Shown: positions 1 to 64,000 of the stretch, in pieces | How the letters are laid out: every line of letters begins with the position of its first letter | Position numbering within the stretch: the first letter of the stretch is position 1 | Source: Hyphomonas sp. CY54-11-8 | GTDB lineage: Bacteria; Pseudomonadota; Alphaproteobacteria; Caulobacterales; Hyphomonadaceae | Assembly (NCBI RefSeq): GCF_000682735.1 | Contig: NZ_AWFD01000038.1 | Location: 1 to 64,000, forward strand | Direction of reading: 5' to 3' | Length of the DNA: 64,000 nt | Made by a program: the position numbers and the translations under genes | Notes under the pieces: generated by a model | Databases searched by the model: none | Told to the model about the DNA's origin: nothing | What the model saw: the letters and a program-made list of their open reading frames with translations, nothing else

Positions 1-291
1 TTCCGCATAGGCGCCGGTCTTGTTGCCGCCGATCACTTCGTCGCCGGGTTTCCACTCCGCGACACCCTCACCAACCGCTTCGATCACGCCCGCGACTTCC
101 ATACCGAGCGTGAACGGCAGTTCCGGTTTGAACTGATACTTGCCCCGGCTCATCAGGAGGTCCGGGAAGTTTACCCCGGCGGCTTTTACGCGAACCAGAA
201 CCTCGCCTTCTCCCGGCTGCGGCACGGGAATATCCCGCACCTCCAGCCCGGAAAAGTCATCCGTGATCTGGTGACAGACTAGCGCTTTCAA
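1..291 (-). CDS. NADPH:quinone oxidoreductase (zinc-type ADH superfamily), N-terminal part
   Basis: Only the first 97 codons are inside the window; the gene runs off the left edge. The translation opens MKALVCHQI and contains a GroES-like catalytic-domain pattern: GEGEVLVRVKAAGVNFPDLL followed by the F-LGMEVAG-V run typical of quinone oxidoreductase/crotonyl-CoA reductase relatives (MDR superfamily). Family members reduce quinones or enoyl groups with NADPH. The start is taken as TTG at 289-291 because it gives the family N-terminus and has AGGAG six bases upstream; that Shine-Dalgarno overlaps the TAG stop of the esterase gene, implying translational coupling. It is the third gene of an apparent tetR-esterase-oxidoreductase operon. 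The cofactor domain is not visible, so the exact substrate is unknown. Confidence 0.8.
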   Translation of the reverse strand, partial: MKALVCHQITDDFSGLEVRDIPVPQPGEGEVLVRVKAAGVNFPDLLMSRGKYQFKPELPFTLGMEVAGVIEAVGEGVAEWKPGDEVIGGNKTGAYAE

Positions 292-300
292 GCGGCGCTC

Positions 301-1335
301 CTAGAGCTTTGAGTAGACGGTGCGGACCATGTCCGCGATTTCCAGACAGGCCTTGCGCGAGCCCGGCGAGATCAGCGTGAAGGCGGTGAAGGCGTGCGCG
401 AGATTGTCGTAGCATTTGTGGATCACCGGCACGCCGGCATCCTTCAGGCGGCGGGCATAGTCATCGCCCTCGTCGCACAGCGGATCGTGCCCGGCCGTGA
501 TAACGACTGCCGGCGGCAGGCCATCGAGATGCCCTGTCTGGCCCGGCGACAGCATCTTGTCGGACTTGTCGAAGCCTTCCGGCAGGTATTGCTCCATGAA
601 CCAGTCCATCGTGTCTGTGGACAGGGAGAAGGTCTCGCTGAATTCCTTGCGGGACGGAAACTCCTCGACCAGATCGATGGCCGGATAGATCAACAGCTGC
701 ATCGCCGGCAGGGGTTTGTCCTCGCGCTGCATCTCCTGTGCGATGATCGCCGAGAAATTACCACCCATGGAATCGCCGCCCACGGCCGCAACACCTTCCG
801 GCGCACCGAATTTCGCAGCATTGCGCATGCCCCATTCATAGGCTGCGCAGCAATCATCGATGCCGGCCGGGAATTTGTGCTGGGGCGCGAGGCGGTAGTC
901 CACTGACAGGACGGGACATTTCACGCGGCTGGCAAGAATGGAGCACCAGGCATGGCAGGTTTCCAGATCCCCGATCACGCCGCCGCCCATATGGTAGTAG
1001 ACCATCAGCGGCGCTTTCGGATCCTGGCCGTCTGGACGGTAAATGCGGGCCGGAATCTGGTTCTGGTTCGGGCCCGGAATGGTCAGGTCTTCCGTCCGCA
1101 CACCAGGTTCGATGGGCGCGGCGACGGAGGCGAGCGTTTCCTTGGTGACCGCCTGGACGGTTTCCGCTGGCAGGCTGGAAAGCGGCGGCGCATTACGGCC
1201 GTTCCACGCCATCAGCTGCAGCTGCGGCTCAAGCGTACGGCCGCGGATGGTCAGCGGTTTGCCGCCCGCCATTTTCACGAGCAGGCCGCCCGGCAGTTTC
1301 ATGACGAGCTTGGTGATGGTCTGCTGAAGGCTCAT
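301..1335 (-). CDS. alpha/beta hydrolase, hormone-sensitive-lipase (HSL) family esterase
   Basis: A 344-residue cytoplasmic hydrolase. The oxyanion-hole motif of the HSL/GDXG family appears as HMGGG (canonical HGGG) near residue 115, and the nucleophile elbow as GDSMGG near residue 190. The acid/His region is present as a DPLCDEG segment and an AHAFTAF segment near the C-terminus, giving a full Ser-Asp-His triad. Such enzymes hydrolyse short acyl esters or carboxylic-ester drugs. It lies between a TetR regulator upstream and a quinone oxidoreductase downstream on the same strand, a usual arrangement for a TetR-controlled ester or aromatic degradation operon; the natural substrate cannot be told from sequence. 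Confidence 0.88.
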   Translation of the reverse strand: MSLQQTITKLVMKLPGGLLVKMAGGKPLTIRGRTLEPQLQLMAWNGRNAPPLSSLPAETVQAVTKETLASVAAPIEPGVRTEDLTIPGPNQNQIPARIYRPDGQDPKAPLMVYYHMGGGVIGDLETCHAWCSILASRVKCPVLSVDYRLAPQHKFPAGIDDCCAAYEWGMRNAAKFGAPEGVAAVGGDSMGGNFSAIIAQEMQREDKPLPAMQLLIYPAIDLVEEFPSRKEFSETFSLSTDTMDWFMEQYLPEGFDKSDKMLSPGQTGHLDGLPPAVVITAGHDPLCDEGDDYARRLKDAGVPVIHKCYDNLAHAFTAFTLISPGSRKACLEIADMVRTVYSKL

Positions 1336-1407
1336 GGCCGCTCCCCTGTTGTATTGTCAGGCAAAGCTTAGACCTGCCCTGCCTCGCTCGCCAAGGGGGC
1401 AACAGGC

Positions 1408-2031
1408 TTACTTCGCGGCAAGTTCCTTCACGCCGGCCATCAGCATGCGCGAGGCAAACTCTGTCGCGCCTTCCACATCAACCGGCCGGCGCAGCAGCAT
1501 GATTTCACCCATTTCCCGGGCGGTACCGATGGCGGCAGCAGTCAGATAGTCGATATCGATCGTTGAGGAGGTATCCGCGGACAGGATGCGCTCAAGGTCC
1601 GACCGGATTTCGGCGGCAACGGCGGACATTTCCGGCGTATCCACCCGGACACCGATCAGCGCCATGTGCGGCGCCCCTTCGGACAGGGCCTGCCGGTTCT
1701 CTTCGGCAATGAAGCTGAAATAGGCGTAGTAGGCGTCGTGCATGTAGTCATGCGCTGTGCGGGCGCTGGCGCGGACGTCTTTCAGAAGTTCCCGGAAGTG
1801 GCGCGTGGAATCCTCGGCGATTGCCTCGAACACTTCTTCCTTGGACTTGAAGTAGTTGTAGAACGTCCCTGCGGCGAGGTCGGTTTCCCGGATGATGTCA
1901 CGCACCGTCGTTGCTTCGAACCCGATGCGAGCGAATACGCGCCGGCCAGCATCCAGAATCGCCCGGCGGTTCGCAGCTTTTGAGCGCGCTCGTTTGCCGG
2001 ATTTGCCTGCCGTTTTCACGTCAATCGTCAT
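1408..2031 (-). CDS. TetR/AcrR family transcriptional regulator
   Basis: A 207-residue regulator. After a basic N-terminus (KSGKRARSKAANRRAILDAG) comes a TetR helix-turn-helix, TVRDIIRETDLAAGTFYNYF, at about residues 40-65, followed by an all-helical ligand domain without recognisable specificity. The gene is followed on the same strand by the HSL esterase and quinone oxidoreductase, so it probably represses that operon and itself; this is inferred from position. The preceding gene, an unrecognised 344-residue protein, is also on the same strand but 134 bases away. I could not identify a clean operator; GTGT and ACAC arms near 2080-2095 are a weak candidate. Confidence 0.9.
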   Translation of the reverse strand: MTIDVKTAGKSGKRARSKAANRRAILDAGRRVFARIGFEATTVRDIIRETDLAAGTFYNYFKSKEEVFEAIAEDSTRHFRELLKDVRASARTAHDYMHDAYYAYFSFIAEENRQALSEGAPHMALIGVRVDTPEMSAVAAEIRSDLERILSADTSSTIDIDYLTAAAIGTAREMGEIMLLRRPVDVEGATEFASRMLMAGVKELAAK

Positions 2032-2165
2032 GAATACCTGTCCTCACCTGACGACATCGTCGCCGAAGGCGTCATCATGTGTCAACTTTATAACACTGCA
2101 AGGCTGCAATGCATTTCGTCTCAAAAGAATCAGGGGTTTGCCGGATTGCCAGCGGTTTATGCGGG

Positions 2166-3200
2166 TTACTGTGCAGCGAGGCTGATCCGCCACGTCAGGC
2201 CATCTCCTGACGGTTCGCAGGCCACATCCATGAAGGCCCGCTGAGAATGCACGGCGCCGCGCCAGATTTCGGTCCAGCAGGACAGGAGATTGTCGCGTTC
2301 GGCGCCGTCCAGACCGCGCACGATCCGGAGCCCGGACTGCCGAACAATGGCCCCGTCTCCGGCAATTTCGACATGGGCTTCATCGCCCATGCCGGCGAAC
2401 ATGGCGGCCAGGAATTTGGCCGCCTCTGCAGGGCCGCCATCGACGCCGCCGACAGCATCGGCCATGCGCCGGAAATGCTGCAGGCCCGTCAGGCGCGCGG
2501 CAAGATGGCAGAGCTCAAGTGCCCGGTCCTGCCCCAGTACATTGACCAGTTCGCGCACACCGTTGCGGATATACTCGACCGCATAGTTCCGGTTGGCCTT
2601 GGCAAGGCGCTCCGCACTCCACTCCCCGGGGGGTGGTTCCGGCTGCTTCGCCGGATCGAAAGGCGGCGGGCGCTCGTCCGGCGCGAACCGGAGGCGCTCC
2701 TCGTCCGACAGGTCGTGGTCATATTCCCGGAAATATCCGCAGAGGCCAAACTGGCCGGTCATGTCTTCCGATACGCAGACAAAGCCGAGGCGCGGATTGC
2801 CGAGCGAGACACCGTTCTGTCCATACCAGCCGCGCAGGAAGCCCCGGCTGGCCTCCACCGGCACGCCGCAGATCACGGCGCCATCATACATCCAGCGCGG
2901 ATAACGGAAGCGGACCCAGGCCTTGGTATCGCTCTCTTCCATGTATTCGACCGCCACGCCGCCGACCCCATTGGAAAGCACGTGATACTTCGCGCAGGCC
3001 ACCGCGTCCGGCAGGCCATCAAGACCCAGCTTGCGGAAGGATGACAGGAACTTGTCTTCATGCTGGCGGCGGAACAGGCGGAACATCCAGTCGCCGACGA
3101 CTTCTGGCCCTTCCCGCGTTGCGACCATCAATTCCAGCCCGAGCAGGCACTGGTGATGCAGCTCTGCCTGTGCCTCGATCGCAGCAATGTTCAGTGTCAT
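2166..3200 (-). CDS. hypothetical protein (344 aa), unrecognised family
   Basis: An intact 344-residue soluble protein with no signal peptide or membrane segment. It is acidic and rich in Trp, Tyr and Arg (for example RFRYPRWMYDG and FLRGWYGQNG), has a Pro-rich linker (PPPFDPAKQPEPPPG) around residues 180-195, and a C-terminal half that looks like a separate alpha/beta domain. The first half faintly resembles L-2-amino-thiazoline-4-carboxylate hydrolase-like sequences, but I see no motif that settles it. It starts four bases after the stop of a DUF6498-type membrane protein on the same strand, so the two are likely co-transcribed. Function not assigned. Confidence 0.75.
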   Translation of the reverse strand: MTLNIAAIEAQAELHHQCLLGLELMVATREGPEVVGDWMFRLFRRQHEDKFLSSFRKLGLDGLPDAVACAKYHVLSNGVGGVAVEYMEESDTKAWVRFRYPRWMYDGAVICGVPVEASRGFLRGWYGQNGVSLGNPRLGFVCVSEDMTGQFGLCGYFREYDHDLSDEERLRFAPDERPPPFDPAKQPEPPPGEWSAERLAKANRNYAVEYIRNGVRELVNVLGQDRALELCHLAARLTGLQHFRRMADAVGGVDGGPAEAAKFLAAMFAGMGDEAHVEIAGDGAIVRQSGLRIVRGLDGAERDNLLSCWTEIWRGAVHSQRAFMDVACEPSGDGLTWRISLAAQ

Positions 3201-3204
3201 GGCC

Positions 3205-3903
3205 CTATCCTGCTTCTGCTACCGCATTCATGAGCTTGCTGCCGCCACCCTCAATCTTCCGTCGACGAAGCATGTTCAGGATCATGCCGAACGCGACGCG
3301 CAGGATGATCAGGATCAGTACGCCGAGCAGCGGCTGGCCGACTGCCAGCATCAGGCCTGCCCCCAGAATGATCGCAACGTGCAGGGTGACGATCCGGCCA
3401 TAGGGCGCGAACATTTCGACGGGCAGCTGCGTATTCCGGTAGTCTCCGCGGCCGATGAAATCGACCAGATAGAAAATCGCGTTCACGAGGATGATCGCGC
3501 CAATGAACCACAACATATAGGGACCGGTGCCGAGGGCCCAGTCGACCAGCGTCCGCATCCCATCGATTCCGGGGGCTGCATCGCCAACCTTCCCACCCGC
3601 AAAAGCGCTCAGGAAAATGCCATGGCCGAAGCAGAACATGCCATAGTGCACTGTGAAGAACGGAACCATAAACAACGCAATGGGGATGTTCAGGGCGTTG
3701 GCGGCAATCGTTCCCAGCATGCGGAAAATAGTGAAGGCGCCGATGACCAAATTCTCCAGCCAGTAGAGCGCCACCAGCGGCACAGCTTTCCAGCCGAAGA
3801 AAATCACTGCGATGATGGGCAGCAAGTCGACCAACAGGGTCAGCCAGGCCAGCGGGTCCCGATAGGTCCGGGCAAACAGGTCAGGGTCGAAAAAGCGGTT
3901 CAT
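3205..3903 (-). CDS. integral membrane protein, DUF6498-like
   Basis: A 232-residue polytopic membrane protein with about five or six hydrophobic segments. The pattern early in the protein (WLTLLVDLLPIIAVIFFGW then LVALYWLENLVIGAFTIFR) matches my memory of DUF6498 proteins, whose hallmark is the YW-EN motif in the second helix. Function of the family is unknown. The gene ends four bases before the start of the next gene on the same strand (2166-3200), which suggests translational coupling with that hypothetical protein. Family name assigned from memory, not from a search. Confidence 0.75.
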   Translation of the reverse strand: MNRFFDPDLFARTYRDPLAWLTLLVDLLPIIAVIFFGWKAVPLVALYWLENLVIGAFTIFRMLGTIAANALNIPIALFMVPFFTVHYGMFCFGHGIFLSAFAGGKVGDAAPGIDGMRTLVDWALGTGPYMLWFIGAIILVNAIFYLVDFIGRGDYRNTQLPVEMFAPYGRIVTLHVAIILGAGLMLAVGQPLLGVLILIILRVAFGMILNMLRRRKIEGGGSKLMNAVAEAG

Positions 3904-3994
3904 TCCGGCACCTGCGCACAGGCTGCAATGACTAGGCCAGCGGCCCAGGTCGAAAAGCGCCTCACCATGTCTTGTCCCTCCACCCTTTTGTGTA

Positions 3995-4666
3995 TCAGCT
4001 GCCCGCTGGATCGTAGGCCGGAAACTCGAACGGGTTGCGGGGCGCCAGCCCTTTGGACCCTTTCGGATTATTGTAGTTGCCCGTCAGGATCTCGAAATGG
4101 AGGTGGATGGCTGTCGCATTGCCAGACCTGCCCATCATGCCAAGCTCCTGCCCGAAACCCACTTCCGCGCCGGTGCGGATCCCCTGAGCAAAGTGCGCAA
4201 GGTGAGCGTAGCGCGTGTATACGCCGCCGCCATGATCAATCAGGACCATATTGCCATAGCCGGTCGAAACGCGTGCTTCGAGAATGCGCCCCGGCGCGGC
4301 GGCATAGATCGGCCCGGCCGGAATGGATTGCAGGTCGATCCCGTCATGGCGCCGGGCGGAGCGAATGCCGAAGCCTGACGAGAGGCACACATCGTTGGCT
4401 GGCGCCGTCGCCAGAACGACCGAGCCGACGACGATGATCGGCTTGTAATCGACCACCCAGAAATCGCGATCCATGGGCGGTGCATTGGTAACGTAGATGC
4501 CCCCACAGGAGCGGAGATAGGCGTTCGGCTGGAAGCTGCCTTGTGCTGCAGTAACCTGCGGCGGGCCCGGTGGCGGCGTGTAGGTCCGCACCTGTGTCGG
4601 GGCCGGCGAAGAGGCGCAACCAGCGAGGAAAACAAGCGTGAGTGCAGCCCCCAGCAGCTGCCTCAT
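3995..4666 (-). CDS. M23-family metallopeptidase lipoprotein (LytM/NlpD-like)
   Basis: A 223-residue envelope protein. It opens with a lipoprotein signal ending in LVFLAGC (lipobox), so it is probably anchored to a membrane and acts on peptidoglycan in the periplasm. The C-terminal half is a peptidase M23 domain: the metal-binding HDGID segment, the core GYGNMVLIDHGGG then YAHL, and the HLHFE motif, so the zinc ligands (His, Asp, His) look intact and it is likely an active endopeptidase. The start at 4666 is chosen because it yields the signal peptide and overlaps the monooxygenase stop in an ATGA quartet (4663-4666). Pairing with a flavin monooxygenase has no obvious metabolic logic. Confidence 0.88.
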   Translation of the reverse strand: MRQLLGAALTLVFLAGCASSPAPTQVRTYTPPPGPPQVTAAQGSFQPNAYLRSCGGIYVTNAPPMDRDFWVVDYKPIIVVGSVVLATAPANDVCLSSGFGIRSARRHDGIDLQSIPAGPIYAAAPGRILEARVSTGYGNMVLIDHGGGVYTRYAHLAHFAQGIRTGAEVGFGQELGMMGRSGNATAIHLHFEILTGNYNNPKGSKGLAPRNPFEFPAYDPAGS

Positions 4667-5994
4667 GCGGGAACTTTCGCGCGTTTCATGCCTTTTTCGA
4701 TCTCCTTCAAGAGGTCCCGGCAATAGAGGTTGAAGTCTACCTGCATGCGGTGGCGCGGGCTGTCATAGAAGTGCCCGAGGTGCTCCTTCTCGTCCGCGAC
4801 CGTAATGCGTTCCATTTCGGCAGCGTCGGGGAAAGCGTACTCGCCATCAAGGGCCGCAGCCACCAGCTTTGACTGCTGCTCTGCAAAGTTCACCAGCGTC
4901 GGCAGCGGCTGGGCGAGGCCGAGGAAGAAGATCGTCTCGCGGCCGGGCTTCACCATGCGCTTGTAGAGCGGGAAGACATTCTCCTTCGGGGTCAGGTCGT
5001 CCTGCTTGAGGAATGGGAAAGTGACATTGTAGCCCGTCGCCCAGACGATCGCATCGATCTTCTCGCGCGTGCCGTCGGTGAAGATCACGCCGTCGCCGTC
5101 CAGCTTCTCGATGCCGGGCTTCGGCGTAATGTCGCCGCAACCCACGCGGGTCAGGAACTCGCCGGAGACAGAGGGGTGGCCTTCCAGCGGCTCATGGTCC
5201 GGCTTTGGCAGGCCATAGTCTTCCATCATGCCGATGGTCTTCTTGATCTTCTTGCGCGCGAGCTTGCGTCCGAGGCTGGCCGGCATCCAGGCCGGCAGCA
5301 CCGCCTTGTCGGCCGGCTTGCCGTCCATGTATTTCGGCATCACCCAGACGCCCCGGCGCATGGAGATGAACAGCTTTTCCGCCAGCGGGCGCTGGGACAG
5401 TTCCGACGAGATATCCATCGCGGAGTTCCCTGCCCCGACGATCATCACGCGCTTGCCGCGGAAATCGTAAGGCTCGAACGGGTCGGTATAGTTGTGGGAA
5501 TGGACCTGGTAACCATCGAAATGCCCGGGATAGGTCGGCGTGCGCGGGTCCCAGTGGTGACCATTGGCGACCACGACGGCATCGTATTCGCGCGTCTCGC
5601 CGGTCGATAGTGTCACTTTCCAGCGCCCGCCCGGCAGGTCTTCGACATTCGTCACAGCCGTATTGAAGGTGATCGTCTCGCGCAGGCCGAAATGATCCAC
5701 ATAGTCGTGGAAGTACTGCAGCAGCTGGGCGTGATGCGGGAAATCCGGCCAGTCTTCCGGCACGGGATAATCCTCGAAGGCGAGGCGCCACTTCGACGTA
5801 TCGATGTGCAGCGACTGGTAGCAGGACGAGGCACCATTGGGGTTCTTGTAGTACCAGTTCCCGCCGATATTGTCCGACATCTCGAAACAATCATAGGGCA
5901 GGCCCCGGTCTTTCAACCGCTTCGCCATGGTGAAGCCCGAACATCCTGCGCCGATAATGCAGGTTTTCGGCTTGCCCGTTCCCTCAAATGCCAT
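4663..5994 (-). CDS. flavin-containing monooxygenase (class B)
   Basis: A 443-residue NADPH/FAD monooxygenase. The FAD Rossmann motif is GAGCSG at residues 16-21, the NADPH motif GAGNSAMD lies near residue 185, and between them is the FMO fingerprint FDGYQVHSHNY (F-x-G-x-x-x-H-x-x-x-Y). This combination marks flavin monooxygenases that oxygenate soft nucleophiles (S, N) or do Baeyer-Villiger reactions; the fingerprint favours the FMO side. The start ATG is preceded by GGAGG and, immediately upstream of that, by a perfect TGACCT-G-AGGTCA palindrome (6005-6017). It ends in a four-base overlap with the M23 peptidase gene. Divergent to two thioesterases. Confidence 0.9.
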   Translation of the reverse strand: MAFEGTGKPKTCIIGAGCSGFTMAKRLKDRGLPYDCFEMSDNIGGNWYYKNPNGASSCYQSLHIDTSKWRLAFEDYPVPEDWPDFPHHAQLLQYFHDYVDHFGLRETITFNTAVTNVEDLPGGRWKVTLSTGETREYDAVVVANGHHWDPRTPTYPGHFDGYQVHSHNYTDPFEPYDFRGKRVMIVGAGNSAMDISSELSQRPLAEKLFISMRRGVWVMPKYMDGKPADKAVLPAWMPASLGRKLARKKIKKTIGMMEDYGLPKPDHEPLEGHPSVSGEFLTRVGCGDITPKPGIEKLDGDGVIFTDGTREKIDAIVWATGYNVTFPFLKQDDLTPKENVFPLYKRMVKPGRETIFFLGLAQPLPTLVNFAEQQSKLVAAALDGEYAFPDAAEMERITVADEKEHLGHFYDSPRHRMQVDFNLYCRDLLKEIEKGMKRAKVPA

Positions 5995-6004
5995 TGTTTC
6001 CTCC

Positions 6005-6017
6005 TGACCTCAGGTCA
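6005..6017. promoter_or_regulatory. TGACCT/AGGTCA palindrome in divergent intergenic region
   Basis: A perfect 13-bp inverted repeat, TGACCT-c-AGGTCA, directly abuts the Shine-Dalgarno of the flavin monooxygenase gene. A third AGGTCA half-site is at 6062-6067, next to the start of the divergent thioesterase gene. The arrangement suggests an operator read by a dimeric regulator controlling both directions. The regulator is not identified. Confidence 0.45.
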
Positions 6018-6072
6018 TATGTATGTTCTCGCCCTTGCGGATGTTATCCGAGGCGAAATGCAGGTCAAATGA

Positions 6073-6564
6073 ATGAGGGCCCATATGGAAGATGACGCCA
6101 CGCCAACTGCCGAACCGTGGCAGGTTATGGGAGAAAACCTGGACATCATGACCGGTGGCATCCCGTGGGGACGCCGGATGAGCTTCCGCGTGACGAAGCT
6201 GGAAAAGGGCCGCGTCTGGGGCGTGCAGCCCTGGAAGGAGCGCCTTGTTGGCGACCCGGACACCGGCGTGATCCATGGCGGCGTGCTGACGTCTTTCCTC
6301 GACAACCTGTCCGGCATGGCCGCAAGTTCCTCGCTCGAAAAAGCCCGCTTCGTCTCCACTCTGGACCTGCGCATCGACTATATGCGCCCGGCAGAGCCGC
6401 ACCGGGAAATCCTTGGCGAGGCCGAGTGCTATCACATCACCCGCAATGTCTGCTTCACCCATGCCTGGGCCTATCATGAGAGCCGGGACAAGGTGATCGC
6501 CACCGCTGCAGGCGCCTTTGCCATCAACAAGCCCCGCTCGGTCGAGTCGCTGAGGGAGTTCTAA
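6073..6564 (+). CDS. PaaI-like hot-dog thioesterase (first of tandem pair)
   Basis: A 163-residue single hot-dog-fold protein. The central helix motif IHGGVLTSFLDNLSGMAA carries the HGG and Asp positions typical of PaaI/YdiI-type acyl-CoA thioesterases, followed by the STLDLRIDYMRPA strand that pairs with it. Expected reaction: hydrolysis of an acyl-CoA to the free acid and CoA in the cytoplasm. The stop overlaps the start of a second thioesterase gene (TAATG), so the two are translated together and could form a heteromer. Two in-frame ATGs exist at the 5' end (6073 and 6085); the first is used here but the second is equally plausible. Confidence 0.87.
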   Translation: MRAHMEDDATPTAEPWQVMGENLDIMTGGIPWGRRMSFRVTKLEKGRVWGVQPWKERLVGDPDTGVIHGGVLTSFLDNLSGMAASSSLEKARFVSTLDLRIDYMRPAEPHREILGEAECYHITRNVCFTHAWAYHESRDKVIATAAGAFAINKPRSVESLREF

Positions 6565-6995
6565 TGTCTGACGATCTTCTCCCCACCCGCGGCGAACAGG
6601 TTCAGGCCTTCCTCGGCCGCACGCCCTTCGCGCAGGAAATCGGCATGCGCTGCGAAGTCATGGGCGACGAGATGACCGCCATCATGCCGTTCCAGCAGAA
6701 ACTGATCGGCAATTTCACAATCCAGGCTCTGCATGGAGGCGCCATTGCCGCCTTCCTGGAACTGACCGCCATGGCGCAGGTCTACCTCGTGACTGAGCAT
6801 CTGGAGCGCCCGCCGCGGCCGATCAACATTACGATCGATTATCTCCGCCAGGGCCACGCCAAGGACACGTTTGCCCGCGCCACCATCACCAAGATGGGCC
6901 GGCGCATGTGCTCGGTGCGAGCCGAGGCCTGGCAGGACGAGCGGTCCAAACCGGTCACCAGCCTGCTGGCGCACTTCAAGGTAAGCGGCGACTGA
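6564..6995 (+). CDS. PaaI-like hot-dog thioesterase (second of tandem pair)
   Basis: A 143-residue hot-dog protein paralogous in fold to its upstream neighbour but clearly diverged. The core helix reads LHGGAIAAFLELTAMAQ, where the acidic residue after the HGG is Glu and not Asp, and the following strand is PRPINITIDYLRQG. Glu at that site is common in PaaI-family enzymes, so it may be active, and the two subunits may have different substrates. ATG overlaps the previous stop codon by one base (TAATG at 6562-6566), a strong sign of coupled translation. A 41-bp element (7025-7065) lies 29 bases past its stop. Confidence 0.87.
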   Translation: MSDDLLPTRGEQVQAFLGRTPFAQEIGMRCEVMGDEMTAIMPFQQKLIGNFTIQALHGGAIAAFLELTAMAQVYLVTEHLERPPRPINITIDYLRQGHAKDTFARATITKMGRRMCSVRAEAWQDERSKPVTSLLAHFKVSGD

Positions 6996-7024
6996 GGTGA
7001 GTTGGATAAGGCCGCCTTCAGGCA

Positions 7025-7065
7025 ATGAACAATCCAATGAATACACCATGTACTCACCATGAAGA
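7025..7065 (+). repeat. 41-bp intergenic element, copy A
   Basis: This stretch matches 43492-43532 at 35 of 41 positions: identical first 15 bases (ATGAACAATCCAATG), one change, nine identical bases, a five-change core of six, then ACCATGAAGA. Both copies are on the + strand just downstream of a stop codon. Here the element sits in the loop of an 11-bp inverted repeat (7010-7020 against 7060-7070, one mismatch). Each copy can be read as a 31-36 codon frame starting MNNPM, but without a good Shine-Dalgarno and with third positions no freer than others, so an RNA or DNA element is more likely than a gene. Confidence 0.6.
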
Positions 7066-7194
7066 CGGCCCGGATTTGCGCCGCTCAAAGCCGGGCATGA
7101 GTCCTCTATTGCCTATCCTGTGGCGGGCCCCCTAATCTCCGGCATCGGGACAAGGGGAAATCGTGACTCACCCATTTGCACTTCAAGGCATGCG

Positions 7195-7635
7195 ATGAAG
7201 CGCGCGCTGGCTGCCTGCCTCCTTCTGGGAGGCTGCGTGACGGCGCCGGCGGCGACAAGCGACCACCCTTTGGGCTGGATCAGCGGCTGCTGGGAGAATG
7301 CCGACGGAGACTATCGCGAAGTCTGGTCGGCGCCGGATCATGGCTACCTGTTCGGCTATGCGATGTCCCTGAAAGGCGAAGCCGTCACCTTCTTCGAACA
7401 GTCCCGCATCCACCCCGGCAAGGCCTTCACATTCAACGCCTATCCGGGCGGCGAGGGCCCCTTCCGCTTCACCGAAATCGAGCGGGGCGAAAAATTCATC
7501 GTCTTTGCAGACGCCAGTCACGATTATCCCCAGCGCATCCGCTATGCTCGCGACGGGGACCGGATGACGGCGGAAATTTCGCTGATCGACGGCTCGGAAG
7601 GACAGGGCTTCGCCTTCCGCGCCTGCAGAGACTAG
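7195..7635 (+). CDS. DUF6265-like small lipoprotein
   Basis: A 146-residue secreted protein. The start at 7195 gives a lipoprotein signal, MKRALAACLLLGGC, with a clear lipobox; an upstream in-frame start would destroy it. The mature part, beginning LGWISGCWEN and continuing through REVWSAP, FNAYPGGEGPFRF and ASHDYPQRI, follows the pattern of DUF6265 proteins, small beta-rich (lipocalin-like) domains of unknown function widespread in proteobacteria. It is a single-gene unit facing convergently the DUF3298-type gene at 7639, with only three bases between their stops. Family call from memory. Confidence 0.8.
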   Translation: MKRALAACLLLGGCVTAPAATSDHPLGWISGCWENADGDYREVWSAPDHGYLFGYAMSLKGEAVTFFEQSRIHPGKAFTFNAYPGGEGPFRFTEIERGEKFIVFADASHDYPQRIRYARDGDRMTAEISLIDGSEGQGFAFRACRD

Positions 7636-7638
7636 AGG

Positions 7639-8499
7639 TCAATCGCCGAAGCGCTGGATGTCTGCCGGGTCTCCGGCAAACAAGTCCGCATATTCCGGCT
7701 TCAACAGGTCATGGAAACCGGCCTGCGGCAGGGTGACATGATAGGCCCCTTCCGCATACGAACCGATTTCATAGGGGGCAAAATGCAGGACGATGCCACC
7801 GAGCTTGTCCGTTTCAGTGGAGGCGATCAGGCTGATCTCTCCTGAGAGGACATCGAGGTCACCGAGCGCGTCTTTCGCTTCGCCGAGGAAAGTGTCCCGG
7901 CTGTCAGGTGACCCGCTGCGCTGGACCTTCGCTTCGGCAATGCCTTCGAACACAATGGGGGCAAATGCGCTGGCGGCAGCGGCGCGGTTTGCAAACAGAT
8001 CCCCTGCCCGCATCCGCTCGCCGGTTTGCGTGTCATAGATGCGCGCATCGGTCATGTAGTTGCCATGCGCCCCGCCGGTGAAGGTGAAGATAAACCCTTC
8101 CAGCCCGGCGAGTGTTCCCGCCGCACCGGTGAGACGCCAGTCGATCTTCAGGCCATAGGGCCGGAAATATTCCGGGTCGGCGTCCTTGTAGGTGTCTGCA
8201 TCTTCCTGCATGGCCTCGATCCGGCCATTCGCATCTTCGATGAGGTCTGCCGCGATGGCGGGCGCCAGGGAGAAGATCGCTTCCTCGAACCGGACGTCGG
8301 CCTTCAGAGTCTCAGTGTCCACAAGAAGGAAACGCGGCATGTCCGCTGTGGACATGTCCTGCGGATCCGTCGCCGCACCGTCGGCCCCGGCCACCTGCAC
8401 CACTGTGTCCGGCGTCTCCGCCGTCTCGCCTGCCTGTCCGCAGGCAGCCGGAACAATCGCCAGCATCAGGGCGGCGGACAGAAGCAGGGCTCGTTTCAT
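7639..8499 (-). CDS. DUF4163/DUF3298 (RsiV-like) lipoprotein
   Basis: A 286-residue envelope protein with a signal peptide whose end, LAIVPAACG, fits a lipobox. The mature domain contains the FIFTFTGGAHGNYMT segment that is the hallmark of DUF3298/RsiV-type domains (the A/G-G-A-H-G motif), preceded by a DUF4163-like region. In Bacillus RsiV this fold binds lysozyme; in Gram-negative bacteria the role is unknown. It starts ten bases after the PutA stop on the same strand and could be at the tail of that transcript, though a functional link with proline catabolism is not evident. Confidence 0.82.
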   Translation of the reverse strand: MKRALLLSAALMLAIVPAACGQAGETAETPDTVVQVAGADGAATDPQDMSTADMPRFLLVDTETLKADVRFEEAIFSLAPAIAADLIEDANGRIEAMQEDADTYKDADPEYFRPYGLKIDWRLTGAAGTLAGLEGFIFTFTGGAHGNYMTDARIYDTQTGERMRAGDLFANRAAAASAFAPIVFEGIAEAKVQRSGSPDSRDTFLGEAKDALGDLDVLSGEISLIASTETDKLGGIVLHFAPYEIGSYAEGAYHVTLPQAGFHDLLKPEYADLFAGDPADIQRFGD

Positions 8500-8508
8500 C
8501 GCTATTCT

Positions 8509-11500
8509 CTACAGGCTGAGCAGTTCGGCGTCACCACCTTGTGCCGTGATATTCACGGTCAGCGCCCTTTCTGCGGCGAAGCGATGAAGATAATGCGGCC
8601 CGCCCGCTTTGGGGCCGGTCCCGGAAAGGCCTTCCCCGCCGAAGGGCTGGACGCCCACAACGGCGCCGATCATCGACCGGTTCACATAGGTGTTGCCCAC
8701 CGGACAGGCCTCGCGGACTTCCTTGTAGAAGCTGTCGAGACGCGAATGCACGCCCAGCGTCAGGCCATAGCCCTTGGCGTGGAGTTTGGCGCCGACCTCA
8801 TCGATGTCGTCCGGATCGTAGCGGATCACATGCAGGATGGGGCCGAACTTCTCTTCCGTGATCTGATCGAGCGAGGAAAGCTCGACCAGAGCCGGACCGA
8901 AGCCATAGCCTTCCGTACCAATGACGCCGGCATCGACCTGATGCAGGACTTTCGCCCGCGACTTCATATCGTCGAGGTGGGCCTGCAACATGTCGCGGGA
9001 TTCTGCATCGATGACGGGACCGATATCCGTGTCGGGCTGGGCCGGGTCACCCAGCTTCAGCTCGTTCATCGCCCCGATCAGGCTCTCGATCAGGTGGTCT
9101 GCCGTTTCATTCGGCAGGAAGGCGACCCGCAGCGCGGAACAGCGCTGGCCCGCTGACCCGAAGGCGGAGATGATCATGTCGTCGAGCACCTGTTCGCGCA
9201 GGGCGGTCGTATCCACGAACAGGCCGTTGAGGCCACCCGTCTCCGCGATCAGCGGAATGATCGGCCCATTGCGCTCTGCCAGCGTGCGATTGATCAGGCG
9301 AGCTGTGTTCGTACCGCCGGTAAAACAGACGCCGGAGACACGAAGGTCGGAGGTCAGCTTCGCACCGACCGTCTCGCCCTTGCCGGGCAAGAGATGCAAG
9401 GCATCGACCGGCAGGCCCGCCTTGTGGAAAAGCCTCACGGCTTCGAAGGCAATCAGCGGCGATTGTTCGGCTGGCTTCGCCACGACCGTGTTACCGGCGG
9501 CAAGCGCCGCGGCGAGTTGGCCGGTGAAGATGGCCAGCGGGAAGTTCCATGGGCTGATGCAGCAGAACACACCCCGTCCGTGCAGGGACAGATGATTCGT
9601 CTCACCCGTCGGTCCTGGCAGGCGCACCGGCGCGGCGAAATCCTTCTCGGCGCCCATCGCATAATACCGCAGGAAGTCGACCGCTTCGCGTACTTCGGCG
9701 ATGCCGTCATTGAGCGTCTTGCCGGTCTCGCGTGCCATCAGGGCGATGAGGCGCGGCATGTTGCTTTCCAGCGCTTCGGCCATGGCGCGAAGGTGGCTTG
9801 CCCGCTGCGGCCCGCCGAGCTTGTCCCATTCCGGCTGGAACTTGACGGCTGCATCGAGCGCGCGGTCCATCGCCTCTTCGCTGGCTTCCTTGCAGGCCCC
9901 GAGCACGGTTTCCGTGTGGAACGGCACGCGGCACAGCTCGCCCCCGCCCGTGTCCGGTTTGCCGGAGACGATGGCGCCCGCAGCGATGACCGGGCTGTCG
10001 CGGAAGATGCGGATCGCTCCGGCGATGTCGTCGCGTACATTCTGCTGCGACAGGTCCATGCCGGAGGAATTGCGCCGCTCCGGCCCGTAAAGGCGCGGCG
10101 GCGTGGGAATGCGCGGATGGCGACGCGGACCAGCTTCGACCTTGGTGATCGGATCGGCAACGACCTGTTCGGCCGGCACGTCCGGATCGAGGAAGGAATG
10201 TACGAAACTCGTGTTCGCGCCATTCTCCAGCAGGCGGCGGACGAGATAGGGCAGCAGATCCTTGTGCGCACCGACAGGCGCATAGACCCGCACCTTGCTA
10301 CCAGCCTTGGCCGCGGCGTAGAGCGCCTCGCCCATGCCGTGCAGGCGCTGGAATTCGAATGCGGTCACGCCCATGGAGTCTGCCATCAGGTCCACCGTCG
10401 CCAGCGTGTGGGCATTGTGGGTCGCGAATTGCGGATAGAGGACCGGGCTCGCCTCCAGCAATTGTTTGGCGCAGGCAAGATAGTGGAAGTCCGTGCCCTG
10501 TTTGGTCGTGAAGACCGGGAAGTTCGGGAAACCTTCGACCTGGGCGTGCTTGATCTCACTATCCCAGTAAGCACCTTTCACAAGACGCACCATGAAACGC
10601 CGGCGGGTGTCGCCAGCCAGCTGCTTCAGCTTCTCGATCACGCCGCGGGCGCGTTTCTGATAGGCTTGCACGGCAATGCCGAGACCGTTCCAGCCTTTCA
10701 GGGACGGTTCGCGCGCAAGAGCCTCCATCAGCTTGAGCGAGATGACCAGCCGGTCGGCTTCCTCCGCATCAAGACAAAGATTGATGTTCGCATCCGCCGC
10801 CTGTTTGCAGAGCCCCAGCAGGCCGGGATAGATCTCCTCCATCACGCGGGCCTCATTGACCGCCTCATAGCGCGGGTGCAGCGCGGAGAGCTTGACCGAC
10901 ACACCATTGGACGCTTCCGGCGCAACGGACTTGTCCTTGCTGGCGGCAACCTGTTCGATGGCGCCCTGATAGGCTTTCAGATAGCGTTCGGCATCGGCGG
11001 CAGTGCGGGCGCCCTCCCCCAGCATGTCGAAACTGAAATTCGCCGCATCGCCCTGGCGGACCATCCGGGTGCCGCGCTTTAGCGCGTCCTTCACGTTCCG
11101 GCCAAGGACGAACTGCTCGCCCATGATCCGCATGGCCTGCATCATGGCAGCGCGGATCACCGGCTCGCCGCTTTCGCGCACGAGACTGGAGACAAAATGG
11201 CCGGGGCCTTTCTTGGCCGCCGCAGGCACACCGATCACACGGCCCGTCAGCATCAGGCCCCAGGTGGACGCATTGACCAGCCAGGATTCCGATTGGCCCT
11301 GATGCGAGCCCCAGTTTCCCGAGCGGATTTTCTCGGCGATCAGGTCATCGCGGGTTTCGGCGTCCGGCACGCGCAACAGCGCCTCGGCAAGGCACATCAG
11401 GGCGAGGCCCTCGGCGTTCGACAGGCCGAACTCCTCCAGGAAACTCTCCATCATACCCTTGCGGCGCCCGGTCGCCCGCGCCGTCTCGACGAGGTCGAGC

Positions 11501-11643
11501 GCCCGCCGCATGGCCGCCTGTCGCAGATCGTCGCTGACGGGTGTCTCCTTCAGCAGATCCTCCAGCAACGCCTCCTCATCCACAAATTTGTTGGAATCGA
11601 GCGCGTCCCAGACGAACCGAGTGGCGGCAAGGGTGTCGGACAT
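8509..11643 (-). CDS. putA: bifunctional proline dehydrogenase / L-glutamate gamma-semialdehyde dehydrogenase PutA
   Basis: A 1044-residue trifunctional-family enzyme that oxidises proline to glutamate. The N-terminal half is the FAD-dependent proline dehydrogenase (LCLDAEEADRL, then RLVKGAYWDSEIK, then FATHNAHT). The C-terminal half is a class 4 aldehyde dehydrogenase with the catalytic Glu in ETGGLN (about residue 800) and the catalytic Cys in GQRCSALRV (about residue 835); the conserved QPFGGEGLSGTG segment is near the end. Length and N-terminus show there is no ribbon-helix-helix DNA-binding domain, so this PutA should not repress its own gene. Start at 11643 is chosen because the upstream in-frame residues are poor and AGGGA precedes it. 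Membrane-associated when reduced, by analogy. Confidence 0.95.
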   Translation of the reverse strand: MSDTLAATRFVWDALDSNKFVDEEALLEDLLKETPVSDDLRQAAMRRALDLVETARATGRRKGMMESFLEEFGLSNAEGLALMCLAEALLRVPDAETRDDLIAEKIRSGNWGSHQGQSESWLVNASTWGLMLTGRVIGVPAAAKKGPGHFVSSLVRESGEPVIRAAMMQAMRIMGEQFVLGRNVKDALKRGTRMVRQGDAANFSFDMLGEGARTAADAERYLKAYQGAIEQVAASKDKSVAPEASNGVSVKLSALHPRYEAVNEARVMEEIYPGLLGLCKQAADANINLCLDAEEADRLVISLKLMEALAREPSLKGWNGLGIAVQAYQKRARGVIEKLKQLAGDTRRRFMVRLVKGAYWDSEIKHAQVEGFPNFPVFTTKQGTDFHYLACAKQLLEASPVLYPQFATHNAHTLATVDLMADSMGVTAFEFQRLHGMGEALYAAAKAGSKVRVYAPVGAHKDLLPYLVRRLLENGANTSFVHSFLDPDVPAEQVVADPITKVEAGPRRHPRIPTPPRLYGPERRNSSGMDLSQQNVRDDIAGAIRIFRDSPVIAAGAIVSGKPDTGGGELCRVPFHTETVLGACKEASEEAMDRALDAAVKFQPEWDKLGGPQRASHLRAMAEALESNMPRLIALMARETGKTLNDGIAEVREAVDFLRYYAMGAEKDFAAPVRLPGPTGETNHLSLHGRGVFCCISPWNFPLAIFTGQLAAALAAGNTVVAKPAEQSPLIAFEAVRLFHKAGLPVDALHLLPGKGETVGAKLTSDLRVSGVCFTGGTNTARLINRTLAERNGPIIPLIAETGGLNGLFVDTTALREQVLDDMIISAFGSAGQRCSALRVAFLPNETADHLIESLIGAMNELKLGDPAQPDTDIGPVIDAESRDMLQAHLDDMKSRAKVLHQVDAGVIGTEGYGFGPALVELSSLDQITEEKFGPILHVIRYDPDDIDEVGAKLHAKGYGLTLGVHSRLDSFYKEVREACPVGNTYVNRSMIGAVVGVQPFGGEGLSGTGPKAGGPHYLHRFAAERALTVNITAQGGDAELLSL

Positions 11644-11846
11644 AAATAGAGTTCCCTTCTGGCAATGGTTTTGGCACAAAAACGTACTAACGGGGCAGGA
11701 CTTGTACGGGTTCCACCGAATTCAGGGAAAATCTATATCGACTTCGACGGCCGGTTGCGAGGGGAGTGGACAGCGTTTCAGGCCTTTACCATACCGCCCA
11801 AGCCCGCCATGTTGCGCTCGGCTGCGTGGCATTGATGGGAGTCCAC

Positions 11847-13025
11847 ATGCGGATCATGCTCGTGACAGACGCCTGGGACCCTCAGGTCAACGGCGTCGTG
11901 CGCACCATGAAGCGCGTTATCGCCGAATCAGAGGCGCTGGGCCATGAATGGGAGATCGTGCATCCTGGTCAGGGGTTCATGACCATGCCGCTGCCGACCT
12001 ATCCCGAAATCAAGCTTGCCCTGTTCGCCCGGGGTGAAATCGAGGAACGGTTCAACGAATTCGAGCCGGACGCCATCCATATCGCGACCGAGGGCACGCT
12101 GGGCATGGCAGGCCGGGCCATGTGCCTGAAGATCAAGCACCCCTTTTCGACCGCCTATCACACCCGTTTCCCGGAATATGTGAGCGCCCGCCTGCCGATC
12201 CCGATCTCCTGGGGCTACAATTTCGTCCGCTGGTTCCACAAGTATTCCGGCAAGGTGATGGTGCCGACGCCCTCCATGGTGGAGGAGCTGCGGGTCAAGA
12301 ACTTCATCAATCTCGTCGCCTGGGGCCGCGGGGTGGATACGGACCTTTTCAACCCGTCCCGCCGGATCGAGGAAGGCCAGCCAGGCGATCCGTTCGAGGG
12401 CCTGAAGCGCCCGATCTTCCTGAATGTCGGCCGCGTGGCGGTGGAGAAGAATATCGAAGCCTTTGCCGAGCTGGACCTGCCCGGCACCAAGGTCATCGTC
12501 GGCGACGGCCCGCAGCGCGAGGAACTCAAGAAGCGCTATCCGGACGTCAAATTCCTCGGGGCGCGGTTCAATGAGGACCTCGCCACCGTCTATGCCAGCG
12601 CGGACGTGTTCGTGTTCCCCAGCCTGACGGACACGTTTGGCCTGGTCGTCCTGGAGGCCATGTCGTCCGGCACGCCGGTAGCCGCCTATGATGCGACCGG
12701 CCCGCGCGATGTGATCCCGGGCTCGAATGCCGGCACCATCACGCCGGTCGACGGAGACCTCGCCGCAGGCGCGATCGCCTGCCTCGATCTCAACCGCGAG
12801 ACGTGCCGCAAATATGCCGAAGGCTATAGCTGGCGGGCCTGCGCAGAAGCGTTCATCGAAAACCTGCAGCCCCTGCCCGCACCGGCGCGGAAACGTTTCT
12901 GGCAGAAGATCCGCCTACGGCGTCGCAAGAAACCGCTGGAATTGGTGATCCCGCCCCTGCTGGACCTCAGCCCGAAACCGAAGGAAGCACCGGAAACCTC
13001 CGAGGAGCCGGACGACAAGCCCTAG
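11847..13025 (+). CDS. glycosyltransferase family 4 (GT-B), mannosyl- or sulfoquinovosyl-transferase type
   Basis: A 392-residue GT-B glycosyltransferase. It opens MRIMLVTDAWDPQVNGVVRT, the usual N-terminus of lipid-modifying GT4 enzymes (PimB, SqdX, MgtA types), and has the donor-binding E-x7-E signature in SLTDTFGLVVLEAMSSG near residue 280. Such enzymes move a sugar from a nucleotide donor to diacylglycerol, phosphatidylinositol or a glycolipid at the inner membrane. A basic patch RLRRRKK near residue 350 may bind the membrane, followed by a Pro/Glu-rich disordered tail. The start at 11847 has GGGAG eight bases upstream; an upstream in-frame ATG at 11766 adds a non-homologous extension. 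Substrate is not determined. Confidence 0.88.
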   Translation: MRIMLVTDAWDPQVNGVVRTMKRVIAESEALGHEWEIVHPGQGFMTMPLPTYPEIKLALFARGEIEERFNEFEPDAIHIATEGTLGMAGRAMCLKIKHPFSTAYHTRFPEYVSARLPIPISWGYNFVRWFHKYSGKVMVPTPSMVEELRVKNFINLVAWGRGVDTDLFNPSRRIEEGQPGDPFEGLKRPIFLNVGRVAVEKNIEAFAELDLPGTKVIVGDGPQREELKKRYPDVKFLGARFNEDLATVYASADVFVFPSLTDTFGLVVLEAMSSGTPVAAYDATGPRDVIPGSNAGTITPVDGDLAAGAIACLDLNRETCRKYAEGYSWRACAEAFIENLQPLPAPARKRFWQKIRLRRRKKPLELVIPPLLDLSPKPKEAPETSEEPDDKP

Positions 13026-13036
13026 GCGAAGGCGCC

Positions 13037-14146
13037 CTAGTCTGCGGGCGCGTCTTTCAGCTCTGCAGCGCGCGCCTGTTCGACCGCACGGTCTTCTTCG
13101 GTCAACGGAATCAGGCCCTTTTCGAGCAAGTAACCATCCGGCCCCATGGCGCCATCGGATATGAATTCCTGCACGAACTCGGCGATCCCCGGCACAACAC
13201 CCAGATTCTCGCGCTTCACATAGATGTAGAGCATGCGGGAGAGGCCGTACTCCCCGTCCTTGATATGCACGAAGTCCGGCGAAACACCGGACAGGAGCCC
13301 GGCTTTCACACGGTCTGAATTCTGCTCAAGGAAGGAAAAGCCAAGAATGCCGATGGCCGCCGGCGTCTTGGTCAGCGCCTGCACGACTGCGGCATCATTT
13401 TCGCCGAAGTCGATCCAGGCGCCATCGGTGCGGATCGTCCGGGCACGTTGCAGGAAGGCCGTCTCGTCCTGCTCGCGCAGTGCGGCCATCTGCGGATCCT
13501 CCAGCGCACCATGCTCCATGCCGAGCTCGACGAAAGCGTCGCGCGTACCGGAGGTCGGCGGCGGACCAAAGACGAGGATCGGCTCATCCGGGAGAGACGG
13601 GCTCACCTCGTTCCACGACTTGTACGGATTGGGCACGAAACCGCCTTCACCGTCCGGCAGCTCCATGGCGAGCGCGCGGTAGAGCTCGGCCTTGGTGATG
13701 TCGAAATCAGGCCCGGCCTTGGAATTGGCGATGACGATACCGTCGTAACCGACGCGGATTTCGGCGGGATTGTTGACGCCATTGGCAGCGCAAAGCGCCC
13801 GCTCCCCTTCCTTGATCGGGCGGGACGCGTCCGAGATCGAAGGCTGCGACGGCCCCGTGCCGAGACAAAAGGCCTTGAAGCCGCCGCCCGTCCCGGTCGT
13901 CTCCACCACCGGTGTCGGCCATTTGGTGACGGCGCCAAACTGTTCGGCAACCGCCGTGGCGAAGGGCGAGACGGTGGACGATCCGACAATCTTGATCTTT
14001 TCGGCATCCACGCCGGTGATGGATGGCGTGACGATCCGGTCGCCCACTTCCAGCTTTGACAGGTCCGTGCGTCCGCACGCCGCCGCCAACAACAAGGCCG
14101 CGGCTGCAAGGATTGGCGCAAGGCCTGAAGAGAGTGCGCGTGTCAT
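13037..14146 (-). CDS. pstS: phosphate ABC transporter substrate-binding protein, PstS-like lipoprotein
   Basis: A 369-residue periplasmic binding protein. The signal peptide ends LLLAAACG (lipobox). The mature chain begins the binding fold with KIKIVGSSTVSPFA, the phosphate-contacting GSSTV loop of PstS, and has the FGPPPTSGTRDAFVELG segment with the second set of ligand contacts (SGTRD). Expected role: high-affinity capture of phosphate for PstCAB. No pstC, pstA, pstB, phoU or phoB is next to it here, so this is a stand-alone copy; a PhoR-like kinase is 6 kb away. It is divergent to the ornithine decarboxylase gene. Confidence 0.9.
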   Translation of the reverse strand: MTRALSSGLAPILAAAALLLAAACGRTDLSKLEVGDRIVTPSITGVDAEKIKIVGSSTVSPFATAVAEQFGAVTKWPTPVVETTGTGGGFKAFCLGTGPSQPSISDASRPIKEGERALCAANGVNNPAEIRVGYDGIVIANSKAGPDFDITKAELYRALAMELPDGEGGFVPNPYKSWNEVSPSLPDEPILVFGPPPTSGTRDAFVELGMEHGALEDPQMAALREQDETAFLQRARTIRTDGAWIDFGENDAAVVQALTKTPAAIGILGFSFLEQNSDRVKAGLLSGVSPDFVHIKDGEYGLSRMLYIYVKRENLGVVPGIAEFVQEFISDGAMGPDGYLLEKGLIPLTEEDRAVEQARAAELKDAPAD

Positions 14147-14286
14147 GCCTGACTCTTTCCCAGTTGCGCCTGCCTCTATCCGGAATCCGGGCCGGCGCCA
14201 AACAAGGTAGGACTTCTTCAGTAACTGCTACAGGCCGGGATGAAGAAGGTTTCGTGAAAAATTTCAGTCCCGGCCCAAAAATTCAC

Positions 14287-14315
14287 TTGCACGCCCGGAT
14301 GTAGTCCATTACATG
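14287..14315 (+). promoter_or_regulatory. sigma70-like promoter of the ornithine decarboxylase transcript
   Basis: TTGCAC at 14287-14292 and TACATG at 14310-14315 are separated by exactly 17 bases. Transcription would begin near 14322. The in-frame ATG at 14313 lies inside the -10 box and therefore cannot be the decarboxylase start, which supports the start at 14424 and leaves about 100 nt of untranslated leader. Confidence 0.5.
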
Positions 14316-14321
14316 CCCCTT

Positions 14322-14423
14322 CGAAATAAAGAGATGTGGCGGACACTCTGCGCTAACCCACTCGGTGGGGGCCCCCGTACTAACGCCCAAAGCTGGTTAA
14401 AAGCCCTTTGGAGGTTAGGTGTC
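14322..14423 (+). ncRNA. probable speF-type leader RNA
   Basis: About 100 bases of structured-looking leader precede the ornithine decarboxylase start. It contains a GGGGGCCCCC palindrome (near 14367-14376), flanking CTAAC repeats (near 14353 and 14380), and ends with GGAGG at 14410-14414. Corbino and colleagues described a conserved 'speF' RNA motif in exactly this position, in front of ornithine decarboxylase genes of alphaproteobacteria; the position, size and taxon fit. I matched by context and rough shape, not by covariance scoring. Confidence 0.55.
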
Positions 14424-15617
14424 ATGCACTCCTATGCTACTCCCATTCATGTTGTTCGTGCGTCCCAGCCGGACCTGCCCGTATGGTGTTTCCGTCCGGA
14501 GCGCGTCACTGCGGCCGCTAAATGGTTCCATGACTCGTTCTCGGCCGAGCCGTTCTACGCCGTGAAGGCAAACCCGGCCGAGCATGTTCTGGACGCGCTC
14601 TGGGCCGGCGGCGTGCGCAGCTTCGACTGCGCCTCCGACACGGAAGTCGAACTGATCCGTACCCGGTTCCCGGAAGCCCGCATTGCGTTCCTGCACCCGG
14701 TGAAGAATCGCCGTGCCATCGCCCGTGCCTACAAGGAATTCGGCGTGCGCATCTTCGTCACCGACACGATGACGGAGCTGAACAAGATCCTCGAGGAAAC
14801 CGGCTACGCGACGGACCTGACGATCATCGTCCGTGTTGCTGTGTCTTGCGACGGCGCGGCCCTGCCGCTGGCCGGCAAGTTCGGCGCCGGTGCAGACGAC
14901 GCTGCAGAGATCCTGCGCGAAGCCCGCCGTTATGCAGACGAGCTGGGCGTGTCGTTCCACGTGGGCAGCCAGGCGATGCAGCCGACGGCATGGGCAACCG
15001 CCATGGCCGACGTCTCCCGCATCATCATCACCGCAGGTGTCACGGTCGACATCGTCGATGTCGGCGGCGGCTTCCCGTCGATCTATGCAGACAACGCCCC
15101 GCCTTCGCTGGACGCTTATGCCGCCATGGTCGAAGCCTCGTTCGAGAACATGTTCGTTCTCGAAAACGCTGAACTGTGGTGCGAGCCGGGCCGTGCGCTC
15201 TGCGCCGAGTCGGAAAGCCTGCTGTGCCGTATCGAATTGGCGAAAGATGGCGCGCTCTACATCAATGACGGCTCCTATGGCGCCCTCTACGATGCGGTGC
15301 ACGAGCGCTGGAACTTCCCGAAGCGCGCCATTGCTGGCGACGGCCGCAAGCTGCATGGCATGACGGCTTACACCGTGTACGGCCCGACCTGCGATTCGAC
15401 CGACAAGTTCCCGGAAGAGATCATGCTGCCGGCGGGCCTGGCCGAGGGCGACTATATCGAATTCGGCAATCTCGGCGCCTATGGCCGTGCCATGTCCAGC
15501 CGCTTCAACGGCTTCGGCGAAACCGAAGTGGTGGAAGTGCAGGACGCCCCGTGGCCGACGCTCTACGGGTCGATCGGCGCCGAAGTCGTGTCCATCGGGT
15601 CGATGGCAACGCGCTGA
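14424..15617 (+). CDS. ornithine decarboxylase (PLP, alanine-racemase fold; fold type III)
   Basis: A 397-residue PLP decarboxylase that makes putrescine from ornithine, possibly also acting on lysine. Features: PLP lysine in AVKANP (Lys48), the HVGSQ segment, the phosphate-binding GGGFP loop, CEPGRAL, and the catalytic Cys323 in the YGPTCDSTD motif that completes the active site across the dimer interface. Length fits the bacterial eukaryotic-type ODC family. Start at 14424 is supported by GGAGG nine bases upstream and by the promoter geometry. The gene is preceded by a probable regulatory leader RNA and its last 55 bases overlap the end of the oppositely transcribed murI gene. Confidence 0.92.
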   Translation: MHSYATPIHVVRASQPDLPVWCFRPERVTAAAKWFHDSFSAEPFYAVKANPAEHVLDALWAGGVRSFDCASDTEVELIRTRFPEARIAFLHPVKNRRAIARAYKEFGVRIFVTDTMTELNKILEETGYATDLTIIVRVAVSCDGAALPLAGKFGAGADDAAEILREARRYADELGVSFHVGSQAMQPTAWATAMADVSRIIITAGVTVDIVDVGGGFPSIYADNAPPSLDAYAAMVEASFENMFVLENAELWCEPGRALCAESESLLCRIELAKDGALYINDGSYGALYDAVHERWNFPKRAIAGDGRKLHGMTAYTVYGPTCDSTDKFPEEIMLPAGLAEGDYIEFGNLGAYGRAMSSRFNGFGETEVVEVQDAPWPTLYGSIGAEVVSIGSMATR

Positions 15618-16432
15618 AGTTCCGGAAAACCGTATCGCCTGAGGACGAGCGCGAGATCCGCCTCGTCTTCGGGCGAACTCGTCAGGAAGGCGTGGCCGCC
15701 GATGCCACGCGCCTTCGTATCTGCCGGCAGCACACGGATTGTCTGGCGGGCGATGGCTGCGCCTGAGTCGACATAGCTGACAGGCTGGGGCGCGCTGGCG
15801 ATCAGCTGGCCGCGCACAAGCGGGAAATGGGTGCAGGCGAGCACGATCGTATCGATCTTCTCCCCGCCCGGCACCTCGAACAAAGGCGCCTGCACTTCGG
15901 CAAACCGGTCGATGTGAATGTCCTCGCCGCGCGCATGCGCTTCGGCCAGGCGGACAAGTTCGATACTGCCATGCATGATGACATGCAGGTGGCCGGCGAA
16001 CGTCTCGATCAGTTCGGATGTGTAAGCCCGGCGGATCGTGCCCGGCGTTGCCAGCAGGCCGACCGTGCCGGTGCGGGTGAGCTGGGCAGCCGGCTTGATT
16101 GCCGGCACGGTGCCGACAACCGGGATGTCGAGCACCGCGCGCACGTCCTGCAGCGCGAGCGTCGAGGCGGTATTGCAGGCGATGACGAACACGTCCGGCT
16201 TCACCCGGTCGCACAGCGCCTTGGCCACTTTCGGCAGGCGCTCTCGCAGGGCTTCGTCTGACTTGTCGCCATAGGGAAAGAAACCGGAATCGGCAGCATA
16301 GTGCACGCCAAGCGCCGGGCCGAGCGCGCGGATCTCCTCCGCAACCGTCAGGCCCCCGACCCCGGAATCGAAGACGAGCACCCGCCCGCGGGCGGGAGAC
16401 GGAACGAAATTGCCGGGCAGTGTCTCAGGCAT
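15563..16432 (-). CDS. murI: glutamate racemase
   Basis: A 289-residue cofactor-independent racemase supplying D-glutamate for peptidoglycan. The N-terminal FDSGVGGLTV motif binds substrate, and the two catalytic cysteines are in IACNTAST (about residue 90) and VLACTHFPL (about residue 205). Both halves of the pseudo-symmetric active site are intact. Its 3' end overlaps the ornithine decarboxylase gene by 55 bases on the other strand; the C-terminal tail encoded there (after the last recognised core) is short. It is divergent to the copper operon. Confidence 0.94.
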   Translation of the reverse strand: MPETLPGNFVPSPARGRVLVFDSGVGGLTVAEEIRALGPALGVHYAADSGFFPYGDKSDEALRERLPKVAKALCDRVKPDVFVIACNTASTLALQDVRAVLDIPVVGTVPAIKPAAQLTRTGTVGLLATPGTIRRAYTSELIETFAGHLHVIMHGSIELVRLAEAHARGEDIHIDRFAEVQAPLFEVPGGEKIDTIVLACTHFPLVRGQLIASAPQPVSYVDSGAAIARQTIRVLPADTKARGIGGHAFLTSSPEDEADLALVLRRYGFPELQRVAIDPMDTTSAPIDP

Positions 16433-16550
16433 GATGCAAGCCTATTCGCATTCGCAGGCGGCGAAAACGGGGCAGAAATCGGGTCGATTTTCAGACTCGG
16501 CGCGCATCGATGTCCTACCCGCCCGGCAACGCCTCCACAGCAAAGTTATT

Positions 16551-16579
16551 TTGAAAACGTCCCGGAGGGTGCTTATCTG
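16551..16579 (+). promoter_or_regulatory. promoter of the copper-resistance operon
   Basis: TTGAAA at 16551-16556 and TATCTG at 16574-16579 have the ideal 17-base spacing. No CueR-like dyad with a stretched spacer is present, so the operon does not look MerR-regulated. Transcription would start near 16586, just ahead of a perfect hairpin. Confidence 0.45.
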
Positions 16580-16590
16580 GTCCGGAACGC

Positions 16591-16610
16591 GCTCCCGGCC
16601 AGCCGGGAGC
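16591..16610 (+). promoter_or_regulatory. 5'-UTR hairpin before the copper operon
   Basis: GCTCCCGG at 16591-16598 pairs perfectly with CCGGGAGC at 16603-16610 around a four-base loop. It would lie at the extreme 5' end of the mRNA and could stabilise it or act as a control element. Confidence 0.4.
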
Positions 16611-16626
16611 CCCGCAGGCAGTGAGC

Positions 16627-17025
16627 ATGGTCATTCTGAGATCCTTCTTCCTGGCAGGCCTGGCCCTGTTCTTCGCTGCCCAGCAGGCGCTTTGCGCCTG
16701 TGATGCGCCGCAGGAACAGGCACCGGCCGCAATGGAAATGGCGCACAGCATGCCAGCCGGGCATGCCTGCGATGAAACCCAGACACCGCATCATGACAAA
16801 TCGGCCTGCCCGCATTGCAATGCTGACTATGACCTGATCGCCAAGGCCCCGCAGGCGATGGCCACTCCCCTGCTGCCTGTCAGCACGGCCCCGGCGGTCT
16901 TCCTGCCGTCCGAGGCATTCAGGGTCTCGGCGCCCCCCATGCGGCCGCCGAAATACACGCTCTACGAAGCGTCCGGCCCGCCTCGGCTGACGCCGCTCCA
17001 GTTGAAAACCCGCCTCCTGAATTGA
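16627..17025 (+). CDS. small secreted Cys/His/Met-rich protein at head of copper operon (DUF2946-like)
   Basis: A 132-residue exported protein. A signal peptide (FFLAGLALFFAAQQALC) is followed by a region dense in possible copper ligands: Cys-x-Cys after the signal, HSMPAGHAC, HHDK and an ACPHC motif, then a Pro-rich tail. The layout recalls DUF2946-type small proteins found at the head of cop/cus operons. It sits 76 bases before copA on the same strand. Probable role: periplasmic copper binding or sensing; this is inferred from composition and neighbours. ATG at 16627 is preferred (AGG eight bases before it); GTG at 16621 is an alternative. Confidence 0.75.
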   Translation: MVILRSFFLAGLALFFAAQQALCACDAPQEQAPAAMEMAHSMPAGHACDETQTPHHDKSACPHCNADYDLIAKAPQAMATPLLPVSTAPAVFLPSEAFRVSAPPMRPPKYTLYEASGPPRLTPLQLKTRLLN

Positions 17026-17101
17026 GACCGGCCCGGTGGGCCGCGCCTTTGCGCGCCCGCCGCCAATGCCGTTTCCCCCTCAATTCAGAAGGATCATTCC
17101 C

Positions 17102-19066
17102 ATGTTCAATCGACGTCATTTCCTGCAGGGCAGCGCCCTGATGGGGCTTTCGTCCATGCTGCCCGCCGCCTTGTTGCCGGCCTGGGCCCGCAGCGCCAGT
17201 GACGGCAATACCGGCCTCCCCAGGGAGACCGCCACGGAGTTCAATCTTTCCGTCGGGCGCTTCCCCGTGCGGATCGACGGACGTGCCGGCGAAGCCGTCG
17301 GCGTCAACGGCACGCTGCCCGCGCCGCTGATCCGTTTCCGCGAAGGCGACGAAATCACGCTCAATGTGACCAACACGCTGGACGTGGACACCAGCATTCA
17401 CTGGCATGGCCTTCTCGTGCCGTTCCAGATGGACGGCGTGCCGGGCGTCACCTTCCCCGGTATCCGGCCGGGCGAGACGTTCACGTACAAATATGCCGTG
17501 CCGCAATCGGGCACCTATTGGTACCATTCCCATTCCGGCCTGCAGGAGCAGGAAGGGCACTACGGGCCGATCATCATCGATCCGCATCATCACGACCCGG
17601 TCGCCTATGACCGGGAATATGTGCTGGTCCTCTCCGACTGGAGCTTCGAGAGCCCGTACCGGATCTTCGCAAAGCTGAAGAAGATGAGCGATGCCTACAA
17701 TTACCAGCAGCGCACCGTGGGCGACTTCCTGAAGGACGCGCAGGCGCGCGGCCTCGGCGCCGCCTGGAACGAGCGCGCCATGTGGGGCCAGATGCGGATG
17801 TCGCCGCGAGATATCGCCGATGTGACCGGCGCGACCTATCACTATCTGATCAACGGCCATTCGACCGCCGACAACTGGAACGGCGTGTTCAAAAAGGGCG
17901 AGCGCGTGCGCTTGCGCATCATCAATGCCTCGGCGATGACGATCTTTAATGTGCGCCTGCCGGGCCTGCCGATGACCATTGTCGCCGCCGACGGCCTGAA
18001 CGTGCAGCCGCTGGAGGTCGACGAGTTCCAGATGGGCGTCGCCGAAACCTATGATGTCATCATCGAGCCGAAGGACGAGCATGCCTATGCCTTTGTCGCG
18101 GAGAGCATCGACCGGTCCGGACAGGCGGTCGCGACCTTCGGTCCGCAACCCGGCATGCGCGCCGAGGCCCCTGCCCTGCGGGCCGTGCCGACGCTGACCA
18201 TGAAGGACATGGGCATGGATCATGGCAGCATGGACATGAGCGAGATGGACCATTCGGAAATGGACCACGCCACAATGGGCCATGACATGAGCGGAATGGA
18301 AATGTCCGGTCATGAAGGCCACGACATGAGTGGCCATGAGATGGGCGATATGGCCATGGATCATTCCGCACACGGCATGGCTGAGGATGCCGGCTGGCCG
18401 GTGGAGAAGAAAACCATCAAACGCGGCCCCGGTGTCGCAAATGTCGCCATGATGCCGATGAGCCGTCTCGACGAGCCGGGCATCGGCCTTGAAGACGTGG
18501 GCCACCGCGTAATGCGTTATTCCCAGCTGCGCAGCCTGACCCGCAATCCGGACCTGCGCCCGCCGGGCCGCGAGATGGAGATCCACCTCACCTCCAACAT
18601 GGAACGCTACATGTGGAGTTTCGACGGGGTGAAGTTCTCCGAAGTGACGGAGCCCATCATCTTCCATGAAGGCGAGCGCCTGCGGGTGACGCTGATCAAC
18701 AATACGATGATGCCGCACCCGATCCATCTGCACGGCATGTTCTTCGAACTCGTCAATGGCGGCGGCGACCATAAGCCCCGCAAGCACACGGTGATCGTGA
18801 AACCGGGCGAGAAGCTCTCCTTCGATGTCTCGGCAGACCATGTCGGCGACTGGGCGTTCCACTGCCACCTGCTTTACCACATGCATGCCGGCATGATGCA
18901 GGTCGTTTCCGTCCTGCCGTCCACGGACAAGACGCCGATGGATCATGAGCACATGGACCATGAAATGATGGGCCATGACATGCCCATGGAGCACGAAATG
19001 CCGATGGATCATGACATGATGGATCATTCTGCCATGGGCCATGACAAGCACGGGGAGATGAAGTGA
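17102..19066 (+). CDS. copA: copper-resistance multicopper oxidase CopA (PcoA)
   Basis: A 654-residue periplasmic multicopper oxidase. It begins with a twin-arginine signal (NRRHFLQGSALMG). Copper-ligand motifs of all four sites are visible: HWHG and WYHSHSG in the first cupredoxin domain, and HPIHLHG and HCHLLYHMHAGMM in the last. Two low-complexity Met/Asp/His tracts are inserted, at about residues 365-425 (repeats of MDH and GHDM type) and at the extreme C-terminus; these bind Cu(I). Expected role: oxidation of Cu(I) to Cu(II) in the periplasm. Start at 17102 gives the Tat signal. copB follows with overlapping stop/start (TGATG). Length is at the upper end of PcoA/CopA proteins because of the His/Met inserts. 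Confidence 0.94.
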   Translation: MFNRRHFLQGSALMGLSSMLPAALLPAWARSASDGNTGLPRETATEFNLSVGRFPVRIDGRAGEAVGVNGTLPAPLIRFREGDEITLNVTNTLDVDTSIHWHGLLVPFQMDGVPGVTFPGIRPGETFTYKYAVPQSGTYWYHSHSGLQEQEGHYGPIIIDPHHHDPVAYDREYVLVLSDWSFESPYRIFAKLKKMSDAYNYQQRTVGDFLKDAQARGLGAAWNERAMWGQMRMSPRDIADVTGATYHYLINGHSTADNWNGVFKKGERVRLRIINASAMTIFNVRLPGLPMTIVAADGLNVQPLEVDEFQMGVAETYDVIIEPKDEHAYAFVAESIDRSGQAVATFGPQPGMRAEAPALRAVPTLTMKDMGMDHGSMDMSEMDHSEMDHATMGHDMSGMEMSGHEGHDMSGHEMGDMAMDHSAHGMAEDAGWPVEKKTIKRGPGVANVAMMPMSRLDEPGIGLEDVGHRVMRYSQLRSLTRNPDLRPPGREMEIHLTSNMERYMWSFDGVKFSEVTEPIIFHEGERLRVTLINNTMMPHPIHLHGMFFELVNGGGDHKPRKHTVIVKPGEKLSFDVSADHVGDWAFHCHLLYHMHAGMMQVVSVLPSTDKTPMDHEHMDHEMMGHDMPMEHEMPMDHDMMDHSAMGHDKHGEMK

Positions 19067-19875
19067 TGCAGAGGACGCTCCTTTCCGCATTCGCCGCGCT
19101 CGCCTTTGCTGCCGGCGCTTCGGCCCAGACGCATGACCATCACAGCACCTCTCCGGAGGAAAAGCCCTGGTCGCAGGCCGACGCTTATTTCGACCCGGCC
19201 GAAATGGACGCGGCCCGCGCGCATGTGCAGGCCCATTCCGGCGGCTCGCCATTTGCCATGGTCCGGTTTGACCGGCTGGAAGCTCAGTCGTCTGACGGGG
19301 AAACCACCGGTGTCTGGGATGCCGACGCCTGGTATGGCGGCGACATCAACAAGATCTGGCTGAAAACCGAGGGAGAGTATTCCTTCGAGGAAAACGACCT
19401 GGAAGAAGCCGAAGTCCAGCTGCTCTGGTCCCGCGCGATATCGCGCTACTTCGACCTTCAGACCGGTGTACGCTACGATTTCGAACCAAAGGGACAGGCC
19501 CATGCCGTACTGGGCGTCCAGGGGCTCGCCCCCTACTGGTTCGAAGTGGACGGCGCCGCCTTCCTGAGCGAGTCAGGCGACCTGACCGCCAGCTTCGAAG
19601 CCGAATACGAACTCCTGCTGACCAATCGGCTGATCCTCCAGCCCCGGCTGGAGGTGAATTTCTCGGCACAGGACATTCCGGAACGGGAGCTTGGCTCAGG
19701 CCTGACCGATCTGCAGGCCGGTTTGCGCCTGCGTTACGAAATCCGCCGGGAATTCGCCCCCTATATCGGCGTCGAATACCAGAGCGCCTTCGGCGGAACA
19801 GCAGACCGGATCGAGGCCAGCGGCGGGGACGCCGACGACACACGCTTCGTCATCGGCGTCCGAACCTGGTACTGA
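19066..19875 (+). CDS. copB: copper resistance protein B, outer-membrane beta-barrel
   Basis: A 269-residue protein with a cleavable signal peptide (AALAFAAGASA), a short His-rich start (THDHHS), then alternating beta-strand sequence ending in an aromatic residue (RTWY), typical of an outer-membrane barrel of the CopB/PcoB family. It is expected to work with CopA in keeping copper out of the cytoplasm. The A-type start at 19066 overlaps the copA stop (TGATG) and has GGGGAG upstream; a GTG at 19063 would only add one residue. The usual copC/copD or regulators are absent next to it. Confidence 0.9.
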   Translation: MQRTLLSAFAALAFAAGASAQTHDHHSTSPEEKPWSQADAYFDPAEMDAARAHVQAHSGGSPFAMVRFDRLEAQSSDGETTGVWDADAWYGGDINKIWLKTEGEYSFEENDLEEAEVQLLWSRAISRYFDLQTGVRYDFEPKGQAHAVLGVQGLAPYWFEVDGAAFLSESGDLTASFEAEYELLLTNRLILQPRLEVNFSAQDIPERELGSGLTDLQAGLRLRYEIRREFAPYIGVEYQSAFGGTADRIEASGGDADDTRFVIGVRTWY

Positions 19876-19905
19876 CCCGGCCATTCCAGGCCGATCCCAC
19901 AACAC

Positions 19906-19939
19906 AGAACCCTTTGATTCCCTTGAATTAAAGGGTTCT
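19906..19939 (+). terminator. hairpin after copB
   Basis: AGAACCCTTT (19906-19915) pairs perfectly with AAAGGGTTCT (19930-19939) around 14 bases. There is no T-run after it, so it may be an mRNA 3' end stabiliser or a weak, factor-assisted terminator of the copper operon. Confidence 0.5.
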
Positions 19940-20019
19940 GCATCGCCTATGGCATGAGTCTTGTTGTGCAATGCAGCATAGAGGCGTACTGTCCAAGTCA
20001 GAAAAGGGATACAGGACTG

Positions 20020-20322
20020 ATGGAATATTGGCTCATGCCTTGGCGCGCGACGCTGTCTGTTGCCGCTGCCACGCTCGAAACCACGCTGGTCATGCAGAAA
20101 AGCCTCGCCGGCCTGACAGGAGTGGGCGGCCTTGAGACAATGGACGAGAACCGCCTGCGCGATGCCTTCCATGCCGCCGCCGACGTGAACCTGCGCCGCT
20201 GGGGCGATACAGCTGAAATGCTGCAGAACCTGCCGGGCTGGTACCGGGACCTCGGCCGCATGCCGGGCGACCTGATGACTGACTGGTTCGACGCGCATCA
20301 CCGGTCGGCGACAGCAGACTGA
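20020..20322 (+). CDS. small hypothetical protein (100 aa)
   Basis: A 100-residue soluble, mostly helical protein (MEYWLMPWRATLSVAAATLETT and so on) with no signal peptide or recognisable motif. The amphipathic helical look and size faintly recall small phasin-like proteins, but that is only an impression. The start at 20020 is chosen as the first ATG with a purine-rich AGGA upstream; 5' extensions in frame look non-coding. It stands alone, convergent with the PhoR-type kinase gene ten bases downstream. Confidence 0.6.
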   Translation: MEYWLMPWRATLSVAAATLETTLVMQKSLAGLTGVGGLETMDENRLRDAFHAAADVNLRRWGDTAEMLQNLPGWYRDLGRMPGDLMTDWFDAHHRSATAD

Positions 20323-20332
20323 TCGGGCCGTC

Positions 20333-21730
<1,398 letters not shown>

Positions 21731-21856
21731 GCGGTTTCCCTGTGGGATCCCTTCCACACACACGTAGGTTTTAGGCGCTATCGCGACAGCGTGAAGATGC
21801 CAAGCCCCGCATCCGTACAAGCCTTCCCCAAAGTAAGCCCTTTACCTGCATGTAAT

Positions 21857-21872
21857 TATTGAAAATCGATAA
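21857..21872 (+). promoter_or_regulatory. 16-bp motif TATTGAAAATCGATAA upstream of RND operon
   Basis: This sequence has the form TATTG-WWWW-TCGATAA and recurs twice in front of the small-protein/urcA cluster at 53553 and 53574. It is an imperfect dyad (TTAT-cGA against TC-gATAA). Here it lies just upstream of a perfect TTGACA -35 box at 21880-21885. Likely a binding site for a shared regulator. Confidence 0.5.
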
Positions 21873-21879
21873 TTTCTCG

Positions 21880-21908
21880 TTGACAGTCGAATAGAGCGCG
21901 CGTAATTC
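21880..21908 (+). promoter_or_regulatory. promoter of NodT/HlyD/RND operon
   Basis: TTGACA at 21880-21885 with a 17-base spacer to TAATTC at 21903-21908. The -35 is consensus, the -10 weak, which suits an operon that needs help or derepression. Confidence 0.45.
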
Positions 21909-21941
21909 GCTGCATATACAGACAGGAGCAATGCCTAAGGC

Positions 21942-23396
21942 ATGAAACGATCAATCCTCTTCGCGGGCACGGCATTTCTTGCAGCGTGCGCCTCTTCTCC
22001 GGCAAATCTTGGCGGTCTGGCAGGCGAACGCGTTGATTTCTTTGCGCAAGCACCCGATGCACCCGCCGAATGGATGGCAAGCGGTGTCACTGGAAAGGCG
22101 CCCAAAGGCGACTGGCTGAGTCAGTTCAACGACCCGGTGATGCTGTCGCTGGTGTCGGAAGCGCTCGAGAACAATCCGAGCCTGAAATCCCGCGCGGCCA
22201 CGATGCGCGCCGCTGAAGCGGCCACCCGAACAGCACGCTCGGCTGGCCGGCCGAGCCTCGATGCTTCGGTGTCTGCCGGCGCCACGTCGACCGGCGTGAA
22301 GACGGCAACCGGCACTGACCGGATCGACAGCGAAATCTATGGTGTCGGGCTCGACGCCAGCTGGGAGCTGGACCTGTGGGGCCGCATCGGCGCATCCGTG
22401 AACGCAGCAGAGGCAGACTATGCCGCGTCCGAGGCCGATCTGGCCGCAGCGGAACTGTCGCTGGCGGCCCAGACGGCCATCGCCTGGATCAACCTGAACG
22501 AGGCAATGGCCCAGGAACGCGTGGCCGAACTGACTTATGATGCGCGCGACCGCGTGCGCCTGCTGACCGAGCGCCGCTTCCAGCGCGGCCTGGTTGATGC
22601 GCTCGACGTGCGGACCGCCCGCTCGGCCCTGGCGAATGCGGAAGCCGCGATCGCAACGCGTCGCCAGATTACCGGCGAAGCTGCCCGCCGGCTCGAAATC
22701 CTGCTCGGCCGTTATCCGGCCGCCGAGATTGCCGCGTCAGCTGAACTGCCCGCCCTCGGCCCACTGCAGCCGGAAGGCAACCCTGCCCTTCTGCTGTCGC
22801 GCCGGCCGGACATCGCAGCGTCCGAAGCCCGGATCGAAGCCGCCGGCATGCGTGCCGAGACCGCCCGGCTGGCCATGCTGCCGTCCTTCGTCCTGTCGGC
22901 TAGCGCATCGACCAGCGAAAGCGACCTCGCCGACGCGTTCGACCCGGAACTGATCGCAGCCCGCCTCGTCGCGAACCTCATTGCGCCGATCTTCAAAGGC
23001 GGACGCCTCGATGCCCAGCGTGATGCTGCCGTGGCGCAGGCAGAAGCCGCTGTCGCCAACTATGCCAGCGCCGCGCTGTCGGCCTGGGGCGAAGTCGAAA
23101 ATGCCGTCGCAGCGGACATGTATCTTGCCGATCAGGAAGAAGCCCAGGCCCGGGCACTGGAAGAAGCCCGGCTGGCCGAAGACCTTGCCCTTCGCAAGTA
23201 CACGACCAGCGGTACACTGACGATCTTCAACCTGATCGACGCCCAGACCCGGCGATTGACCGCAGAGAGCCAGCTGATCTCTGTTCGCGCCAGCCGCGCC
23301 ACCAACCGTATTTCCTACCACATCGCCCTCGGCGGTGGCCTCCCGGTCCAGACCGCCACGACCGAAACGACGCCCACCGAAGCCGCCGCAGAATAA
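21942..23396 (+). CDS. NodT-family outer-membrane efflux factor (lipoprotein)
   Basis: A 484-residue TolC-like channel. The signal sequence ends FLAACASS, a lipobox, as in NodT/OprM-type lipid-anchored factors. Two outer-membrane-efflux repeats follow, with the characteristic long coiled-coil helices (AATMRAAEAATRTARSAGRPSLDAS) and the AQTAIAWINL segment. It forms the outer duct of the tripartite pump encoded by the next two genes. AGGAG lies 13 bases upstream of ATG 21942; a four-codon reading frame (ATG at 21931) begins just after that AGGAG and its TGA overlaps the start ATG, which may couple translation. Caulobacter has a comparable AcrAB-NodT operon, where the gene order and repressor differ. 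Confidence 0.9.
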   Translation: MKRSILFAGTAFLAACASSPANLGGLAGERVDFFAQAPDAPAEWMASGVTGKAPKGDWLSQFNDPVMLSLVSEALENNPSLKSRAATMRAAEAATRTARSAGRPSLDASVSAGATSTGVKTATGTDRIDSEIYGVGLDASWELDLWGRIGASVNAAEADYAASEADLAAAELSLAAQTAIAWINLNEAMAQERVAELTYDARDRVRLLTERRFQRGLVDALDVRTARSALANAEAAIATRRQITGEAARRLEILLGRYPAAEIAASAELPALGPLQPEGNPALLLSRRPDIAASEARIEAAGMRAETARLAMLPSFVLSASASTSESDLADAFDPELIAARLVANLIAPIFKGGRLDAQRDAAVAQAEAAVANYASAALSAWGEVENAVAADMYLADQEEAQARALEEARLAEDLALRKYTTSGTLTIFNLIDAQTRRLTAESQLISVRASRATNRISYHIALGGGLPVQTATTETTPTEAAAE

Positions 23397-23414
23397 GCCC
23401 CAGGAGTTCCATCC

Positions 23415-24686
23415 ATGGCCCGTATCATCGCCATCGCTGCCCCCATCGCAATCATTGCCGTCCTTGGCGTCGGCGGAACCGTCGTCCTGCAGAACCTCAA
23501 GCCGGAACCCGAGAAGGCTGAAGAGGCGCGCATCGGTCTCAATGTCTTTGCCGAAAAGGTTCGCCGCGGCGATCTTGAAATCACGGTCGAAGCGCAGGGC
23601 GAAGTGCGCCCGCGCCGCGAAATCGTGGTGGCCCCGCAGATCTCCGGACGTATCGCCTATGTCTCGCCTGACTTCATCGATGGCGGCTTCATCAAGCAGG
23701 GCCAGCTGCTGGTTCGTGTCGAAGCGGCTGACTATGAACTGGCCGTGGTGCGCGCCCGTTCCGGCGTGGCCTCTGCCGAGCAGGGCCTGACCCGTGAAAT
23801 CGCAGAAGCCGAGCTGGCGCAGCAGGATATCGAGGACCTCGGCATTTCCGATGTCTCCCCGCTGGCCCGCCGCGAACCGCAACTGGCCCAGGCTCGTGCC
23901 GCCCTCGACGCAGCCAAGGCACAGCTGAAGGATGCCGAGCTCGCGCTGGAACGCACTGCGGTCTACGCCCCCTTCGCCGGCCGGGTGTGGGAACGCGATG
24001 TCGATATCGGCCAGGTCGTCGCCACCGGCCAGTCGCTGGGACGCATTTTCGCCAATGACGTCGTCGAAGTTTCACTGCCGCTGGACGACGAGGAAATGGG
24101 CCGCCTCGGCCTACCGCTCGCCTTCGCCGCAAGCGACCAGCAGCCCGGACCGAAGGTCGACTTCTCGGCCACGGTCGGCGGTGTCGAAAGGCACTGGACC
24201 GGCGAAGTCGTCCGGACGGCTGCCGCGGTCAATTCCCAGACCCGCCAGATCAACGTGATCGCCGAACTGAAAGACCCGTATGGCAAAGGTGCCGATGGCG
24301 GTGCGCCGATGGCGCCCGGCCTGTTCGTCAATGCCGTGATCCACGGCGACACCATACCGGACGTCCTGATTGCGCCGCGCGCCTCCCTGCGCGGGGGCGA
24401 CCGGATTTTCATTGGTGATACCAAAAAGGGCACGCTGTCGATCCGCACGGTCGACCTGATCTACTCAGATCCGCACGGCGCCTATGTCCGCACCGGCATC
24501 GACGCGGGGGAGTTCGCCATCACGTCCCCGATCCAGGCTGCCTTTGACGGCATGAACATTACCGTGATGGAGCGTCTGCCAGACGGCACCATCAAGACCT
24601 ACGAACCGGTGGAAGACACGCCGGACGGGGAAGAAGTTGAGGAAACAGCCATGCGCCTGACCAGCGCCAAAGGAGCCTCCGAATGA
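23415..24686 (+). CDS. RND efflux periplasmic adaptor (HlyD/MFP family)
   Basis: A 423-residue membrane-fusion protein with an N-terminal membrane anchor (IIAIAAPIAIIAVLGVGG), a lipoyl/barrel-sandwich domain (VRPRREIVVAPQISGRIAYVSPDF), a coiled-coil hairpin at about residues 110-190 and the returning half (VYAPFAGRVWERDVDIGQVV). This is the bridge between the RND permease and NodT-type channel. AGGAG eight bases before the ATG and only 18 bases after the upstream stop; its stop overlaps the next start (ATGA at 24683-24686), so all three are one operon. Confidence 0.92.
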   Translation: MARIIAIAAPIAIIAVLGVGGTVVLQNLKPEPEKAEEARIGLNVFAEKVRRGDLEITVEAQGEVRPRREIVVAPQISGRIAYVSPDFIDGGFIKQGQLLVRVEAADYELAVVRARSGVASAEQGLTREIAEAELAQQDIEDLGISDVSPLARREPQLAQARAALDAAKAQLKDAELALERTAVYAPFAGRVWERDVDIGQVVATGQSLGRIFANDVVEVSLPLDDEEMGRLGLPLAFAASDQQPGPKVDFSATVGGVERHWTGEVVRTAAAVNSQTRQINVIAELKDPYGKGADGGAPMAPGLFVNAVIHGDTIPDVLIAPRASLRGGDRIFIGDTKKGTLSIRTVDLIYSDPHGAYVRTGIDAGEFAITSPIQAAFDGMNITVMERLPDGTIKTYEPVEDTPDGEEVEETAMRLTSAKGASE

Positions 24687-27600
24687 ACGGGATCGTCGCC
24701 TGGTTCGCCCGCAATGCCGTTGCCGCGAACCTTCTCATGATCGTCTGTTTCGTCGGGGGTGTCTTCGGATACACCGCGATGGAACGGGAAATGTTCCCGG
24801 TCGGAACGTTTAACGGCGCAACCGTTTCGATGGCCTGGCCTGGCGCTTCGCCGCAGGACATCGAAGAGCAGATCGTGACGCGGATCGAGGAAGCCGTGGC
24901 CGACCTCGACGGCGTGAAGCGTATTACGTCGACGTCTTCTGAAGGGTTCGGTTCGGTCAATATCGAAGGCCAGAACGACATCGACATGATGCAGTTTCTG
25001 GACGAAGTGAAGCTTCGGGTCGACCAGATCAATAACCTGCCGCAAGCCGCCTTCCAGCCACAGGTGCGGCGCTGGGAACAGCGCGACCAGTTCATGGGGC
25101 TCGCTGTTCACGGCAAGGTCGATGGCCGGGAGCTGAAACGCCTCGGCGACCGGGTACGCGATGACATTGCCCAACTGCCCGGCGGCGAGCTTGCCGAACT
25201 GCAGGGTACACTGGACGAACAGGTGAACATTGAGGTCACCGAGGAATCCCTGCGCCGTTTCGGCCTCAGCTTCGGCGATGTGGCCAATGCCATCCGGCAG
25301 TCTTCGCTGAACTCGTCCGGCGGACGGATCGAATCCTCAACTGGTGACGTTTCGATCACGACCCGCCAGCTGGCAGATACAGCAGACCAATTCAACAATA
25401 TCATCATCCGCCAGACCACCGAACAAGGCACGGTCCGTGTCGAGGATGTTGCCGAGGTCATCGACGGGTTCGTGTCGGACAAGTTCAGTGCGCTTTATGG
25501 CGGTGAACCGACGGCCTTCGTCATGATCCGGGCGCCGGACAAGATGGACGTGGTGAACTACACCCAAGGCTTCCGGGATTATGTGGAACGTGCCAATGAC
25601 CCCAGAAACGGAATCCTGCCCCAAGGCGTGAAGATCGATATCCTCTGGGACGATTCCGAGGCGTTCAACGACCGCATGCACCTGATCACGTCGTCTGCAC
25701 TGCAGGGCGCGGTGCTGGTGCTGATCGTGCTTTTGCTGTTCCTCCGCCCGACGGTGGCCCTCTGGGTCACGGTCGGCATCATGACCGCGTTCGGCGGCGG
25801 TATCCTGATCCTCCCCTATCTGGGTGTGTCCTGGAACATCCTCTCCACCTTTGCCGTGCTGCTGGTGATCGGGGTGATCGTGGACGATGCCATTGTTGTG
25901 GGGGAGAATATTCACAAGGAAGTCGAAAGCGGCCGGCGCGAAGGCCTGGACGCTGCAATTGTCGGAACCCAGATGGTTCTGAAGCCGATCATATTCGGCG
26001 TGTTGACCACGATCATTGCCTTCCTTCCCTGGGCATTCCTCAGCGGACCGGAAAGGCAGTTCACGCAACAGATCACCTTCGTGGTTGTGGCCGCCCTCTT
26101 CTTCTCCATCGTCGAGTGTATGCTGATCCTGCCGGCGCACCTGTCGCACATGAAGAAGCAGAGCTTCGACGGTGCCAGCGGTGCCTTCATGAAGGTCCAG
26201 CGACGGATCGCCGACAGCCTGCTCTGGTTTGCCAACAACATCTACAAGCCGATGCTCGAATTCGCGCTGAAGTTCCGGTACGCGACAACAGCCTTCTTCT
26301 TCTGCCTGTTCTACCTGGCCTTCAGCCTGTCCAGCATGAAGTTCGTGCCGTTCCAGTTCATGCCCGAGATTGAGGCTGACCTGATCCAGGTGCAGATCGA
26401 AATGCCGGACGGTACGCCATATGAGCGTCTCATCCAGGTCCGCGACCAGCTTCAGGCCGGGATCGAAAAGAGCGAACAGCAAACGAAGGACGAGCATCCC
26501 GAAATCAAGGACGGCCTGATCCGGGATGCGTCGGTGATTGCCTATGGCACGAATGTGCGCGCCTTTATCGGCCTCGCTGCCCCTGAAGACCGCCCGGACA
26601 CGATCCGGTCCAAGGACCTCGCGGAAATCCTGCGGACCAATGTCGGCGAAATCCAGGATGCCGAAGAGATCAATTTCGCCTTCACCTTCAATGACAGTGA
26701 CACGGGTGTGCGCTTTGCCCTCAGCAACCAGAACCTCGATCATCTGCGCGATGCTGCCGATGTCGTGAAGGCGCAACTGGCGACCTATGCCAATGTCTAT
26801 GATATCGGCGACAACCTGTCTTCGGCGGCCGACGAGATCCGGATCACCATGAAGCCCGGCGCCGAAACTCTCGGGGTGACGCTGGCCGATGTCTCTCGCC
26901 AGCTGCGCCAGGCCTATTATGGTGAGGAAGTCCAGCGCCTGCCTCGTGAGGGCGAAGATGTCCGGGTCATGGTGCGGCTGCCGGAATCGGCACGCGAGAA
27001 CCTGGACAGCCTGAACTCTCTCCGTGTACGCACGTTGGATGGCCGCGAAATTCCGGTGACACAAGTGGCCGACTTCTCCTACGCCCCCGGCATCAACCGC
27101 ATTCAGCGGCGCGACCGGATGCGCTCGGTCTATGTCTTTGCCGAAGTGAAGGGCGAAGGCGGCCGCGGAGAAATCATGGCAGACATGGAAGCGAACTTCT
27201 GGCCGGAATTCCAGAAACAGTTCCCGGACGTAAAACGCGGCGAGGCCGGCGGCTTCGAGGAAGAAAACCAGTTCATGAACGAAATCGGCCGGCTGACCCT
27301 GATCGCCATCGGTGCGATGTACATTCTGCTGGCGATTGCCTTCCGCTCATATGCCCAGCCTGTACTTTTGATGATGGCTCTGCCCTTCGCCTATGCAGGC
27401 GCGCTTTTCGGCCTCTGGTTCTTCGACACACCGATGGCACTGTTCTCCTTCTTCGGGATCGCTGCGGCCGCGGGGGTCGTCATCAACGACAACCTTGTGC
27501 TGATCGACTATGTCAACAAACGCCGGGAGGAAGGCGCAGGCGCCGTTCAGGCGCTGGTCGACGCTGGCGTGTCGCGCTTCCGCCCAATCCTGCTGACATC

Positions 27601-27904
27601 GCTGACCACCATGGTCGGGATCCTGCCTCTGCTATCACAGCGGTCCGTACAGGCCCAGTTCCTGAAGCCGATGCTGGTGGCGCTTGGGTCAGCCGTCGGG
27701 TTTGCGATCTTTATCTCACTGTTCCTGGTGCCGGCGCTTTATGTCATCGGCGCTGAAGTCAAACGGATCTTCGCCTGGACCTGGGGCGGCCAGCCCTTCC
27801 GGCACATTGGCGACGGATACTCCGGTCATGTCACGATCGACGAGGAAGAATTGATCGGCACGAGCGGAGGGAGTGGCAGTCCGCCTATGGCACCGGCGGA
27901 ATGA
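24683..27904 (+). CDS. RND-family efflux permease (AcrB/MdtBC-like)
   Basis: A 1073-residue inner-membrane proton antiporter with the standard 12 transmembrane helices and two large periplasmic loops. The TM4 region VLLVIGVIVDDAIVVGENIH carries the paired Asp residues of the proton relay, and the repeat IAAAAGVVINDNLVLIDY is in TM10. The second half shows the expected internal duplication. Sequence looks closer to the MdtB/CzcA-neighbouring 'hydrophobe exporter' group than to heavy-metal HME pumps (no CzcA metal motif seen). Substrate unknown; drugs, bile-salt-like detergents or signals are possible. Overlaps the adaptor gene by four bases. Confidence 0.93.
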   Translation: MNGIVAWFARNAVAANLLMIVCFVGGVFGYTAMEREMFPVGTFNGATVSMAWPGASPQDIEEQIVTRIEEAVADLDGVKRITSTSSEGFGSVNIEGQNDIDMMQFLDEVKLRVDQINNLPQAAFQPQVRRWEQRDQFMGLAVHGKVDGRELKRLGDRVRDDIAQLPGGELAELQGTLDEQVNIEVTEESLRRFGLSFGDVANAIRQSSLNSSGGRIESSTGDVSITTRQLADTADQFNNIIIRQTTEQGTVRVEDVAEVIDGFVSDKFSALYGGEPTAFVMIRAPDKMDVVNYTQGFRDYVERANDPRNGILPQGVKIDILWDDSEAFNDRMHLITSSALQGAVLVLIVLLLFLRPTVALWVTVGIMTAFGGGILILPYLGVSWNILSTFAVLLVIGVIVDDAIVVGENIHKEVESGRREGLDAAIVGTQMVLKPIIFGVLTTIIAFLPWAFLSGPERQFTQQITFVVVAALFFSIVECMLILPAHLSHMKKQSFDGASGAFMKVQRRIADSLLWFANNIYKPMLEFALKFRYATTAFFFCLFYLAFSLSSMKFVPFQFMPEIEADLIQVQIEMPDGTPYERLIQVRDQLQAGIEKSEQQTKDEHPEIKDGLIRDASVIAYGTNVRAFIGLAAPEDRPDTIRSKDLAEILRTNVGEIQDAEEINFAFTFNDSDTGVRFALSNQNLDHLRDAADVVKAQLATYANVYDIGDNLSSAADEIRITMKPGAETLGVTLADVSRQLRQAYYGEEVQRLPREGEDVRVMVRLPESARENLDSLNSLRVRTLDGREIPVTQVADFSYAPGINRIQRRDRMRSVYVFAEVKGEGGRGEIMADMEANFWPEFQKQFPDVKRGEAGGFEEENQFMNEIGRLTLIAIGAMYILLAIAFRSYAQPVLLMMALPFAYAGALFGLWFFDTPMALFSFFGIAAAAGVVINDNLVLIDYVNKRREEGAGAVQALVDAGVSRFRPILLTSLTTMVGILPLLSQRSVQAQFLKPMLVALGSAVGFAIFISLFLVPALYVIGAEVKRIFAWTWGGQPFRHIGDGYSGHVTIDEEELIGTSGGSGSPPMAPAE

Positions 27905-27927
27905 TTTGCTAACAAACAACCACAGGG

Positions 27928-27956
27928 CATGCCCCTCGCGCGCTGCGGGGGGCATG
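27928..27956 (+). terminator. hairpin after the RND operon
   Basis: CATGCCCC (27928-27935) pairs with GGGGCATG (27949-27956). Only a short T-run follows (GGATTTG), so it is a weak intrinsic terminator at best. Confidence 0.4.
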
Positions 27957-27981
27957 GGATTTGAGTAAGGAGAAACTCAGG

Positions 27982-30168
27982 ATGAAACATCTTCTGTTGG
28001 GCACAGCAGCCATTGCGTTGCTGGCCGGGTGTACCCCCAAGGCGTCCGCGCCTGCAGAAGGCGACAAGGTCGCTGTCGTAGAAACCACGCCGCCGGTCGC
28101 CAATGCGGACGGAAAGTATGAAACCAGCGAAGGCCTTTTGCTCTCGGCTCCGGACTATTGGGGCAGCTGGGGGATCGACCTCAGCGTCCAGGACACCAAT
28201 GTCAAACCAGGCAATGACTTTTACGCGTGGACCAATGGCAAGTGGCTGGATTCCTTCCAGATCCCGTCAGACCGTTCGCGCTACGGCTCGTTCGACCTGC
28301 TGGCTGAGAAGTCCGAACAGCGCGTCCGCAAAATCATCGACGACCTTGCCGCACAAAAGCCGGCCATTGATACGCCGGAAGGCAAGATCGGCGCCTATTA
28401 CAACGCCTATCTCGACACCGATGCCATCAATGCCGCCGGCCTTGCGCCAGCGCAGCCCTATCTCGACAAGATCAACGCGATTCAATCGCAGGACGACCTC
28501 GCGGCCCTGTTTGCGACGCCCGGGTTCAGCGCGCCGATTGGCGGTTTCGTCTTCGCCGACGACAAAGACCCGGACACGAACATCTTCCAGATGCGCATCA
28601 GCGGCCTCGGCCTGCCGGATCGCGATTATTATCTGAAGACGGATGACAAGTCGGTAGAGCTTCGCGCCAAATATCTCGACCTGCTCACCTTCATGCTTGA
28701 AAAGGCCGGCTATGAAGAAGCTGCCGGAGAAGCGCAAAAGGTGCTGGATCTCGAAACTGAGATTGCCAAAACTGATTGGGATCGCGCCCTCGCCCGCAAT
28801 CCGGAGATCACCTACAACAAGGTGAGCAAGGATGAACTCGTCGCGATGGCAGGCGACTTCCCGCTCGTCCGTGCGCTCGACACGATGGGTATCGGCGGCG
28901 AGAGTGAATTCCTCGTTGCAGAAGTTCCGCCCACGCCGGAAGAACTGGAGGCCGCCGGTATCTCCGGTGAAGATGTAGCCAAACTCGGCGGCGGGTTCCC
29001 GGCAATGTTCGAAGTTGTCAGCGAAACGCCGCTCGATACCTGGAAAGCCTATCTCACCGCGCACTTCCTGTCGGACTTTGCCAGCGTGCTGCCCAAGGAG
29101 ATCGATGACGCCGACTTCGCTTTCTACGGCACCGCCCTGCGCGGCCAGCCGGAACAGCGCGAGCGCTGGAAGCGGGCCGTCCAGGCAACCCAAGGCACGC
29201 TCGGCGAAGCCATCGGCAAAGTATTTGTCGAGCGCTACTTCCCGCCGGAGAACAAGGCGGCGATGGACGATCTTGTCGCCAACCTCCGCAAGGCCATGGC
29301 CGCAAACCTCGAAGACCTCGGCTGGATGAGCGAGGCGACCAAGGTAAAGGCCGAAGCGAAGCTCGACGCCTTCACGCCGAAGATCGGCTATCCGGACGAG
29401 TTCGAGACCTATGACACGCTCGTGGTGGGCAACAATGCGCTCGACAACGCCATCGCAGCGCAGAAATGGGCAACCGAGGACAATCTTGCAGATCTCGGCC
29501 AGCCCGTGGACCGCACGCGGTGGTTCATGACCCCGCAGACGATCAACGCCTACTACAACCCGTCCTTCAACGAGATCGTGTTCCCGGCTGCCATCCTGCA
29601 GCCGCCTTTCTTCAACGTCTCGGCCGACCCGGCCGTGAACTATGGTGCCATCGGCGGCGTCATCGGGCACGAAATGGGTCATGGGTTTGACGACCAGGGC
29701 GCCAAGTATAATGGCGAAGGCGTTCTCAAAAACTGGTGGACAGAAGAAGACCTCGCTGCCTTCCGCCAGCTGGGCGATGCCCTGGCCAAGCAGTACTCGT
29801 CCTACTGCCCGCTCGACGACGGTGAGACCTGCGTGAACGGCCGTCTGACCCTCGGCGAGAACATCGGCGACCTCGGCGGCCTCTCCCTCGCCTACCGGGC
29901 TTACAAGATGTCGCTGAATGGCAAGGAAGCCCCGGTGATCGACGGGCTGACCGGCGACCAGCGCTTCTTCATGGCATGGGCCCAGGTCTGGAGATCGAAG
30001 TACCGTGAAGAGGCGACCCGCCAGCAAATGCTGACGGACCCGCACTCTCCGCCCGGCTTCCGCGTCAATGGCGTCGTCCGGAACCTGGACGCATGGTACG
30101 ATGCGTTCGATATCCAGCCTGAAGACGCGCTCTACCTCCCGCCGGAAGAACGCATCCATATCTGGTAA
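27982..30168 (+). CDS. M13-family zinc metallopeptidase lipoprotein (neprilysin/PepO type)
   Basis: A 728-residue envelope endopeptidase. A lipoprotein signal ends ALLAGC, and the catalytic zinc motif is HEMGH at residues 563-567 with the third ligand Glu in ENIGDLGGL about 60 residues later; both are intact. M13 peptidases have a large helical N-terminal domain that limits access to short peptides, and this length fits. ATG 27982 is chosen because it starts the lipid signal and has AGGAG upstream. It is 77 bases past the pump gene with a hairpin between them, so it may be transcribed separately. Probably degrades small peptides in the periplasm. Confidence 0.92.
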   Translation: MKHLLLGTAAIALLAGCTPKASAPAEGDKVAVVETTPPVANADGKYETSEGLLLSAPDYWGSWGIDLSVQDTNVKPGNDFYAWTNGKWLDSFQIPSDRSRYGSFDLLAEKSEQRVRKIIDDLAAQKPAIDTPEGKIGAYYNAYLDTDAINAAGLAPAQPYLDKINAIQSQDDLAALFATPGFSAPIGGFVFADDKDPDTNIFQMRISGLGLPDRDYYLKTDDKSVELRAKYLDLLTFMLEKAGYEEAAGEAQKVLDLETEIAKTDWDRALARNPEITYNKVSKDELVAMAGDFPLVRALDTMGIGGESEFLVAEVPPTPEELEAAGISGEDVAKLGGGFPAMFEVVSETPLDTWKAYLTAHFLSDFASVLPKEIDDADFAFYGTALRGQPEQRERWKRAVQATQGTLGEAIGKVFVERYFPPENKAAMDDLVANLRKAMAANLEDLGWMSEATKVKAEAKLDAFTPKIGYPDEFETYDTLVVGNNALDNAIAAQKWATEDNLADLGQPVDRTRWFMTPQTINAYYNPSFNEIVFPAAILQPPFFNVSADPAVNYGAIGGVIGHEMGHGFDDQGAKYNGEGVLKNWWTEEDLAAFRQLGDALAKQYSSYCPLDDGETCVNGRLTLGENIGDLGGLSLAYRAYKMSLNGKEAPVIDGLTGDQRFFMAWAQVWRSKYREEATRQQMLTDPHSPPGFRVNGVVRNLDAWYDAFDIQPEDALYLPPEERIHIW

Positions 30169-30194
30169 TCCGGAATTGAAAATCGTGTGATCTG

Positions 30195-30224
30195 GAGGCG
30201 GCGCTACAGTTAGCGCCGCCTCTT
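30195..30224 (+). terminator. intrinsic terminator after M13 peptidase
   Basis: An 11-bp perfect stem (GAGGCGGCGCT at 30195-30205 with AGCGCCGCCTC at 30212-30222) around a six-base loop, then a short T-rich tail. A strong GC hairpin in the right place. Confidence 0.75.
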
Positions 30225-30314
30225 GCATTTGTGCTCAATAGGATATTAAGGGTTTCGGCCCATATTTTGCGACTTGGGTGGAGTTCGTTAGCGATTGGAG
30301 CGCTAGACTACGCC

Positions 30315-30671
30315 ATGAGTATGAAACCGCGCCTCTTTGGGACAAAAAAACCTGACGGTCCCGATCTGGGACGGATTCAGCGTACGCTCCAGAACTCGGT
30401 GACGTCGATCGCCTCCCGCGCAGATCATCAGAACATGAGCCGCGCCGAACGGGCCAAAGTGTACCGTGAAGCCGCCGTCGCCTACGATTCCGGCTATCGC
30501 CGCAAAGGCATCGTCCTGGACTATACGAGCAAAGGTGTTCGTCTGCGCTTCCCGACCAATGAGAGCCTGCCCCCCTCGGTTTATCTCTATGCTGGCGCTG
30601 TCGGTCTTGAGGGACCGGCCCGGGTTGTCTGGCAACAGGGGTCTGAAGCCGGGCTTGCCCTGCAGGTCTGA
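30315..30671 (+). CDS. PilZ-like domain protein
   Basis: A 118-residue cytoplasmic protein. Its C-terminal part carries a PilZ-like core: an Arg pair in YRRKGIVLDYTSKGVRLRF with the D-x-S/T-x-x-G step, then short beta strands ending VVWQQGSEAGLALQV. PilZ domains bind cyclic di-GMP through such an Arg motif plus D/N-x-S-x-x-G; here the second motif is D-Y-T-S-K-G, so binding is plausible but not certain. The start at 30315 (ATG AGT ATG) is chosen because a further upstream GTG at 30231 would lie only seven bases from the terminator; a second ATG at 30321 is possible. No neighbour explains its target. Confidence 0.65.
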   Translation: MSMKPRLFGTKKPDGPDLGRIQRTLQNSVTSIASRADHQNMSRAERAKVYREAAVAYDSGYRRKGIVLDYTSKGVRLRFPTNESLPPSVYLYAGAVGLEGPARVVWQQGSEAGLALQV

Positions 30672-30867
30672 TCACGGTTTCACGCGCGATCAGGGCTCCC
30701 AGATCGGCGGTTCTCCCTGAATTCTGAGTTGCTTTTCGGTACTCTTTTGCCCCTGCCCCAGTTTGCCGCACCTCTTCTGACCTTTTGTCGGGCTTGACGT
30801 GCCCCCTTGTCAGGCGCTTTGTGCCATCCGAAGTAAGACAGCACGCAGTTGCAGCAAGGAGACGCAC

Positions 30868-32049
30868 ATGGCTGACCAGGATCCGGTCGTAATCGTTGGC
30901 ATGGCCCGCACCCCGATGGGTGGCCTTCTCGGAGACCTCGCCGGTTTCAGCGCGAATGAGCTTGGCGCCATCGCCGTCGAAGCCGCGGTGAAAGAGGCCG
31001 GCCTCGCACCGGGCGACGCCAATGAAATCATTATGGGCAACTGCCTGCCCGCCGGCCAGGGCCAGGCTCCGGCCCGTCAGGCTGGTTTCAAGGCTGGACA
31101 GGATAAGGGCCTGGAAGCTGTCACCATCAACAAGATGTGTGGCTCCGGCATGCAGGCCGCTGTGATGGGCCGCAACGCCATTCTCGCCGGCGACGCCGAC
31201 ATCGTGATCGCGGGTGGCATGGAATCCATGACCAACGCCCCGCACCTGATCAATGCCCGCAAGGGCCACAAGTACGGCACGATGGCTGCAGAAGACCACA
31301 TGGCCCTCGACGGCCTGTCCGATGCCTATTCCAAAGGCCCGATGGGCCTGTTCGCCGACAAGATCGCCGGTGAGTACCAGTTCACCCGCGAACAGCAGGA
31401 TGCGTACGCCATCGAAACGCTGAAGCGCGCGCAGGAGGCCACGGCATCCGGCAAGTTCAAGCGCGAGATCGCGCCGGTCACCGTGAAGACCCGCAAGGGC
31501 GAGACGGTGGTCGACGTCGACCAGCTGCCGCGTGAAGCCAAACCGGAGAAAATCCCGGATCTGCGCCCGGCCTTCTCGAAGGACGGCACCGTGACCGCCG
31601 CCAACGCTTCGGCTATCTCCGACGGCGCTGCCGCGCTCGTCCTGATGAAGAAGTCCGAAGCTGAAAAGCGCGGCCTGAAGCCGATCGCCACGATCGTCTC
31701 GTCTTCCAGCCACGCCCATGAGCCGGAATACTTCACGACCGCTCCGGTGCCGGCCATGCAGAAGGCGCTCGCCAAGGCAGGCTGGGGCGTCGACGAAGTC
31801 GAACTCTGGGAAGTCAACGAAGCCTTTGCGGTTGTTCCGATGATCGCCATGAAGGAACTCGGCATCAGCCACGATAAAGTGAACGTGAACGGCGGCGCTT
31901 GCGCCATGGGTCACCCGATCGGTGCGTCCGGCGCCCGCGTGATCGTTACGCTTCTGGCCGCCATGGAAGACCGCGGCGCCAAGAAGGGCGTGGCCTCGCT
32001 CTGCATCGGCGGCGGTGAAGGCATCGCCATGTGCCTCGAGCGCGCATAA
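30868..32049 (+). CDS. acetyl-CoA C-acetyltransferase (thiolase II)
   Basis: A 393-residue biosynthetic/degradative thiolase. The acyl-accepting Cys91 is in NKMCGSGMQA, His349 in AMGHPIGASGA, and the proton-donor Cys379 in LCIGGGEG, so the triad is complete. It condenses or cleaves acetoacetyl-CoA, feeding ketone-body, PHB or branched-chain pathways. AGGAG lies seven bases before the ATG. The 200-base upstream region is non-coding. No partner reductase (phaB) is next to it, so its pathway is not fixed by context. A strong terminator follows. Confidence 0.94.
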   Translation: MADQDPVVIVGMARTPMGGLLGDLAGFSANELGAIAVEAAVKEAGLAPGDANEIIMGNCLPAGQGQAPARQAGFKAGQDKGLEAVTINKMCGSGMQAAVMGRNAILAGDADIVIAGGMESMTNAPHLINARKGHKYGTMAAEDHMALDGLSDAYSKGPMGLFADKIAGEYQFTREQQDAYAIETLKRAQEATASGKFKREIAPVTVKTRKGETVVDVDQLPREAKPEKIPDLRPAFSKDGTVTAANASAISDGAAALVLMKKSEAEKRGLKPIATIVSSSSHAHEPEYFTTAPVPAMQKALAKAGWGVDEVELWEVNEAFAVVPMIAMKELGISHDKVNVNGGACAMGHPIGASGARVIVTLLAAMEDRGAKKGVASLCIGGGEGIAMCLERA

Positions 32050-32085
32050 GCGCCTCGCCTGACGACACAACATGATCTAGATCTG

Positions 32086-32116
32086 AACGGGCCCGGGATC
32101 ACTCCCGGGCCCGTTT
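32086..32116 (+). terminator. intrinsic terminator after thiolase
   Basis: A long GC hairpin: AACGGGCCCGGGA (32086-32098) with TCCCGGGCCCGTT (32103-32115), four-base loop. The T-run is only three bases, but the stem is very stable. Confidence 0.8.
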
Positions 32117-32131
32117 GCATTCGGAGCCTGA

Positions 32132-32590
32132 ATGAATATCAAACTCGGCGACTTCGACGACCCGCAAATCCGGGAACTCCTGCGCCAGCACCTGCAGGGC
32201 ATGGCAGAGACGTCTCCGCCCGGCCACAGCTTCGCATTGGATCTGAGCGGCCTGCAGCGGCCGGATGTGACCTTCCTGTCCGTATGGGACGGCGAGATCT
32301 TGCTCGCGATCGGCGCGATGAAAGAACTGGCCGCCCATCACGGCGAACTGAAATCCATGCGCACACGGAGAGACAGTCTGCGCCGGGGGGCCGCGACCGC
32401 GATGCTGGAAGCACTTCTGGATCTGGCGCGCCAGCGCGGCTACCGGCGGGTCAGCCTGGAAACCGGCTCGGGCGAGGCTTTCGAGCCGGCGCTCGCGCTA
32501 TACCGCAAGCACGGATTCCGGAGTGGAGACGCTTTTGCCGATTATGTCGGCAGCGACTTCAATCAATTCCTGCATCTCGACCTGGCCTGA
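32132..32590 (+). CDS. GNAT family N-acetyltransferase
   Basis: A 152-residue acetyltransferase. The acetyl-CoA pyrophosphate loop follows the R-x-x-G-x-A/G pattern in RDSLRRGAATAMLEALL near residues 77-90, and the late strand YRRVSLETGSGEAFEPALALYRKHGF is the usual GNAT motif B. It resembles PhnO/YjhQ-like small acetyltransferases; substrate is unknown. It starts directly after the thiolase terminator and converges with the Lrp-family gene. Translation signals are modest (GGAG near 32123). Confidence 0.85.
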   Translation: MNIKLGDFDDPQIRELLRQHLQGMAETSPPGHSFALDLSGLQRPDVTFLSVWDGEILLAIGAMKELAAHHGELKSMRTRRDSLRRGAATAMLEALLDLARQRGYRRVSLETGSGEAFEPALALYRKHGFRSGDAFADYVGSDFNQFLHLDLA

Positions 32591-32603
32591 CCGGCCAGGC
32601 GCA

Positions 32604-33089
32604 TTACTTGACGTTTTCGACGAGGTCGAGCGGCAGGGCCGTCGTGCGCTTTGCCACGCGGATCACAATGCGCGACTGCACATCGGAGACGAGCGCCGAC
32701 CCGAGCAGCTTGTCGCGCAGGAAATTGTCATAGGCATGCATGTCGGTCGTCACGACATGGATCATGTAGTCCACCTGCCCCGTCACCGTCATGACCTCGG
32801 TCACTTCCGGCCAGGCAAGCACCATGTCCTCGAACGCCTGAAGGTTCTCCCGGTTCGGCAGGGCGAGCTTCACGCTGGCGATCACTTCGAAATTCAGCCC
32901 AAGCGCAAAATTGTCGAGAATCGTGACACGTCCGCGGATGAAACCGGCTTCTTCCATCCGTTTGATCCGGCGCCAGCACGGCGAGGAAGAAAGTCCCACG
33001 CGATCGGCGATTTCCGCAACGGAAAGCCCTGCGTCCCGCTGGATGATGTCAAGAATCTTGGCATCAACTGAGTCTATTTCTTGGGCCAA
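32604..33089 (-). CDS. Lrp/AsnC family transcriptional regulator
   Basis: A 161-residue feast/famine regulator. N-terminal winged HTH (SVAEIADRVGLSSSPCWRRIKRME) at about residues 22-50 is followed by a RAM ligand-binding domain with the usual TGQVDYMIHVVTTDMHAYD run. These proteins form octamers and sense amino acids or 2-oxo acids. It is divergent to the indolepyruvate:ferredoxin oxidoreductase gene with 127 bases between, a common pairing in which the regulator controls amino-acid catabolism. An inverted repeat in that gap (33136-33176) is a candidate operator. Confidence 0.92.
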   Translation of the reverse strand: MAQEIDSVDAKILDIIQRDAGLSVAEIADRVGLSSSPCWRRIKRMEEAGFIRGRVTILDNFALGLNFEVIASVKLALPNRENLQAFEDMVLAWPEVTEVMTVTGQVDYMIHVVTTDMHAYDNFLRDKLLGSALVSDVQSRIVIRVAKRTTALPLDLVENVK

Positions 33090-33135
33090 TTTTCTAATTT
33101 CCTCGCAGATTTGGGCATGATTTGCCCCTATCTAC

Positions 33136-33176
33136 CAAAATTGGCGCAAGAAAGGCAAGCTTTTTCGTGAATTTTG
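33136..33176. promoter_or_regulatory. putative Lrp operator between lrp-type gene and iorAB fusion
   Basis: CAAAATT at 33136-33142 and AATTTTG at 33170-33176 form a perfect inverted repeat with a 27-base centre in an AT-richer stretch of the divergent promoter region. This fits the A/T-centred dyads used by Lrp/AsnC proteins. Confidence 0.4.
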
Positions 33177-33216
33177 TCGAATAATCTTCCAGTTCCTTGG
33201 AGCGGACAGATTACCC

Positions 33217-36200
33217 ATGCATCATCGTGAAGTTACGCTGAACGACAAATACGATCTTGTCGAGGGCAAGGCGTATATGACTGGTATTCAGGCACTGGTC
33301 CGCCTGCCTCTTGATCGAAAACGCCTGGATCTGCGCAATAATGTGAACACGGCCGGATTTATATCCGGATATCGTGGGTCTCCCCTTGGTGGTTATGACC
33401 AGCAGCTGCGCGCCGCGCAGAAATGGCTGGACGAGCATGACATCAAATTCTGGGAAGGCCTGAACGAAGACCTCGGCGCCACCGCCGTCTGGGGCAGCCA
33501 GCAGCTCGGCCTGTTCCCGGGCGCAAAATATGATGGCTTGTTCGGCATCTGGTACGGCAAGGCGCCGGGCGTCGACCGGACGGGCGACGTGTTCAAGCAT
33601 GCCAATGCCGCAGGCTCGTCCGCACTTGGCGGCGTCCTCGCCATTGTCGGTGACGACCACAATTGCAAATCCTCCACCCTGCCCTCGCAGTCCGAATTCG
33701 CGATGATGGACGCCGAGATTCCGGTGCTGAACCCGGCCTCGATCCAGGACGTGCTGGACTATGGCATCCATGGCTGGGAGATGAGCCGCTTCTCCGGCAC
33801 CTGGGCCGGCATGGTGGCGCTTGCCGATACAATGGATTCCGGCTCTGTCGTCCAGGTCGGCCTCGACCGCTTCACGATCGTCCAACCGGACTTTGCCCTG
33901 CCTGAAGAAGGCGTGCATATGCGCCGCGGCGATGCCCCGCTGTTGAAAGAACAGCGCCTGCGGCAGATAAAGATCCCGGCGGCGCAGGCCTATGTTCGCG
34001 CGAACCGGCTGGACCATGTGATCCTGCCATCGCCAAAGCCGCGCGTCGGTATCGTCGTGACCGGACAGGCTGCGCGCGACGTGTTCGAGGCGCTTGCCGC
34101 GCTCGGTATCGATCCGCAGGAGGCCGGCCGCCTCGGGCTTGCCATTTACAAGGTCGCCATGCCGTGGCCGCTTGAGCCGCAGCGTATCCGCGAGTTCTGC
34201 ACAGGCCTCGAACGCGTGCTCGTCATCGAGCACAAGCGCCCGCTGATCGAAGACCAGCTGCGCTCGGTCCTCTACCGCCTGCCTGACAATCAACGCCCCT
34301 TCATCGAAGGCAAGCATGACCGGGACGGCAATCGCCTCCTGTCCGACATTGCCTCGATCACGATCCCGGAAATGGCCGCTGCCTTGATGGAAGTGATTCC
34401 GGAAGGCTGGGACACATCCCGCGCTACTGCCTATTTTGACCGCGTTGGCCGCGCCGGTGAAGCCGCGCGCACCAATGCCTCCCCGACCGTCCGCACCCCG
34501 CATTTCTGCTCGGGGTGTCCGCACAACACCTCCACCGTCGTGCCGGAAGGGTCCCGCGCGCTGGCCGGCATTGGCTGCCACTATATGGCGAACTTCATGC
34601 CGGACCGCCACACCGACATGACAAGCCAGATGGGCGGCGAAGGCATCGCCTGGGTCGGCCAACACTGGGCGACCGACGAGCCGCATGTTTTCGTCAATCT
34701 AGGCGACGGCACCTATTCCCATTCGGGCAGCCTCGCCATCCGCGCCGCCGTCACCTCCGGCGCGAACATGACCTACAAGATCCTCTACAATGACGCCGTC
34801 GCCATGACCGGCGGACAGCATGTGGAATCCGGTCAGACCCCGGCCCAGATCGCCCAGCAGGTTCGCGCCGAAGGCGTGCGCACCATCGTTATCGTCACCG
34901 AAGACACGACCCGCTACGCGAACGTCAAAGGCCTGCCCGGCGGCGTGAAGATCTATGACCGCGACGATCTGGAAGACGTACAGCTGACCCTGCGCGACAC
35001 GCCCGGCGTGTCCGTCATCATCTATGACCAGATCTGTGCAACCGAGAAACGCCGCCGTTCCAAGCGCGGCCTGCGCGCCCCGGACCGCACGCGCGTCATT
35101 ATCAATACCGAGGTCTGCGAAGGCTGCGGGGATTGTTCGGTGAAGTCGAACTGTCTCTCGGTGGAGCCCGTCGAAACCGATCTTGGCCGCAAGCGCCGGA
35201 TCAATCAGTCCACCTGCAATACGGACCTCTCCTGCCTGAAGGGTTTCTGCCCGAGTTTTGTCACCATCACCGATGGCGAACCGGCCTGGGAAGACCAGGA
35301 ACGCCCGGCCTTCAGCGCCGACGGCCTGCCCCTGCCCGAAACGCCGAGTCTTGCCCAGCCTTACAACGTGCTGTTCACCGGCGTCGGCGGTACTGGCGTG
35401 ACGACGGTGGCCGCCGTGCTTGCCATGGCCGCGCATGTGGACGGCCATGCCGCCTCCAGCCTCGACATGACCGGCCTTGCTCAGAAGGGCGGCCCGGTCC
35501 TCTCCCACATCCGCTTCGCGCGCGAGCCGGAACAGATCTCGACCGGCCGTGTGCCGCCCGCCAGCGCCGATGTCGTCATCGCCTGCGACCTGGTCGTGGC
35601 CGCCGGCGGCGATGCGTTGAACCTGATGGATGCGGACCGCACCGCGGCCTATGCCAACAGCGACGTGACCCCGACCAGCGAGTTCATCCGCAACCGCTCC
35701 AAGCGCTTCGAGAGCGATCTTCTCTCTGCCCGCGTCAAGCGGCAGGCAAGCGAGTTCAGCGCCTTCGATGCCGAAGCGCTCGCCGTCGGCTATCTGCATG
35801 ACGCGATCTACACCAACATGATCATGGCAGGCTTTGCCTGGCAGAAGGGGCGCCTGCCCGTCTCGTTGCGCGCGCTCTACCGCGCCATCCGCCTGAACGG
35901 CACCAAGGTCGATGATAACATGGCCGCCTTCAATATCGGTCGGATCGCTGCAGCAGACCCGGACCGCCTGATCCGTCAGCAGGATCCGCGCGGTGATGTA
36001 CCGGAGCAGACGCTAGAGGAACTGATTGAAGATCGCGCCGCGCGCCTGACGGCCTACCAGAACGCCGCCTATGCAGGCCGCTACCGCGAGATCGTCGAAC
36101 AGGTACGCAAGGCTGAGAAAGCCGTCAGCCGTGATGAGAAGCTGACCCGTGCCGCGGCCTTCTATGCCTACAAGGTCATGGCCTACAAGGACGAATACGA

Positions 36201-36675
36201 AGTCGCCCGTCTCTACACGGACGGAAAATTCGCCGAGCAGCTCGCCAGCCAGTTCAAGGGCGGCAAGCTGCGCTTCTGGCTCGCGGCGCCGATGATCGCG
36301 AAAAAGGATTCGCACGGCCACCTGCAGAAGAAGCATTTCGGCCAATGGATGATGCTGGGCTTCAAACTGCTGGCGAAGTTCAAGGGCCTGCGCGGTACGC
36401 GGTTCGATTTCTTCGGCTATACCGAGGAACGCCAGCATGAGCGCAAGCTGCGCGATGATTATATCGCCGGATTGGCGCGCATCACGTCCGAGCTGACGGA
36501 GAAGAACCTCGAGCTGGCCATCGCCATTGCCCGCGTGCCGGATGACATTCGCGGCTTCGGTCATGTGAAGGATGCCGCCTTGCAGGCTGCGAAGGTGACG
36601 GAAGCAGAGCTCTGGAAAGGCTGGCCGGAAGGCAAGTTGCCCACAGCAAAAACAACGCTGATCGCCGCAGAATAG
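33217..36675 (+). CDS. indolepyruvate:ferredoxin oxidoreductase, fused alpha-beta type
   Basis: A 1152-residue fused IorA-IorB enzyme that decarboxylates aryl-2-oxo acids from Trp, Phe and Tyr transamination to aryl-acyl-CoA, reducing ferredoxin. Order: TPP-binding and pyrimidine domains at the N-terminus (GYRGSPLGGYD), the CSGCPHNTSTV segment, ferredoxin-type cluster motifs in TEVCEGCGDCSVKSNC and STCNTDLSCLKGFCP near residues 635-680, and the gamma-like domain (GVGGTGVTTVAAVLAMAA) in the last 400 residues. The fused form is common in proteobacteria. Regulated in trans by the divergent Lrp-type gene by inference from position. Shine-Dalgarno GGAG is about 14 bases upstream. Confidence 0.93.
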   Translation: MHHREVTLNDKYDLVEGKAYMTGIQALVRLPLDRKRLDLRNNVNTAGFISGYRGSPLGGYDQQLRAAQKWLDEHDIKFWEGLNEDLGATAVWGSQQLGLFPGAKYDGLFGIWYGKAPGVDRTGDVFKHANAAGSSALGGVLAIVGDDHNCKSSTLPSQSEFAMMDAEIPVLNPASIQDVLDYGIHGWEMSRFSGTWAGMVALADTMDSGSVVQVGLDRFTIVQPDFALPEEGVHMRRGDAPLLKEQRLRQIKIPAAQAYVRANRLDHVILPSPKPRVGIVVTGQAARDVFEALAALGIDPQEAGRLGLAIYKVAMPWPLEPQRIREFCTGLERVLVIEHKRPLIEDQLRSVLYRLPDNQRPFIEGKHDRDGNRLLSDIASITIPEMAAALMEVIPEGWDTSRATAYFDRVGRAGEAARTNASPTVRTPHFCSGCPHNTSTVVPEGSRALAGIGCHYMANFMPDRHTDMTSQMGGEGIAWVGQHWATDEPHVFVNLGDGTYSHSGSLAIRAAVTSGANMTYKILYNDAVAMTGGQHVESGQTPAQIAQQVRAEGVRTIVIVTEDTTRYANVKGLPGGVKIYDRDDLEDVQLTLRDTPGVSVIIYDQICATEKRRRSKRGLRAPDRTRVIINTEVCEGCGDCSVKSNCLSVEPVETDLGRKRRINQSTCNTDLSCLKGFCPSFVTITDGEPAWEDQERPAFSADGLPLPETPSLAQPYNVLFTGVGGTGVTTVAAVLAMAAHVDGHAASSLDMTGLAQKGGPVLSHIRFAREPEQISTGRVPPASADVVIACDLVVAAGGDALNLMDADRTAAYANSDVTPTSEFIRNRSKRFESDLLSARVKRQASEFSAFDAEALAVGYLHDAIYTNMIMAGFAWQKGRLPVSLRALYRAIRLNGTKVDDNMAAFNIGRIAAADPDRLIRQQDPRGDVPEQTLEELIEDRAARLTAYQNAAYAGRYREIVEQVRKAEKAVSRDEKLTRAAAFYAYKVMAYKDEYEVARLYTDGKFAEQLASQFKGGKLRFWLAAPMIAKKDSHGHLQKKHFGQWMMLGFKLLAKFKGLRGTRFDFFGYTEERQHERKLRDDYIAGLARITSELTEKNLELAIAIARVPDDIRGFGHVKDAALQAAKVTEAELWKGWPEGKLPTAKTTLIAAE

Positions 36676-36697
36676 TCACGGACTCCCCACAAGAGTG

Positions 36698-36720
36698 ATA
36701 GGGTCAACGAAAGACCCTAT
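36698..36720 (+). terminator. hairpin between iorAB fusion and serpin
   Basis: ATAGGGTC (36698-36705) pairs perfectly with GACCCTAT (36713-36720) around AACGAAA. It directly precedes the GGAGG (36721-36725) of the serpin gene, so it could attenuate transcription or keep the ribosome site exposed or hidden. Confidence 0.5.
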
Positions 36721-36731
36721 GGAGGATTCCC

Positions 36732-38051
36732 ATGCGCCGTTCGATTGTTCCCGCGCTCACCGCCTTTGCCGTTCTTGGCGCATGCCAGCAGCCAGCCGCG
36801 GCGCCAGAACCGGAAGCGCCTGCGCCGGCGGACACCAGCACCGCGCCTGAAGAGGAGCCGTCGCCCGTGCCTGTTACTGTGCCTCTGGAAGCCACCGCGC
36901 CCCTCGCCCAAGGCAATAATCTCTTTGCTTGGTCGCTCTATGACACGCTGGACGGCGAGCCCGGCAACATCTTCGTCTCGCCTGCCTCGATCAGCGAGGC
37001 GTTCGCCCTGCTCTATCCCGGCGCGGCGGGGGAAACTGCGTCGCAGATGGCGAGCCTGTTCGGCTATGACGGTGTCCCGACGGACGCGTTTGCCGCGACC
37101 CAGAACGTACTGAACAATGCGGTCGCGGCGGACACGGAGACAACCAAGCTGACCGTGGCGAATGCCGCCTGGCTACGCGAAGGGTCGACCTTTCAGGCGC
37201 CTTACCGCGACGCCGTCGAAGGCATTATGAAAGCAAAGGTCGCGCTTGTGGACTTCACCCAGCCGGCCGCTGCCGCAAAGCTGATCAACAGCTGGGTCGA
37301 AGACCATACGAACAACAAGATCCAAGATCTGATCCCGCCAAGCGCGATCCGCCCCGGCCTGACCGAACTGATCCTGACCAATGCGGTCTGGTTCAAGGCC
37401 GACTGGAAAAGCCCGTTCAAGGCGGAGGCGACACAGGACGGAACGTTCTATTCGCCCTCAGGTGAGATCACCGCGCGCCTGATGAGCCAGACGCTGAAGA
37501 AGGCCCGCTACCTGTCCCGCGACGGCTATGCCGCACTCGATCTCGACTATGCCGGAAATGACTATGCCCTCACCGTGATCCTGCCCGATGCGCAGGACGG
37601 ACTACCGGGCGTTACCTCGGCCATGACGCCGGAGAGCTTCACCACGCTCCTGTCGGACATGGACACCACTGAGGGAAGGCGTGTGCATCTCGTGCTGCCG
37701 AAAGTCTCCATCGAAGCCGATTATGAGCTGAACGATCCGCTGATCGCGCTCGGCCTCGGCGATGCCTTCACCGGCGCGGCGAACTTCTCCCGCCTGATCG
37801 AAGGGGCCGGCCCCGGCGACCTTGTGATCAGTAAGGTGCTGCACAAGACCTTCCTCGACATTGACGAGAAAGGCACCGAAGCGGCTGCGGCCACGGCGAT
37901 CGTCATGGAACGCACAGCGATCTTCATTCCGGATGAGGAGCCGGTCGAGTTCCGCGCGGACCATCCGTTCCTGATCGCACTGCGCCACAAGCCGACGGGC
38001 ACCGTGATGTTCATGGGCCGGGTGGAGACACCGCCGCCGGTTGAAGAATAG
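36732..38051 (+). CDS. serpin (serine protease inhibitor) lipoprotein
   Basis: A 439-residue secreted serpin. The signal ends AVLGAC, a lipobox, followed by a Pro/Glu-rich tether (residues 20-60) and a full serpin fold: the NIFVSPASISEAFALLYPGA helix, ILTNAVWFKADWKSPF, and the breach/shutter segment near the end (VLHKTFLDIDEKGTEAAAATA). The hinge of the reactive-centre loop, GTEAAAATA at residues 381-389, has small residues from P15 to P9, the hallmark of inhibitory serpins; the scissile P1 is near ERTA (Arg or Thr). HPFLIALRHKPTGTVMFMGR is the C-terminal signature. GGAGG six bases before the start. Confidence 0.93.
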   Translation: MRRSIVPALTAFAVLGACQQPAAAPEPEAPAPADTSTAPEEEPSPVPVTVPLEATAPLAQGNNLFAWSLYDTLDGEPGNIFVSPASISEAFALLYPGAAGETASQMASLFGYDGVPTDAFAATQNVLNNAVAADTETTKLTVANAAWLREGSTFQAPYRDAVEGIMKAKVALVDFTQPAAAAKLINSWVEDHTNNKIQDLIPPSAIRPGLTELILTNAVWFKADWKSPFKAEATQDGTFYSPSGEITARLMSQTLKKARYLSRDGYAALDLDYAGNDYALTVILPDAQDGLPGVTSAMTPESFTTLLSDMDTTEGRRVHLVLPKVSIEADYELNDPLIALGLGDAFTGAANFSRLIEGAGPGDLVISKVLHKTFLDIDEKGTEAAAATAIVMERTAIFIPDEEPVEFRADHPFLIALRHKPTGTVMFMGRVETPPPVEE

Positions 38052-38066
38052 GATCCGCCAGGGGGA

Positions 38067-38393
38067 TCAGTCGGCAGGCGAGACTTCGACGTCGACGATC
38101 TTGCCTTTCTTGCCGAGCTTTTTCAGCTCGCGCTCAAGGTTCTTCTTCTTGATGGTTTTGCGGGTGTGCTTGCCGTTCTTGTAGGTCACGTCGAGACGGA
38201 CATGCTCGTCCGGCCCGTCCAGCGCATCGCCGGTCACGCGTACCGCCGTTCCGCCGACCCAGACGACGCCCTTGCCCGCGACGCCCACGACGTCGACCGC
38301 AAAGCCGACCGGCGCGGTTACAACCCTGGAGGCAGCACAGGCCGGGGCAAAGATGAAGACGGCCGCAATCAGGATGGCCCGGATGATGCGCAT
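38067..38393 (-). CDS. small hypothetical exported protein (108 aa)
   Basis: A 108-residue protein with a signal peptide (LIAAVFIFAPACA, possibly a lipobox). The mature half is a Val/Gly-rich segment (GFAVDVVGVAGKGVVWVGG) followed by a very basic Lys-rich tract (KHTRKTIKKKNLERELKKLGKKGK). No family recognised. Convergent with the serpin gene; same strand as and 73 bases upstream of nothing obvious other than the LysRS gene that begins past it. Small size and lysine-rich tail could bind nucleic acid or peptidoglycan, but I would not assign a role. Confidence 0.65.
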   Translation of the reverse strand: MRIIRAILIAAVFIFAPACAASRVVTAPVGFAVDVVGVAGKGVVWVGGTAVRVTGDALDGPDEHVRLDVTYKNGKHTRKTIKKKNLERELKKLGKKGKIVDVEVSPAD

Positions 38394-38465
38394 GTCTGGT
38401 CTCCCCGTTTCACGGGGGAGACTAGATCAGGCAAATGTTGAGGGCACCTTACGACGCCGCAAGTC

Positions 38466-40058
38466 TCAGCCGCGCGCCAGAGTCTCGTCGATGAGGCGGG
38501 CGGTGTTGTCCTTGCCATAGAGCGCGGCGAAGCTGCCGAAGCGCGGCCCCTGCTCCTGCCCCAGCAGCACTTCGTAGAGCGCCTTGAACCAGTCGCGCAG
38601 ATTCTCGAAGTGGTGATCCTTGCCGATAGTGAAGGTCAGCGTCTGCAAATTCTCCGAGGTCGGCTCGTCTGCGAAGGCCTTGAGATGAGCTGACAGGTCT
38701 TCCATGGCCGTGCGCTCCTGCTCCGTCGGGGCGCGATAGGTCTTCTGCGGCAGGATGAAATCCGTGTAGTAGCGCATCGCATAGCCAGCGAGTTCATCCA
38801 GCAGCGGATGCGTCTCAGGCGAAGCCTCGGGCGCGTATTGCGTGATGAAGCCCCAGAGCTGGGCCTTGTCTTCGGCATTCGCCACAGCAACGAGGTTCAG
38901 CAGCAGCGCGAAGCTGACCGGCATGTCCACTTTCGGCGGATTGCCATTGTGGATGTGCCAGACCGGGTTTTCGATCTGCCGGGCCGGGTCCTCGTCCGGA
39001 TATTTCTCCAGGAAGGTCAGGTATTCGTCGACCGCTTTCGGGATGACGTCGAAATAGAGCTTCTTCGCCACGCGAGGCTTCTGGAACTGGAAGAGGCTGA
39101 GGCTCTCGTCGGGCGCATATTTCAGCCAGTCCTCGACCGAGATGCCATTGCCCTTGGTCTTGGAGATCTTCTCGCCTTTTTCGTCGAGGAACATCTCGTA
39201 GACGTACTGTTCCGGCGGACGCTTGCCGAGGATCTTCGTGATCTTCGAATAGATCGGCGCGTTGGCCTGATGGTCCTTGCCGAACATCTCGAAGTCCACG
39301 CCAAGGGCGGCCCAGCGCATGCCGAAATCCGGTTTCCACTGCATCTTCACATGCCCGCCGGTGACCGGCAGCGTGAATTCCTTGCCGCTCTCGTCGTCGA
39401 ACGTGATCGTGCCCTTCGTACCGTCGACGGACTTCATCGGCACATAGAGGACATGTCCGGTTTCCGGATGGATCGGCAGGAACGGGCTGTAGGTCGCCCG
39501 GCGTTCCTCGCCCAGCGTCGGCAGCATCACGTCCATGATATCCTGATACTTCTCCGCCGAGCGCAGCAGCATCTCGTCGAAGCGGCCGGACTTGTAGCAA
39601 TCGGTTGCCGACAGGAATTCGTACTCGAAGCCGAACTGGTCGAGGAAGGCGCGCAGGCGCGCATTCATGTGCTTGCCATAGCTTTCATGCGTGCCGAACG
39701 GGTCCGGCACCGCGGTCAGTGGCATCTGGAGATAAGGTTCCAGCTTCTCCGGGTTCGGCACGGTCGGCGGCACCTTGCGCATGCCGTCCATGTCGTCTGA
39801 GACGCAGATCAGGCGCGTCGGGATCTCGCCCTTCGTCAGCACTTCAAAGGCATGACGCACCATGGTCGTGCGCACGACTTCGCCGAACGTGCCGATGTGC
39901 GGCAGACCGGACGGGCCGTAGCCCGTTTCGAAGATCACAGGTTCACCAGGCTTTCGCTGGCCGGCTTTCTCCTGCTGCTCAACACGCTGTTTGAGTTTCC
40001 GCGCCAGCTCGAAGGGCCATGCCTTGGCGGATTCGGCGAGGATGGAGAAATCGGTCAT
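38466..40058 (-). CDS. lysS: lysyl-tRNA synthetase, class I
   Basis: A 530-residue class I LysRS (the archaeal/alphaproteobacterial type, unrelated to the class II LysS of E. coli). HIGH-type motif in [14 protein letters not shown] near residue 50 and KMSKS-type motif in [11 protein letters not shown] near residue 295 confirm a class I catalytic fold, with the all-helical anticodon-binding domain at the C-terminus. Its presence is a useful taxonomic pointer, since most alphaproteobacteria carry only this form. A single-gene unit; the ATG is 40058. Confidence 0.95.
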
Positions 40059-40150
40059 TTCGGTCTGGGTCTCCCGGTGGGCAAATAAAGGAAGCCGACG
40101 GTCGCGTCTTGCGAACGCCGGCTACCGGTAAAGCGGTTTGGTGTCTGGCC

Positions 40151-40384
40151 TCAGTTAAACGTGCTCGGGTTGGCGAGACGCTTGTGAATGGGCCACTCGG
40201 CAAAGGCCAGATACAGAAAAGCGATCAGATTGACCAGTGGTACCAGCATGAGCAGCGACCAGGCTCCGTTGAACCCCGCCTTGCTCCAGATTTTCCAGTA
40301 GGCGACGATAAACAGGATAATCATCGCCAGATAAACGACACCGACCACAATCATCATTGTGCCGGCTGCAGCATCGTTGGACAT
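40151..40384 (-). CDS. small integral membrane protein (77 aa)
   Basis: A 77-residue protein of three short hydrophobic segments (MMIVVGVVYLAMIILFIVAY, then ending LVNLIAFLYLAFAEWP). It looks like the small DUF5684-type membrane proteins, but I am not certain. The start at 40384 has an excellent GGAGGGAGG upstream; an extended in-frame start would add an implausible basic leader. Single-gene unit between LysRS and the XRE/membrane-protein operon, transcribed opposite to the latter. Confidence 0.75.
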   Translation of the reverse strand: MSNDAAAGTMMIVVGVVYLAMIILFIVAYWKIWSKAGFNGAWSLLMLVPLVNLIAFLYLAFAEWPIHKRLANPSTFN

Positions 40385-40480
40385 GTATTCCTCCCTCCTT
40401 TTCAGGACCTTCAGCCTAGGACGGAACCTCCCTTTGCTCAAACACTAACCCGCCGGAGTGGATTCCCGGCGCGAAAATTC

Positions 40481-40544
40481 GTGTAAGAAATTTTTGACAT
40501 GTCAAAAATGTTTTACTACATGGTGTGTAAGATATTTTTGACAT
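40481..40544. promoter_or_regulatory. operator/promoter block with 20-bp palindrome and direct repeats
   Basis: Two 20-bp direct repeats, 40481-40500 and 40525-40544, differ at one base. The first overlaps a perfect 20-bp palindrome, ATTTTTGACATGTCAAAAAT (40490-40509). TTGACA in that palindrome (40494-40499) is also a perfect -35 box, with TACATG 17 bases on (40517-40522) as a -10. The pattern indicates a dimeric or tetrameric repressor, probably the XRE-family protein of the same operon. Confidence 0.65.
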
Positions 40545-40559
40545 CGAAAGGGACGCACA

Positions 40560-40982
40560 ATGTCATTCCGTGAGAAAACCGCCTGGGCCATGGGCGCCAT
40601 CCTGATTGCTGCCGGGATCTGGTATTTCCAGCGGGTCATCGGCCTGTCTGAGGCGCTGGGCGAGACGGCTGCGCCGAACATGCGGTTCGTGATCGGCTAC
40701 ATCATTCTGGTCATACTGGCCTCCATCCTCGTCAACGTGATCATCGCCAGCAGCGCCGGAAAGGAAGCCGAAGCGCCAGCCGACGAGCGCGAACGGGCGA
40801 TCCTCGACAAGGCGGGGCACTGGTCGGGCTATGTCCTGGCCGTGGGCGCCGTCGCAGGCCTCTGGCATTTCAGCTGGCTGCATGACGGAAACCTCCTGTT
40901 CCACATCATCTTCGGCGCGCTGATGGCCAGCCAGATCGCGGAATACGCCTTCCAGATCTTCCTGTTCCGCAGAGGCGTTTAA
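40560..40982 (+). CDS. integral membrane protein (DUF2178-like), operon partner of XRE regulator
   Basis: A 140-residue protein with four probable transmembrane helices (AWAMGAILIAAGIWYF, FVIGYIILVILASILVNVI, YVLAVGAVAGLWHF, LLFHIIFGALMASQIAEYAF) and a short loop with DERERAILDKAG between the pairs. Many bacteria pair such proteins with a tiny XRE regulator; the DUF number is from memory. The regulator starts two bases after this gene's stop and an elaborate operator precedes it. Function unknown; a stress or antimicrobial-response membrane protein is one idea. Confidence 0.75.
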   Translation: MSFREKTAWAMGAILIAAGIWYFQRVIGLSEALGETAAPNMRFVIGYIILVILASILVNVIIASSAGKEAEAPADERERAILDKAGHWSGYVLAVGAVAGLWHFSWLHDGNLLFHIIFGALMASQIAEYAFQIFLFRRGV

Positions 40983-40984
40983 CC

Positions 40985-41212
40985 ATGGCCAAGCGCCCCC
41001 CCATTGGGAATCGTATCCGTGAGCTGCGCGAGCAGCATGACAATATGAGCCAGGCCGCCCTCGCCGAAGCGATCGGCGTGACCCGCCAGACCGTGATCGC
41101 CATCGAACAGGGCCGTTACTCCCCTTCCCTCGAAAGCGCCTTCCGGATTTCGCGCGTGTTCGGCGTCGGCCTAGAGGACGTGTTCAGCTGGCTGGAACCC
41201 CGAGATAGCTGA
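40985..41212 (+). CDS. XRE-family small DNA-binding protein
   Basis: A 75-residue protein that is almost entirely a helix-turn-helix: GNRIRELREQHDNMSQAALAEAIGVTRQTVIAIEQGRY and SPSLESAFRISRVFG. Conserved positions of the XRE/Cro family (Q, T, V, E-Q-G-R) are present. It belongs to the YozG-like group of small regulators paired with membrane proteins. It is translated right after its partner and very probably represses the operon through the repeat block at 40481-40544. Its last 29 bases overlap the end of the convergent tetR gene. Confidence 0.9.
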   Translation: MAKRPPIGNRIRELREQHDNMSQAALAEAIGVTRQTVIAIEQGRYSPSLESAFRISRVFGVGLEDVFSWLEPRDS

Positions 41213-41801
41213 GCACGGCGTGGCGGATGCGGGCCTTCAACTGGTCCGGATCTGTTTCGCCATAATCCCCGGCAAAGTCGCACATGCCGTGCACCATGCC
41301 GAACAGATCCTTCGCCACCACATCGAGGTCAAACGGCAGGTCGATCCGGTTGGCAACGAGAAGCTCCCGGATCAGCGCCAGCACGGAGTCGTGCTTGGCC
41401 TCCAGCTCCGGATCGGCCGCCAGCCGATGCTCTTCCACATCGATCAGGCGGGCCAGCGCCGGCCGGTCAAGCTGGTGAGCCACGACCACATCGATCAGCG
41501 CATTCAGCTGCACCCGGAAATCCTGCCCGGCGGTCGCCTCGGCCGCCGCATAGACATTGTCGTGCAGTTGCATCGCGTCCGCCATGACGAGGGCCGCCGT
41601 GACCGCGTCCTTGTTGGGGAAGTACTGGTAGAGCGATCCGATGGACACGCCCGCCCGCTTTGCGATGGCATTGGTCGTGTAGCCGTCGAATCCCTCGCTT
41701 TCGAGAATGCGAGCCGCCGCTTCCAGGATCGCATCCACTGTCGCGGCGGAGCGGGCCTGTACTGGTGATTTTCTGGGCCTGGGGATGGTGGTCTGGGTCA
41801 T
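41184..41801 (-). CDS. TetR/AcrR family transcriptional regulator
   Basis: A 205-residue TetR protein. The HTH is YTTNAIAKRAGVSIGSLYQYFPNKDAV at about residues 39-65; the rest is the helical ligand-binding domain. The start at 41801 (ATG ACC) is preferred to an upstream TTG. It is divergent to the O-methyltransferase gene, and the shared gap contains a perfect AATATGAG/CTCATATT palindrome (41819-41840), a typical TetR operator. It probably controls itself and the methyltransferase. The 3' end overlaps the XRE gene by 29 bases tail to tail. Confidence 0.92.
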   Translation of the reverse strand: MTQTTIPRPRKSPVQARSAATVDAILEAAARILESEGFDGYTTNAIAKRAGVSIGSLYQYFPNKDAVTAALVMADAMQLHDNVYAAAEATAGQDFRVQLNALIDVVVAHQLDRPALARLIDVEEHRLAADPELEAKHDSVLALIRELLVANRIDLPFDLDVVAKDLFGMVHGMCDFAGDYGETDPDQLKARIRHAVLSYLGVPAS

Positions 41802-41818
41802 GGGCAAATGCGAGTTTC

Positions 41819-41840
41819 AATATGAGCTATTACTCATATT
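41819..41840. promoter_or_regulatory. TetR-type operator palindrome
   Basis: AATATGAG (41819-41826), six-base centre CTATTA, then CTCATATT (41833-41840): an 8+8 perfect inverted repeat in the 78-base region between tetR and the methyltransferase gene. Confidence 0.65.
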
Positions 41841-41879
41841 TTTAGACGGTAGGTGCTTTAGACAGGAAAGGAAAGCCCC

Positions 41880-42587
41880 ATGCCTTTCGATTGCAGGAAT
41901 ACCGGCCACACGAACAGCGGCCTGAACGATGCCAACATCGCGCACACGCTGAAACAGCTGCACAAGCAGGCCTCCGGCCGGGATGCGCTGGTGTTTGCCC
42001 GCGCCCTGCCCGCGATCATCTCCGGCAAGTTCACAGGCCGCTCGACCTTCGAAGCGGCAGAGCCCTATCTCTCCAAGGCCTTCATCCCGGTGTCGGAAGA
42101 GTTCGGCCGCTTCATGTACCTGACGGCCCTGTCGCGCGGCGCCCGGAACATCGTCGAATTCGGCTCGTCCTACGGCATTTCCTCCATCTACCTGGCTGCC
42201 GCCGCGCGGGAGACCGGCGGTTTCTTCACAGGGACCGAGAAGGACAGCGCCAAGGCGCAGGTCGCGCTGGCGAATTTGAACGAGGCCGGCCTGTCGCGCT
42301 GGTCGGACATTCGCGAAGGCGATGCGCTGGAAAGCCTCGCCCCGCTGGAAGGACCAGTCGACTTCCTCTTCCTCGACGGCTGGAAGGATCTCTACATTCC
42401 TTTGCTAAAGCTGATGGAGCCGAAACTCGCGCCTGGCGCCGTCATCTTTGCGGACAATATCAAATCCTTCCGCAAGACGTTGAGGCCCTTTGTGGACTAT
42501 ATTTCAGACACTTCGAACGGCTATGAGACGACGATCCTGGACATCGGCAGCGGCGTGTCGATGTCGATCTGTCGGAAGGCGCACTGA
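41880..42587 (+). CDS. class I SAM-dependent O-methyltransferase
   Basis: A 235-residue methyltransferase. The SAM-binding motif I reads NIVEFGSSYGISSIYLAAA near residue 90, with the acidic end of strand 2 in TGTEKD, and a metal-site-like segment DFLFLDGWKD near residue 165 that matches the D-x-x-x-D/LD pattern of catechol-type O-methyltransferases. The target is unknown. It is divergent to a TetR regulator and probably controlled by it via the palindrome at 41819. AGGAAAGGA precedes the ATG. Not linked by co-transcription to bfd downstream (54 bases with a Fur-like box). Confidence 0.88.
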   Translation: MPFDCRNTGHTNSGLNDANIAHTLKQLHKQASGRDALVFARALPAIISGKFTGRSTFEAAEPYLSKAFIPVSEEFGRFMYLTALSRGARNIVEFGSSYGISSIYLAAAARETGGFFTGTEKDSAKAQVALANLNEAGLSRWSDIREGDALESLAPLEGPVDFLFLDGWKDLYIPLLKLMEPKLAPGAVIFADNIKSFRKTLRPFVDYISDTSNGYETTILDIGSGVSMSICRKAH

Positions 42588-42607
42588 GCCACGTAAAAAT
42601 CCGTATT

Positions 42608-42620
42608 GACAATCATTCGC
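42608..42620 (+). promoter_or_regulatory. Fur-box-like element before bfd
   Basis: GACAATCATTCGC at 42608-42620 differs from the common GAGAATCATTCTC Fur core at two positions. It lies 20 bases before the bfd start. A second dyad, GCAAATG (42628-42634) with CATTTGC (42646-42652), spans the start codon. Confidence 0.5.
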
Positions 42621-42640
42621 AGTGATTGCAAATGGTTCTC

Positions 42641-42841
42641 ATGATCATTTGCGTCTGTAATGCCCTGAACTGCAAGAGCGTGCGCGCGGCCGTAGAGGCC
42701 GGTGCGGACAGCCCGAAGGCTGTGCAGGCACATCATGGCTGCCGGTTCCAGTGCGGCAAATGCCGGTCCTCGATCGGCGAAATGATCGCGGACACTGAAA
42801 TTGATCGCGGGCCCGCCCCGTCGCTGATGGCCGCCGAATAG
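42641..42841 (+). CDS. bfd: bacterioferritin-associated ferredoxin
   Basis: A 66-residue [2Fe-2S] protein with the Bfd cysteine pattern: C-x-C in IICVCN at the start and C-x2-C in CRFQCGKCRSS, so four ligands are present. It reduces the bacterioferritin core and releases iron, normally induced by iron starvation. The start at 42641 makes the standard MIICVCN; an in-frame ATG at 42626 is inside the probable promoter. It is followed 153 bases on by bfr, its usual partner. Control by Fur is suggested by the box upstream. Confidence 0.92.
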   Translation: MIICVCNALNCKSVRAAVEAGADSPKAVQAHHGCRFQCGKCRSSIGEMIADTEIDRGPAPSLMAAE

Positions 42842-42872
42842 GGCAACCTTCTGGTATTGCTGGATTTTCCGG

Positions 42873-42889
42873 AACAGTCTGAGACTGTT
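42873..42889. promoter_or_regulatory. 17-bp palindrome between bfd and bfr
   Basis: AACAGTC-TGA-GACTGTT is a perfect 7+7 dyad. It could terminate bfd (no T-run follows, so unlikely) or serve as an operator for bfr. It does not match a Fur or Irr consensus that I know. Confidence 0.4.
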
Positions 42890-42994
42890 TCGCACTCTCA
42901 TATGCAATTGATTTAATTGGATTTTTCTTGCGGCGCAGGCCCAATCGGCCTATCTGCTAAGTATATTCACGTAACCGATTGAAGGAGCTCTCCC

Positions 42995-43483
42995 ATGAAA
43001 GGCGACAAGAAGGTCATCGAATACCTGAACAAGGCGCTGAAGAACGAGCTCACCGCCATCAACCAGTATTTCCTGCACTCGCGGATGCTGCACGACTGGG
43101 GCGTTTCGAAGCTCGGCGACAAGGAATACAAGGAATCGATCGAGGAAATGGAGCATGCTGACTGGCTGATCCAGCGCGTCCTGTTCCTTGGTGGCCTGCC
43201 GAATCTGCAGGATCTCGGCAAGCTGCACATCGGCGAGAACGTCCAGGAAATCCTGGAATGCGACCTGAAACTCGAGAACGCGGCGATCCCGCTGCTGCGC
43301 GAGGCCATGGCCTACAGCGAGTCGGTTCAGGACTATGTCAGCCGCGACCTGTTCGGGAAAATCCTCCACAATGAGGAAGAGCATGTCGACTATATCGAGA
43401 CCCAGTTCGAACTGATCGAGCGGATCGGGATCGAGCGCTACACCATGCTCCAGTCCGAGGCGAACGCGTCGCCAGAAGGCTGA
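42995..43483 (+). CDS. bfr: bacterioferritin
   Basis: A 162-residue haem-containing ferritin that forms 24-subunit iron-storage shells. All known residues are at canonical positions: ferroxidase ligands Glu18, Glu51, His54, Glu94, Glu127 and His130, and the haem-ligating Met52 at the two-fold interface. Closely follows E. coli Bfr in length and numbering. AGGAG precedes the ATG. It follows bfd on the same strand. Directly after its stop lies copy B of the 41-bp element and then an intrinsic terminator. Confidence 0.95.
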   Translation: MKGDKKVIEYLNKALKNELTAINQYFLHSRMLHDWGVSKLGDKEYKESIEEMEHADWLIQRVLFLGGLPNLQDLGKLHIGENVQEILECDLKLENAAIPLLREAMAYSESVQDYVSRDLFGKILHNEEEHVDYIETQFELIERIGIERYTMLQSEANASPEG

Positions 43484-43491
43484 CCGGCCAC

Positions 43492-43532
43492 ATGAACAAT
43501 CCAATGTATACACCATCAATAGACCATGAAGA
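43492..43532 (+). repeat. 41-bp intergenic element, copy B
   Basis: Matches 7025-7065 at 35 of 41 positions and is likewise on the + strand a few bases after a stop codon (bfr stop at 43483). Here its last two bases begin the stem of the bfr terminator. The low-similarity core (43517-43522) sits between two conserved blocks. No function known. Confidence 0.6.
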
Positions 43533-43556
43533 GGCGCCTCCCGGGGCGCCTCTTTT
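43531..43556 (+). terminator. intrinsic terminator after bfr
   Basis: GAGGCGCC (43531-43538), loop TCCCGG, GGCGCCTC (43545-43552), then TTTT. A textbook intrinsic terminator for the bfd-bfr unit, ending at the convergent DUF4105 gene. Confidence 0.85.
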
Positions 43557-44422
43557 CATTCCGCGCAGGCGACCAGTGCGGCATTGAACGCCGCCTGAGG
43601 CAGTGACGCATTCTCCCGCACGCAGGCATCGACCCTCGCCTTTGCGTGCACCTCCTCGAAACGGCCCTCACCTGAGATACGCTTCCGCAGGTACAGCGCC
43701 CGATCGGCGTCGCCTGTCAGGATGAAAGCCGGGTGCCAGGGAATGTCCGCTGCCTTGGCGAGTTCGTTCGTGCAGTTGGACGTCAGCGTGTTGTAGAAAC
43801 GCGGGCGCTGTTCGATGGAGACCGTCTTCTCCAGCAGCGCGGTAAGATAGGCTTCCGCTTCCGCCTGGCTGAGCGCCAGCGGATACATGTAGAGCTCCCG
43901 GTCCATCATCACCGCGCGGCGGGTCATCAAATCCCTCGGGCTTGCCCAGTAGTACATGAGCTCGAACTTGTTGAAGGTGCCGCGAAACGCCGAATAGGTT
44001 TCGCGCGTTTCCTTGCGCGCCTCGATGGTGAGGCCGACAAGATCCCCTTCCCCGAATTCGAACATGACGAAAGTATGCGCCATGACGGTGAGGCCCGGAT
44101 GCGGCTCCATCACGAACCAGACACGGCGCACATCCGAAATGCGATGCGGCGGCACCGCGCTCCACACCATTTCGTCCGAATCATTTTCTGTATACGTCCA
44201 GTCACCATAAGGCGCGATGGAGAAAGTGCCGTCCTGAAGTTCCACATGCGGCAGGCGCGAGAGATGCGGATACCAGTTCCGGTCATGCCGCGGCTGCTTG
44301 GTGACAACGGCCAGCAGGAAGACGCCGAACGCCGCAAGCGCTGCCACAAGGAACGGAGAGATCCAGCGCACCGGCGCTAATAGCCTGCCGGTTTGAAACT
44401 GTCTGCCTGCGCCATCGCCCAT
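43556..44422 (-). CDS. DUF4105 (Lnb N-terminal periplasmic) domain membrane protein
   Basis: A 288-residue protein with one N-terminal transmembrane helix (ISPFLVAALAAFGVFLLAVV) and a periplasmic DUF4105-type domain. The segment RPRFYNTLTSNCTNELAK contains the Cys of the papain-like NlpC/P60-superfamily fold, and HTFVMFEFG would supply the His region; a peptidase or amidase activity is possible. The assigned ATG overlaps the upstream glutamate-synthase-like gene by 46 bases; a GTG at 44371, five bases after that gene's stop, keeps the whole membrane helix and is a good alternative start. Confidence 0.8.
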   Translation of the reverse strand: MGDGAGRQFQTGRLLAPVRWISPFLVAALAAFGVFLLAVVTKQPRHDRNWYPHLSRLPHVELQDGTFSIAPYGDWTYTENDSDEMVWSAVPPHRISDVRRVWFVMEPHPGLTVMAHTFVMFEFGEGDLVGLTIEARKETRETYSAFRGTFNKFELMYYWASPRDLMTRRAVMMDRELYMYPLALSQAEAEAYLTALLEKTVSIEQRPRFYNTLTSNCTNELAKAADIPWHPAFILTGDADRALYLRKRISGEGRFEEVHAKARVDACVRENASLPQAAFNAALVACAE

Positions 44423-45969
44423 TCGCTGGCGAGGTGCGTGCCGGCCGCGTCGGCCAGCAGCTGGCCGCGATGGAGAAGATCATATGCTTCGTCCGCGGGG
44501 CGGACGATGTCTTCCGTCACCCGGTGCATGATGTGGCGCGGTGTCAGTTCGCCCGGATGCTTGCAGCCTGCCGCGCCGACCACTTCCATCAGCGCTTTGA
44601 CGGTATTGCGGTGGAAGTTTGCGACACGCACGGCCTTGTCCGCAACGTCCAGCCCGTGCTGGCGTGTCGGATCCTGCGTCGCGATACCGGTCGGGCAGCG
44701 ATTGTTGTGGCAGTTCAGCGACTGAATACAGCCGAGTGAGAACATGAAGCCCCGCGCCGAATTCACCCAGTCGGCACCGAGTGCCATGGAAGACGCAATC
44801 GCAAAGGCACTGACCTGTTTGCCCGAACAGGCAAGACGCACTTCATCCTTCAGGCCCGTTCCGACCAAAGCGTTTCGTGTCAGAACGAGGCCCTGGCGCA
44901 GCGGTGCGCCGACATGATCCAGGAATTCCGCTGGTGCCGCGCCCGTGCCGCCTTCCCCGCCATCGACGACCATGAAGTCCAGGAGGACGCCGGTCTTCAG
45001 CATCGCCTTGCAGAGCGCCAGCACTTCCCAGCGATTGCCGACGGCGAACTTTGCGCCGACCGGCTTGCCGCCGGACAGCTCGCGCAGCTTGGCCACGAAC
45101 TCCATCATTTCGATCGGTGTCGAGAAGGCCGAATGCGCAGGTGGCGACACACAGGTCTCACCGACCTTGATGCCACGCGCCTCTGCGATGGCTTCTGTCA
45201 CCTTCGCCCCGGGCAGCACGCCACCATGGCCAGGCTTTGCACCCTGGCTAAGCTTGATCTCGATCATCTTGATCTGCGGGTCGGCGGCGACGTCCTTGAA
45301 CCGCTCCGGATCGAAACTGCCGTCAGATGTGCGGCAGCCGAAATAGCCGGAGCCAAGTTCCCAGACGAGATCCGCCCCGCCCTTGCGGTGATAACGCGAG
45401 ACGGAGCCTTCGCCCGTGTCGTGATAGAAGCCGCCTTTCTTCGCGCCCGTCGACAAGGCTTCGATGGCGTGGGCGCCGAGTGATCCGAAACTCATTGCCG
45501 AGATATTGAAGACGCTTGCCGAGTATGGCTTTGACGTGCCCGGCGCACCCACCGTCACACGCGGGTCTGTTTCATCGCAATGCACCGCGGCCATTGAGTG
45601 GGCTAGCCATTCATAAGGCGGACGATCGATCTCCAGATGACTGCCGAACGGTTCGACAGACGTGACGTCTTTCGCGCGCCGGTACATCATCGAGCGTTCT
45701 TCGTGATTGAAGGGTTTGCCTTCCGTCTCGCTCTCCACAATGTAGGAGCGCAGGAACGGCCGCATCTCTTCTGCCAGCCAGCGCACGCGCGACAGCAGCG
45801 GATAGTTACGCCACAGCGTGTGCCGCCGCTGGATCAAATCCGATATGCCAAGCAATGTGATGAGGCCGGCAATGATGGCGGTGCTTTGTGCAACCGCGCC
45901 TGTCGGCCAGAAATAAATACCTGCCGCAAAAACCAGCGCGACGATGATCAAGACCGAATAACGTGACAT
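44377..45969 (-). CDS. FMN-binding glutamate synthase family protein (GltB2-like)
   Basis: A 530-residue protein with two N-terminal hydrophobic segments (YSVLIIVALVFAAGIYF, STAIIAGLITLLGI) then a TIM-barrel FMN domain of the glutamate-synthase type: FNISAMSFGSLGAHAIEAL, KPGHGGVLPG, and VVDGGEGGTGAAP. A 3Fe-4S-like cysteine set appears as LGCIQSLNCHNNRCPTG. It lacks the class II glutaminase domain, so it is not a full glutamate synthase; the family's true substrate is unsettled. The membrane anchor and the adjoining DUF4105 gene on the same strand hint at an envelope or respiratory task. Confidence 0.88.
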   Translation of the reverse strand: MSRYSVLIIVALVFAAGIYFWPTGAVAQSTAIIAGLITLLGISDLIQRRHTLWRNYPLLSRVRWLAEEMRPFLRSYIVESETEGKPFNHEERSMMYRRAKDVTSVEPFGSHLEIDRPPYEWLAHSMAAVHCDETDPRVTVGAPGTSKPYSASVFNISAMSFGSLGAHAIEALSTGAKKGGFYHDTGEGSVSRYHRKGGADLVWELGSGYFGCRTSDGSFDPERFKDVAADPQIKMIEIKLSQGAKPGHGGVLPGAKVTEAIAEARGIKVGETCVSPPAHSAFSTPIEMMEFVAKLRELSGGKPVGAKFAVGNRWEVLALCKAMLKTGVLLDFMVVDGGEGGTGAAPAEFLDHVGAPLRQGLVLTRNALVGTGLKDEVRLACSGKQVSAFAIASSMALGADWVNSARGFMFSLGCIQSLNCHNNRCPTGIATQDPTRQHGLDVADKAVRVANFHRNTVKALMEVVGAAGCKHPGELTPRHIMHRVTEDIVRPADEAYDLLHRGQLLADAAGTHLASEWAMAQADSFKPAGY

Positions 45970-46090
45970 GAGCTTCCGGCGCCTCCCAACCGCTTCCCTA
46001 TTCTTGCGAGCCTAGCGGTGTCCGCTCTTGTGTGAAAGACTTCCACTCAGGGGAGACGAGATGCCCCCCTTCTGCATAAAAGGATCATCT

Positions 46091-46993
46091 ATGAAACCCG
46101 TCCTGCCTCTCGCCGCCCTGTTCATCCTGGCCGCCCCGGTTGCAGTTGCTCAATCCACCTCACCGACAGGCGGGCGCGACTATCAGGAAGATGTCTATGT
46201 GACGCCCTATTGGACGCGCATGCCGGTGATTGAATCCATCGGGCGCGCGAACATGCAGGTCGCGCCCAACAGAGCTTCCTTTTCGGTCACCTATCTGGAA
46301 ACCGACAAGGATGCCGAAGATGCAATGAAACTTGCCGTGCAACGCGCAAGGCTCGCTTACGACACTGTGAAGAAGATCGCGGGTGACAAGGCCATCGTGC
46401 AATCCTCCGTGTCGGTCGCCCCCTACTACGAACAATACCGCGACAAGGATGGCTACAAGATCGAGAACGACCGTCCGGACAAGGTTGTCGGCTACGAGGC
46501 GGAAGCGTCTTTGAGTGTTGTGATCGAAGACATATCTGTAGCGGGTGAAGCCCGCGCCGCGGTGCTCGCGCTAAGCCCGGAAACCTCAACACCGCTGAGA
46601 ACCTATCTCGAAGCGACAACAGAACTGAACCTTGCAGCTTATGAAGCCGCGGTCGCCGATGGATCTGCGCGCGCAAAGGCAACGGCAGAAGCGTCCGGTT
46701 CGAAGCTCGGGAAACTGCTGGCGGTGCAGGAAGGCAATGGCCCTTGTCTTGGGCGTTGGACCACTTCTGCAGGCGTGAACAGCGATTATCATGATCGCTC
46801 ACGCAACATGGTTGCAGCACCTGCCGCTGAAGCCGGCATGCGGAACGAAAGCATCATCGTGACAGCGCAGAAGATCGGCAACAAGGAAGTTCAGATCACG
46901 CAGGAAGACATCGATGCGCTGAACCTTCCATCTGATCTGCCAAAACTGAGCATATCGTCGAGCGTCTGCATGATCTACGCAGTCGGGAACTGA
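46091..46993 (+). CDS. SIMPL-domain (DUF541) periplasmic protein
   Basis: A 300-residue secreted protein. Signal peptide LAALFILAAPVAVAQS; then the SIMPL/DUF541 fold with GRANMQVAPNRASFSVTYLETDKDAEDAMKL and the later KATAEASGSKLGKLLAVQEG. In the family (Oxidative-stress-related YggE-like) members bind or protect outer-membrane proteins, but the exact role is unknown. ATG 46091 is preferred for the signal and AAGGA upstream. A small hairpin (AATCCG/CGGATT at 46998-47013) lies after the stop. Confidence 0.85.
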   Translation: MKPVLPLAALFILAAPVAVAQSTSPTGGRDYQEDVYVTPYWTRMPVIESIGRANMQVAPNRASFSVTYLETDKDAEDAMKLAVQRARLAYDTVKKIAGDKAIVQSSVSVAPYYEQYRDKDGYKIENDRPDKVVGYEAEASLSVVIEDISVAGEARAAVLALSPETSTPLRTYLEATTELNLAAYEAAVADGSARAKATAEASGSKLGKLLAVQEGNGPCLGRWTTSAGVNSDYHDRSRNMVAAPAAEAGMRNESIIVTAQKIGNKEVQITQEDIDALNLPSDLPKLSISSSVCMIYAVGN

Positions 46994-47171
46994 TGCAAAT
47001 CCGAGTACGGATTAAATAAAAATACGTGCGCCTGCGCGATTCATGGTCGCCAAGGGTTGTTTCCTTGTGGAAATCGTGGCTTGGGTGTTTTGCGTTTCGT
47101 TTTGATTCGTGAACAGTGCTGCGTAATCTGAAAACACGCCCGTCCGTCGGGCCCATAGAGGAGACACTCCC

Positions 47172-47594
47172 ATGGCAAAAGCTACCAAGAAAAAAGCAGC
47201 GGCGCCGAAAAAGGCCGCTGCTCCGGCAGTGACCAAGCCGGCAAAAGAGCCGTCGAAAAAAGAAGTCCTGATGGAGAAGTATGTCGCCGACCTCAAAGAG
47301 AAGGTTGGTGAAGCTCGTCCGGACATGGCGCTTCTCGAAGGCGCCGTGAAGGCTTGCGGCCCGGCCATCTACAAATCCGACTCCGCAACGGTCGCCGCTT
47401 CGTCGAAAGACGAAATGGCCCGCATCAAGAAAACCTTCATCGCGAAGAAGCTTGGCGTCACTGACGAAGCCAAGGCTGATGCGGCGCTTGCCGAAGCGAT
47501 CGAGAAGTATGGCCGTTCGGTTCGCGCCAAGCACCGTCCGGTTGTCTACTACCTCGTCGCAAAAGCTCTGCGCAAAGGTTCTGCTCTGAAATAA
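47172..47594 (+). CDS. DUF2853 family protein with Lys/Ala-rich N-terminus
   Basis: A 140-residue soluble protein. The first 32 residues are a histone-H1-like Lys/Ala/Pro tail (AKATKKKAAAPKKAAAPA), then a small helical domain of the DUF2853 type (KYVADLKEKVGEARPDMALLEGAVKACG, then YLVAKALRKG). The basic tail suggests DNA or RNA binding; most DUF2853 proteins known to me lack it, so the extension is notable. A hairpin GCCCG/CGGGC (47136-47150) and AGGAG precede the ATG, and a strong terminator follows. Function of the domain is not established. Confidence 0.82.
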   Translation: MAKATKKKAAAPKKAAAPAVTKPAKEPSKKEVLMEKYVADLKEKVGEARPDMALLEGAVKACGPAIYKSDSATVAASSKDEMARIKKTFIAKKLGVTDEAKADAALAEAIEKYGRSVRAKHRPVVYYLVAKALRKGSALK

Positions 47595-47614
47595 GCAGTC
47601 TTCCGGAAACGGAA

Positions 47615-47652
47615 AAAGCCGGGCCAGCTTTCGCTGCGCCCGGCTTTCTTTT
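47615..47652 (+). terminator. intrinsic terminator after DUF2853 gene
   Basis: AAAGCCGGGC (47615-47624) pairs with GCCCGGCTTT (47638-47647), 13-base loop, followed by CTTTT. Also faces the convergent acyl-CoA dehydrogenase gene, so it may work in both directions. Confidence 0.8.
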
Positions 47653-47673
47653 GCCTCGCGTTGGCCGTCTGGC

Positions 47674-48810
47674 TTAGTACCCGTTCAGCTTCGCATAGCG
47701 ATCGCGGTGCCAGCTGGCCGAGCCATACATCGCTTCCTGCGCGCGGGCGCGCTTCATGTAGAGACCAGGATCTGCCACATCGGTCATGCCGATACCGCCA
47801 TGCATCTGGACACATTCGTTCGAGACAAGATGCACCAGCTCGCTGGCTTTCGCTTTTGCGAGGCTGGCGAGTTCGGCAACATTGGTCTTGCCTTCATCGA
47901 CAGCTGACAGGGCCGCCGCGACGCAGGACCGCGTCATCTCCAGCTCGGTGAACATCTTTGCGGCGCGGTGCTGCAGAGACTGGAACGAGCCAATCAACTG
48001 GCCGAACTGTTTGCGGCTCTGCAGGTATTCCAGCGTCATGTCGAACGCGGCCTGCGCGGAGCCCAGCATTTCTGCCGCCTGTCCGATCGCGGCCCGGTCC
48101 AGCACCGGCTCCAGAACGTCTGCACCTTCATCGGCTGCACCGATCAGTGCGCCTTCGCCCACCATCACATCCGTGAAGGTGATGTGCGCGGCGCCATGGC
48201 TGTCCGCCGTCTTCAGCTCCTGGATGGAGACGCCCTTGGCATCAGCCGGAACAAGGAACAGCGACAGGCCGTGACGGTCACCAGCCTCACCGAAGGTCCG
48301 CGCGACGACAATCAGCATGTCGGCATGATGGCCGTCCGGTACATAGCGCTTCTCGCCATTGATCGTGTAGCCTTGTCCGTTGCGTTCGGCTTCGGTGGCG
48401 ACGTTCAGCGGATTGAAGTGTGCGCTCTCGTCGAGAGCGAGCGCGAAAGTCACGTCGCCGCCGGCGATCTTCGGAAGCCATTCGGCTTGCTGTGCCGGCG
48501 TGCCGCCGAGCTGGATCGCACTGGCGCCGATCAGCGCGGTTTGCAGCAGCGGCGTGGCAGCCAGCGTGCGGCCCTGCGCCTCAAGGATCTGGCCCAGGCC
48601 AACCAGGCCGAAATGTTCGCCGCCCGGTTCTTCCGGCACGATCACGCCAAAAAAGCCAAGCTCTGCCAGTTTCTGGCGGGTTGCCGGGTCCTTGCCATTG
48701 GCACCGCTGTCGCGCAGTGCACGCAGATGCGTCACCGGCAGTTCATCACGTGCGAACGCCATGGCGGTGTCACGCAGCATTTCCTGATCTTCGGTCAGAA
48801 GGAAGGTCAT
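47674..48810 (-). CDS. acyl-CoA dehydrogenase family protein, probable non-catalytic partner
   Basis: A 378-residue ACAD-fold protein. The fold is complete (FGVIVPEEPGGEHFGLVGLGQ, VEPVLDRAAIGQAAEMLGSAQAAFD, NECVQMHGGIGMT), but the C-terminal region where the catalytic Glu is found in MCAD-type enzymes reads AMYGSASWHRD, with no acid. Such subunits form heteromeric alpha2-beta2 complexes with a second ACAD, as in the steroid-degrading ChsE pairs. The downstream-acting partner is the next gene on the same strand (33-base gap). The reaction is probably oxidation of a bulky side-chain CoA ester. Confidence 0.85.
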   Translation of the reverse strand: MTFLLTEDQEMLRDTAMAFARDELPVTHLRALRDSGANGKDPATRQKLAELGFFGVIVPEEPGGEHFGLVGLGQILEAQGRTLAATPLLQTALIGASAIQLGGTPAQQAEWLPKIAGGDVTFALALDESAHFNPLNVATEAERNGQGYTINGEKRYVPDGHHADMLIVVARTFGEAGDRHGLSLFLVPADAKGVSIQELKTADSHGAAHITFTDVMVGEGALIGAADEGADVLEPVLDRAAIGQAAEMLGSAQAAFDMTLEYLQSRKQFGQLIGSFQSLQHRAAKMFTELEMTRSCVAAALSAVDEGKTNVAELASLAKAKASELVHLVSNECVQMHGGIGMTDVADPGLYMKRARAQEAMYGSASWHRDRYAKLNGY

Positions 48811-48843
48811 GTTGTATATCTCCTGTAATCTTCTGCCGTCGGC

Positions 48844-50058
48844 TTACTGATGGTCTTTCAGGCCAAGCACGCGCTTGGAGATGACGTTGAGGTTGATTTC
48901 GCTGGTGCCGCCTTCGATGGAGTTACCCTTCGAGCGCAGCCACTGGCGGGTGACTTTCTTGGCGGTCGGGTCAAAGCCCTCCCCTTCCCAGCCGAGCCCT
49001 TCAGTGCCGAGTGCCTCGATCAGAAGCTCGTGACGGTCCTGGTTCATCTTGGCCGCGCCGTATTTCAGGATGGACGCGGTATGGCTGACGGCCTGCCCGG
49101 CCTTGGCCTGTTCAGCCTGGCGCTGGACGGTCAGGCTGAAGGCCTTGGCGTACATCTTGTGATCGGTGATGCGGCCGCGCAGGTCGCCATCGAGAAGACG
49201 GCCATCGCTGTCTGTGCCGATATGCTGCTTGGCATAGTCTTCCGGCCCCATGATGCCGGAACCGCCCGTACCGCCAAAACCGCCGGCGGAAATCGAGGAG
49301 CGTTCGAACTGCAGCAGGCGCTTGGCGATCTGCCAGCCGCCATTCACTTCGCCGACCAGCTGGTCCTTCGGCACTTTCACATCAGTGAAGAAGGTTTCGC
49401 AGAACGGGCTTTCGCCCGAGATCAGCAGGATCGGGCGCGCTTCGACGCCGGGGCTTTCCATGTCGAACAGGATGAAGCTGATGCCTTCATGCTTCACGCT
49501 CGTGTCGGTCCGCACCAGGCAGAAGATCCAGTCGGCCTTGTCGGCGTAGGAGGTCCACACCTTCTGGCCGTTGATCAGGTAATGATCGCCCTTGTCTTCG
49601 CAGCGGGTCTGCAGGTCAGCCAGATCAGAGCCGGCGCCCGGCTCTGAATAGCCCTGGCACCAGCGGGTGCGGCCATGAATGATGTCCGGGATGAAGCGCA
49701 TCTTCTGTTCTTCATTGCCGAACTCAAGGAGGGCCGGGCCGAACATCCAGAGGCCAAACGAGAACAGCGGCTGGCGCGCCTTGATGCGGCTCATCTCCTG
49801 CTGCAGCACACGGGCCTCGGCCGGGGAGAGCCCGCCGCCGCCATATTTCTTCGGCCATTGCGGCGCGGTCCAGCCCTTTTCGGCCATCCGTTCCAGCCAG
49901 ACTTTGGATTCCGGGTTCTTGAACTTCTCCCGCTTGCCGCCCCAGACGATTTCGTCGTCCTTCATTGGCGTGCGCATGGAGGGTGGGCAGTTTTCCTCAA
50001 GCCAGCTGCGCGTTTCAGCGCGGAAGGTCTCGAGCTCGTCGACGGCAGTGTCGGCCAT
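48844..50058 (-). CDS. acyl-CoA dehydrogenase, probable catalytic partner
   Basis: A 404-residue FAD enzyme that dehydrogenates acyl-CoA at C2-C3 in the cytoplasm. It contains WCQGYSEPGAGSDLADLQ, the flavin-binding segment, and near the C-terminus NSIEGGTSEINLN, where the acid in the position of the catalytic Glu is present. It is transcribed before and 33 bases from the 378-residue relative, whose acid is missing, so the two probably form one heteromeric enzyme. Start at 50058 chosen over an upstream in-frame start that adds an odd leader. Confidence 0.9.
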   Translation of the reverse strand: MADTAVDELETFRAETRSWLEENCPPSMRTPMKDDEIVWGGKREKFKNPESKVWLERMAEKGWTAPQWPKKYGGGGLSPAEARVLQQEMSRIKARQPLFSFGLWMFGPALLEFGNEEQKMRFIPDIIHGRTRWCQGYSEPGAGSDLADLQTRCEDKGDHYLINGQKVWTSYADKADWIFCLVRTDTSVKHEGISFILFDMESPGVEARPILLISGESPFCETFFTDVKVPKDQLVGEVNGGWQIAKRLLQFERSSISAGGFGGTGGSGIMGPEDYAKQHIGTDSDGRLLDGDLRGRITDHKMYAKAFSLTVQRQAEQAKAGQAVSHTASILKYGAAKMNQDRHELLIEALGTEGLGWEGEGFDPTAKKVTRQWLRSKGNSIEGGTSEINLNVISKRVLGLKDHQ

Positions 50059-50132
50059 GGCGGTCTCCCTATCAGATATGACAGGTGAGACCCTATTCCC
50101 CTGCAGCGGCTGAGCCAAGCGCTACCGCTAGG

Positions 50133-51557
50133 TCAGATATGCGGTGTCTTGGCCCAGTAGTGCGGCGTGCGGGCGAGGCTCCAGAGGGCGCGTATCATGG
50201 CGAAGGTCTGGAGGGGCCAGTAAAGCGGCAGGGTCAGGATGTCGCCAACCCGCTGCCAGCTCCAGCGGCCAGGGGCCAGGCTGGCCGACAGGGCGCCGGT
50301 GAAAAACGACAGGCCGAGGGCGCTGAGCCCGAAAACGCCGAGGGATACGCCGGGAAGCAGAAAGCAGGTGAGACACCACACGGCCCAGGGACCATGGACC
50401 ATTGCCGACAGGATCGCTGCGCCGAGCGTCATCTGGACAGAAAAGAAATCGACCGGCCTCAGGCCGCGAATTTCGGTTCGCCCACGCATCAGCACGAGCC
50501 AGGTCTGCATATACCCTTTCAGCCATCTTGAACGCTGGGCCCGCCATACGCTTCCCGTTTCGGGTGGTGCCTCGAGTGTCGGAGAGCGGATCGCGCCGAC
50601 CCGGTGCCCGAGTCGCGCGAGGCGCAGGCCAAGGTCCGCATCTTCGGTCACATTCCATGCATCCCAGCCGCCCGCAGCGACCAGAGACGTGCGGCGGAAG
50701 TGATTGCTTGTCCCGCCGAGCACCACAGGCAAGCCGAGCCAGGCCAGCGCCGGCACCAGTAGGCTGAACTGGATCGCATATTCCAGCGCCCATTGCCGCG
50801 CGATCCAGCTGCCTTTCGCCGGCGTACCAACCAGCGGCGCCTGCACGCAGGCAAGCTCGGTATTCTGGGCATTGAAAGCGCGGACCGCCGCCTTCAGCTG
50901 GCCTGGGTGGGGACGGTCTTCGGCATCGTAGACGACAACATAAGTCCCCCTCGCCCGGGCGAGGCCGTAATTGAGCGCGCGCGGCTTGGTCTGCGGCTGG
51001 CCCGCCGGAACCACCAGCAGCTCCGTGCCCATAGGCCAGACCTGTGCGCGGACGGCCCTTTGGGTGCGCACGTCTGTCTCTTCGACCAGCAATTTGAGGT
51101 CGATCCTGTCCTTCGGATAGTCGAGCGCGGCCACGGCCCTTGCCAGCTGGGGCATGACCGCAATTTCGTTCTTCAACGCGATGAGGATCGTGTAGACCGG
51201 CAACAAGGGGGTCGCGCCGCTATCGTCCGGCAGGTCCTCCCGGCTGAGCCGGGCCGCCACGATCAACAGGAACAGGCGGAACAGGATGATCGCCACGAAG
51301 ATTGGTGGGATGATCACGCCGGCCAGAAGGCCGACAAGCTCCGGCATGAGCAGTGTCAGGACGCCAAAGGTCTTCAGTAGGCGGATGGAAAATGCACGCT
51401 GGCCCCGATTGAGGGTGCGGCGGGCGGACAGGCCTGGCGCCTGACGTTCCAGTTGATGCGCCGCTTCAAGGGCAAGACGAATATCGGGCTTGGGACAGCT
51501 CAGGGGCGCGCGCAAATGTGCGCGGCCAGTACCGCCGTTGAACCCCTCGCCACCCAT
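50133..51557 (-). CDS. processive glycosyltransferase family 2 (cellulose-synthase-like)
   Basis: A 474-residue membrane glycosyltransferase. Two hydrophobic segments (about residues 65-100: LLMPELVGLLAGVIIPPIFVA and the next) precede the cytoplasmic GT2 domain with its acidic signatures: TEDADLG near residue 280 and YDAEDRP near residue 200, and the Q-x-x-R-W-type QRSRWLKG near 320, the processive-polymerase signature. More helices close the protein. Likely makes an extracellular beta-linked polysaccharide. No PilZ or BcsB partner is next to it. Start ATG 51557; a GTG at 51599 is possible. Confidence 0.86.
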   Translation of the reverse strand: MGGEGFNGGTGRAHLRAPLSCPKPDIRLALEAAHQLERQAPGLSARRTLNRGQRAFSIRLLKTFGVLTLLMPELVGLLAGVIIPPIFVAIILFRLFLLIVAARLSREDLPDDSGATPLLPVYTILIALKNEIAVMPQLARAVAALDYPKDRIDLKLLVEETDVRTQRAVRAQVWPMGTELLVVPAGQPQTKPRALNYGLARARGTYVVVYDAEDRPHPGQLKAAVRAFNAQNTELACVQAPLVGTPAKGSWIARQWALEYAIQFSLLVPALAWLGLPVVLGGTSNHFRRTSLVAAGGWDAWNVTEDADLGLRLARLGHRVGAIRSPTLEAPPETGSVWRAQRSRWLKGYMQTWLVLMRGRTEIRGLRPVDFFSVQMTLGAAILSAMVHGPWAVWCLTCFLLPGVSLGVFGLSALGLSFFTGALSASLAPGRWSWQRVGDILTLPLYWPLQTFAMIRALWSLARTPHYWAKTPHI

Positions 51558-51798
51558 AGCCTTATGAAGCCTTTGGTTAACAGCGGCACCACAAATCACA
51601 GGTTGAATTTGTTACGATAACGAAACGAATCGCCCCGAAAGAGAGAGGATTCCCCCCAAAGAAGAGCCCGGCGTGCGGCCGGAAGCGATCCACAGAGATT
51701 TCCACAGGTCGGGATCTCCCGTCGACTCTACCCATTCGAAAACCCACCTGAAAAACAAGGGACTTGCCAGACTTCCTCGGATGTTCTATTTTTGTTCC

Positions 51799-53358
51799 AT
51801 GCGTAACGTCCATCTCATCTGGTTCCGTCGCGATCTGAGGGTGCATGACCATGCCGCCCTCGCCGCCGCTGTGGCCAGCGGTGCGCCGGTCCTGCCGCTC
51901 TATATATTCGAGCGCGACGCCTGGGCCCTGCCGGAGCATTCGCGCCGCCAGTTCGACTTCCTGATGGATTCCCTGACAGAGCTGGACGAAGCCCTGACCG
52001 AACGCGGTGCCCGGCTGATCGTGCGCCGGGGTAACGCGCAGGACATTCTGGCAGACCTTCACCGCCGGCACGGAATCGAGGCGATTCACATGTATGAGGA
52101 AAGCGGCCTGCCCTGGACGCGGGCACGGGACCGGGCCGTTCGCCGCTGGGCCGTGCAGGCCGGGATCTCGCTGCGCGAGCAGTCACAGCCCGGCGTGCTT
52201 CGCGGCCTCAAGGAACATGATGACTGGACGGCGCGCTGGACCGAAACGCTGAACGCCCCGCGCATAAAGGCGCCGGACACGATCCACGCGGCGACACAGG
52301 CTGCGGGCCCATGGCCAATCGCGGAAGACTTCTGCCTTGGCCCCGATGACTGTGCCGGCCGCCAGAAAGGCGGACGCACCGCAGGCGTGGAATTGCTGAG
52401 GAGCTTCCTCGCCGGACGCGGACGCCGCTACCAGCAGGATGCCGACCGGCCAGCCACGGCAGAGACCGCAGGCTCGCGCCTGTCGCCGCACCTCGCTTTC
52501 GGCACCGTGTCCGTCCGCGAGGCCTGGCAGGCTGCGGCCCGCGCCCGCGCGGCCTTCCTGCAGGATGGTGACACGACCTACGCCGCCTCGCTCGCCGAAT
52601 TCCTGGAGCGGCTCGAATGGCGCGCCCGGTCGATCCAGGCCTTCGAAGACCGTCCCCTGCCCCAGACTGGCAGCGGCGAAGACCTCCGCCCGGAAGCCGC
52701 AGCAGACGATCCACGTCTTGCTGCATGGATCGAAGGGCGGACCGGCTTCCCGCTGATCGATGCCAGCATGCGCGCCTTGCGCGAGACCGGCTGGCTGAAT
52801 TTCCGCATGCGGGCCATGCTGATTGGGTTCGCCGCCTGCCAGCTCTGGATGGACTGGCGCCTGCCGGCGGAAAAACTCGCGGCACTGTTCACCGATTTCG
52901 AGCCGGGCATTCATTATCCGCAAATTATTGCCCAGGCTGGCCTGCGCGGCCGGCGCCTGCCGATGGTTCACAACCCGGTCCGGCTCTCGCTGCAGCTCGA
53001 CCCGGATGGCGCCTTTATCCGGCGCTGGGTGCCGGAACTGGCGGCCCTGCCTGACAATTACCTTCATGCCCCCTGGGAGGCACCGAAGGCAGAGCTCGCC
53101 CGGGCCGGCGTGATCTTCGGCCAGAGTTATCCGATGCGCATGGTCGATCACGTCGCCGCCGCGCGTGAAGCCCGCGCGCGGATTGCCAGCGTACGCCATC
53201 CCGGCCGGCCTGAACCGGTCCAGACGGCCCTGAAGCAGGCGGATCTCCCGTTCCGGGCGCCGCGGCCTGGCAGACTCCGCCAACCCGCCAGGGGTCCGGT
53301 TCAGCTGAGCTTCGATCTCGGTCAGCCGCCGTCCACGTCGGAAAGCCAGTCCGCCTAG
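51799..53358 (+). CDS. cryptochrome/photolyase family protein, atypical FAD-pocket
   Basis: A 519-residue flavoprotein. The N-terminal antenna domain is intact (HLIWFRRDLRVHDHAALAAA), as is much of the helical FAD domain (SRLSPHLAFGTVSVREAW; DASMRALRETGWLNFRMRAM). But where class I photolyases have the N-N-G-G-W-Q-W-A stretch binding FAD and substrate, this protein reads TDFEPGIHYPQIIAQAGL, a variant I recall only from a minor bacterial group of photolyase-like proteins. It may be a photolyase of altered substrate or a cryptochrome. The start is at 51799, with no clear Shine-Dalgarno; an in-frame ATG at 51781 is an alternative. Confidence 0.85.
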   Translation: MRNVHLIWFRRDLRVHDHAALAAAVASGAPVLPLYIFERDAWALPEHSRRQFDFLMDSLTELDEALTERGARLIVRRGNAQDILADLHRRHGIEAIHMYEESGLPWTRARDRAVRRWAVQAGISLREQSQPGVLRGLKEHDDWTARWTETLNAPRIKAPDTIHAATQAAGPWPIAEDFCLGPDDCAGRQKGGRTAGVELLRSFLAGRGRRYQQDADRPATAETAGSRLSPHLAFGTVSVREAWQAAARARAAFLQDGDTTYAASLAEFLERLEWRARSIQAFEDRPLPQTGSGEDLRPEAAADDPRLAAWIEGRTGFPLIDASMRALRETGWLNFRMRAMLIGFAACQLWMDWRLPAEKLAALFTDFEPGIHYPQIIAQAGLRGRRLPMVHNPVRLSLQLDPDGAFIRRWVPELAALPDNYLHAPWEAPKAELARAGVIFGQSYPMRMVDHVAAAREARARIASVRHPGRPEPVQTALKQADLPFRAPRPGRLRQPARGPVQLSFDLGQPPSTSESQSA

Positions 53359-53552
53359 ACGGTCCGCCCAGGCAGGCCTTTCAAGCGCCAGCCTGGCCTG
53401 GCAACCCCCGAATCTTTCCGGTTCTTGCCGGTTTTGGCGCCGATTCCCGGCAAAAAGGCTTTCATGAACCGCAATTAATTGGTCTTGAAGGGCCCGTTTG
53501 GCGTACCATATCGATATTCGACAAGACGAAAGACCTTGAAATTCTTCGTAAT
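53359..53552. other. gene-poor gap with hairpin
   Basis: No gene seen. Contains a perfect TTGCCGG/CCGGCAA stem (53425-53431 with 53447-53453) followed by A-rich sequence, and a low-GC stretch leading into the motif block. Nothing else recognised. Confidence 0.5.
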
Positions 53553-53589
53553 TATTGTTTTTCGATAATTTAGTATTGATTTTCGATAA
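53553..53589 (+). promoter_or_regulatory. two 16-bp motifs TATTGWWWWTCGATAA before small-protein/urcA cluster
   Basis: Copy 1 (53553-53568) is TATTGTTTTTCGATAA; copy 2 (53574-53589) is TATTGATTTTCGATAA. They are 21 bp apart (two helical turns) and match the site at 21857 before the RND efflux operon. Copy 2 overlaps the -35/spacer of the promoter below, suggesting repression. Confidence 0.6.
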
Positions 53590-53604
53590 GACCTGTCCTA
53601 TCTT
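53576..53604 (+). promoter_or_regulatory. promoter of small-protein/urcA cluster
   Basis: TTGATT at 53576-53581 and TATCTT at 53599-53604 with a 17-base spacer. Transcription would begin near 53611, about 50 bases before the first small gene. Confidence 0.5.
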
Positions 53605-53662
53605 GAGGATGTCGGCGGCGGGATGGTCCCGCCAAGACAACAACCAAGAAGGACTTTCGAAT

Positions 53663-53845
53663 ATGACCCCCCGCGCCCGTCAGTATGACCACGAGATCGC
53701 CGCGACCGCCGCGCCGATGGCAAGCGCCATCTTCACCGGCAGCCCGACGCTGCTGTCCCGACCGGCAAACGATGTGGCCGACCGGGGCCGCCCGAACCTC
53801 CTGGTCCGCCGCCGCCGTCGTTCCCTGCGCCGGGACACGCACTAA
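53663..53845 (+). CDS. small Arg-rich protein (60 aa)
   Basis: A 60-residue soluble protein with a neutral Ala/Ser-rich N-terminus (AATAAPMASAIFTGSPTLLS) and a strongly basic C-terminus (RRRRRSLRRDTH). AAGGA precedes the ATG. The leader sequence before it (AAGAAGGACT) recurs before the downstream urcA gene, so the two look like a matched pair in one operon. No family recognised; the basic tail could bind nucleic acid. Short, so absolute certainty is not possible. Confidence 0.6.
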   Translation: MTPRARQYDHEIAATAAPMASAIFTGSPTLLSRPANDVADRGRPNLLVRRRRRSLRRDTH

Positions 53846-53955
53846 GCCGCCAGGACGGCGCTGCACACAAAAGCCTTGCCCCCCTCTTGGCTCGCAGCGC
53901 CGTCCACCCTCCTCACACCCCTCAAGCCAGAACTCTCAAGAAGGACTCTCTCGTC

Positions 53956-54267
53956 ATGATCCGCACCCTTATCGCCGCCACCGCCCTTTCCATCGCCGCC
54001 ATGCCGGCCCTCGCCAGCACGTCTGACCAGTTCCAGATGGACGTGGACATCAATCGCAGCGCCCTGGAGACCGTTGAAGGCGCCGAGCAGGCCTTCGCGA
54101 AGCTCAAGCAGGACATCCGCGAACGTTGTGTTGCCGAAAGCAGCGACATGAAGTTCGGCGTCGAATTCGCAACGGATTATTGTGAGCGCCGTACCGTGAA
54201 GAGCGCTGTCCGAGCCATCGACAATGACAACCTGACGGCCGCCTACACAGCGTCGCTCTCCAAATAA
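53956..54267 (+). CDS. UrcA-family secreted protein
   Basis: A 103-residue exported protein with signal peptide (LIAATALSIAAMPALA) and a mature UrcA-type domain with two conserved cysteines (IRERCVAESSD and TDYCERRTVKSAVRAID). UrcA proteins are frequent in sphingomonads and Hyphomonadaceae, often in several copies, with unknown function. The start at 53956 is preferred over a longer frame; AAGAAGGACT lies before it, as in the 60-residue gene upstream. Followed by an intrinsic terminator. Confidence 0.85.
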   Translation: MIRTLIAATALSIAAMPALASTSDQFQMDVDINRSALETVEGAEQAFAKLKQDIRERCVAESSDMKFGVEFATDYCERRTVKSAVRAIDNDNLTAAYTASLSK

Positions 54268-54328
54268 GCGGCCACCAAGTTCGCGGGCGCCCCCTGCCTC
54301 TCCATAACCCGGTATCCCGCGCTCTCCC

Positions 54329-54361
54329 GCCCTGCCCGTTTCTCCCGGGCGGGGCTTTTTT
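54329..54361 (+). terminator. intrinsic terminator after urcA
   Basis: A 10-bp GC stem starting GCCCTGCCCG (54329-54338) pairing with CGGGCGGGGC (54346-54355), seven-base loop, then six T. A classic intrinsic terminator for the small-protein/urcA unit. Confidence 0.85.
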
Positions 54362-54372
54362 GTGCAGGAAGG

Positions 54373-54897
54373 TCAGGCCGTGGCCGTGCGGTAGTCCTTG
54401 GCGCGGAGCACGTTCGACAGGCGGAAAAGCACAGGCACGAAGCTGCCTTCATCTTCCCGTTCGAACATGGCGACACAGCTGGTCGGGAATTTCTCGGCCA
54501 GGCGCTGGGAGGCATAGTGGTCGAGGCTGCCGCCGTCGCGCAGGATATCGAGCGCGAAATCATGCATGCCGGGATTGTGGCCAATGACCATCAGCGTGCC
54601 AGCGCCATCATTCTGCTTCACCGCTTCGGCAAGGCCCCGCGCGCCGCACAAATAGAGCGACTCCATCGGACGCACCTTCTCGCCTTCGAACACGCGTGCC
54701 GCTTCCGAGCAGGTTTCGCGTGCCCGGCGCGCCGTGGAGACGAGGATCCGTTCCGGGCTCCAGCCCAGCGCGACGATTTCCTCGGCGATCCGCTTGGCAT
54801 CACTGTGCCCCTGATCGGTCAGCGCGCGGCCAAAATCGTCGATGCCTTCCCCGAAGGGTTCGGTCTTGGCATGACGCATCAGGATCAGGCGCTTCAT
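54373..54897 (-). CDS. SixA-type phosphohistidine phosphatase
   Basis: A 174-residue histidine-phosphatase superfamily protein. The RHG-type motif is LMRHAKTEP at residues 6-14 (catalytic His), and the second His is in VIGHNPGMHDF near residue 110; the Arg after the first motif (ARRARETCSEAA near residue 58) is also present. SixA-type members dephosphorylate phospho-His on phosphorelay or PTS proteins. The ATG is 54897. It is convergent with urcA across the terminator and is divergent from the peroxiredoxin gene. Confidence 0.87.
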   Translation of the reverse strand: MKRLILMRHAKTEPFGEGIDDFGRALTDQGHSDAKRIAEEIVALGWSPERILVSTARRARETCSEAARVFEGEKVRPMESLYLCGARGLAEAVKQNDGAGTLMVIGHNPGMHDFALDILRDGGSLDHYASQRLAEKFPTSCVAMFEREDEGSFVPVLFRLSNVLRAKDYRTATA

Positions 54898-55011
54898 CGG
54901 CAGGTCCGGAGATTAGAAATTCTGATCGACACCTTCAGGCACCGCTCATTGGCTCAGTCTCTCTTAGGCACCATTTTCGCCCTCGAAATCAAGTCACAGG
55001 AGACGGTTTAA

Positions 55012-55647
55012 ATGAGCTTGCTGATCGGCGACGTTGCGCCCGACTTTGAAGCGGATACGACAGAAGGCCCGATCCGGTTCCATGAATGGGCCGGGGATGA
55101 CTGGGTGGTGTTTTTTTCCCACCCGGCTGACTTCACCCCCGTCTGCACGACAGAGCTCGGTTATACAGCTCGCCTGAAAGACGAATTCGCCCGCCGGGGC
55201 GCCAAGGCGCTCGTCATCTCCGTCGACAGTGTGGAGGATCACAAGCGCTGGATCGAGGATATCGAAGAGACGCAGGGCGCCAGCGTCGAATTCCCGATCA
55301 TTGCCGACCCCGGTCGCAAGGTGGCGACGCTCTACAACATGATCCACCCGAACGCCGACCCGAAGGTGACCGTGCGGGCCGTCTATGTGATCGACCCGAA
55401 CAAAAAGATCCGCGCCTCCATCATCTATCCGCCCAGCGCCGGACGGAACTTCGATGAGGTGCTGCGCCTGATCGACAGCCTGCAGCTGACCGACGGCCAC
55501 AAGGTGGCAACGCCGGTGAACTGGATCGATGGCGAAGACGTGATCGTCGTGCCGAGCCTGTCGGACGAGGAAGCCGGGAAACTGTTCCCGAAAGGCTTCA
55601 AGACCGTGAAGCCCTATCTGCGCTACACGCCCCAGCCGAACAAATAA
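55012..55647 (+). CDS. 1-Cys peroxiredoxin (Prx6 subfamily)
   Basis: A 211-residue peroxidase reducing H2O2 and lipid peroxides. The peroxidatic cysteine is Cys45 in PADFTPVCTTEL (T-x-x-C); it is the only cysteine, so this is a true 1-Cys enzyme relying on an external reductant such as glutathione-S-transferase. The long C-terminal domain (DVIVVPSLSDEEAGKLFPKGFKTVKPYLRYT) is the Prx6 dimer tail. AGGAG is 8 bases before the ATG. Ends in a bidirectional terminator. Fits the oxidative-stress content of the region. Confidence 0.93.
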   Translation: MSLLIGDVAPDFEADTTEGPIRFHEWAGDDWVVFFSHPADFTPVCTTELGYTARLKDEFARRGAKALVISVDSVEDHKRWIEDIEETQGASVEFPIIADPGRKVATLYNMIHPNADPKVTVRAVYVIDPNKKIRASIIYPPSAGRNFDEVLRLIDSLQLTDGHKVATPVNWIDGEDVIVVPSLSDEEAGKLFPKGFKTVKPYLRYTPQPNK

Positions 55648-55650
55648 GCA

Positions 55651-55678
55651 AAAAAGGCGGCCCGCGGGCCGCCTTTTT
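55651..55678 (+). terminator. bidirectional terminator between peroxiredoxin and ilvE
   Basis: A perfect palindrome of A-run, GGCGGCCC, GGGCCGCC, T-run (centre CG), giving A5 and T5 on the two sides. It can end transcription from both convergent genes. Confidence 0.88.
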
Positions 55679-55703
55679 CATGTCTTCCGGATACGGACTG
55701 CGC

Positions 55704-56588
55704 CTAGAGCGCCACCTCGATCTTGCCGTTGACCAGCGCCGAATAGTCGTTGACCAGCGATTCGGAGATCTGGCCCGGCTTGTAGGTGTACTCGCCGATT
55801 TCGGCGACCGGGGTGATCTCGGCGGCCGAGCCGGTGATGAAGCATTCCGAAAAGGTCGGCAGCTCATCCGGCATGATGGCCCGTTCGATCACTTCGATCT
55901 GGCGTTCCTTCGCCAGCTTGATCGCCGTCTGGCGCGTCAGGCCGTTGAGGAAGCAGTCCGGCGTCGGCGTGTGCAGCGCGCCGTCGCGCACGAAGAAGAT
56001 GTTCGCGCCGGTCGCCTCGGCCACCTGGCCGCGATAGTCCAGCATCAGCGCGTCGGCATAGCCGTCCCGTTCGGCCGCATGCTTGGATAGCGTGCAGATC
56101 ATGTAGAGGCCCGATGCCTTCGCATGGCAGGGCGCGGTGTCCGGTGCCGGTCGGCGCCACTGGGCATGCGTCATGCGGATGCCCTTCATCTTGTCGGCAA
56201 AATAGTCGCCCCAGTGCCACACGGCGACGGCCAGGTGGATGGAGTTCTGCTGGGCCGACACGCCCATCATTTCCGACCCGCGCCAGGCGATGGCACGCAC
56301 ATAGGCGCTGTCGAGTCCGGACTTGGCCAACGCCTCGCGCTTCACTTCCTCGATCTGCTCAACGCTGAACGGGATGTCGAAGCCCATGATCCGGGCCGAA
56401 TTGTGCAGGCGCTTGGAATGGTCCAGCGAGCGGAAGATCTTGCCATTATAGGCGCGCTCACCCTCGAATACCGCGGAGGCATAGTGCAGCGCATGCGTCA
56501 GGACGTGTACCTTGGTATCACGCCACGGCACAAACTCGCCGTCCATCCAGATGTAGCCATCGCGGTCGTCGTATGGGGTTGCGGCCAT
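55704..56588 (-). CDS. ilvE: branched-chain amino-acid aminotransferase
   Basis: A 294-residue fold-type IV PLP transaminase for Val, Leu and Ile. Signatures: VHVLTHALHYASAVFEGERAYNG near the start, PLP-lysine region CHAKASGLYM (about residue 157), GQVAEATGANIFFVRDG and NGLTRQTAIKLA. Length is usual. Oriented away from the petP-type MarR gene with only 55 bases between start codons, so the two promoters must overlap. The same ilvE-MarR-response-regulator arrangement is known from other alphaproteobacteria. Confidence 0.93.
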   Translation of the reverse strand: MAATPYDDRDGYIWMDGEFVPWRDTKVHVLTHALHYASAVFEGERAYNGKIFRSLDHSKRLHNSARIMGFDIPFSVEQIEEVKREALAKSGLDSAYVRAIAWRGSEMMGVSAQQNSIHLAVAVWHWGDYFADKMKGIRMTHAQWRRPAPDTAPCHAKASGLYMICTLSKHAAERDGYADALMLDYRGQVAEATGANIFFVRDGALHTPTPDCFLNGLTRQTAIKLAKERQIEVIERAIMPDELPTFSECFITGSAAEITPVAEIGEYTYKPGQISESLVNDYSALVNGKIEVAL

Positions 56589-56643
56589 GGTCTGTCAGCG
56601 CTCCTCGCTTGCACTTCTCTGAATTTCGCGTTCATTTCACCGG

Positions 56644-57108
56644 ATGGCCCCTGACGTCAACCTGAACCGCCCGTTCGACCCCCGCCTCTTCCTGATGGAT
56701 CAGGAGCTGGATCGCGGCGTCGGCCTCCTGCTGGCCGGAGCATCCGAGCTTACCAGAGCCGCCGAAGCCGCTCGGCACAAGGCAGGTCTGAGCAAGCCAG
56801 AGATGCAAATTCTCATGACGATCCGCTACTGGCCCGGCCAGACTGTCTCGGACCTGCGGGACTCTCTGGGCATGACCGTGCCGACCTTTGCCCGTATCCT
56901 TGGCCAGCTGGATCAACGGAATTTGATCGAAAAGGAAGTCGGCAGCCAGGATGCCCGCCAGCGCAAGCTGACCCTGTCGGACGCCGGCGTGACACTGACG
57001 ACGCAGCTGACAATTGTGCTGCGCGAGCGTCTGCGCCTTGCCTATCGCAGTGCCGGACCGGACGCCGTGGAAGGCAACCGCCGCGTGCTCGACGCCCTGG
57101 TGCGCTGA
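56644..57108 (+). CDS. MarR-family transcriptional regulator (PetP-like)
   Basis: A 154-residue winged-helix regulator: QTVSDLRDSLGMTVPTFARILGQLDQRNLIEK (HTH and wing) at about residues 65-100, flanked by dimerisation helices. It precedes a response regulator with a one-base overlap (TGATG) and a kinase. The same MarR-OmpR pair is called PetP-PetR in Rhodobacter capsulatus; I use that only as a likeness. Divergent to ilvE, sharing a 55-base gap. Confidence 0.9.
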   Translation: MAPDVNLNRPFDPRLFLMDQELDRGVGLLLAGASELTRAAEAARHKAGLSKPEMQILMTIRYWPGQTVSDLRDSLGMTVPTFARILGQLDQRNLIEKEVGSQDARQRKLTLSDAGVTLTTQLTIVLRERLRLAYRSAGPDAVEGNRRVLDALVR

Positions 57109-57788
57109 TGCCTGAAGCCGCTCATATCCTTGTCGTCGATGACGACGACCGTATCCGCGAGTTGCTGAAACGTTTTCTCAGCCGCGAAGGCTACCGCGTG
57201 ACAGCGGCATCGGATGCAGAGTCGGCTCGCCGCCTGATGGGGACCATGGCGTTCGACATGGCAATCCTCGACGTAATGATGCCCGGCGAAGACGGCTTGT
57301 CCCTCCTCTCAGGCATCCGCGACGGCGTCTCGCGGGAAACGCCTGTCCTGTTGCTGACGGCGCGGGGCGAGGCCAGCGACCGGATCGAGGGACTGAAGCG
57401 CGGCGCCGACGATTATCTCGCAAAGCCGTTTGAGCCGGAAGAATTGTCCCTGCGCTGTGCGGCGATCCTGCGCCGGTCCCACAAGGAAACGCCTCCGGAA
57501 GAGGTTGAGATGTCGGGCCTCGTTTTCAATGCGGCGCGCGGGGAACTGAAATCCGGCGACGATCGCGTCCGCCTCACCGATGCCGAACTGCAATTGCTGA
57601 CCGCCCTCGCCGCCCGGGCGGGTGAGCCGGTCAGCCGTGAGGAACTCGCCCAGATCACGTCTGCGGGCATGGAACGCTCGGTAGATGTGCAGGTCACGCG
57701 CCTGCGCCGCAAAATCGAGCCGAACCCGAAGGAGCCGATCCATATCCAGACAGTGCGCGGTATCGGCTACCGCCTGATGCCGGACTGA
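57108..57788 (+). CDS. OmpR-family response regulator (PetR-like)
   Basis: A 226-residue two-component regulator. Receiver domain with acidic pocket (VVDDDDR), phospho-acceptor Asp55 in MAILDVMMPGED and the Lys in DDYLAKPFEPEE; then an OmpR/PhoB winged-helix (RLRRKIEPNPKEPIHIQTVRGIGYRL). ATG overlaps the previous stop. Seven bases on the kinase begins, so the three make one operon. Target genes unknown; relatives have been tied to cytochrome or envelope control. Confidence 0.94.
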   Translation: MPEAAHILVVDDDDRIRELLKRFLSREGYRVTAASDAESARRLMGTMAFDMAILDVMMPGEDGLSLLSGIRDGVSRETPVLLLTARGEASDRIEGLKRGADDYLAKPFEPEELSLRCAAILRRSHKETPPEEVEMSGLVFNAARGELKSGDDRVRLTDAELQLLTALAARAGEPVSREELAQITSAGMERSVDVQVTRLRRKIEPNPKEPIHIQTVRGIGYRLMPD

Positions 57789-57795
57789 GGGACCC

Positions 57796-59091
57796 ATGTT
57801 CCGCCTGCGCGACATCACCCCCCGCGGCCTCTATGCCCGCAGCCTGCTCATGGTGGTGCTGCCGGTCGTGCTGATCCTGACCGTGACGACCTGGTATTAT
57901 TACGACAGCCATATCGCCGAGGTGAACCGGAAGCTCGGCCAGTCCATCGCGCGGGATGTCAGTGTCGTGCAGGATTATTGCGAGCGGCGGTCTGCCTCGC
58001 CGATTGCGCGGGACGTCATTGCCAGCCGGCTGGACCTGACCTTCAGCTGCGATGCCCCGGATGCCACACCGGAAGCGGAAGGCTTCCTCGAAGCCTTCTC
58101 CTATCGCAATGTCCTGCGGCAGGAATTACGCACACGCCTTGGCGTGCCGGTCCTCGTCGGCCTCAGCCCGAACGACTCCCTCATCCATATCCGCTTCCCC
58201 GCCGCCAGCCGGACCGTGGAAGTGTTGATCGAGCGCAAACGCGCCGTGACGATCACCTCGCACTTTTTCATTGTCTGGGTCATCATCTTCAGCCTTCTGA
58301 TGATTGCACTGGCCGTCGCCTTCCTGAACCAGCAGGTGCGCTCTATCCTCAGCCTGTCCAAGGCGGCCCGCGCCTTCGGCCGAGGTCGGGACGTGCCGGA
58401 TTTCCGTCCCTCCGGCGCAAACGAAGTACGTGAGGCGGCCCGCGCCGTGATCGACATGAAGAACCGTCTGACCGCCTTTACAGAGCAGCGCACCGCCATG
58501 CTCGCCGGTGTCAGCCATGATCTGCGTACGCCGCTGACCCGCCTGAAACTCTCCCTCGCCATGATGGACGAGACCGACGAGATCCGCGCCATGAAGGCGG
58601 ACCTCGACGATATGGGCATGATGCTCGAAGGCTATCTCGCCTTCGCCAAGGGCGAGGAAGGTGACGAGCCGGTCGAGTTCAACTTTGCAGACCTGGTCCG
58701 CGAAGCAGCGGCCGGCTTCAGCGAAGACGTTCCCGTCACCGGCCCGGAAACGATCCCGGTCAAGGGCCGGCGCCTCGCCATCAAGCGGGCACTGACCAAT
58801 CTCATCTCCAATGCCCTGAAATTCGGCGACACTGTGCAGGTGACGATGGTGGACGGCCCGCACGCAGCTGAAGTCCATATCGACGATGATGGCCCCGGCA
58901 TCCCGAAGGAACAGCACGAGGACGCCTTCCGCCCCTTCTCCCGGCTGGACGAGGCGCGCACGCAGAATACGTCCGGCATCGGCCTCGGTCTGACGCTGGC
59001 CCGCGACACCGCGCGGGCCCATGGCGGAGACCTTCGCCTGTCCGAAAGTGCGCTTGGCGGCTTGCGCGCCAGCCTTCGCCTGCCACATTGA
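57796..59091 (+). CDS. EnvZ-type sensor histidine kinase
   Basis: A 431-residue kinase with two transmembrane helices (YARSLLMVVLPVVLILTVTTWYY at the start and FFIVWVIIFSLLMIALAVAF near residue 160) enclosing a 130-residue periplasmic sensor domain, then HAMP, the phospho-His241 in VSHDLRTPLTRLKLSL and an ATPase with DDDGPGIP and GIGLGLTLARD. Same strand and seven bases after its response regulator, hence the cognate pair. GAGGG precedes the ATG. Confidence 0.93.
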   Translation: MFRLRDITPRGLYARSLLMVVLPVVLILTVTTWYYYDSHIAEVNRKLGQSIARDVSVVQDYCERRSASPIARDVIASRLDLTFSCDAPDATPEAEGFLEAFSYRNVLRQELRTRLGVPVLVGLSPNDSLIHIRFPAASRTVEVLIERKRAVTITSHFFIVWVIIFSLLMIALAVAFLNQQVRSILSLSKAARAFGRGRDVPDFRPSGANEVREAARAVIDMKNRLTAFTEQRTAMLAGVSHDLRTPLTRLKLSLAMMDETDEIRAMKADLDDMGMMLEGYLAFAKGEEGDEPVEFNFADLVREAAAGFSEDVPVTGPETIPVKGRRLAIKRALTNLISNALKFGDTVQVTMVDGPHAAEVHIDDDGPGIPKEQHEDAFRPFSRLDEARTQNTSGIGLGLTLARDTARAHGGDLRLSESALGGLRASLRLPH

Positions 59092-59147
59092 TACTCTCTC
59101 AATCCGCTTGTGGCAGACAGAGCGGAAACCCGATCAGGTAAACAGAC

Positions 59148-60698
59148 ATGGCCGACAAACCCGCCAAACTTATCGTCCGGAACGCCGAAGTCCGCGACAT
59201 CCCCGGCATTATGGAGGTGTCCGAACGCGTTTACGGCCCCGGCATGGGGTATGCGCGAAGCGAGCTGATCGGCCAGCTGAACCGGTTCCCGGATGGCCAG
59301 TTCGTGGCCGAGTATGAAGGCGTCATCGTCGGCTATTGCGCGACCTTCATGATCTCGAGCGATGTCGCGCTGAAACCGCATACCTGGAACGAAATAACCG
59401 GCGTGGGCTTCGCCGCCCGGCACGACCCGGAAGGCGACATGCTGTACGGCATGGACGTGATGGTTCATCCGGACTACCGGCGCCTGCGCATCGGCGAACG
59501 CTTCTACCGGGTACGGAGAGAACTCTGCCAGTGGCTGGAGCTGAAGGGCATCGTCTTCGGCGGCCGCATGCCCGGCTATGCCCGCCACGCGAAGGAATAT
59601 CCGAACCCGAAAGATTATGTTGCTGCGGTGGTGGATCAGAAGCTGAAGGATCCGGTCATCAATTTCCAGCTGCGCCAGGGCTTCAAGCCAATCGGCGTGC
59701 TGAGGAACTACCTGCTGGGGGACGCGCAGTCGAAGGATTGCGCGACGCACATGTTGTGGGAAAACCCGCTGGAGCAGGATAAGATCAAGGCGAAGCCGGG
59801 ACTTGGCGACACGTCCCTGCCCGAACGGGTGCGCATCGCCACCGTCCAGTTCCAGATGCGCAAGATCAACTCCATCGACGAATTCGAGCAGCAGATCGAG
59901 TATTTCACCGACATCGCATCCGACTACAAATCGGACTTTGTCGTCTTCCCGGAACTCTTCACGCTGCAGCTCCTGTCGCTGGAACACCGGCCGCTCGGCC
60001 CGGTCGAGGCGATCGAGAAGATCAGCGAGTACACGCCCCGCTTTATCGAGTTCATGGAGAAGCTGGCCGTCTCCTACAACGTCAACATCATCGGCGGGAC
60101 GCATCCGAGCATGATGGAGAACGGGGATATCTTGAACATCTCCTATGTCTTCCTCCGCGACGGCTCGGTCCATACCCAGCAGAAGCTGCACCCCACTCCG
60201 TCAGAGCGGATGTGGTGGAATATCAAGGGCGGCAAGGGCGCCCTCGCCATCCAGACCGATTGTGGCCCGATCGGCGTGATGATCTGCTATGATTCCGAAT
60301 TCCCGGAACTTGCCCGCCACCTGGTCGACCAGGGCGCGCTGATGCTGTTCGTCCCCTTCTGCACCGACGAACGGCGCGGATACCTGCGCGTGCGCTATTG
60401 CTGTCAGGCCCGCGCGGTCGAAAACCAGTGCTATGTCGCCCTCTCCGGCGTGGTGGGAAACCTGCCGAATGTGGAGAACATGGACATCCACTATGCGGAA
60501 AGCTGCATCCTGACCCCGTCGGACTTCCCCTTCGCCCGCGATGGCGTCGCCGCCGACACAGCGCCGAATACCGAGACCATCGCGCTGGCCGATCTCTCCC
60601 TTTCGGATCTGCTGACCGCCCGCCAGTCCGGCGCCGTGCAGAACCTGAAGGACCGCCGGTTCGACCTCTATTCGGTGAACTGGAAGAAACGCCGCTGA
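59148..60698 (+). CDS. bifunctional GNAT acetyltransferase / carbon-nitrogen hydrolase
   Basis: A 516-residue fusion. Residues 1-210 are a GNAT domain with the acetyl-CoA loop RRLRIGERFYRVRREL; residues 225-516 are a nitrilase-superfamily domain with catalytic Glu269 (FPELF), Lys346 (QQKLHP) and Cys380 (MICYDSEFPE), all intact. Such fusions are seen in several bacteria; the amidase half probably cleaves an amide such as omega-amide while the GNAT half modifies an amine, but the joint substrate is not known. ATG at 59148 has only a weak AGG upstream. Confidence 0.93.
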   Translation: MADKPAKLIVRNAEVRDIPGIMEVSERVYGPGMGYARSELIGQLNRFPDGQFVAEYEGVIVGYCATFMISSDVALKPHTWNEITGVGFAARHDPEGDMLYGMDVMVHPDYRRLRIGERFYRVRRELCQWLELKGIVFGGRMPGYARHAKEYPNPKDYVAAVVDQKLKDPVINFQLRQGFKPIGVLRNYLLGDAQSKDCATHMLWENPLEQDKIKAKPGLGDTSLPERVRIATVQFQMRKINSIDEFEQQIEYFTDIASDYKSDFVVFPELFTLQLLSLEHRPLGPVEAIEKISEYTPRFIEFMEKLAVSYNVNIIGGTHPSMMENGDILNISYVFLRDGSVHTQQKLHPTPSERMWWNIKGGKGALAIQTDCGPIGVMICYDSEFPELARHLVDQGALMLFVPFCTDERRGYLRVRYCCQARAVENQCYVALSGVVGNLPNVENMDIHYAESCILTPSDFPFARDGVAADTAPNTETIALADLSLSDLLTARQSGAVQNLKDRRFDLYSVNWKKRR

Positions 60699-60766
60699 CA
60701 TTCCGCCCTGTTGCAGGCAGGGCGCGCGCTTCCTAGTATTCACCTCATCCTGGAGGAGGATACCGC

Positions 60767-62623
60767 ATGACCCGCATACGCGCCGTTGCCATGGCCACAT
60801 TGCTGGCAATCCTTGCGGCCTGTGCCACCCCGCCGCCGGAAGCGCCTCCACAAGTCCAGCCGCCCCGTGACCTGCTGGTCGAACTAGGCGATGCCGAAGC
60901 TGTGGGTGACCGGGATGCCATGCTGACGCTCGCCGCGGAACTGATGGCGGACCCATCCACCGACATGGCGCTTCAGCAAGACCTCGCAGACCTGATGGCC
61001 CGCGAAGGAGACACGGCCGGCGCCCTCGCCGCCTATGAGCAACTGGCCAATGCAGAAACCGCCGCGCCGGAACCGGACTGGGCGCGCCTCATCAATCTCG
61101 AAGCCAGGATGGCCGAGATCGCCGCCGCCGCAGGCGACACCGCCACCGCGACAGCGCATGCCGGCCGGGCCGTCGGCCTCGTGGCAGATCATCTCGGCGT
61201 CGATCATCCCCGCATGGCGCCCCTGCTCGCTTTCGCGAAAGCCAATGAACTGGACATGATCGCCATCGCCATGACCGGCGGCTTCGCGACGCTGGAAGAG
61301 ATGGAACTCGCCCTCACGGACGCCATCGAGCGCAGCCGCGATACCGGCGCAGCCATGCCGACAGGCCGCCGCCTGGCCCCGCGCGTGTTCGGGGAAGAGC
61401 CGGACTTCGACCTCGTGAAGGTCTTCTACGGTACCGACCGCGCGCCAGACCCCGGCCAGATGCTGGTCGTCGATGGCGAACCGGTCCTGGACGCACGCAC
61501 CTATTACGGCGCAGAGCGCGGAAAGCTGGAGACCGGCACGGTGATCGTCTCGGTGCCGCGCAACCGCGCGCTTGGCGAGATCCCGAAGCCCAGCGTGCTG
61601 CGCTTCGACGTACGCCCGGACCCGGCACGTCATGTGATTGTCGGCGACATGAAGATCCATCCGGACATGGAAGCCTTTGTCCGCGAGATCAAGCTGGAAC
61701 TCGCCAAGTCCAAGCGCCGCGAGATTTTTGTGTTCATCCATGGCTACAACACCAAGTTTGACGCCGGGATCGAACGCGCGGCGCAGCTTTCCGTCGACCT
61801 CGAAATTGACGGTTCGACCGTCTTCTATTCATGGCCGTCAGCCGGCAGCCTCTTCGGCTACAAGGCGGACCGGTCCCAGATCACCGAAGCGGCCGTGGAG
61901 GACCTTGAAGACTTCCTGCTCGTTCTGGCGGACAAGACCGGGGCCGAACGCATCAGTGTTGTCGCGCACTCCATGGGCAACGAGTTCCTGACGCTCGCCC
62001 TCGAACAGATGACGCGCGACCGGCCCGGCGAAAAACTGTTCAATGAAGTCGTCTTCGCCTCCCCCGATGTCGATGCGGATGACTTTATCGAGCGCGTCTC
62101 CGCCATCGACAGCCTCGCCGACGATTTCACGCTGTACGCCAGTTCCAAAGACCGCGCGCTTCAGGCCTCCCGGCGCTTCAACGGCACAGGCCGCCGCGCT
62201 GGGGATTCTGCTGAACCGGTTCTGTTGCCCGTGCTGAACACGATCGATACGTCCGCGGTCTCCGATGGCGGGCTAGGCCATTCAGACATTTTTGGCGCCG
62301 CTTTTACGGACTTCCAGGCCATCCTGTGGCTGAGCCTCGAACCGGACCAGCGCTGCCTGCTCGGCCGGCGTGAGGAAGGCAATGCAGTCGCCTGGGTGCT
62401 GGGCACGCCGCGCACGGAGTTCTGCGGCCAGCAGGCCTTCTCCACCGCCATGACCACGATGCGCCGTGTCGGCATGGAAGAGTCCGCGCTGGTCCTGTCC
62501 GAACAGGCCGCCGAAGCGGAATCCATCGGCTCGCCCGACGCCCCGCTCTGGCAGTCAGCGCTCAGGATCGTTCAGTGGCTGGGCACCGCCGGCCGGTTCA
62601 TGCCTGAGACGGCGCCTCAGTAA
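60767..62623 (+). CDS. DUF900-type alpha/beta hydrolase lipoprotein with TPR-like N-terminus
   Basis: A 618-residue envelope protein. Lipid signal ends LAILAACATP. The N-terminal ~190 residues are short helical repeats (tetratricopeptide-like), and the C-terminal half is a DUF900 hydrolase: VFIHGYNTKFD near residue 322, and the nucleophile in VVAHSMGNEFL near residue 400. A lipase/esterase acting in the periplasm is likely. GGAGGAGG is just before the ATG. The last 26 bases overlap the convergent hydrolase gene. Confidence 0.88.
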   Translation: MTRIRAVAMATLLAILAACATPPPEAPPQVQPPRDLLVELGDAEAVGDRDAMLTLAAELMADPSTDMALQQDLADLMAREGDTAGALAAYEQLANAETAAPEPDWARLINLEARMAEIAAAAGDTATATAHAGRAVGLVADHLGVDHPRMAPLLAFAKANELDMIAIAMTGGFATLEEMELALTDAIERSRDTGAAMPTGRRLAPRVFGEEPDFDLVKVFYGTDRAPDPGQMLVVDGEPVLDARTYYGAERGKLETGTVIVSVPRNRALGEIPKPSVLRFDVRPDPARHVIVGDMKIHPDMEAFVREIKLELAKSKRREIFVFIHGYNTKFDAGIERAAQLSVDLEIDGSTVFYSWPSAGSLFGYKADRSQITEAAVEDLEDFLLVLADKTGAERISVVAHSMGNEFLTLALEQMTRDRPGEKLFNEVVFASPDVDADDFIERVSAIDSLADDFTLYASSKDRALQASRRFNGTGRRAGDSAEPVLLPVLNTIDTSAVSDGGLGHSDIFGAAFTDFQAILWLSLEPDQRCLLGRREEGNAVAWVLGTPRTEFCGQQAFSTAMTTMRRVGMEESALVLSEQAAEAESIGSPDAPLWQSALRIVQWLGTAGRFMPETAPQ

Positions 62624-63602
62624 CTGTCCGGTGCGGGTCGGAGTGGTTCCACTCCGCCAGCATGGTGCGCAGCGCCGCGATGAAGGCGATGGGCTGGTCC
62701 AGCATGACATGATGATCTGCATGCGGAATGGAAATGAACGGCACCTGATAGCCGAGCAGCTTGCGCATGTATTCGCGCACATCGTCCGGCATCAGCGAAC
62801 TGGTCTCTCCCCGGATGATCGCTACCCGGCAACGCGCGGCCTGAAGCAGGGCGCCGGGGTCTTTGCCGGGATCGAAATGCGTCCAGATCATGGGATCGAA
62901 TTTCCAGGTCCAGCCGCCCTCGTCCGCCTTCCGGAGGCTCCAGCGGGCAATATAGTCAACGGCATAAAGGTTCTCGCACAGTTGCGGCGGCGCGAGCCGG
63001 AAGCGGCTGAGTGCCGAGGCGAGGTCGGGATAGACCCGGTTCGGGCGGCCCTTGCGGTCCGGCCCGCGGTGCGGCCGCTCCGGCGGATTTACCGGGCTGT
63101 CGACGATCACCATGCCGTCAAACCGGTCGCCATATTTCGCGCCGGTCACCAGCGTGACGAAACCGCCAAAAGAGTGTGCCACAATGATCGGCTTGGTCGG
63201 CCCGTCGAACAGGCCGGCGGCCTCGGCCACGGCGACTTCCTCTTCCGCGAATGTCGCCATGTCGTAGCTGTCGCGGAAATCGCTGTCGCCCATGCCGGCG
63301 AAAGTGATCGCGGCGACGTTGTATTCCTCGGCAAAGTAAGGCGCGATGAAATCCCACCAGTGGGCATGGGCGCCATTGCCGTGGACCAGCAGGAGGCCAG
63401 GCGCACCACGCTTACCCCAGCGCTGATACGTGACGTTCGCGCCCTTAACCTCCACCGAGCCCGTTTCATAAGGCGTGGCGACCGCCTTGCGGAACCATTC
63501 CGGCGCGGGCGGCACCGCGCCCTTGAACTCGGCCAGCGGCCCGCCCTCCGAAGGAATCTCCGGCGGCTGGTCCCTGACGATGCCTTTGCTCTCCCCGCTC
63601 AT
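62598..63602 (-). CDS. alpha/beta hydrolase
   Basis: A 334-residue soluble alpha/beta hydrolase. Oxyanion region HGNGAHAHWWDF near residue 75, nucleophile Ser in VAHSFGGFV near residue 145, and a catalytic His in SIPHADHHVML near the end give an intact triad. Related to haloalkane-dehalogenase-like and epoxide-hydrolase-like esterases, but the halide-binding Trp is not evident. Single gene; convergent to the DUF900 hydrolase (26-base overlap) and divergent from the partial gene at the right edge. Confidence 0.87.
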   Translation of the reverse strand: MSGESKGIVRDQPPEIPSEGGPLAEFKGAVPPAPEWFRKAVATPYETGSVEVKGANVTYQRWGKRGAPGLLLVHGNGAHAHWWDFIAPYFAEEYNVAAITFAGMGDSDFRDSYDMATFAEEEVAVAEAAGLFDGPTKPIIVAHSFGGFVTLVTGAKYGDRFDGMVIVDSPVNPPERPHRGPDRKGRPNRVYPDLASALSRFRLAPPQLCENLYAVDYIARWSLRKADEGGWTWKFDPMIWTHFDPGKDPGALLQAARCRVAIIRGETSSLMPDDVREYMRKLLGYQVPFISIPHADHHVMLDQPIAFIAALRTMLAEWNHSDPHRTVTEAPSQA

Positions 63603-63720
63603 TCATTTCTTCCCTTTTTTTGAATTCTGGGACGGGGCTCCTCATCTGGCAAGTCCGGCCCTCGGGGCATATCCGGCACGGCTTTTGCGCCGAATGTCCC
63701 AAAAAGGGACAGGACGGCCC

Positions 63721-64000
63721 ATGTTGAAACAGATCAGTCTCGCTTCCGCACTCGCGCTCATGGCCGGGTCCGCCTCCGCCAGCCCGGAACTGGCCGAACT
63801 CTGGGGCGCGAAAGCCGCTGCCCTCGCCGGGGAGTCCGCACCGCTGCTGGACACGGCCCGGCAAGGCCGCCTGCCGGTGCTCGACGAAGATTATGTGATC
63901 GAGGTGGAGCGGTTCGCCTTTAATGCCGCGAGGCTGGGTAACTGGACGGTGCAGGCCGGTGTGCCGGCGGCGATAGGATGCAGTTTCCGCAGCCTTGGCG
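63721..64000 (+). CDS. secreted hypothetical protein, N-terminal part
   Basis: The gene begins with ATG at 63721 and runs off the right edge after 93 codons. It has a signal peptide (MLKQISLASALALMAGSASA) and a mature part starting SPELAELWGAKAAAL. No domain is recognisable in the visible part. AGGAC upstream (aaagggacaggac) is the probable ribosome site. Function cannot be assigned. Confidence 0.7.
   Translation, partial: MLKQISLASALALMAGSASASPELAELWGAKAAALAGESAPLLDTARQGRLPVLDEDYVIEVERFAFNAARLGNWTVQAGVPAAIGCSFRSLG

Follow-up and report, generated by a model that had tools for sequence, protein, structure and literature searches.

Pho boxes and OmpR-PhoB-family operators are built from 11-nt direct repeat units (PMC9414882). 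Repeats of the same length occur in parC of plasmid R1, where a 22-bp fragment corresponds to two iterons, and thus to 11 bp each, and two iterons are enough for binding by ParR (PMC4949242). Rho loading (rut) sites use YC-N9-13 spacing (PMC9160355). The window analyzed here, a 64,000-nt stretch of the genome of Hyphomonas sp. CY54-11-8, contains two intergenic arrays of 11-bp units, and related arrays recur, mostly at gene ends, in a subclade of Hyphomonas.

Like OmpR/PhoB operators, the arrays consist of tandem 11-nt head-to-tail units with a better-conserved core and a less-conserved part, on which protein subunits would lie on one helix face. Unlike these operators, they begin with a special 12-nt unit and are located mainly at gene 3' ends rather than in promoters; most arrays are downstream of gene ends, and ~10 lie between convergent genes. 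Moreover, no OmpR-family domain has changed between species that spell the repeat differently (hereafter, species of different dialect). All nine OmpR-family DNA-binding domains of the sister species G041 are identical or nearly identical to their orthologs in the window's species (G000), and this family was rejected as the dialect reader because its recognition helices are unchanged. Tandem 11-bp A/C-rich iterons are also shared with parC, whose iterons are read by one protein, whereas in the window's genome ~22 arrays of four units each are scattered over chromosomal gene ends. Among the array neighbors examined by ORF calls and translation, no parM/parR operon was seen.

Two Arrays in the Window

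The sequence-only reading of the window had reported a duplicated 41-bp intergenic sequence, and this was confirmed: the two copies (7025–7065 and 43492–43532, both on the + strand) are identical at 35 of 41 positions, and the shuffled window did not yield even one such match. Its description of two conserved blocks around a variable center was incomplete, as both copies are in fact composed of four tandem units of 12, 11, 11, and 11 bp (7022–7066 and 43489–43533). Copy 1 follows the stop codon of a 4HBT thioesterase gene (6564–6995, + strand; identified by Pfam and orthologs) and copy 2 that of the bacterioferritin gene bfr (42995–43483, + strand; Ferritin PF00210 and orthologs), as had been stated. 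Array 1 comprises the 12-nt unit GCAATGAACAAT (7022–7033) and the units CCAATGAATAC, ACCATGTACTC, and ACCATGAAGAC (7034–7066), and array 2 the 12-nt unit CACATGAACAAT (43489–43500) and the units CCAATGTATAC, ACCATCAATAG, and ACCATGAAGAG (43501–43533), all on the + strand, with the register of the first units taken from the array alignment. The corresponding profile E-values are 4e-6 in the whole genome and 4e-8, respectively, but these are not independent because the profile was trained on 38 arrays that included both copies. The second copy abuts an intrinsic terminator, again as described earlier; this terminator (ATGAAGAGGCGCC...GGCGCCTCTTTTCAT, 43526–43559, + strand) overlaps the last unit of array 2. 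The Pfam check covered five window proteins, and other gene names were mostly read by eye from translations.

A 9-nt box, GTTGGATAA (7001–7009, + strand), lies 12 nt upstream of array 1 and is an optional accessory motif. It occurs once in the window (0.09 expected); approximately half of the arrays have it exactly 12 nt upstream, and at a few loci it is in reversed orientation; nearly all of its occurrences in the examined loci adjoin an array. The GC-rich flanks of copy 1 are able to pair around the array, which had been described as sitting in a hairpin loop. This is not a feature of the family: the mean flank helix was 4.0 bp compared with 4.26 bp in shuffled flanks, and hairpin bracketing of the arrays was rejected because matched flanks pair no better than shuffled ones.

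A Family of Arrays in a Hyphomonas Subclade

A search for the literal sequence, with up to three mismatches allowed in 31 fixed bases, returned only these two copies from the 3.9-Mb genome and no match in 100 relatives; the sequence collections searched likewise lacked the literal sequence. Only two copies without conservation in relatives had been proposed as a sign of coincidence or of a recent copy event. This applies to the literal sequence, which on its own would look like a coincidence or a private duplication, whereas the actual motif, a family of arrays, does not fit the description. In sister species, the orthologs of bfr and of the thioesterase gene have differently spelled sequences at their 3' ends that resolve into tandem 11-nt units, with orthologous thioesterase arrays in nine of these species. 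Each family member is a 46-bp array of one 12-bp and three 11-bp units with the consensus ACCnTxTAyRS. Alignment of 44 non-redundant arrays gave a sharp 46-bp profile with the 12-nt first unit RCMMTSAMRAAC and little conservation outside.

A two-unit pattern, which was taken from sister species at the bfr and thioesterase sites and whose evidence includes the window's genome, matched 10–35 times in each of nine subclade genomes and 6 times in the window's own genome, whereas its reversed control matched 0 or 1 times per subclade genome. The profile R1, built by sequence only from orthologous sites, identified 22 arrays each in the window's genome and in G018, and 25 each in G041 and G036. Across the genus, 10 of 42 genomes (the nine sister species and that of the window) contained 15–25 arrays and the other 32 contained none, and of the other 95 genomes searched in the taxonomic family only one gave a match, single and weak. 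A 25-bp core pattern was found only in Hyphomonas among 84,980 species genomes, with H. jannaschiana VP2 and a Hyphomonas MAG as named matches; this exact-pattern scan misses most arrays and is specific rather than sensitive. No Rfam family above the gathering score covered an array at nine loci, plasmid BLAST returned no match, and such repeats in Hyphomonas were not found described in the literature. A match to DUF3800-VII RNA (59.9 bits, L108:3066–3153) was located ~500 bp from one array. The orthologous positions in the sister species show that this dispersed intergenic family descends vertically at fixed loci within the subclade.

Placement Relative to Genes

The arrays of the sister species occupy the same orthologous intergenic sites. 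Gene context was assigned by hand from a simple ORF caller at 26 distinct loci, and at ~20 of these the array is downstream of the end of a gene or tRNA and on its sense strand (two-sided p ~0.009). Approximately 10 arrays lie in convergent pairs (including those of bfr, the thioesterase, AGCS/gloA, parE, and a tRNA-Asn), and another ~10 between co-directional genes (infC/rpmI, serB/exbD, upstream of thrS, and others). At least five are located between divergent genes (ompA/dnaK, rluB/MFS, hisF/GGDEF, rnd/thioesterase, and adhC), and two or three are antisense (ahcY, DUF983/SOUL, and gyrB in G000). An intrinsic terminator directly follows many arrays, and array composition is A/C-rich and G-poor (C 0.28, G 0.14). 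The bias toward 3' ends lends partial support to the earlier suggestion of a 3'-UTR regulatory element, but the divergent and antisense arrays do not fit it, and the former are unexplained by a gene-end function. There was no replication-strand bias in G041, in which 13 of 25 arrays are on one strand relative to replication.

Species Dialects at Position 6

The CC dinucleotide is near-invariant in each unit, as are T5, A8, R10, and S11; position 11 carries either C or G, each of them common, in 366 of 375 units. Position 6, on the other hand, is species-specific. At the 21 loci common to G000 and G041, the four position-6 columns contain G in 20, 18, 16, and 14 arrays of G000, but C in 19, 19, 17, and 15 arrays of G041, where the overall counts at this position are C62, A11, and T1. 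Other genomes have dialects of their own: mostly G in G027, A in G004, A or G in G032, C in G006, and A at both positions 6 and 9 in G031. In the variable columns, arrays at different loci of one genome resemble each other more closely (0.575 and 0.593) than do the G000 and G041 arrays of a shared locus (0.426). Among the 13 loci in clean register, orthologs of these two genomes agree at position 6 in only 3.8% of units, whereas at positions 9 and 11 they agree in 74%, compared with 54% and 46% for non-orthologs (permutation p ~0.001). The position-6 base was thus substituted in place in almost every unit and locus, and the arrays were not simply replaced; within a genome, all units change positions 6 and 9 in step.

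Some arrays depart from the dialect of their genome. The ahcY array, which lies upstream of this gene and antisense to it (L304, L305, L306), retains the C spelling in G027 and G032, in which the other arrays have A or G. Horizontal import of arrays with a foreign dialect was rejected because these C-dialect arrays are the orthologous ahcY-upstream arrays. In G041 (L322) and G036 (L011), a ~850-bp gene insertion separates bfr from its array, and this displaced array retains an A/G spelling unlike that of the other arrays in the genome; it is possibly a fossil of an older dialect. Restriction avoidance and mutation bias were rejected as causes of the dialect, since the flanking DNA of G041 shows no avoidance of CCATG (35.6 vs. 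40.2 per 10 kb). Because the single-base switch is genome-wide and in place, it argues for a trans-acting reader that recognizes every unit alike, and the dialect would therefore imply a putative reader shared by all units.

The Putative Reader and Alternative Explanations

The account that we tentatively favor, and to which we give close to but not quite an even chance, is a DNA-binding protein that would sit as a homo-oligomer on phased 11-bp sites and perhaps mark gene ends. One sequence-specific nucleic-acid-binding protein would supply identical subunits, one for each unit; since the repeat period nearly equals a helical turn, about four of them would line up on the same side of the DNA duplex. 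A change in the specificity of this protein would drive the genome-wide base switch. Of the possibilities raised by the sequence-only reading, a binding site fits best, as the bases switch in step in every unit, although DNA seems a likelier target than the RNA that had been proposed, because C or G at position 11 suits the reading of base pairs in a duplex; such degeneracy is natural for minor-groove reading of a base pair. From the placement of the arrays, we infer that binding serves gene-end marking or insulation. Most tentatively, bound arrays may work at 3' ends and in convergent gene pairs, where transcription has to be stopped or insulated, in the manner of a roadblock or boundary for instance; as a secondary role, they may serve as operators at a few divergent or 5'-proximal sites. 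No reader was found among the candidate proteins compared (Rho and the OmpR family).

The full version of this account is rather improbable: a fast-evolving putative DNA-binding protein that sits tetramer-like on the phased 11-bp gene-end arrays, stops or insulates transcription, and co-switches specificity with its ~20 sites between species. If true, it would represent a bacterial counterpart of protein-roadblock terminators.

The ~20 orthologous four-unit sites that switched the same base in step between sister species provide an unusually clean natural record of a putative specificity change in a factor and its sites, and the putative reader may have a role at gene ends or in chromosome organization that no annotation predicts. 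The arrays themselves are ready-made bait for such a reader.

Reading could also take place in the transcript, where a homo-oligomeric RNA-binding protein, or an abundant small RNA, on four 11-nt 3'-UTR units would control 3'-end formation or RNA stability; we consider this possible but not likely. That arrays favor the sense strand downstream of genes and tRNAs fits an RNA-level reader equally well, the A/C-rich, G-poor composition and the position of many arrays directly before intrinsic terminators are consistent with it, and a homo-oligomer on RNA would likewise yield concerted dialects. However, it does not account for the arrays between divergent genes or those in antisense orientation, a single-stranded reader would hardly be expected to accept C and G alike at position 11, and neither a conserved structure nor an Rfam match supports it. 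Pairing with a guide RNA would predict C/T at position 6, whereas G041 shows C/A.

That the arrays are degenerate, functionless selfish repeats (REP- or minisatellite-like) that spread and are homogenized by gene conversion or slippage is unlikely. They resemble such repeats in being short, intergenic, multi-copy, and tandem, with a patchy distribution over the genus, and they share with REP/BIME elements a dispersed location that is often between convergent genes. In contrast to REP/BIME elements, they are direct rather than foldable palindromic repeats, have a fixed register, and descend vertically in place; unit number is also mostly fixed, no terminal repeats were seen, and the flanks have no shared structure. 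Furthermore, orthologs keep locus-specific bases at positions 9–11 while position 6 switches, a locus-specific memory that wholesale conversion would erase; gene conversion was therefore rejected. The same features weigh against the degenerate mobile repeat suggested earlier.

Still less likely, the arrays are idealized rut sites at gene ends, with the Rho ring contacting a pyrimidine-C about every 11 nt. Like rut sites, they are C-rich and G-poor, with more C than G on the strand, YC dimers 9–13 nt apart, and a near-invariant CC about every 11 nt, and they lie in the sense orientation at 3' ends; differently spelled CC arrays with a period of ~11 also occur in other Hyphomonas clades, at two of the same loci. 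Rho needs only YC in otherwise unconstrained sequence, yet the arrays contain the additional near-invariant bases T5, A8, R10, and S11 and a genome-specific position 6, and they are present between divergent genes too. Rho was rejected as the dialect reader because its sequence hardly varies between dialects and does not follow them: residue 23 is the sole difference between the proteins of the G-dialect genome G000 and the C-dialect genome G006, and at the two sites where G000 and G041 differ, G032 and G004 match G041 despite a different dialect.

A chromosome-organizing site (centromere- or nucleoid-occlusion-like) instead of a transcript-end mark is the least plausible explanation: only 2 of the 25 G041 arrays fall in the 42% of the chromosome around the skew-inferred terminus and the circular distribution is uneven (Rayleigh p = 0.003 in G036, 0.036 in G018, and 0.017 in G041), but because these three genomes have most loci in common they do not provide independent tests, the pattern may only reflect that conserved genes are located near the origin, and the gene-end sense bias would be left unexplained.

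Related Arrays in Other Clades and Viral Contigs

In the neighboring clade of G008, G012, and G016, the thioesterase 3' end and the convergent gap of gloA and AGCS, both of them array loci in the window's clade as well, contain period-11 arrays spelled CCnAAACAGnC (L045, L046, L049, L139, L143, L148, L167); the array in the gloA/AGCS gap is on the opposite strand from that of the window's clade. G040 (L135, L137, L145) contains intergenic arrays of 10–11-nt units, TCCCnAAAnG, two of which end in ACACGGTTTGAyACG. These arrays tentatively suggest a genus-wide system with a fast-changing spelling. Another repeat, CCGAAGTCATCCCGAAAACTGCCCGAAA or close variants of it, has several copies in G007, G009, G029, and G030 and is also found in G001 and G022 (seen in L147, L150, L151, L155, and L159); it is possibly part of a mobile element.

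Intergenic tandem arrays of 11-bp units, such as ACCTTATAAAG, ACCGTTTAGAC, and TGTTCCACGAA, were also observed in viral contigs (L329, L330, L332, L333, L335, L343). A link between these and the Hyphomonas motif was not established, because a degenerate three-unit pattern matched 11 stretches in the viral contigs and its reversed control also matched 6. In L335, an ORF at 2424–2711 that is ribbon-helix-helix-like by eye lies ~220 bp from the viral array.

Follow-up and report, generated by a model that had tools for sequence, protein, structure and literature searches.

A Strongly Conserved Leader, Probably an odc1-Like RNA, Upstream of an Ornithine Decarboxylase Gene in Hyphomonas

Results

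The window analyzed here, a stretch of 64,000 nucleotides from a contig of Hyphomonas sp. CY54-11-8, contains a gene of the ornithine decarboxylase family (Table 1). The start of this gene, placed at the ATG at 14424 by the initial annotation, is borne out by a match to the Pfam domain Orn_Arg_deC_N (136.7 bits) and by matches to PDB sequences, the best of which are lysine/ornithine and ornithine decarboxylases; the protein is of the ornithine/DAP/arginine decarboxylase type. A comparison with NCBIfam gave seven matches, none of them above the cut-off. Decarboxylases from the same genus are 72 to 95% identical to the window protein. An N-terminal extension beginning at an ATG at 14313 was rejected: GGCGGAC and CUAACGCC lie 41, 42, 44 or 45 nt apart in Hyphomonas, a variation that breaks the frame.

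The gene stands alone between two genes on the minus strand, at 13037-14146 and 15563-16432. Named by eye, the first (divergent) neighbor encodes a PstS-like phosphate-binding lipoprotein and the second (convergent) a MurI-like glutamate racemase. Farther along, 17036-19875 holds what we take to be a copper-resistance pair. Its first member (17036-19066) is presumably a multicopper-oxidase-like protein rich in Met/His/Asp repeats, and its second (19063-19875) an outer-membrane protein resembling CopB.

Promoter geometry had been taken to put the transcript start near 14322. A simple consensus scan of 14150-14500 found no sigma-70-like site; a start near 14320 is nevertheless plausible, because a weak pair of promoter-like boxes can be recognized by eye (Table 1) and the leaders of many relatives are preceded by CTTTACA...TAT-like boxes (also by eye).

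Table 1. Coordinates of the decarboxylase gene and of the features of its leader in the window
Feature	Position	Strand	Basis
Weak promoter-like boxes TTGCAC (14287-14292) / TTACAT (14309-14314)	14287..14314	+	By eye
Conserved leader RNA core	14338..14423	+	72 of 86 columns invariant in 37 Hyphomonas genomes; match to model R1
5' conserved strand GGCGGACA; GGCG at 14338-14341 is the left arm of a putative pseudoknot	14338..14345	+	8 of 8 columns invariant in 37 genomes
Left arm of helix closing on start region (GACA, bulged C, UCU)	14342..14349	+	Fold
Variable hairpin CCCAC-UCG-GUGGG	14357..14369	+	Pair probability about 0.9
3' conserved strand CUAACGCC; CGCC at 14384-14387 is the right arm of a putative pseudoknot	14380..14387	+	Invariant in 7 distinct Hyphomonas cores
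Predicted RBS-burying hairpin CUAAC/GUUAG + CCAAAG/CUUUGG	14380..14418	+	Pair probabilities 0.93-1.00
Shine-Dalgarno GGAGG, within the predicted RBS-burying hairpin	14410..14414	+	Sequence
Upstream candidate start codon GUG, separated from main ATG by two bases	14419..14421	+	odc1-like double start
Ornithine-decarboxylase-family gene	14424..15617	+	397 aa; Pfam and PDB matches

Judged from its sequence, the 86 nt before the ATG are a genuine and very strongly conserved cis-regulatory leader of ornithine decarboxylase. Pairwise identity across 37 Hyphomonas genomes (a subset of the same-genus matches) is 0.912 in the leader (14338-14423), compared with 0.619 in the promoter region (14281-14321) and 0.603 at third codon positions. 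These leaders were located by the exact GGAGG-to-ATG string, which is present in all 37, and they comprise seven distinct core sequences. A leader of about 100 nt before the ATG, as originally suggested, is thus confirmed by conservation far above that of its surroundings.

The core consists of two strands, GGCGGAC...CUAACGCC, and the CUAAC of the second has the ribosome-binding site (RBS) as an alternative pairing partner. Among 59 leaders from other genera of the order, 41 have both strands; the 18 that lack the core are eleven leaders of genera g235 and g236, three of family f4 (L066, L083, and L084), and four of family f5 (L068 and L080-L082). From start to start, the strands lie 41-45 nt apart in Hyphomonas and 26 to 175 nt apart in other genera, a spacing expected for RNA arms that meet rather than for a DNA operator, which counts in favor of a leader RNA.

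Twenty leaders chosen by the two core blocks, the window's among them, served to train a covariance model (R1); on the window this model matches G000:C38:14332-14432 (65.3 bits, E 6.4e-12). Within the order, 119 of 249 genomes were matched at E<=0.1, each once (11 of the 119 are training members by hand count), and the decarboxylase gene itself was found at E<=1e-60 in 220 of the 249. A search of the class sample at E<=0.01 matched five of 385 genomes, all five belonging to the window's order, and none of the 380 outside it; in both searches weak members were missed because stricter search filters were used. All 110 matches with gene coordinates lie at the decarboxylase start, their ends falling anywhere from 8 nt within the decarboxylase match to 25 nt upstream of it. 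A looser pattern occurs in the window's genome once at the decarboxylase and at two other places; a reversed control pattern gave 10 matches. The view that a cis-regulatory leader RNA precedes this polyamine gene is well supported by the conservation and by the exclusive association with the decarboxylase.

The assignment of this leader to the speF RNA family did not survive scoring with the corresponding covariance model (Rfam RF00518; 153 positions, gathering score 37 bits). The model has no match in the window at the gathering cut-off and none at E<=10 in 13900-14700, where no other Rfam family was found at E<=10 either. Elsewhere in the window's genome it gives two noise-level places (E 2.2 and 2.6), and at that loose threshold 13 of 14 control genomes also have matches, none over the cut-off. 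Since the model does work elsewhere (nine of 289 class genomes score above the cut-off), the speF reading is refuted as far as sequence/structure modeling goes. The decarboxylases downstream of the best 11 speF loci are 31-36% identical to the window's over the matched part, and the conserved blocks of the window's leader are not apparent by eye in speF sequences. Scans of relatives' leaders against Rfam (12 and 20 loci, E<=5) yielded nothing close to a cut-off: of the four and two matches, the one with the lowest E was alpha_tmRNA at L077 (E 0.028; 19.8 bits, cut-off 50).

Leaders of several other forms occur in the order. Most of those in family f3 are nested, with GGAC...GUCC-RCUAAC occurring twice. 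Conserved CCCCCUCGGCCCAGGCCAC and CGGCGUAAGC-like blocks were seen in the nested f3 leaders L074, L176-L184, and L198-L201 (except L181), and in L176-L180, L182, and L184 the right arm of the outer stem recurs as a GCCGG immediately upstream of the AUG. Genera g237, g238, g241, and g243 have a long form, with 112-170 nt between core-strand starts. Their leaders (L090-L107) share long invariant stretches, UUCCACGUGGCGUCUG ... GGAUGACGUGUGCGGGUUGAG, with variable hairpins between them; the insert resembles an independent structured domain, and the members scanned have no Rfam match. Family f4 has by eye a minimal hairpin, CCGGC-GGAGGNRACGAU-GCCGG. In many f4 leaders (L162-L175; e.g., L164:385-450) GGAGGNRACGAUG opens a short frame, MPDWVN..QGV(S/T), that often ends in a UGA immediately upstream of the UUG with which the decarboxylase starts. 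Judged by eye, its V and N codons show few substitutions, all of them synonymous, and the frame is a possible extra leader peptide. These forms look like one leader with interchangeable interiors, the homology of the interiors being putative.

The GUG that precedes the main start by two bases has counterparts in most of these groups. A start codon stands at the equivalent place in 55 of 64 translated leaders (chance about 4%), a count that could be favored by the choice of main starts from homology and Shine-Dalgarno sequences and in which related leaders are not independent. By group, the double start was seen in Hyphomonas (11/11), g242 (1/3), g239 (1/1), g241 (1/1), g243 (4/4), g238 (1/1), g237 (3/3), g240 (4/5), f2 (9/9), genus g261 of f3 (1/1), other f3 (0/6, nested type), f4 (9/9), f5 (8/8), and f17 (2/2). 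Among the 11 Hyphomonas leaders the frame opened by the GUG is 12, 29, or 48 codons long, and its end is not conserved. Another possible start, an AUG at 14334, is missing in L013, L014, L015, and L017. A general leader peptide read from CUA ACG CC.. ("LTPxWV") was rejected because 30 of 41 leaders, including 16 of the 18 long-insert leaders L090-L107, have no in-frame start codon between the last stop and the CUA.

The strong hairpin potential attributed to the leader by the initial annotation is not reflected in its folding energy: neither the 119-nt segment (z -0.13, equaled by 81 of 200 shuffles) nor 14334-14426 (z +0.34, 126 of 200) folds better than its shuffles. Nine of 12 leaders folded have z between -0.90 and +2.09; the other three, L087 (z -3.52), L089 (z -4.67), and L186 of f5 (z -3.30), are clearly more stable than shuffles and have the RBS buried. 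The RBS-burying hairpin predicted in the window also appears in the best folds of Hyphomonas leaders L014, L025, and L029. The helix that closes on the start region (GACAC/GUGUC) has a pair probability of about 0.95 in the 119-nt fold; a contiguous 7-bp version in two other Hyphomonas types gave a shuffle p of 0.003 and 0/400, compared with 0.195 in the window itself. The hairpin at 14357..14369 varies in sequence and length among Hyphomonas types.

In the nested fold the pairs of the putative GGCG/CGCC pseudoknot have a probability of 0.00, and a fold constrained to contain them is about 9 kcal/mol less favorable. These pairs are incompatible with the pairs formed by C14384 and C14387 in the RBS hairpin; because the two pairings are mutually exclusive, a two-state switch may be proposed. 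GGCG and CGCC are complementary but invariant in alignment A2, whose members were chosen by exact GGCGGAC and CTAACGCC, so they provide no covariation, and none is visible in the Hyphomonas leaders because their variation is too small. A hand-made structure placed on A2 has an invariant P1 helix and three pairs changed on both sides, against a shuffle mean of 4.6; sliding it by -1 and +1 gave covariation of 0.242 and 0.174 versus 0.141 unslid, yet fewer paired cells, and RNAalifold returned four invariant pairs only. The signal is weak in the f3 alignment (A3; 4 of 33 pairs changed on both sides) and in the long-insert set (A4; 1 of 47).

Pairing of the 5' strand with the RBS was rejected as a general rule, since it reached p<0.05 in only 11 of 52 leaders (six of them from f5) and, in a second test, in five of 32 (three of the odc1 type). 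It is clear in f5, where the 5'-arm/RBS duplex has z of -3.6 to -5.1 in all six leaders tested. Two Hyphomonas types and some f3 leaders are suggestive, g242 is borderline (L087 and L088, p 0.053), and f2, f4, and g243-type leaders are not significant in the 52- and 32-leader tests.

The f5 leaders resemble odc1 (uORF-25-1), a set of 272 alphaproteobacterial leaders that takes its name from ornithine decarboxylase. According to the available part of its description, odc1 carries two UUG start codons with a two-nucleotide gap, and an 11-codon frame begins at the upstream one; its RBS sits in a hairpin's right arm, and its 5' end forms a pseudoknot with the loop. A representative from Sphingomonas echinoides was tested with reporters in E. 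coli, and that part reports no signal or ligand (PMC8632094). Two leaders of family f17, which presumably come from Sphingomonads, fit this description, each with UUG-AA-UUG and an 11-codon frame. Those of f5 (genera g5, g252, and g258; part of a sister family in the same order) follow the odc1 plan with AUG-2 nt-AUG and a 13-codon frame (8/8). In an alignment of nine f5 and the two f17 leaders (A7), 94.4% of cells are paired over the pseudoknot and RBS helix, against 28.9-43.4% in slid controls, and six pairs are changed on both sides. Pseudoknot covariation was found only in the f5 and Sphingomonad-like leaders.

A second model (R2), our own stand-in for the published odc1 alignment, was built from A7. 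It matched 16 f5 genomes (nine of them training genomes) among the 249 of the order, together with one weak f2 place (G580, E 0.003) far from the decarboxylase gene of that genome; in the class (181 genomes) it matched only its two f17 training genomes. It had no match to the window's leader or to R1-type leaders (43 sources, of which L190, L192, L203, and L204 are of the odc1 type), and its one weak match in the window lies at position 4515 (E 0.24). Conversely, R1 had no match to the f5 and f17 leaders (23 sources), while the seven f4 loci were matched in the same search. The window's leader is most likely an uncatalogued relative or look-alike of odc1, odc1-like in architecture and undetected by an odc1-type model.

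Discussion

The window's leader is probably a cis-acting leader RNA on the odc1 plan that controls translation of the decarboxylase, a judgment that leaves aside any particular signal. The leader is conserved, is associated with a single gene, and has a double start, and the fold covaries in the odc1-type leaders of the sister family; for the Hyphomonas leader, we infer a share in that fold as well as the direction of control and the nature of the signal. By default, the 5' strand beside GGCG and the CUAAC strand would fold onto the RBS and the GUG-UC-AUG double start, and translation would stay low. Formation of the GGCG/CGCC pseudoknot in the alternative state would compete for CUAACGCC, loosening the RBS hairpin and freeing the start. 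The balance might be shifted by something tied to polyamine supply, for which a metabolite, a protein, and ribosomes that begin translation at the first of the two start codons are candidates.

An unlikely alternative, though one with several observations behind it, is a metabolite-binding riboswitch of a class of its own, with GGCGGAC/CUAACGCC as the ligand pocket and an odc1-like start region that arose by convergence or shared gene-start ancestry. The same core blocks flank interiors of very different length in the 41 core-bearing leaders from other genera, the long-insert forms of g237, g238, g241, and g243 and those of f3 have dozens of invariant bases, and models of the odc1 type and the window type do not detect each other. 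Against this, the ligand is putative and a single gene is involved; moreover, odc1 has no ligand in the available part of its description (PMC8632094), and in the available part of the speF report none of six metabolites tested was bound by that RNA (PMC1273637). We entertain as a tentative possibility that the GGCGGAC...CUAACGCC leader represents an undescribed riboswitch class of this order that senses a molecule of the polyamine pathway. Such a class would have short forms (26-59 nt between strand starts), nested double forms, and forms with their own domain (112-170 nt), all acting on one gene through competing pairings in which the same strands engage the RBS.

It is quite improbable that a nascent leader peptide does the sensing, as in orf34/speFL, and that the RNA merely couples it to the main start. 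Such a peptide would account for the double start; the f5 frame of 13 codons encodes MxW....RLRW(S/F) in all eight translated leaders, both Sphingomonad-like leaders have the 11 codons given for odc1 in the text available (PMC8632094), and in many f4 leaders GGAGG-AUG opens a short frame ending at the main start (by eye). The Hyphomonas GUG frame argues against it through its variable length and unconserved end, as does the absence of AUG 14334 from L013-L015 and L017. A DNA operator for a transcription factor, which strong conservation near a promoter might suggest, is very improbable, given half-sites that lie 26 to 175 nt apart across genera and between the promoter-like boxes and the start codon, and conservation that extends through the RBS. 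Membership in the speF family is scarcely credible: speF RNA is alphaproteobacterial (PMC1273637, available part) and shares the kind of downstream gene and the position in the mRNA, but its model finds nothing at E<=10 here while working in other genomes, its sequences lack the conserved blocks by eye, and its decarboxylases are distant from the window's.

Polyamine sensing at alphaproteobacterial ornithine decarboxylases is the wider question to which an odc1-plan leader in Hyphomonas speaks: speF RNA bound none of the six metabolites (PMC1273637), and the signal of odc1 is unnamed (PMC8632094), as far as the available parts of these two reports go. With its two short core strands, a third, uncatalogued leader on this gene provides targets for mutagenesis in a tractable host, and comparing leader types could reveal what is essential to all of them. 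The window's order probably includes Caulobacter.

In the open-licence literature searched, which does not prove absence from print, a comparable element is described only in PMC8632094, to the extent of the text available; the available parts of PMC1273637, PMC3766115, PMC11109978, and PMC6386406 describe none, and a term search of PMC11109978 did not find ornithine, Caulobacter, polyamine, odc, or Hyphomonas. The orf34/speFL leader of enterobacterial speF, as set out in the available part of PMC6386406, contains orf34, a short upstream frame in which two arginine codons stand side by side. Like the window's leader it precedes an ornithine decarboxylase gene and combines an inhibitory structure on the RBS (predicted in the window) with an upstream frame; it differs in needing orf34, whereas the window's leader has no comparable conserved frame. 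The speF RNA (RF00518) likewise leads an alphaproteobacterial ornithine decarboxylase (COG0019) (PMC1273637, available part), but the window's leader is unmatched by its 153-position model, and the enzyme that it precedes is 31-36% identical.

The closest parallel is odc1, again as described in the available part of PMC8632094. The differences are that the window has GUG-UC-AUG (first GUG, main AUG) where odc1 has UUG/UUG, that the upstream frame has a constant 11 codons in odc1 but 12, 29, or 48 among the 11 leaders from Hyphomonas, and that the odc1-type leaders examined here carry CCAUGGGAC...CCGCAAG blocks that the window's leader lacks. In common, both are alphaproteobacterial leaders directly upstream of ornithine decarboxylase, and both have two start codons separated by two nucleotides. 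The odc1 hairpin whose right arm holds the RBS has a predicted equivalent in the window (pair probabilities of 0.93-1.00 within a whole fold no better than shuffles), and the 5'-terminal pseudoknot of odc1 with the loop has a putative one.
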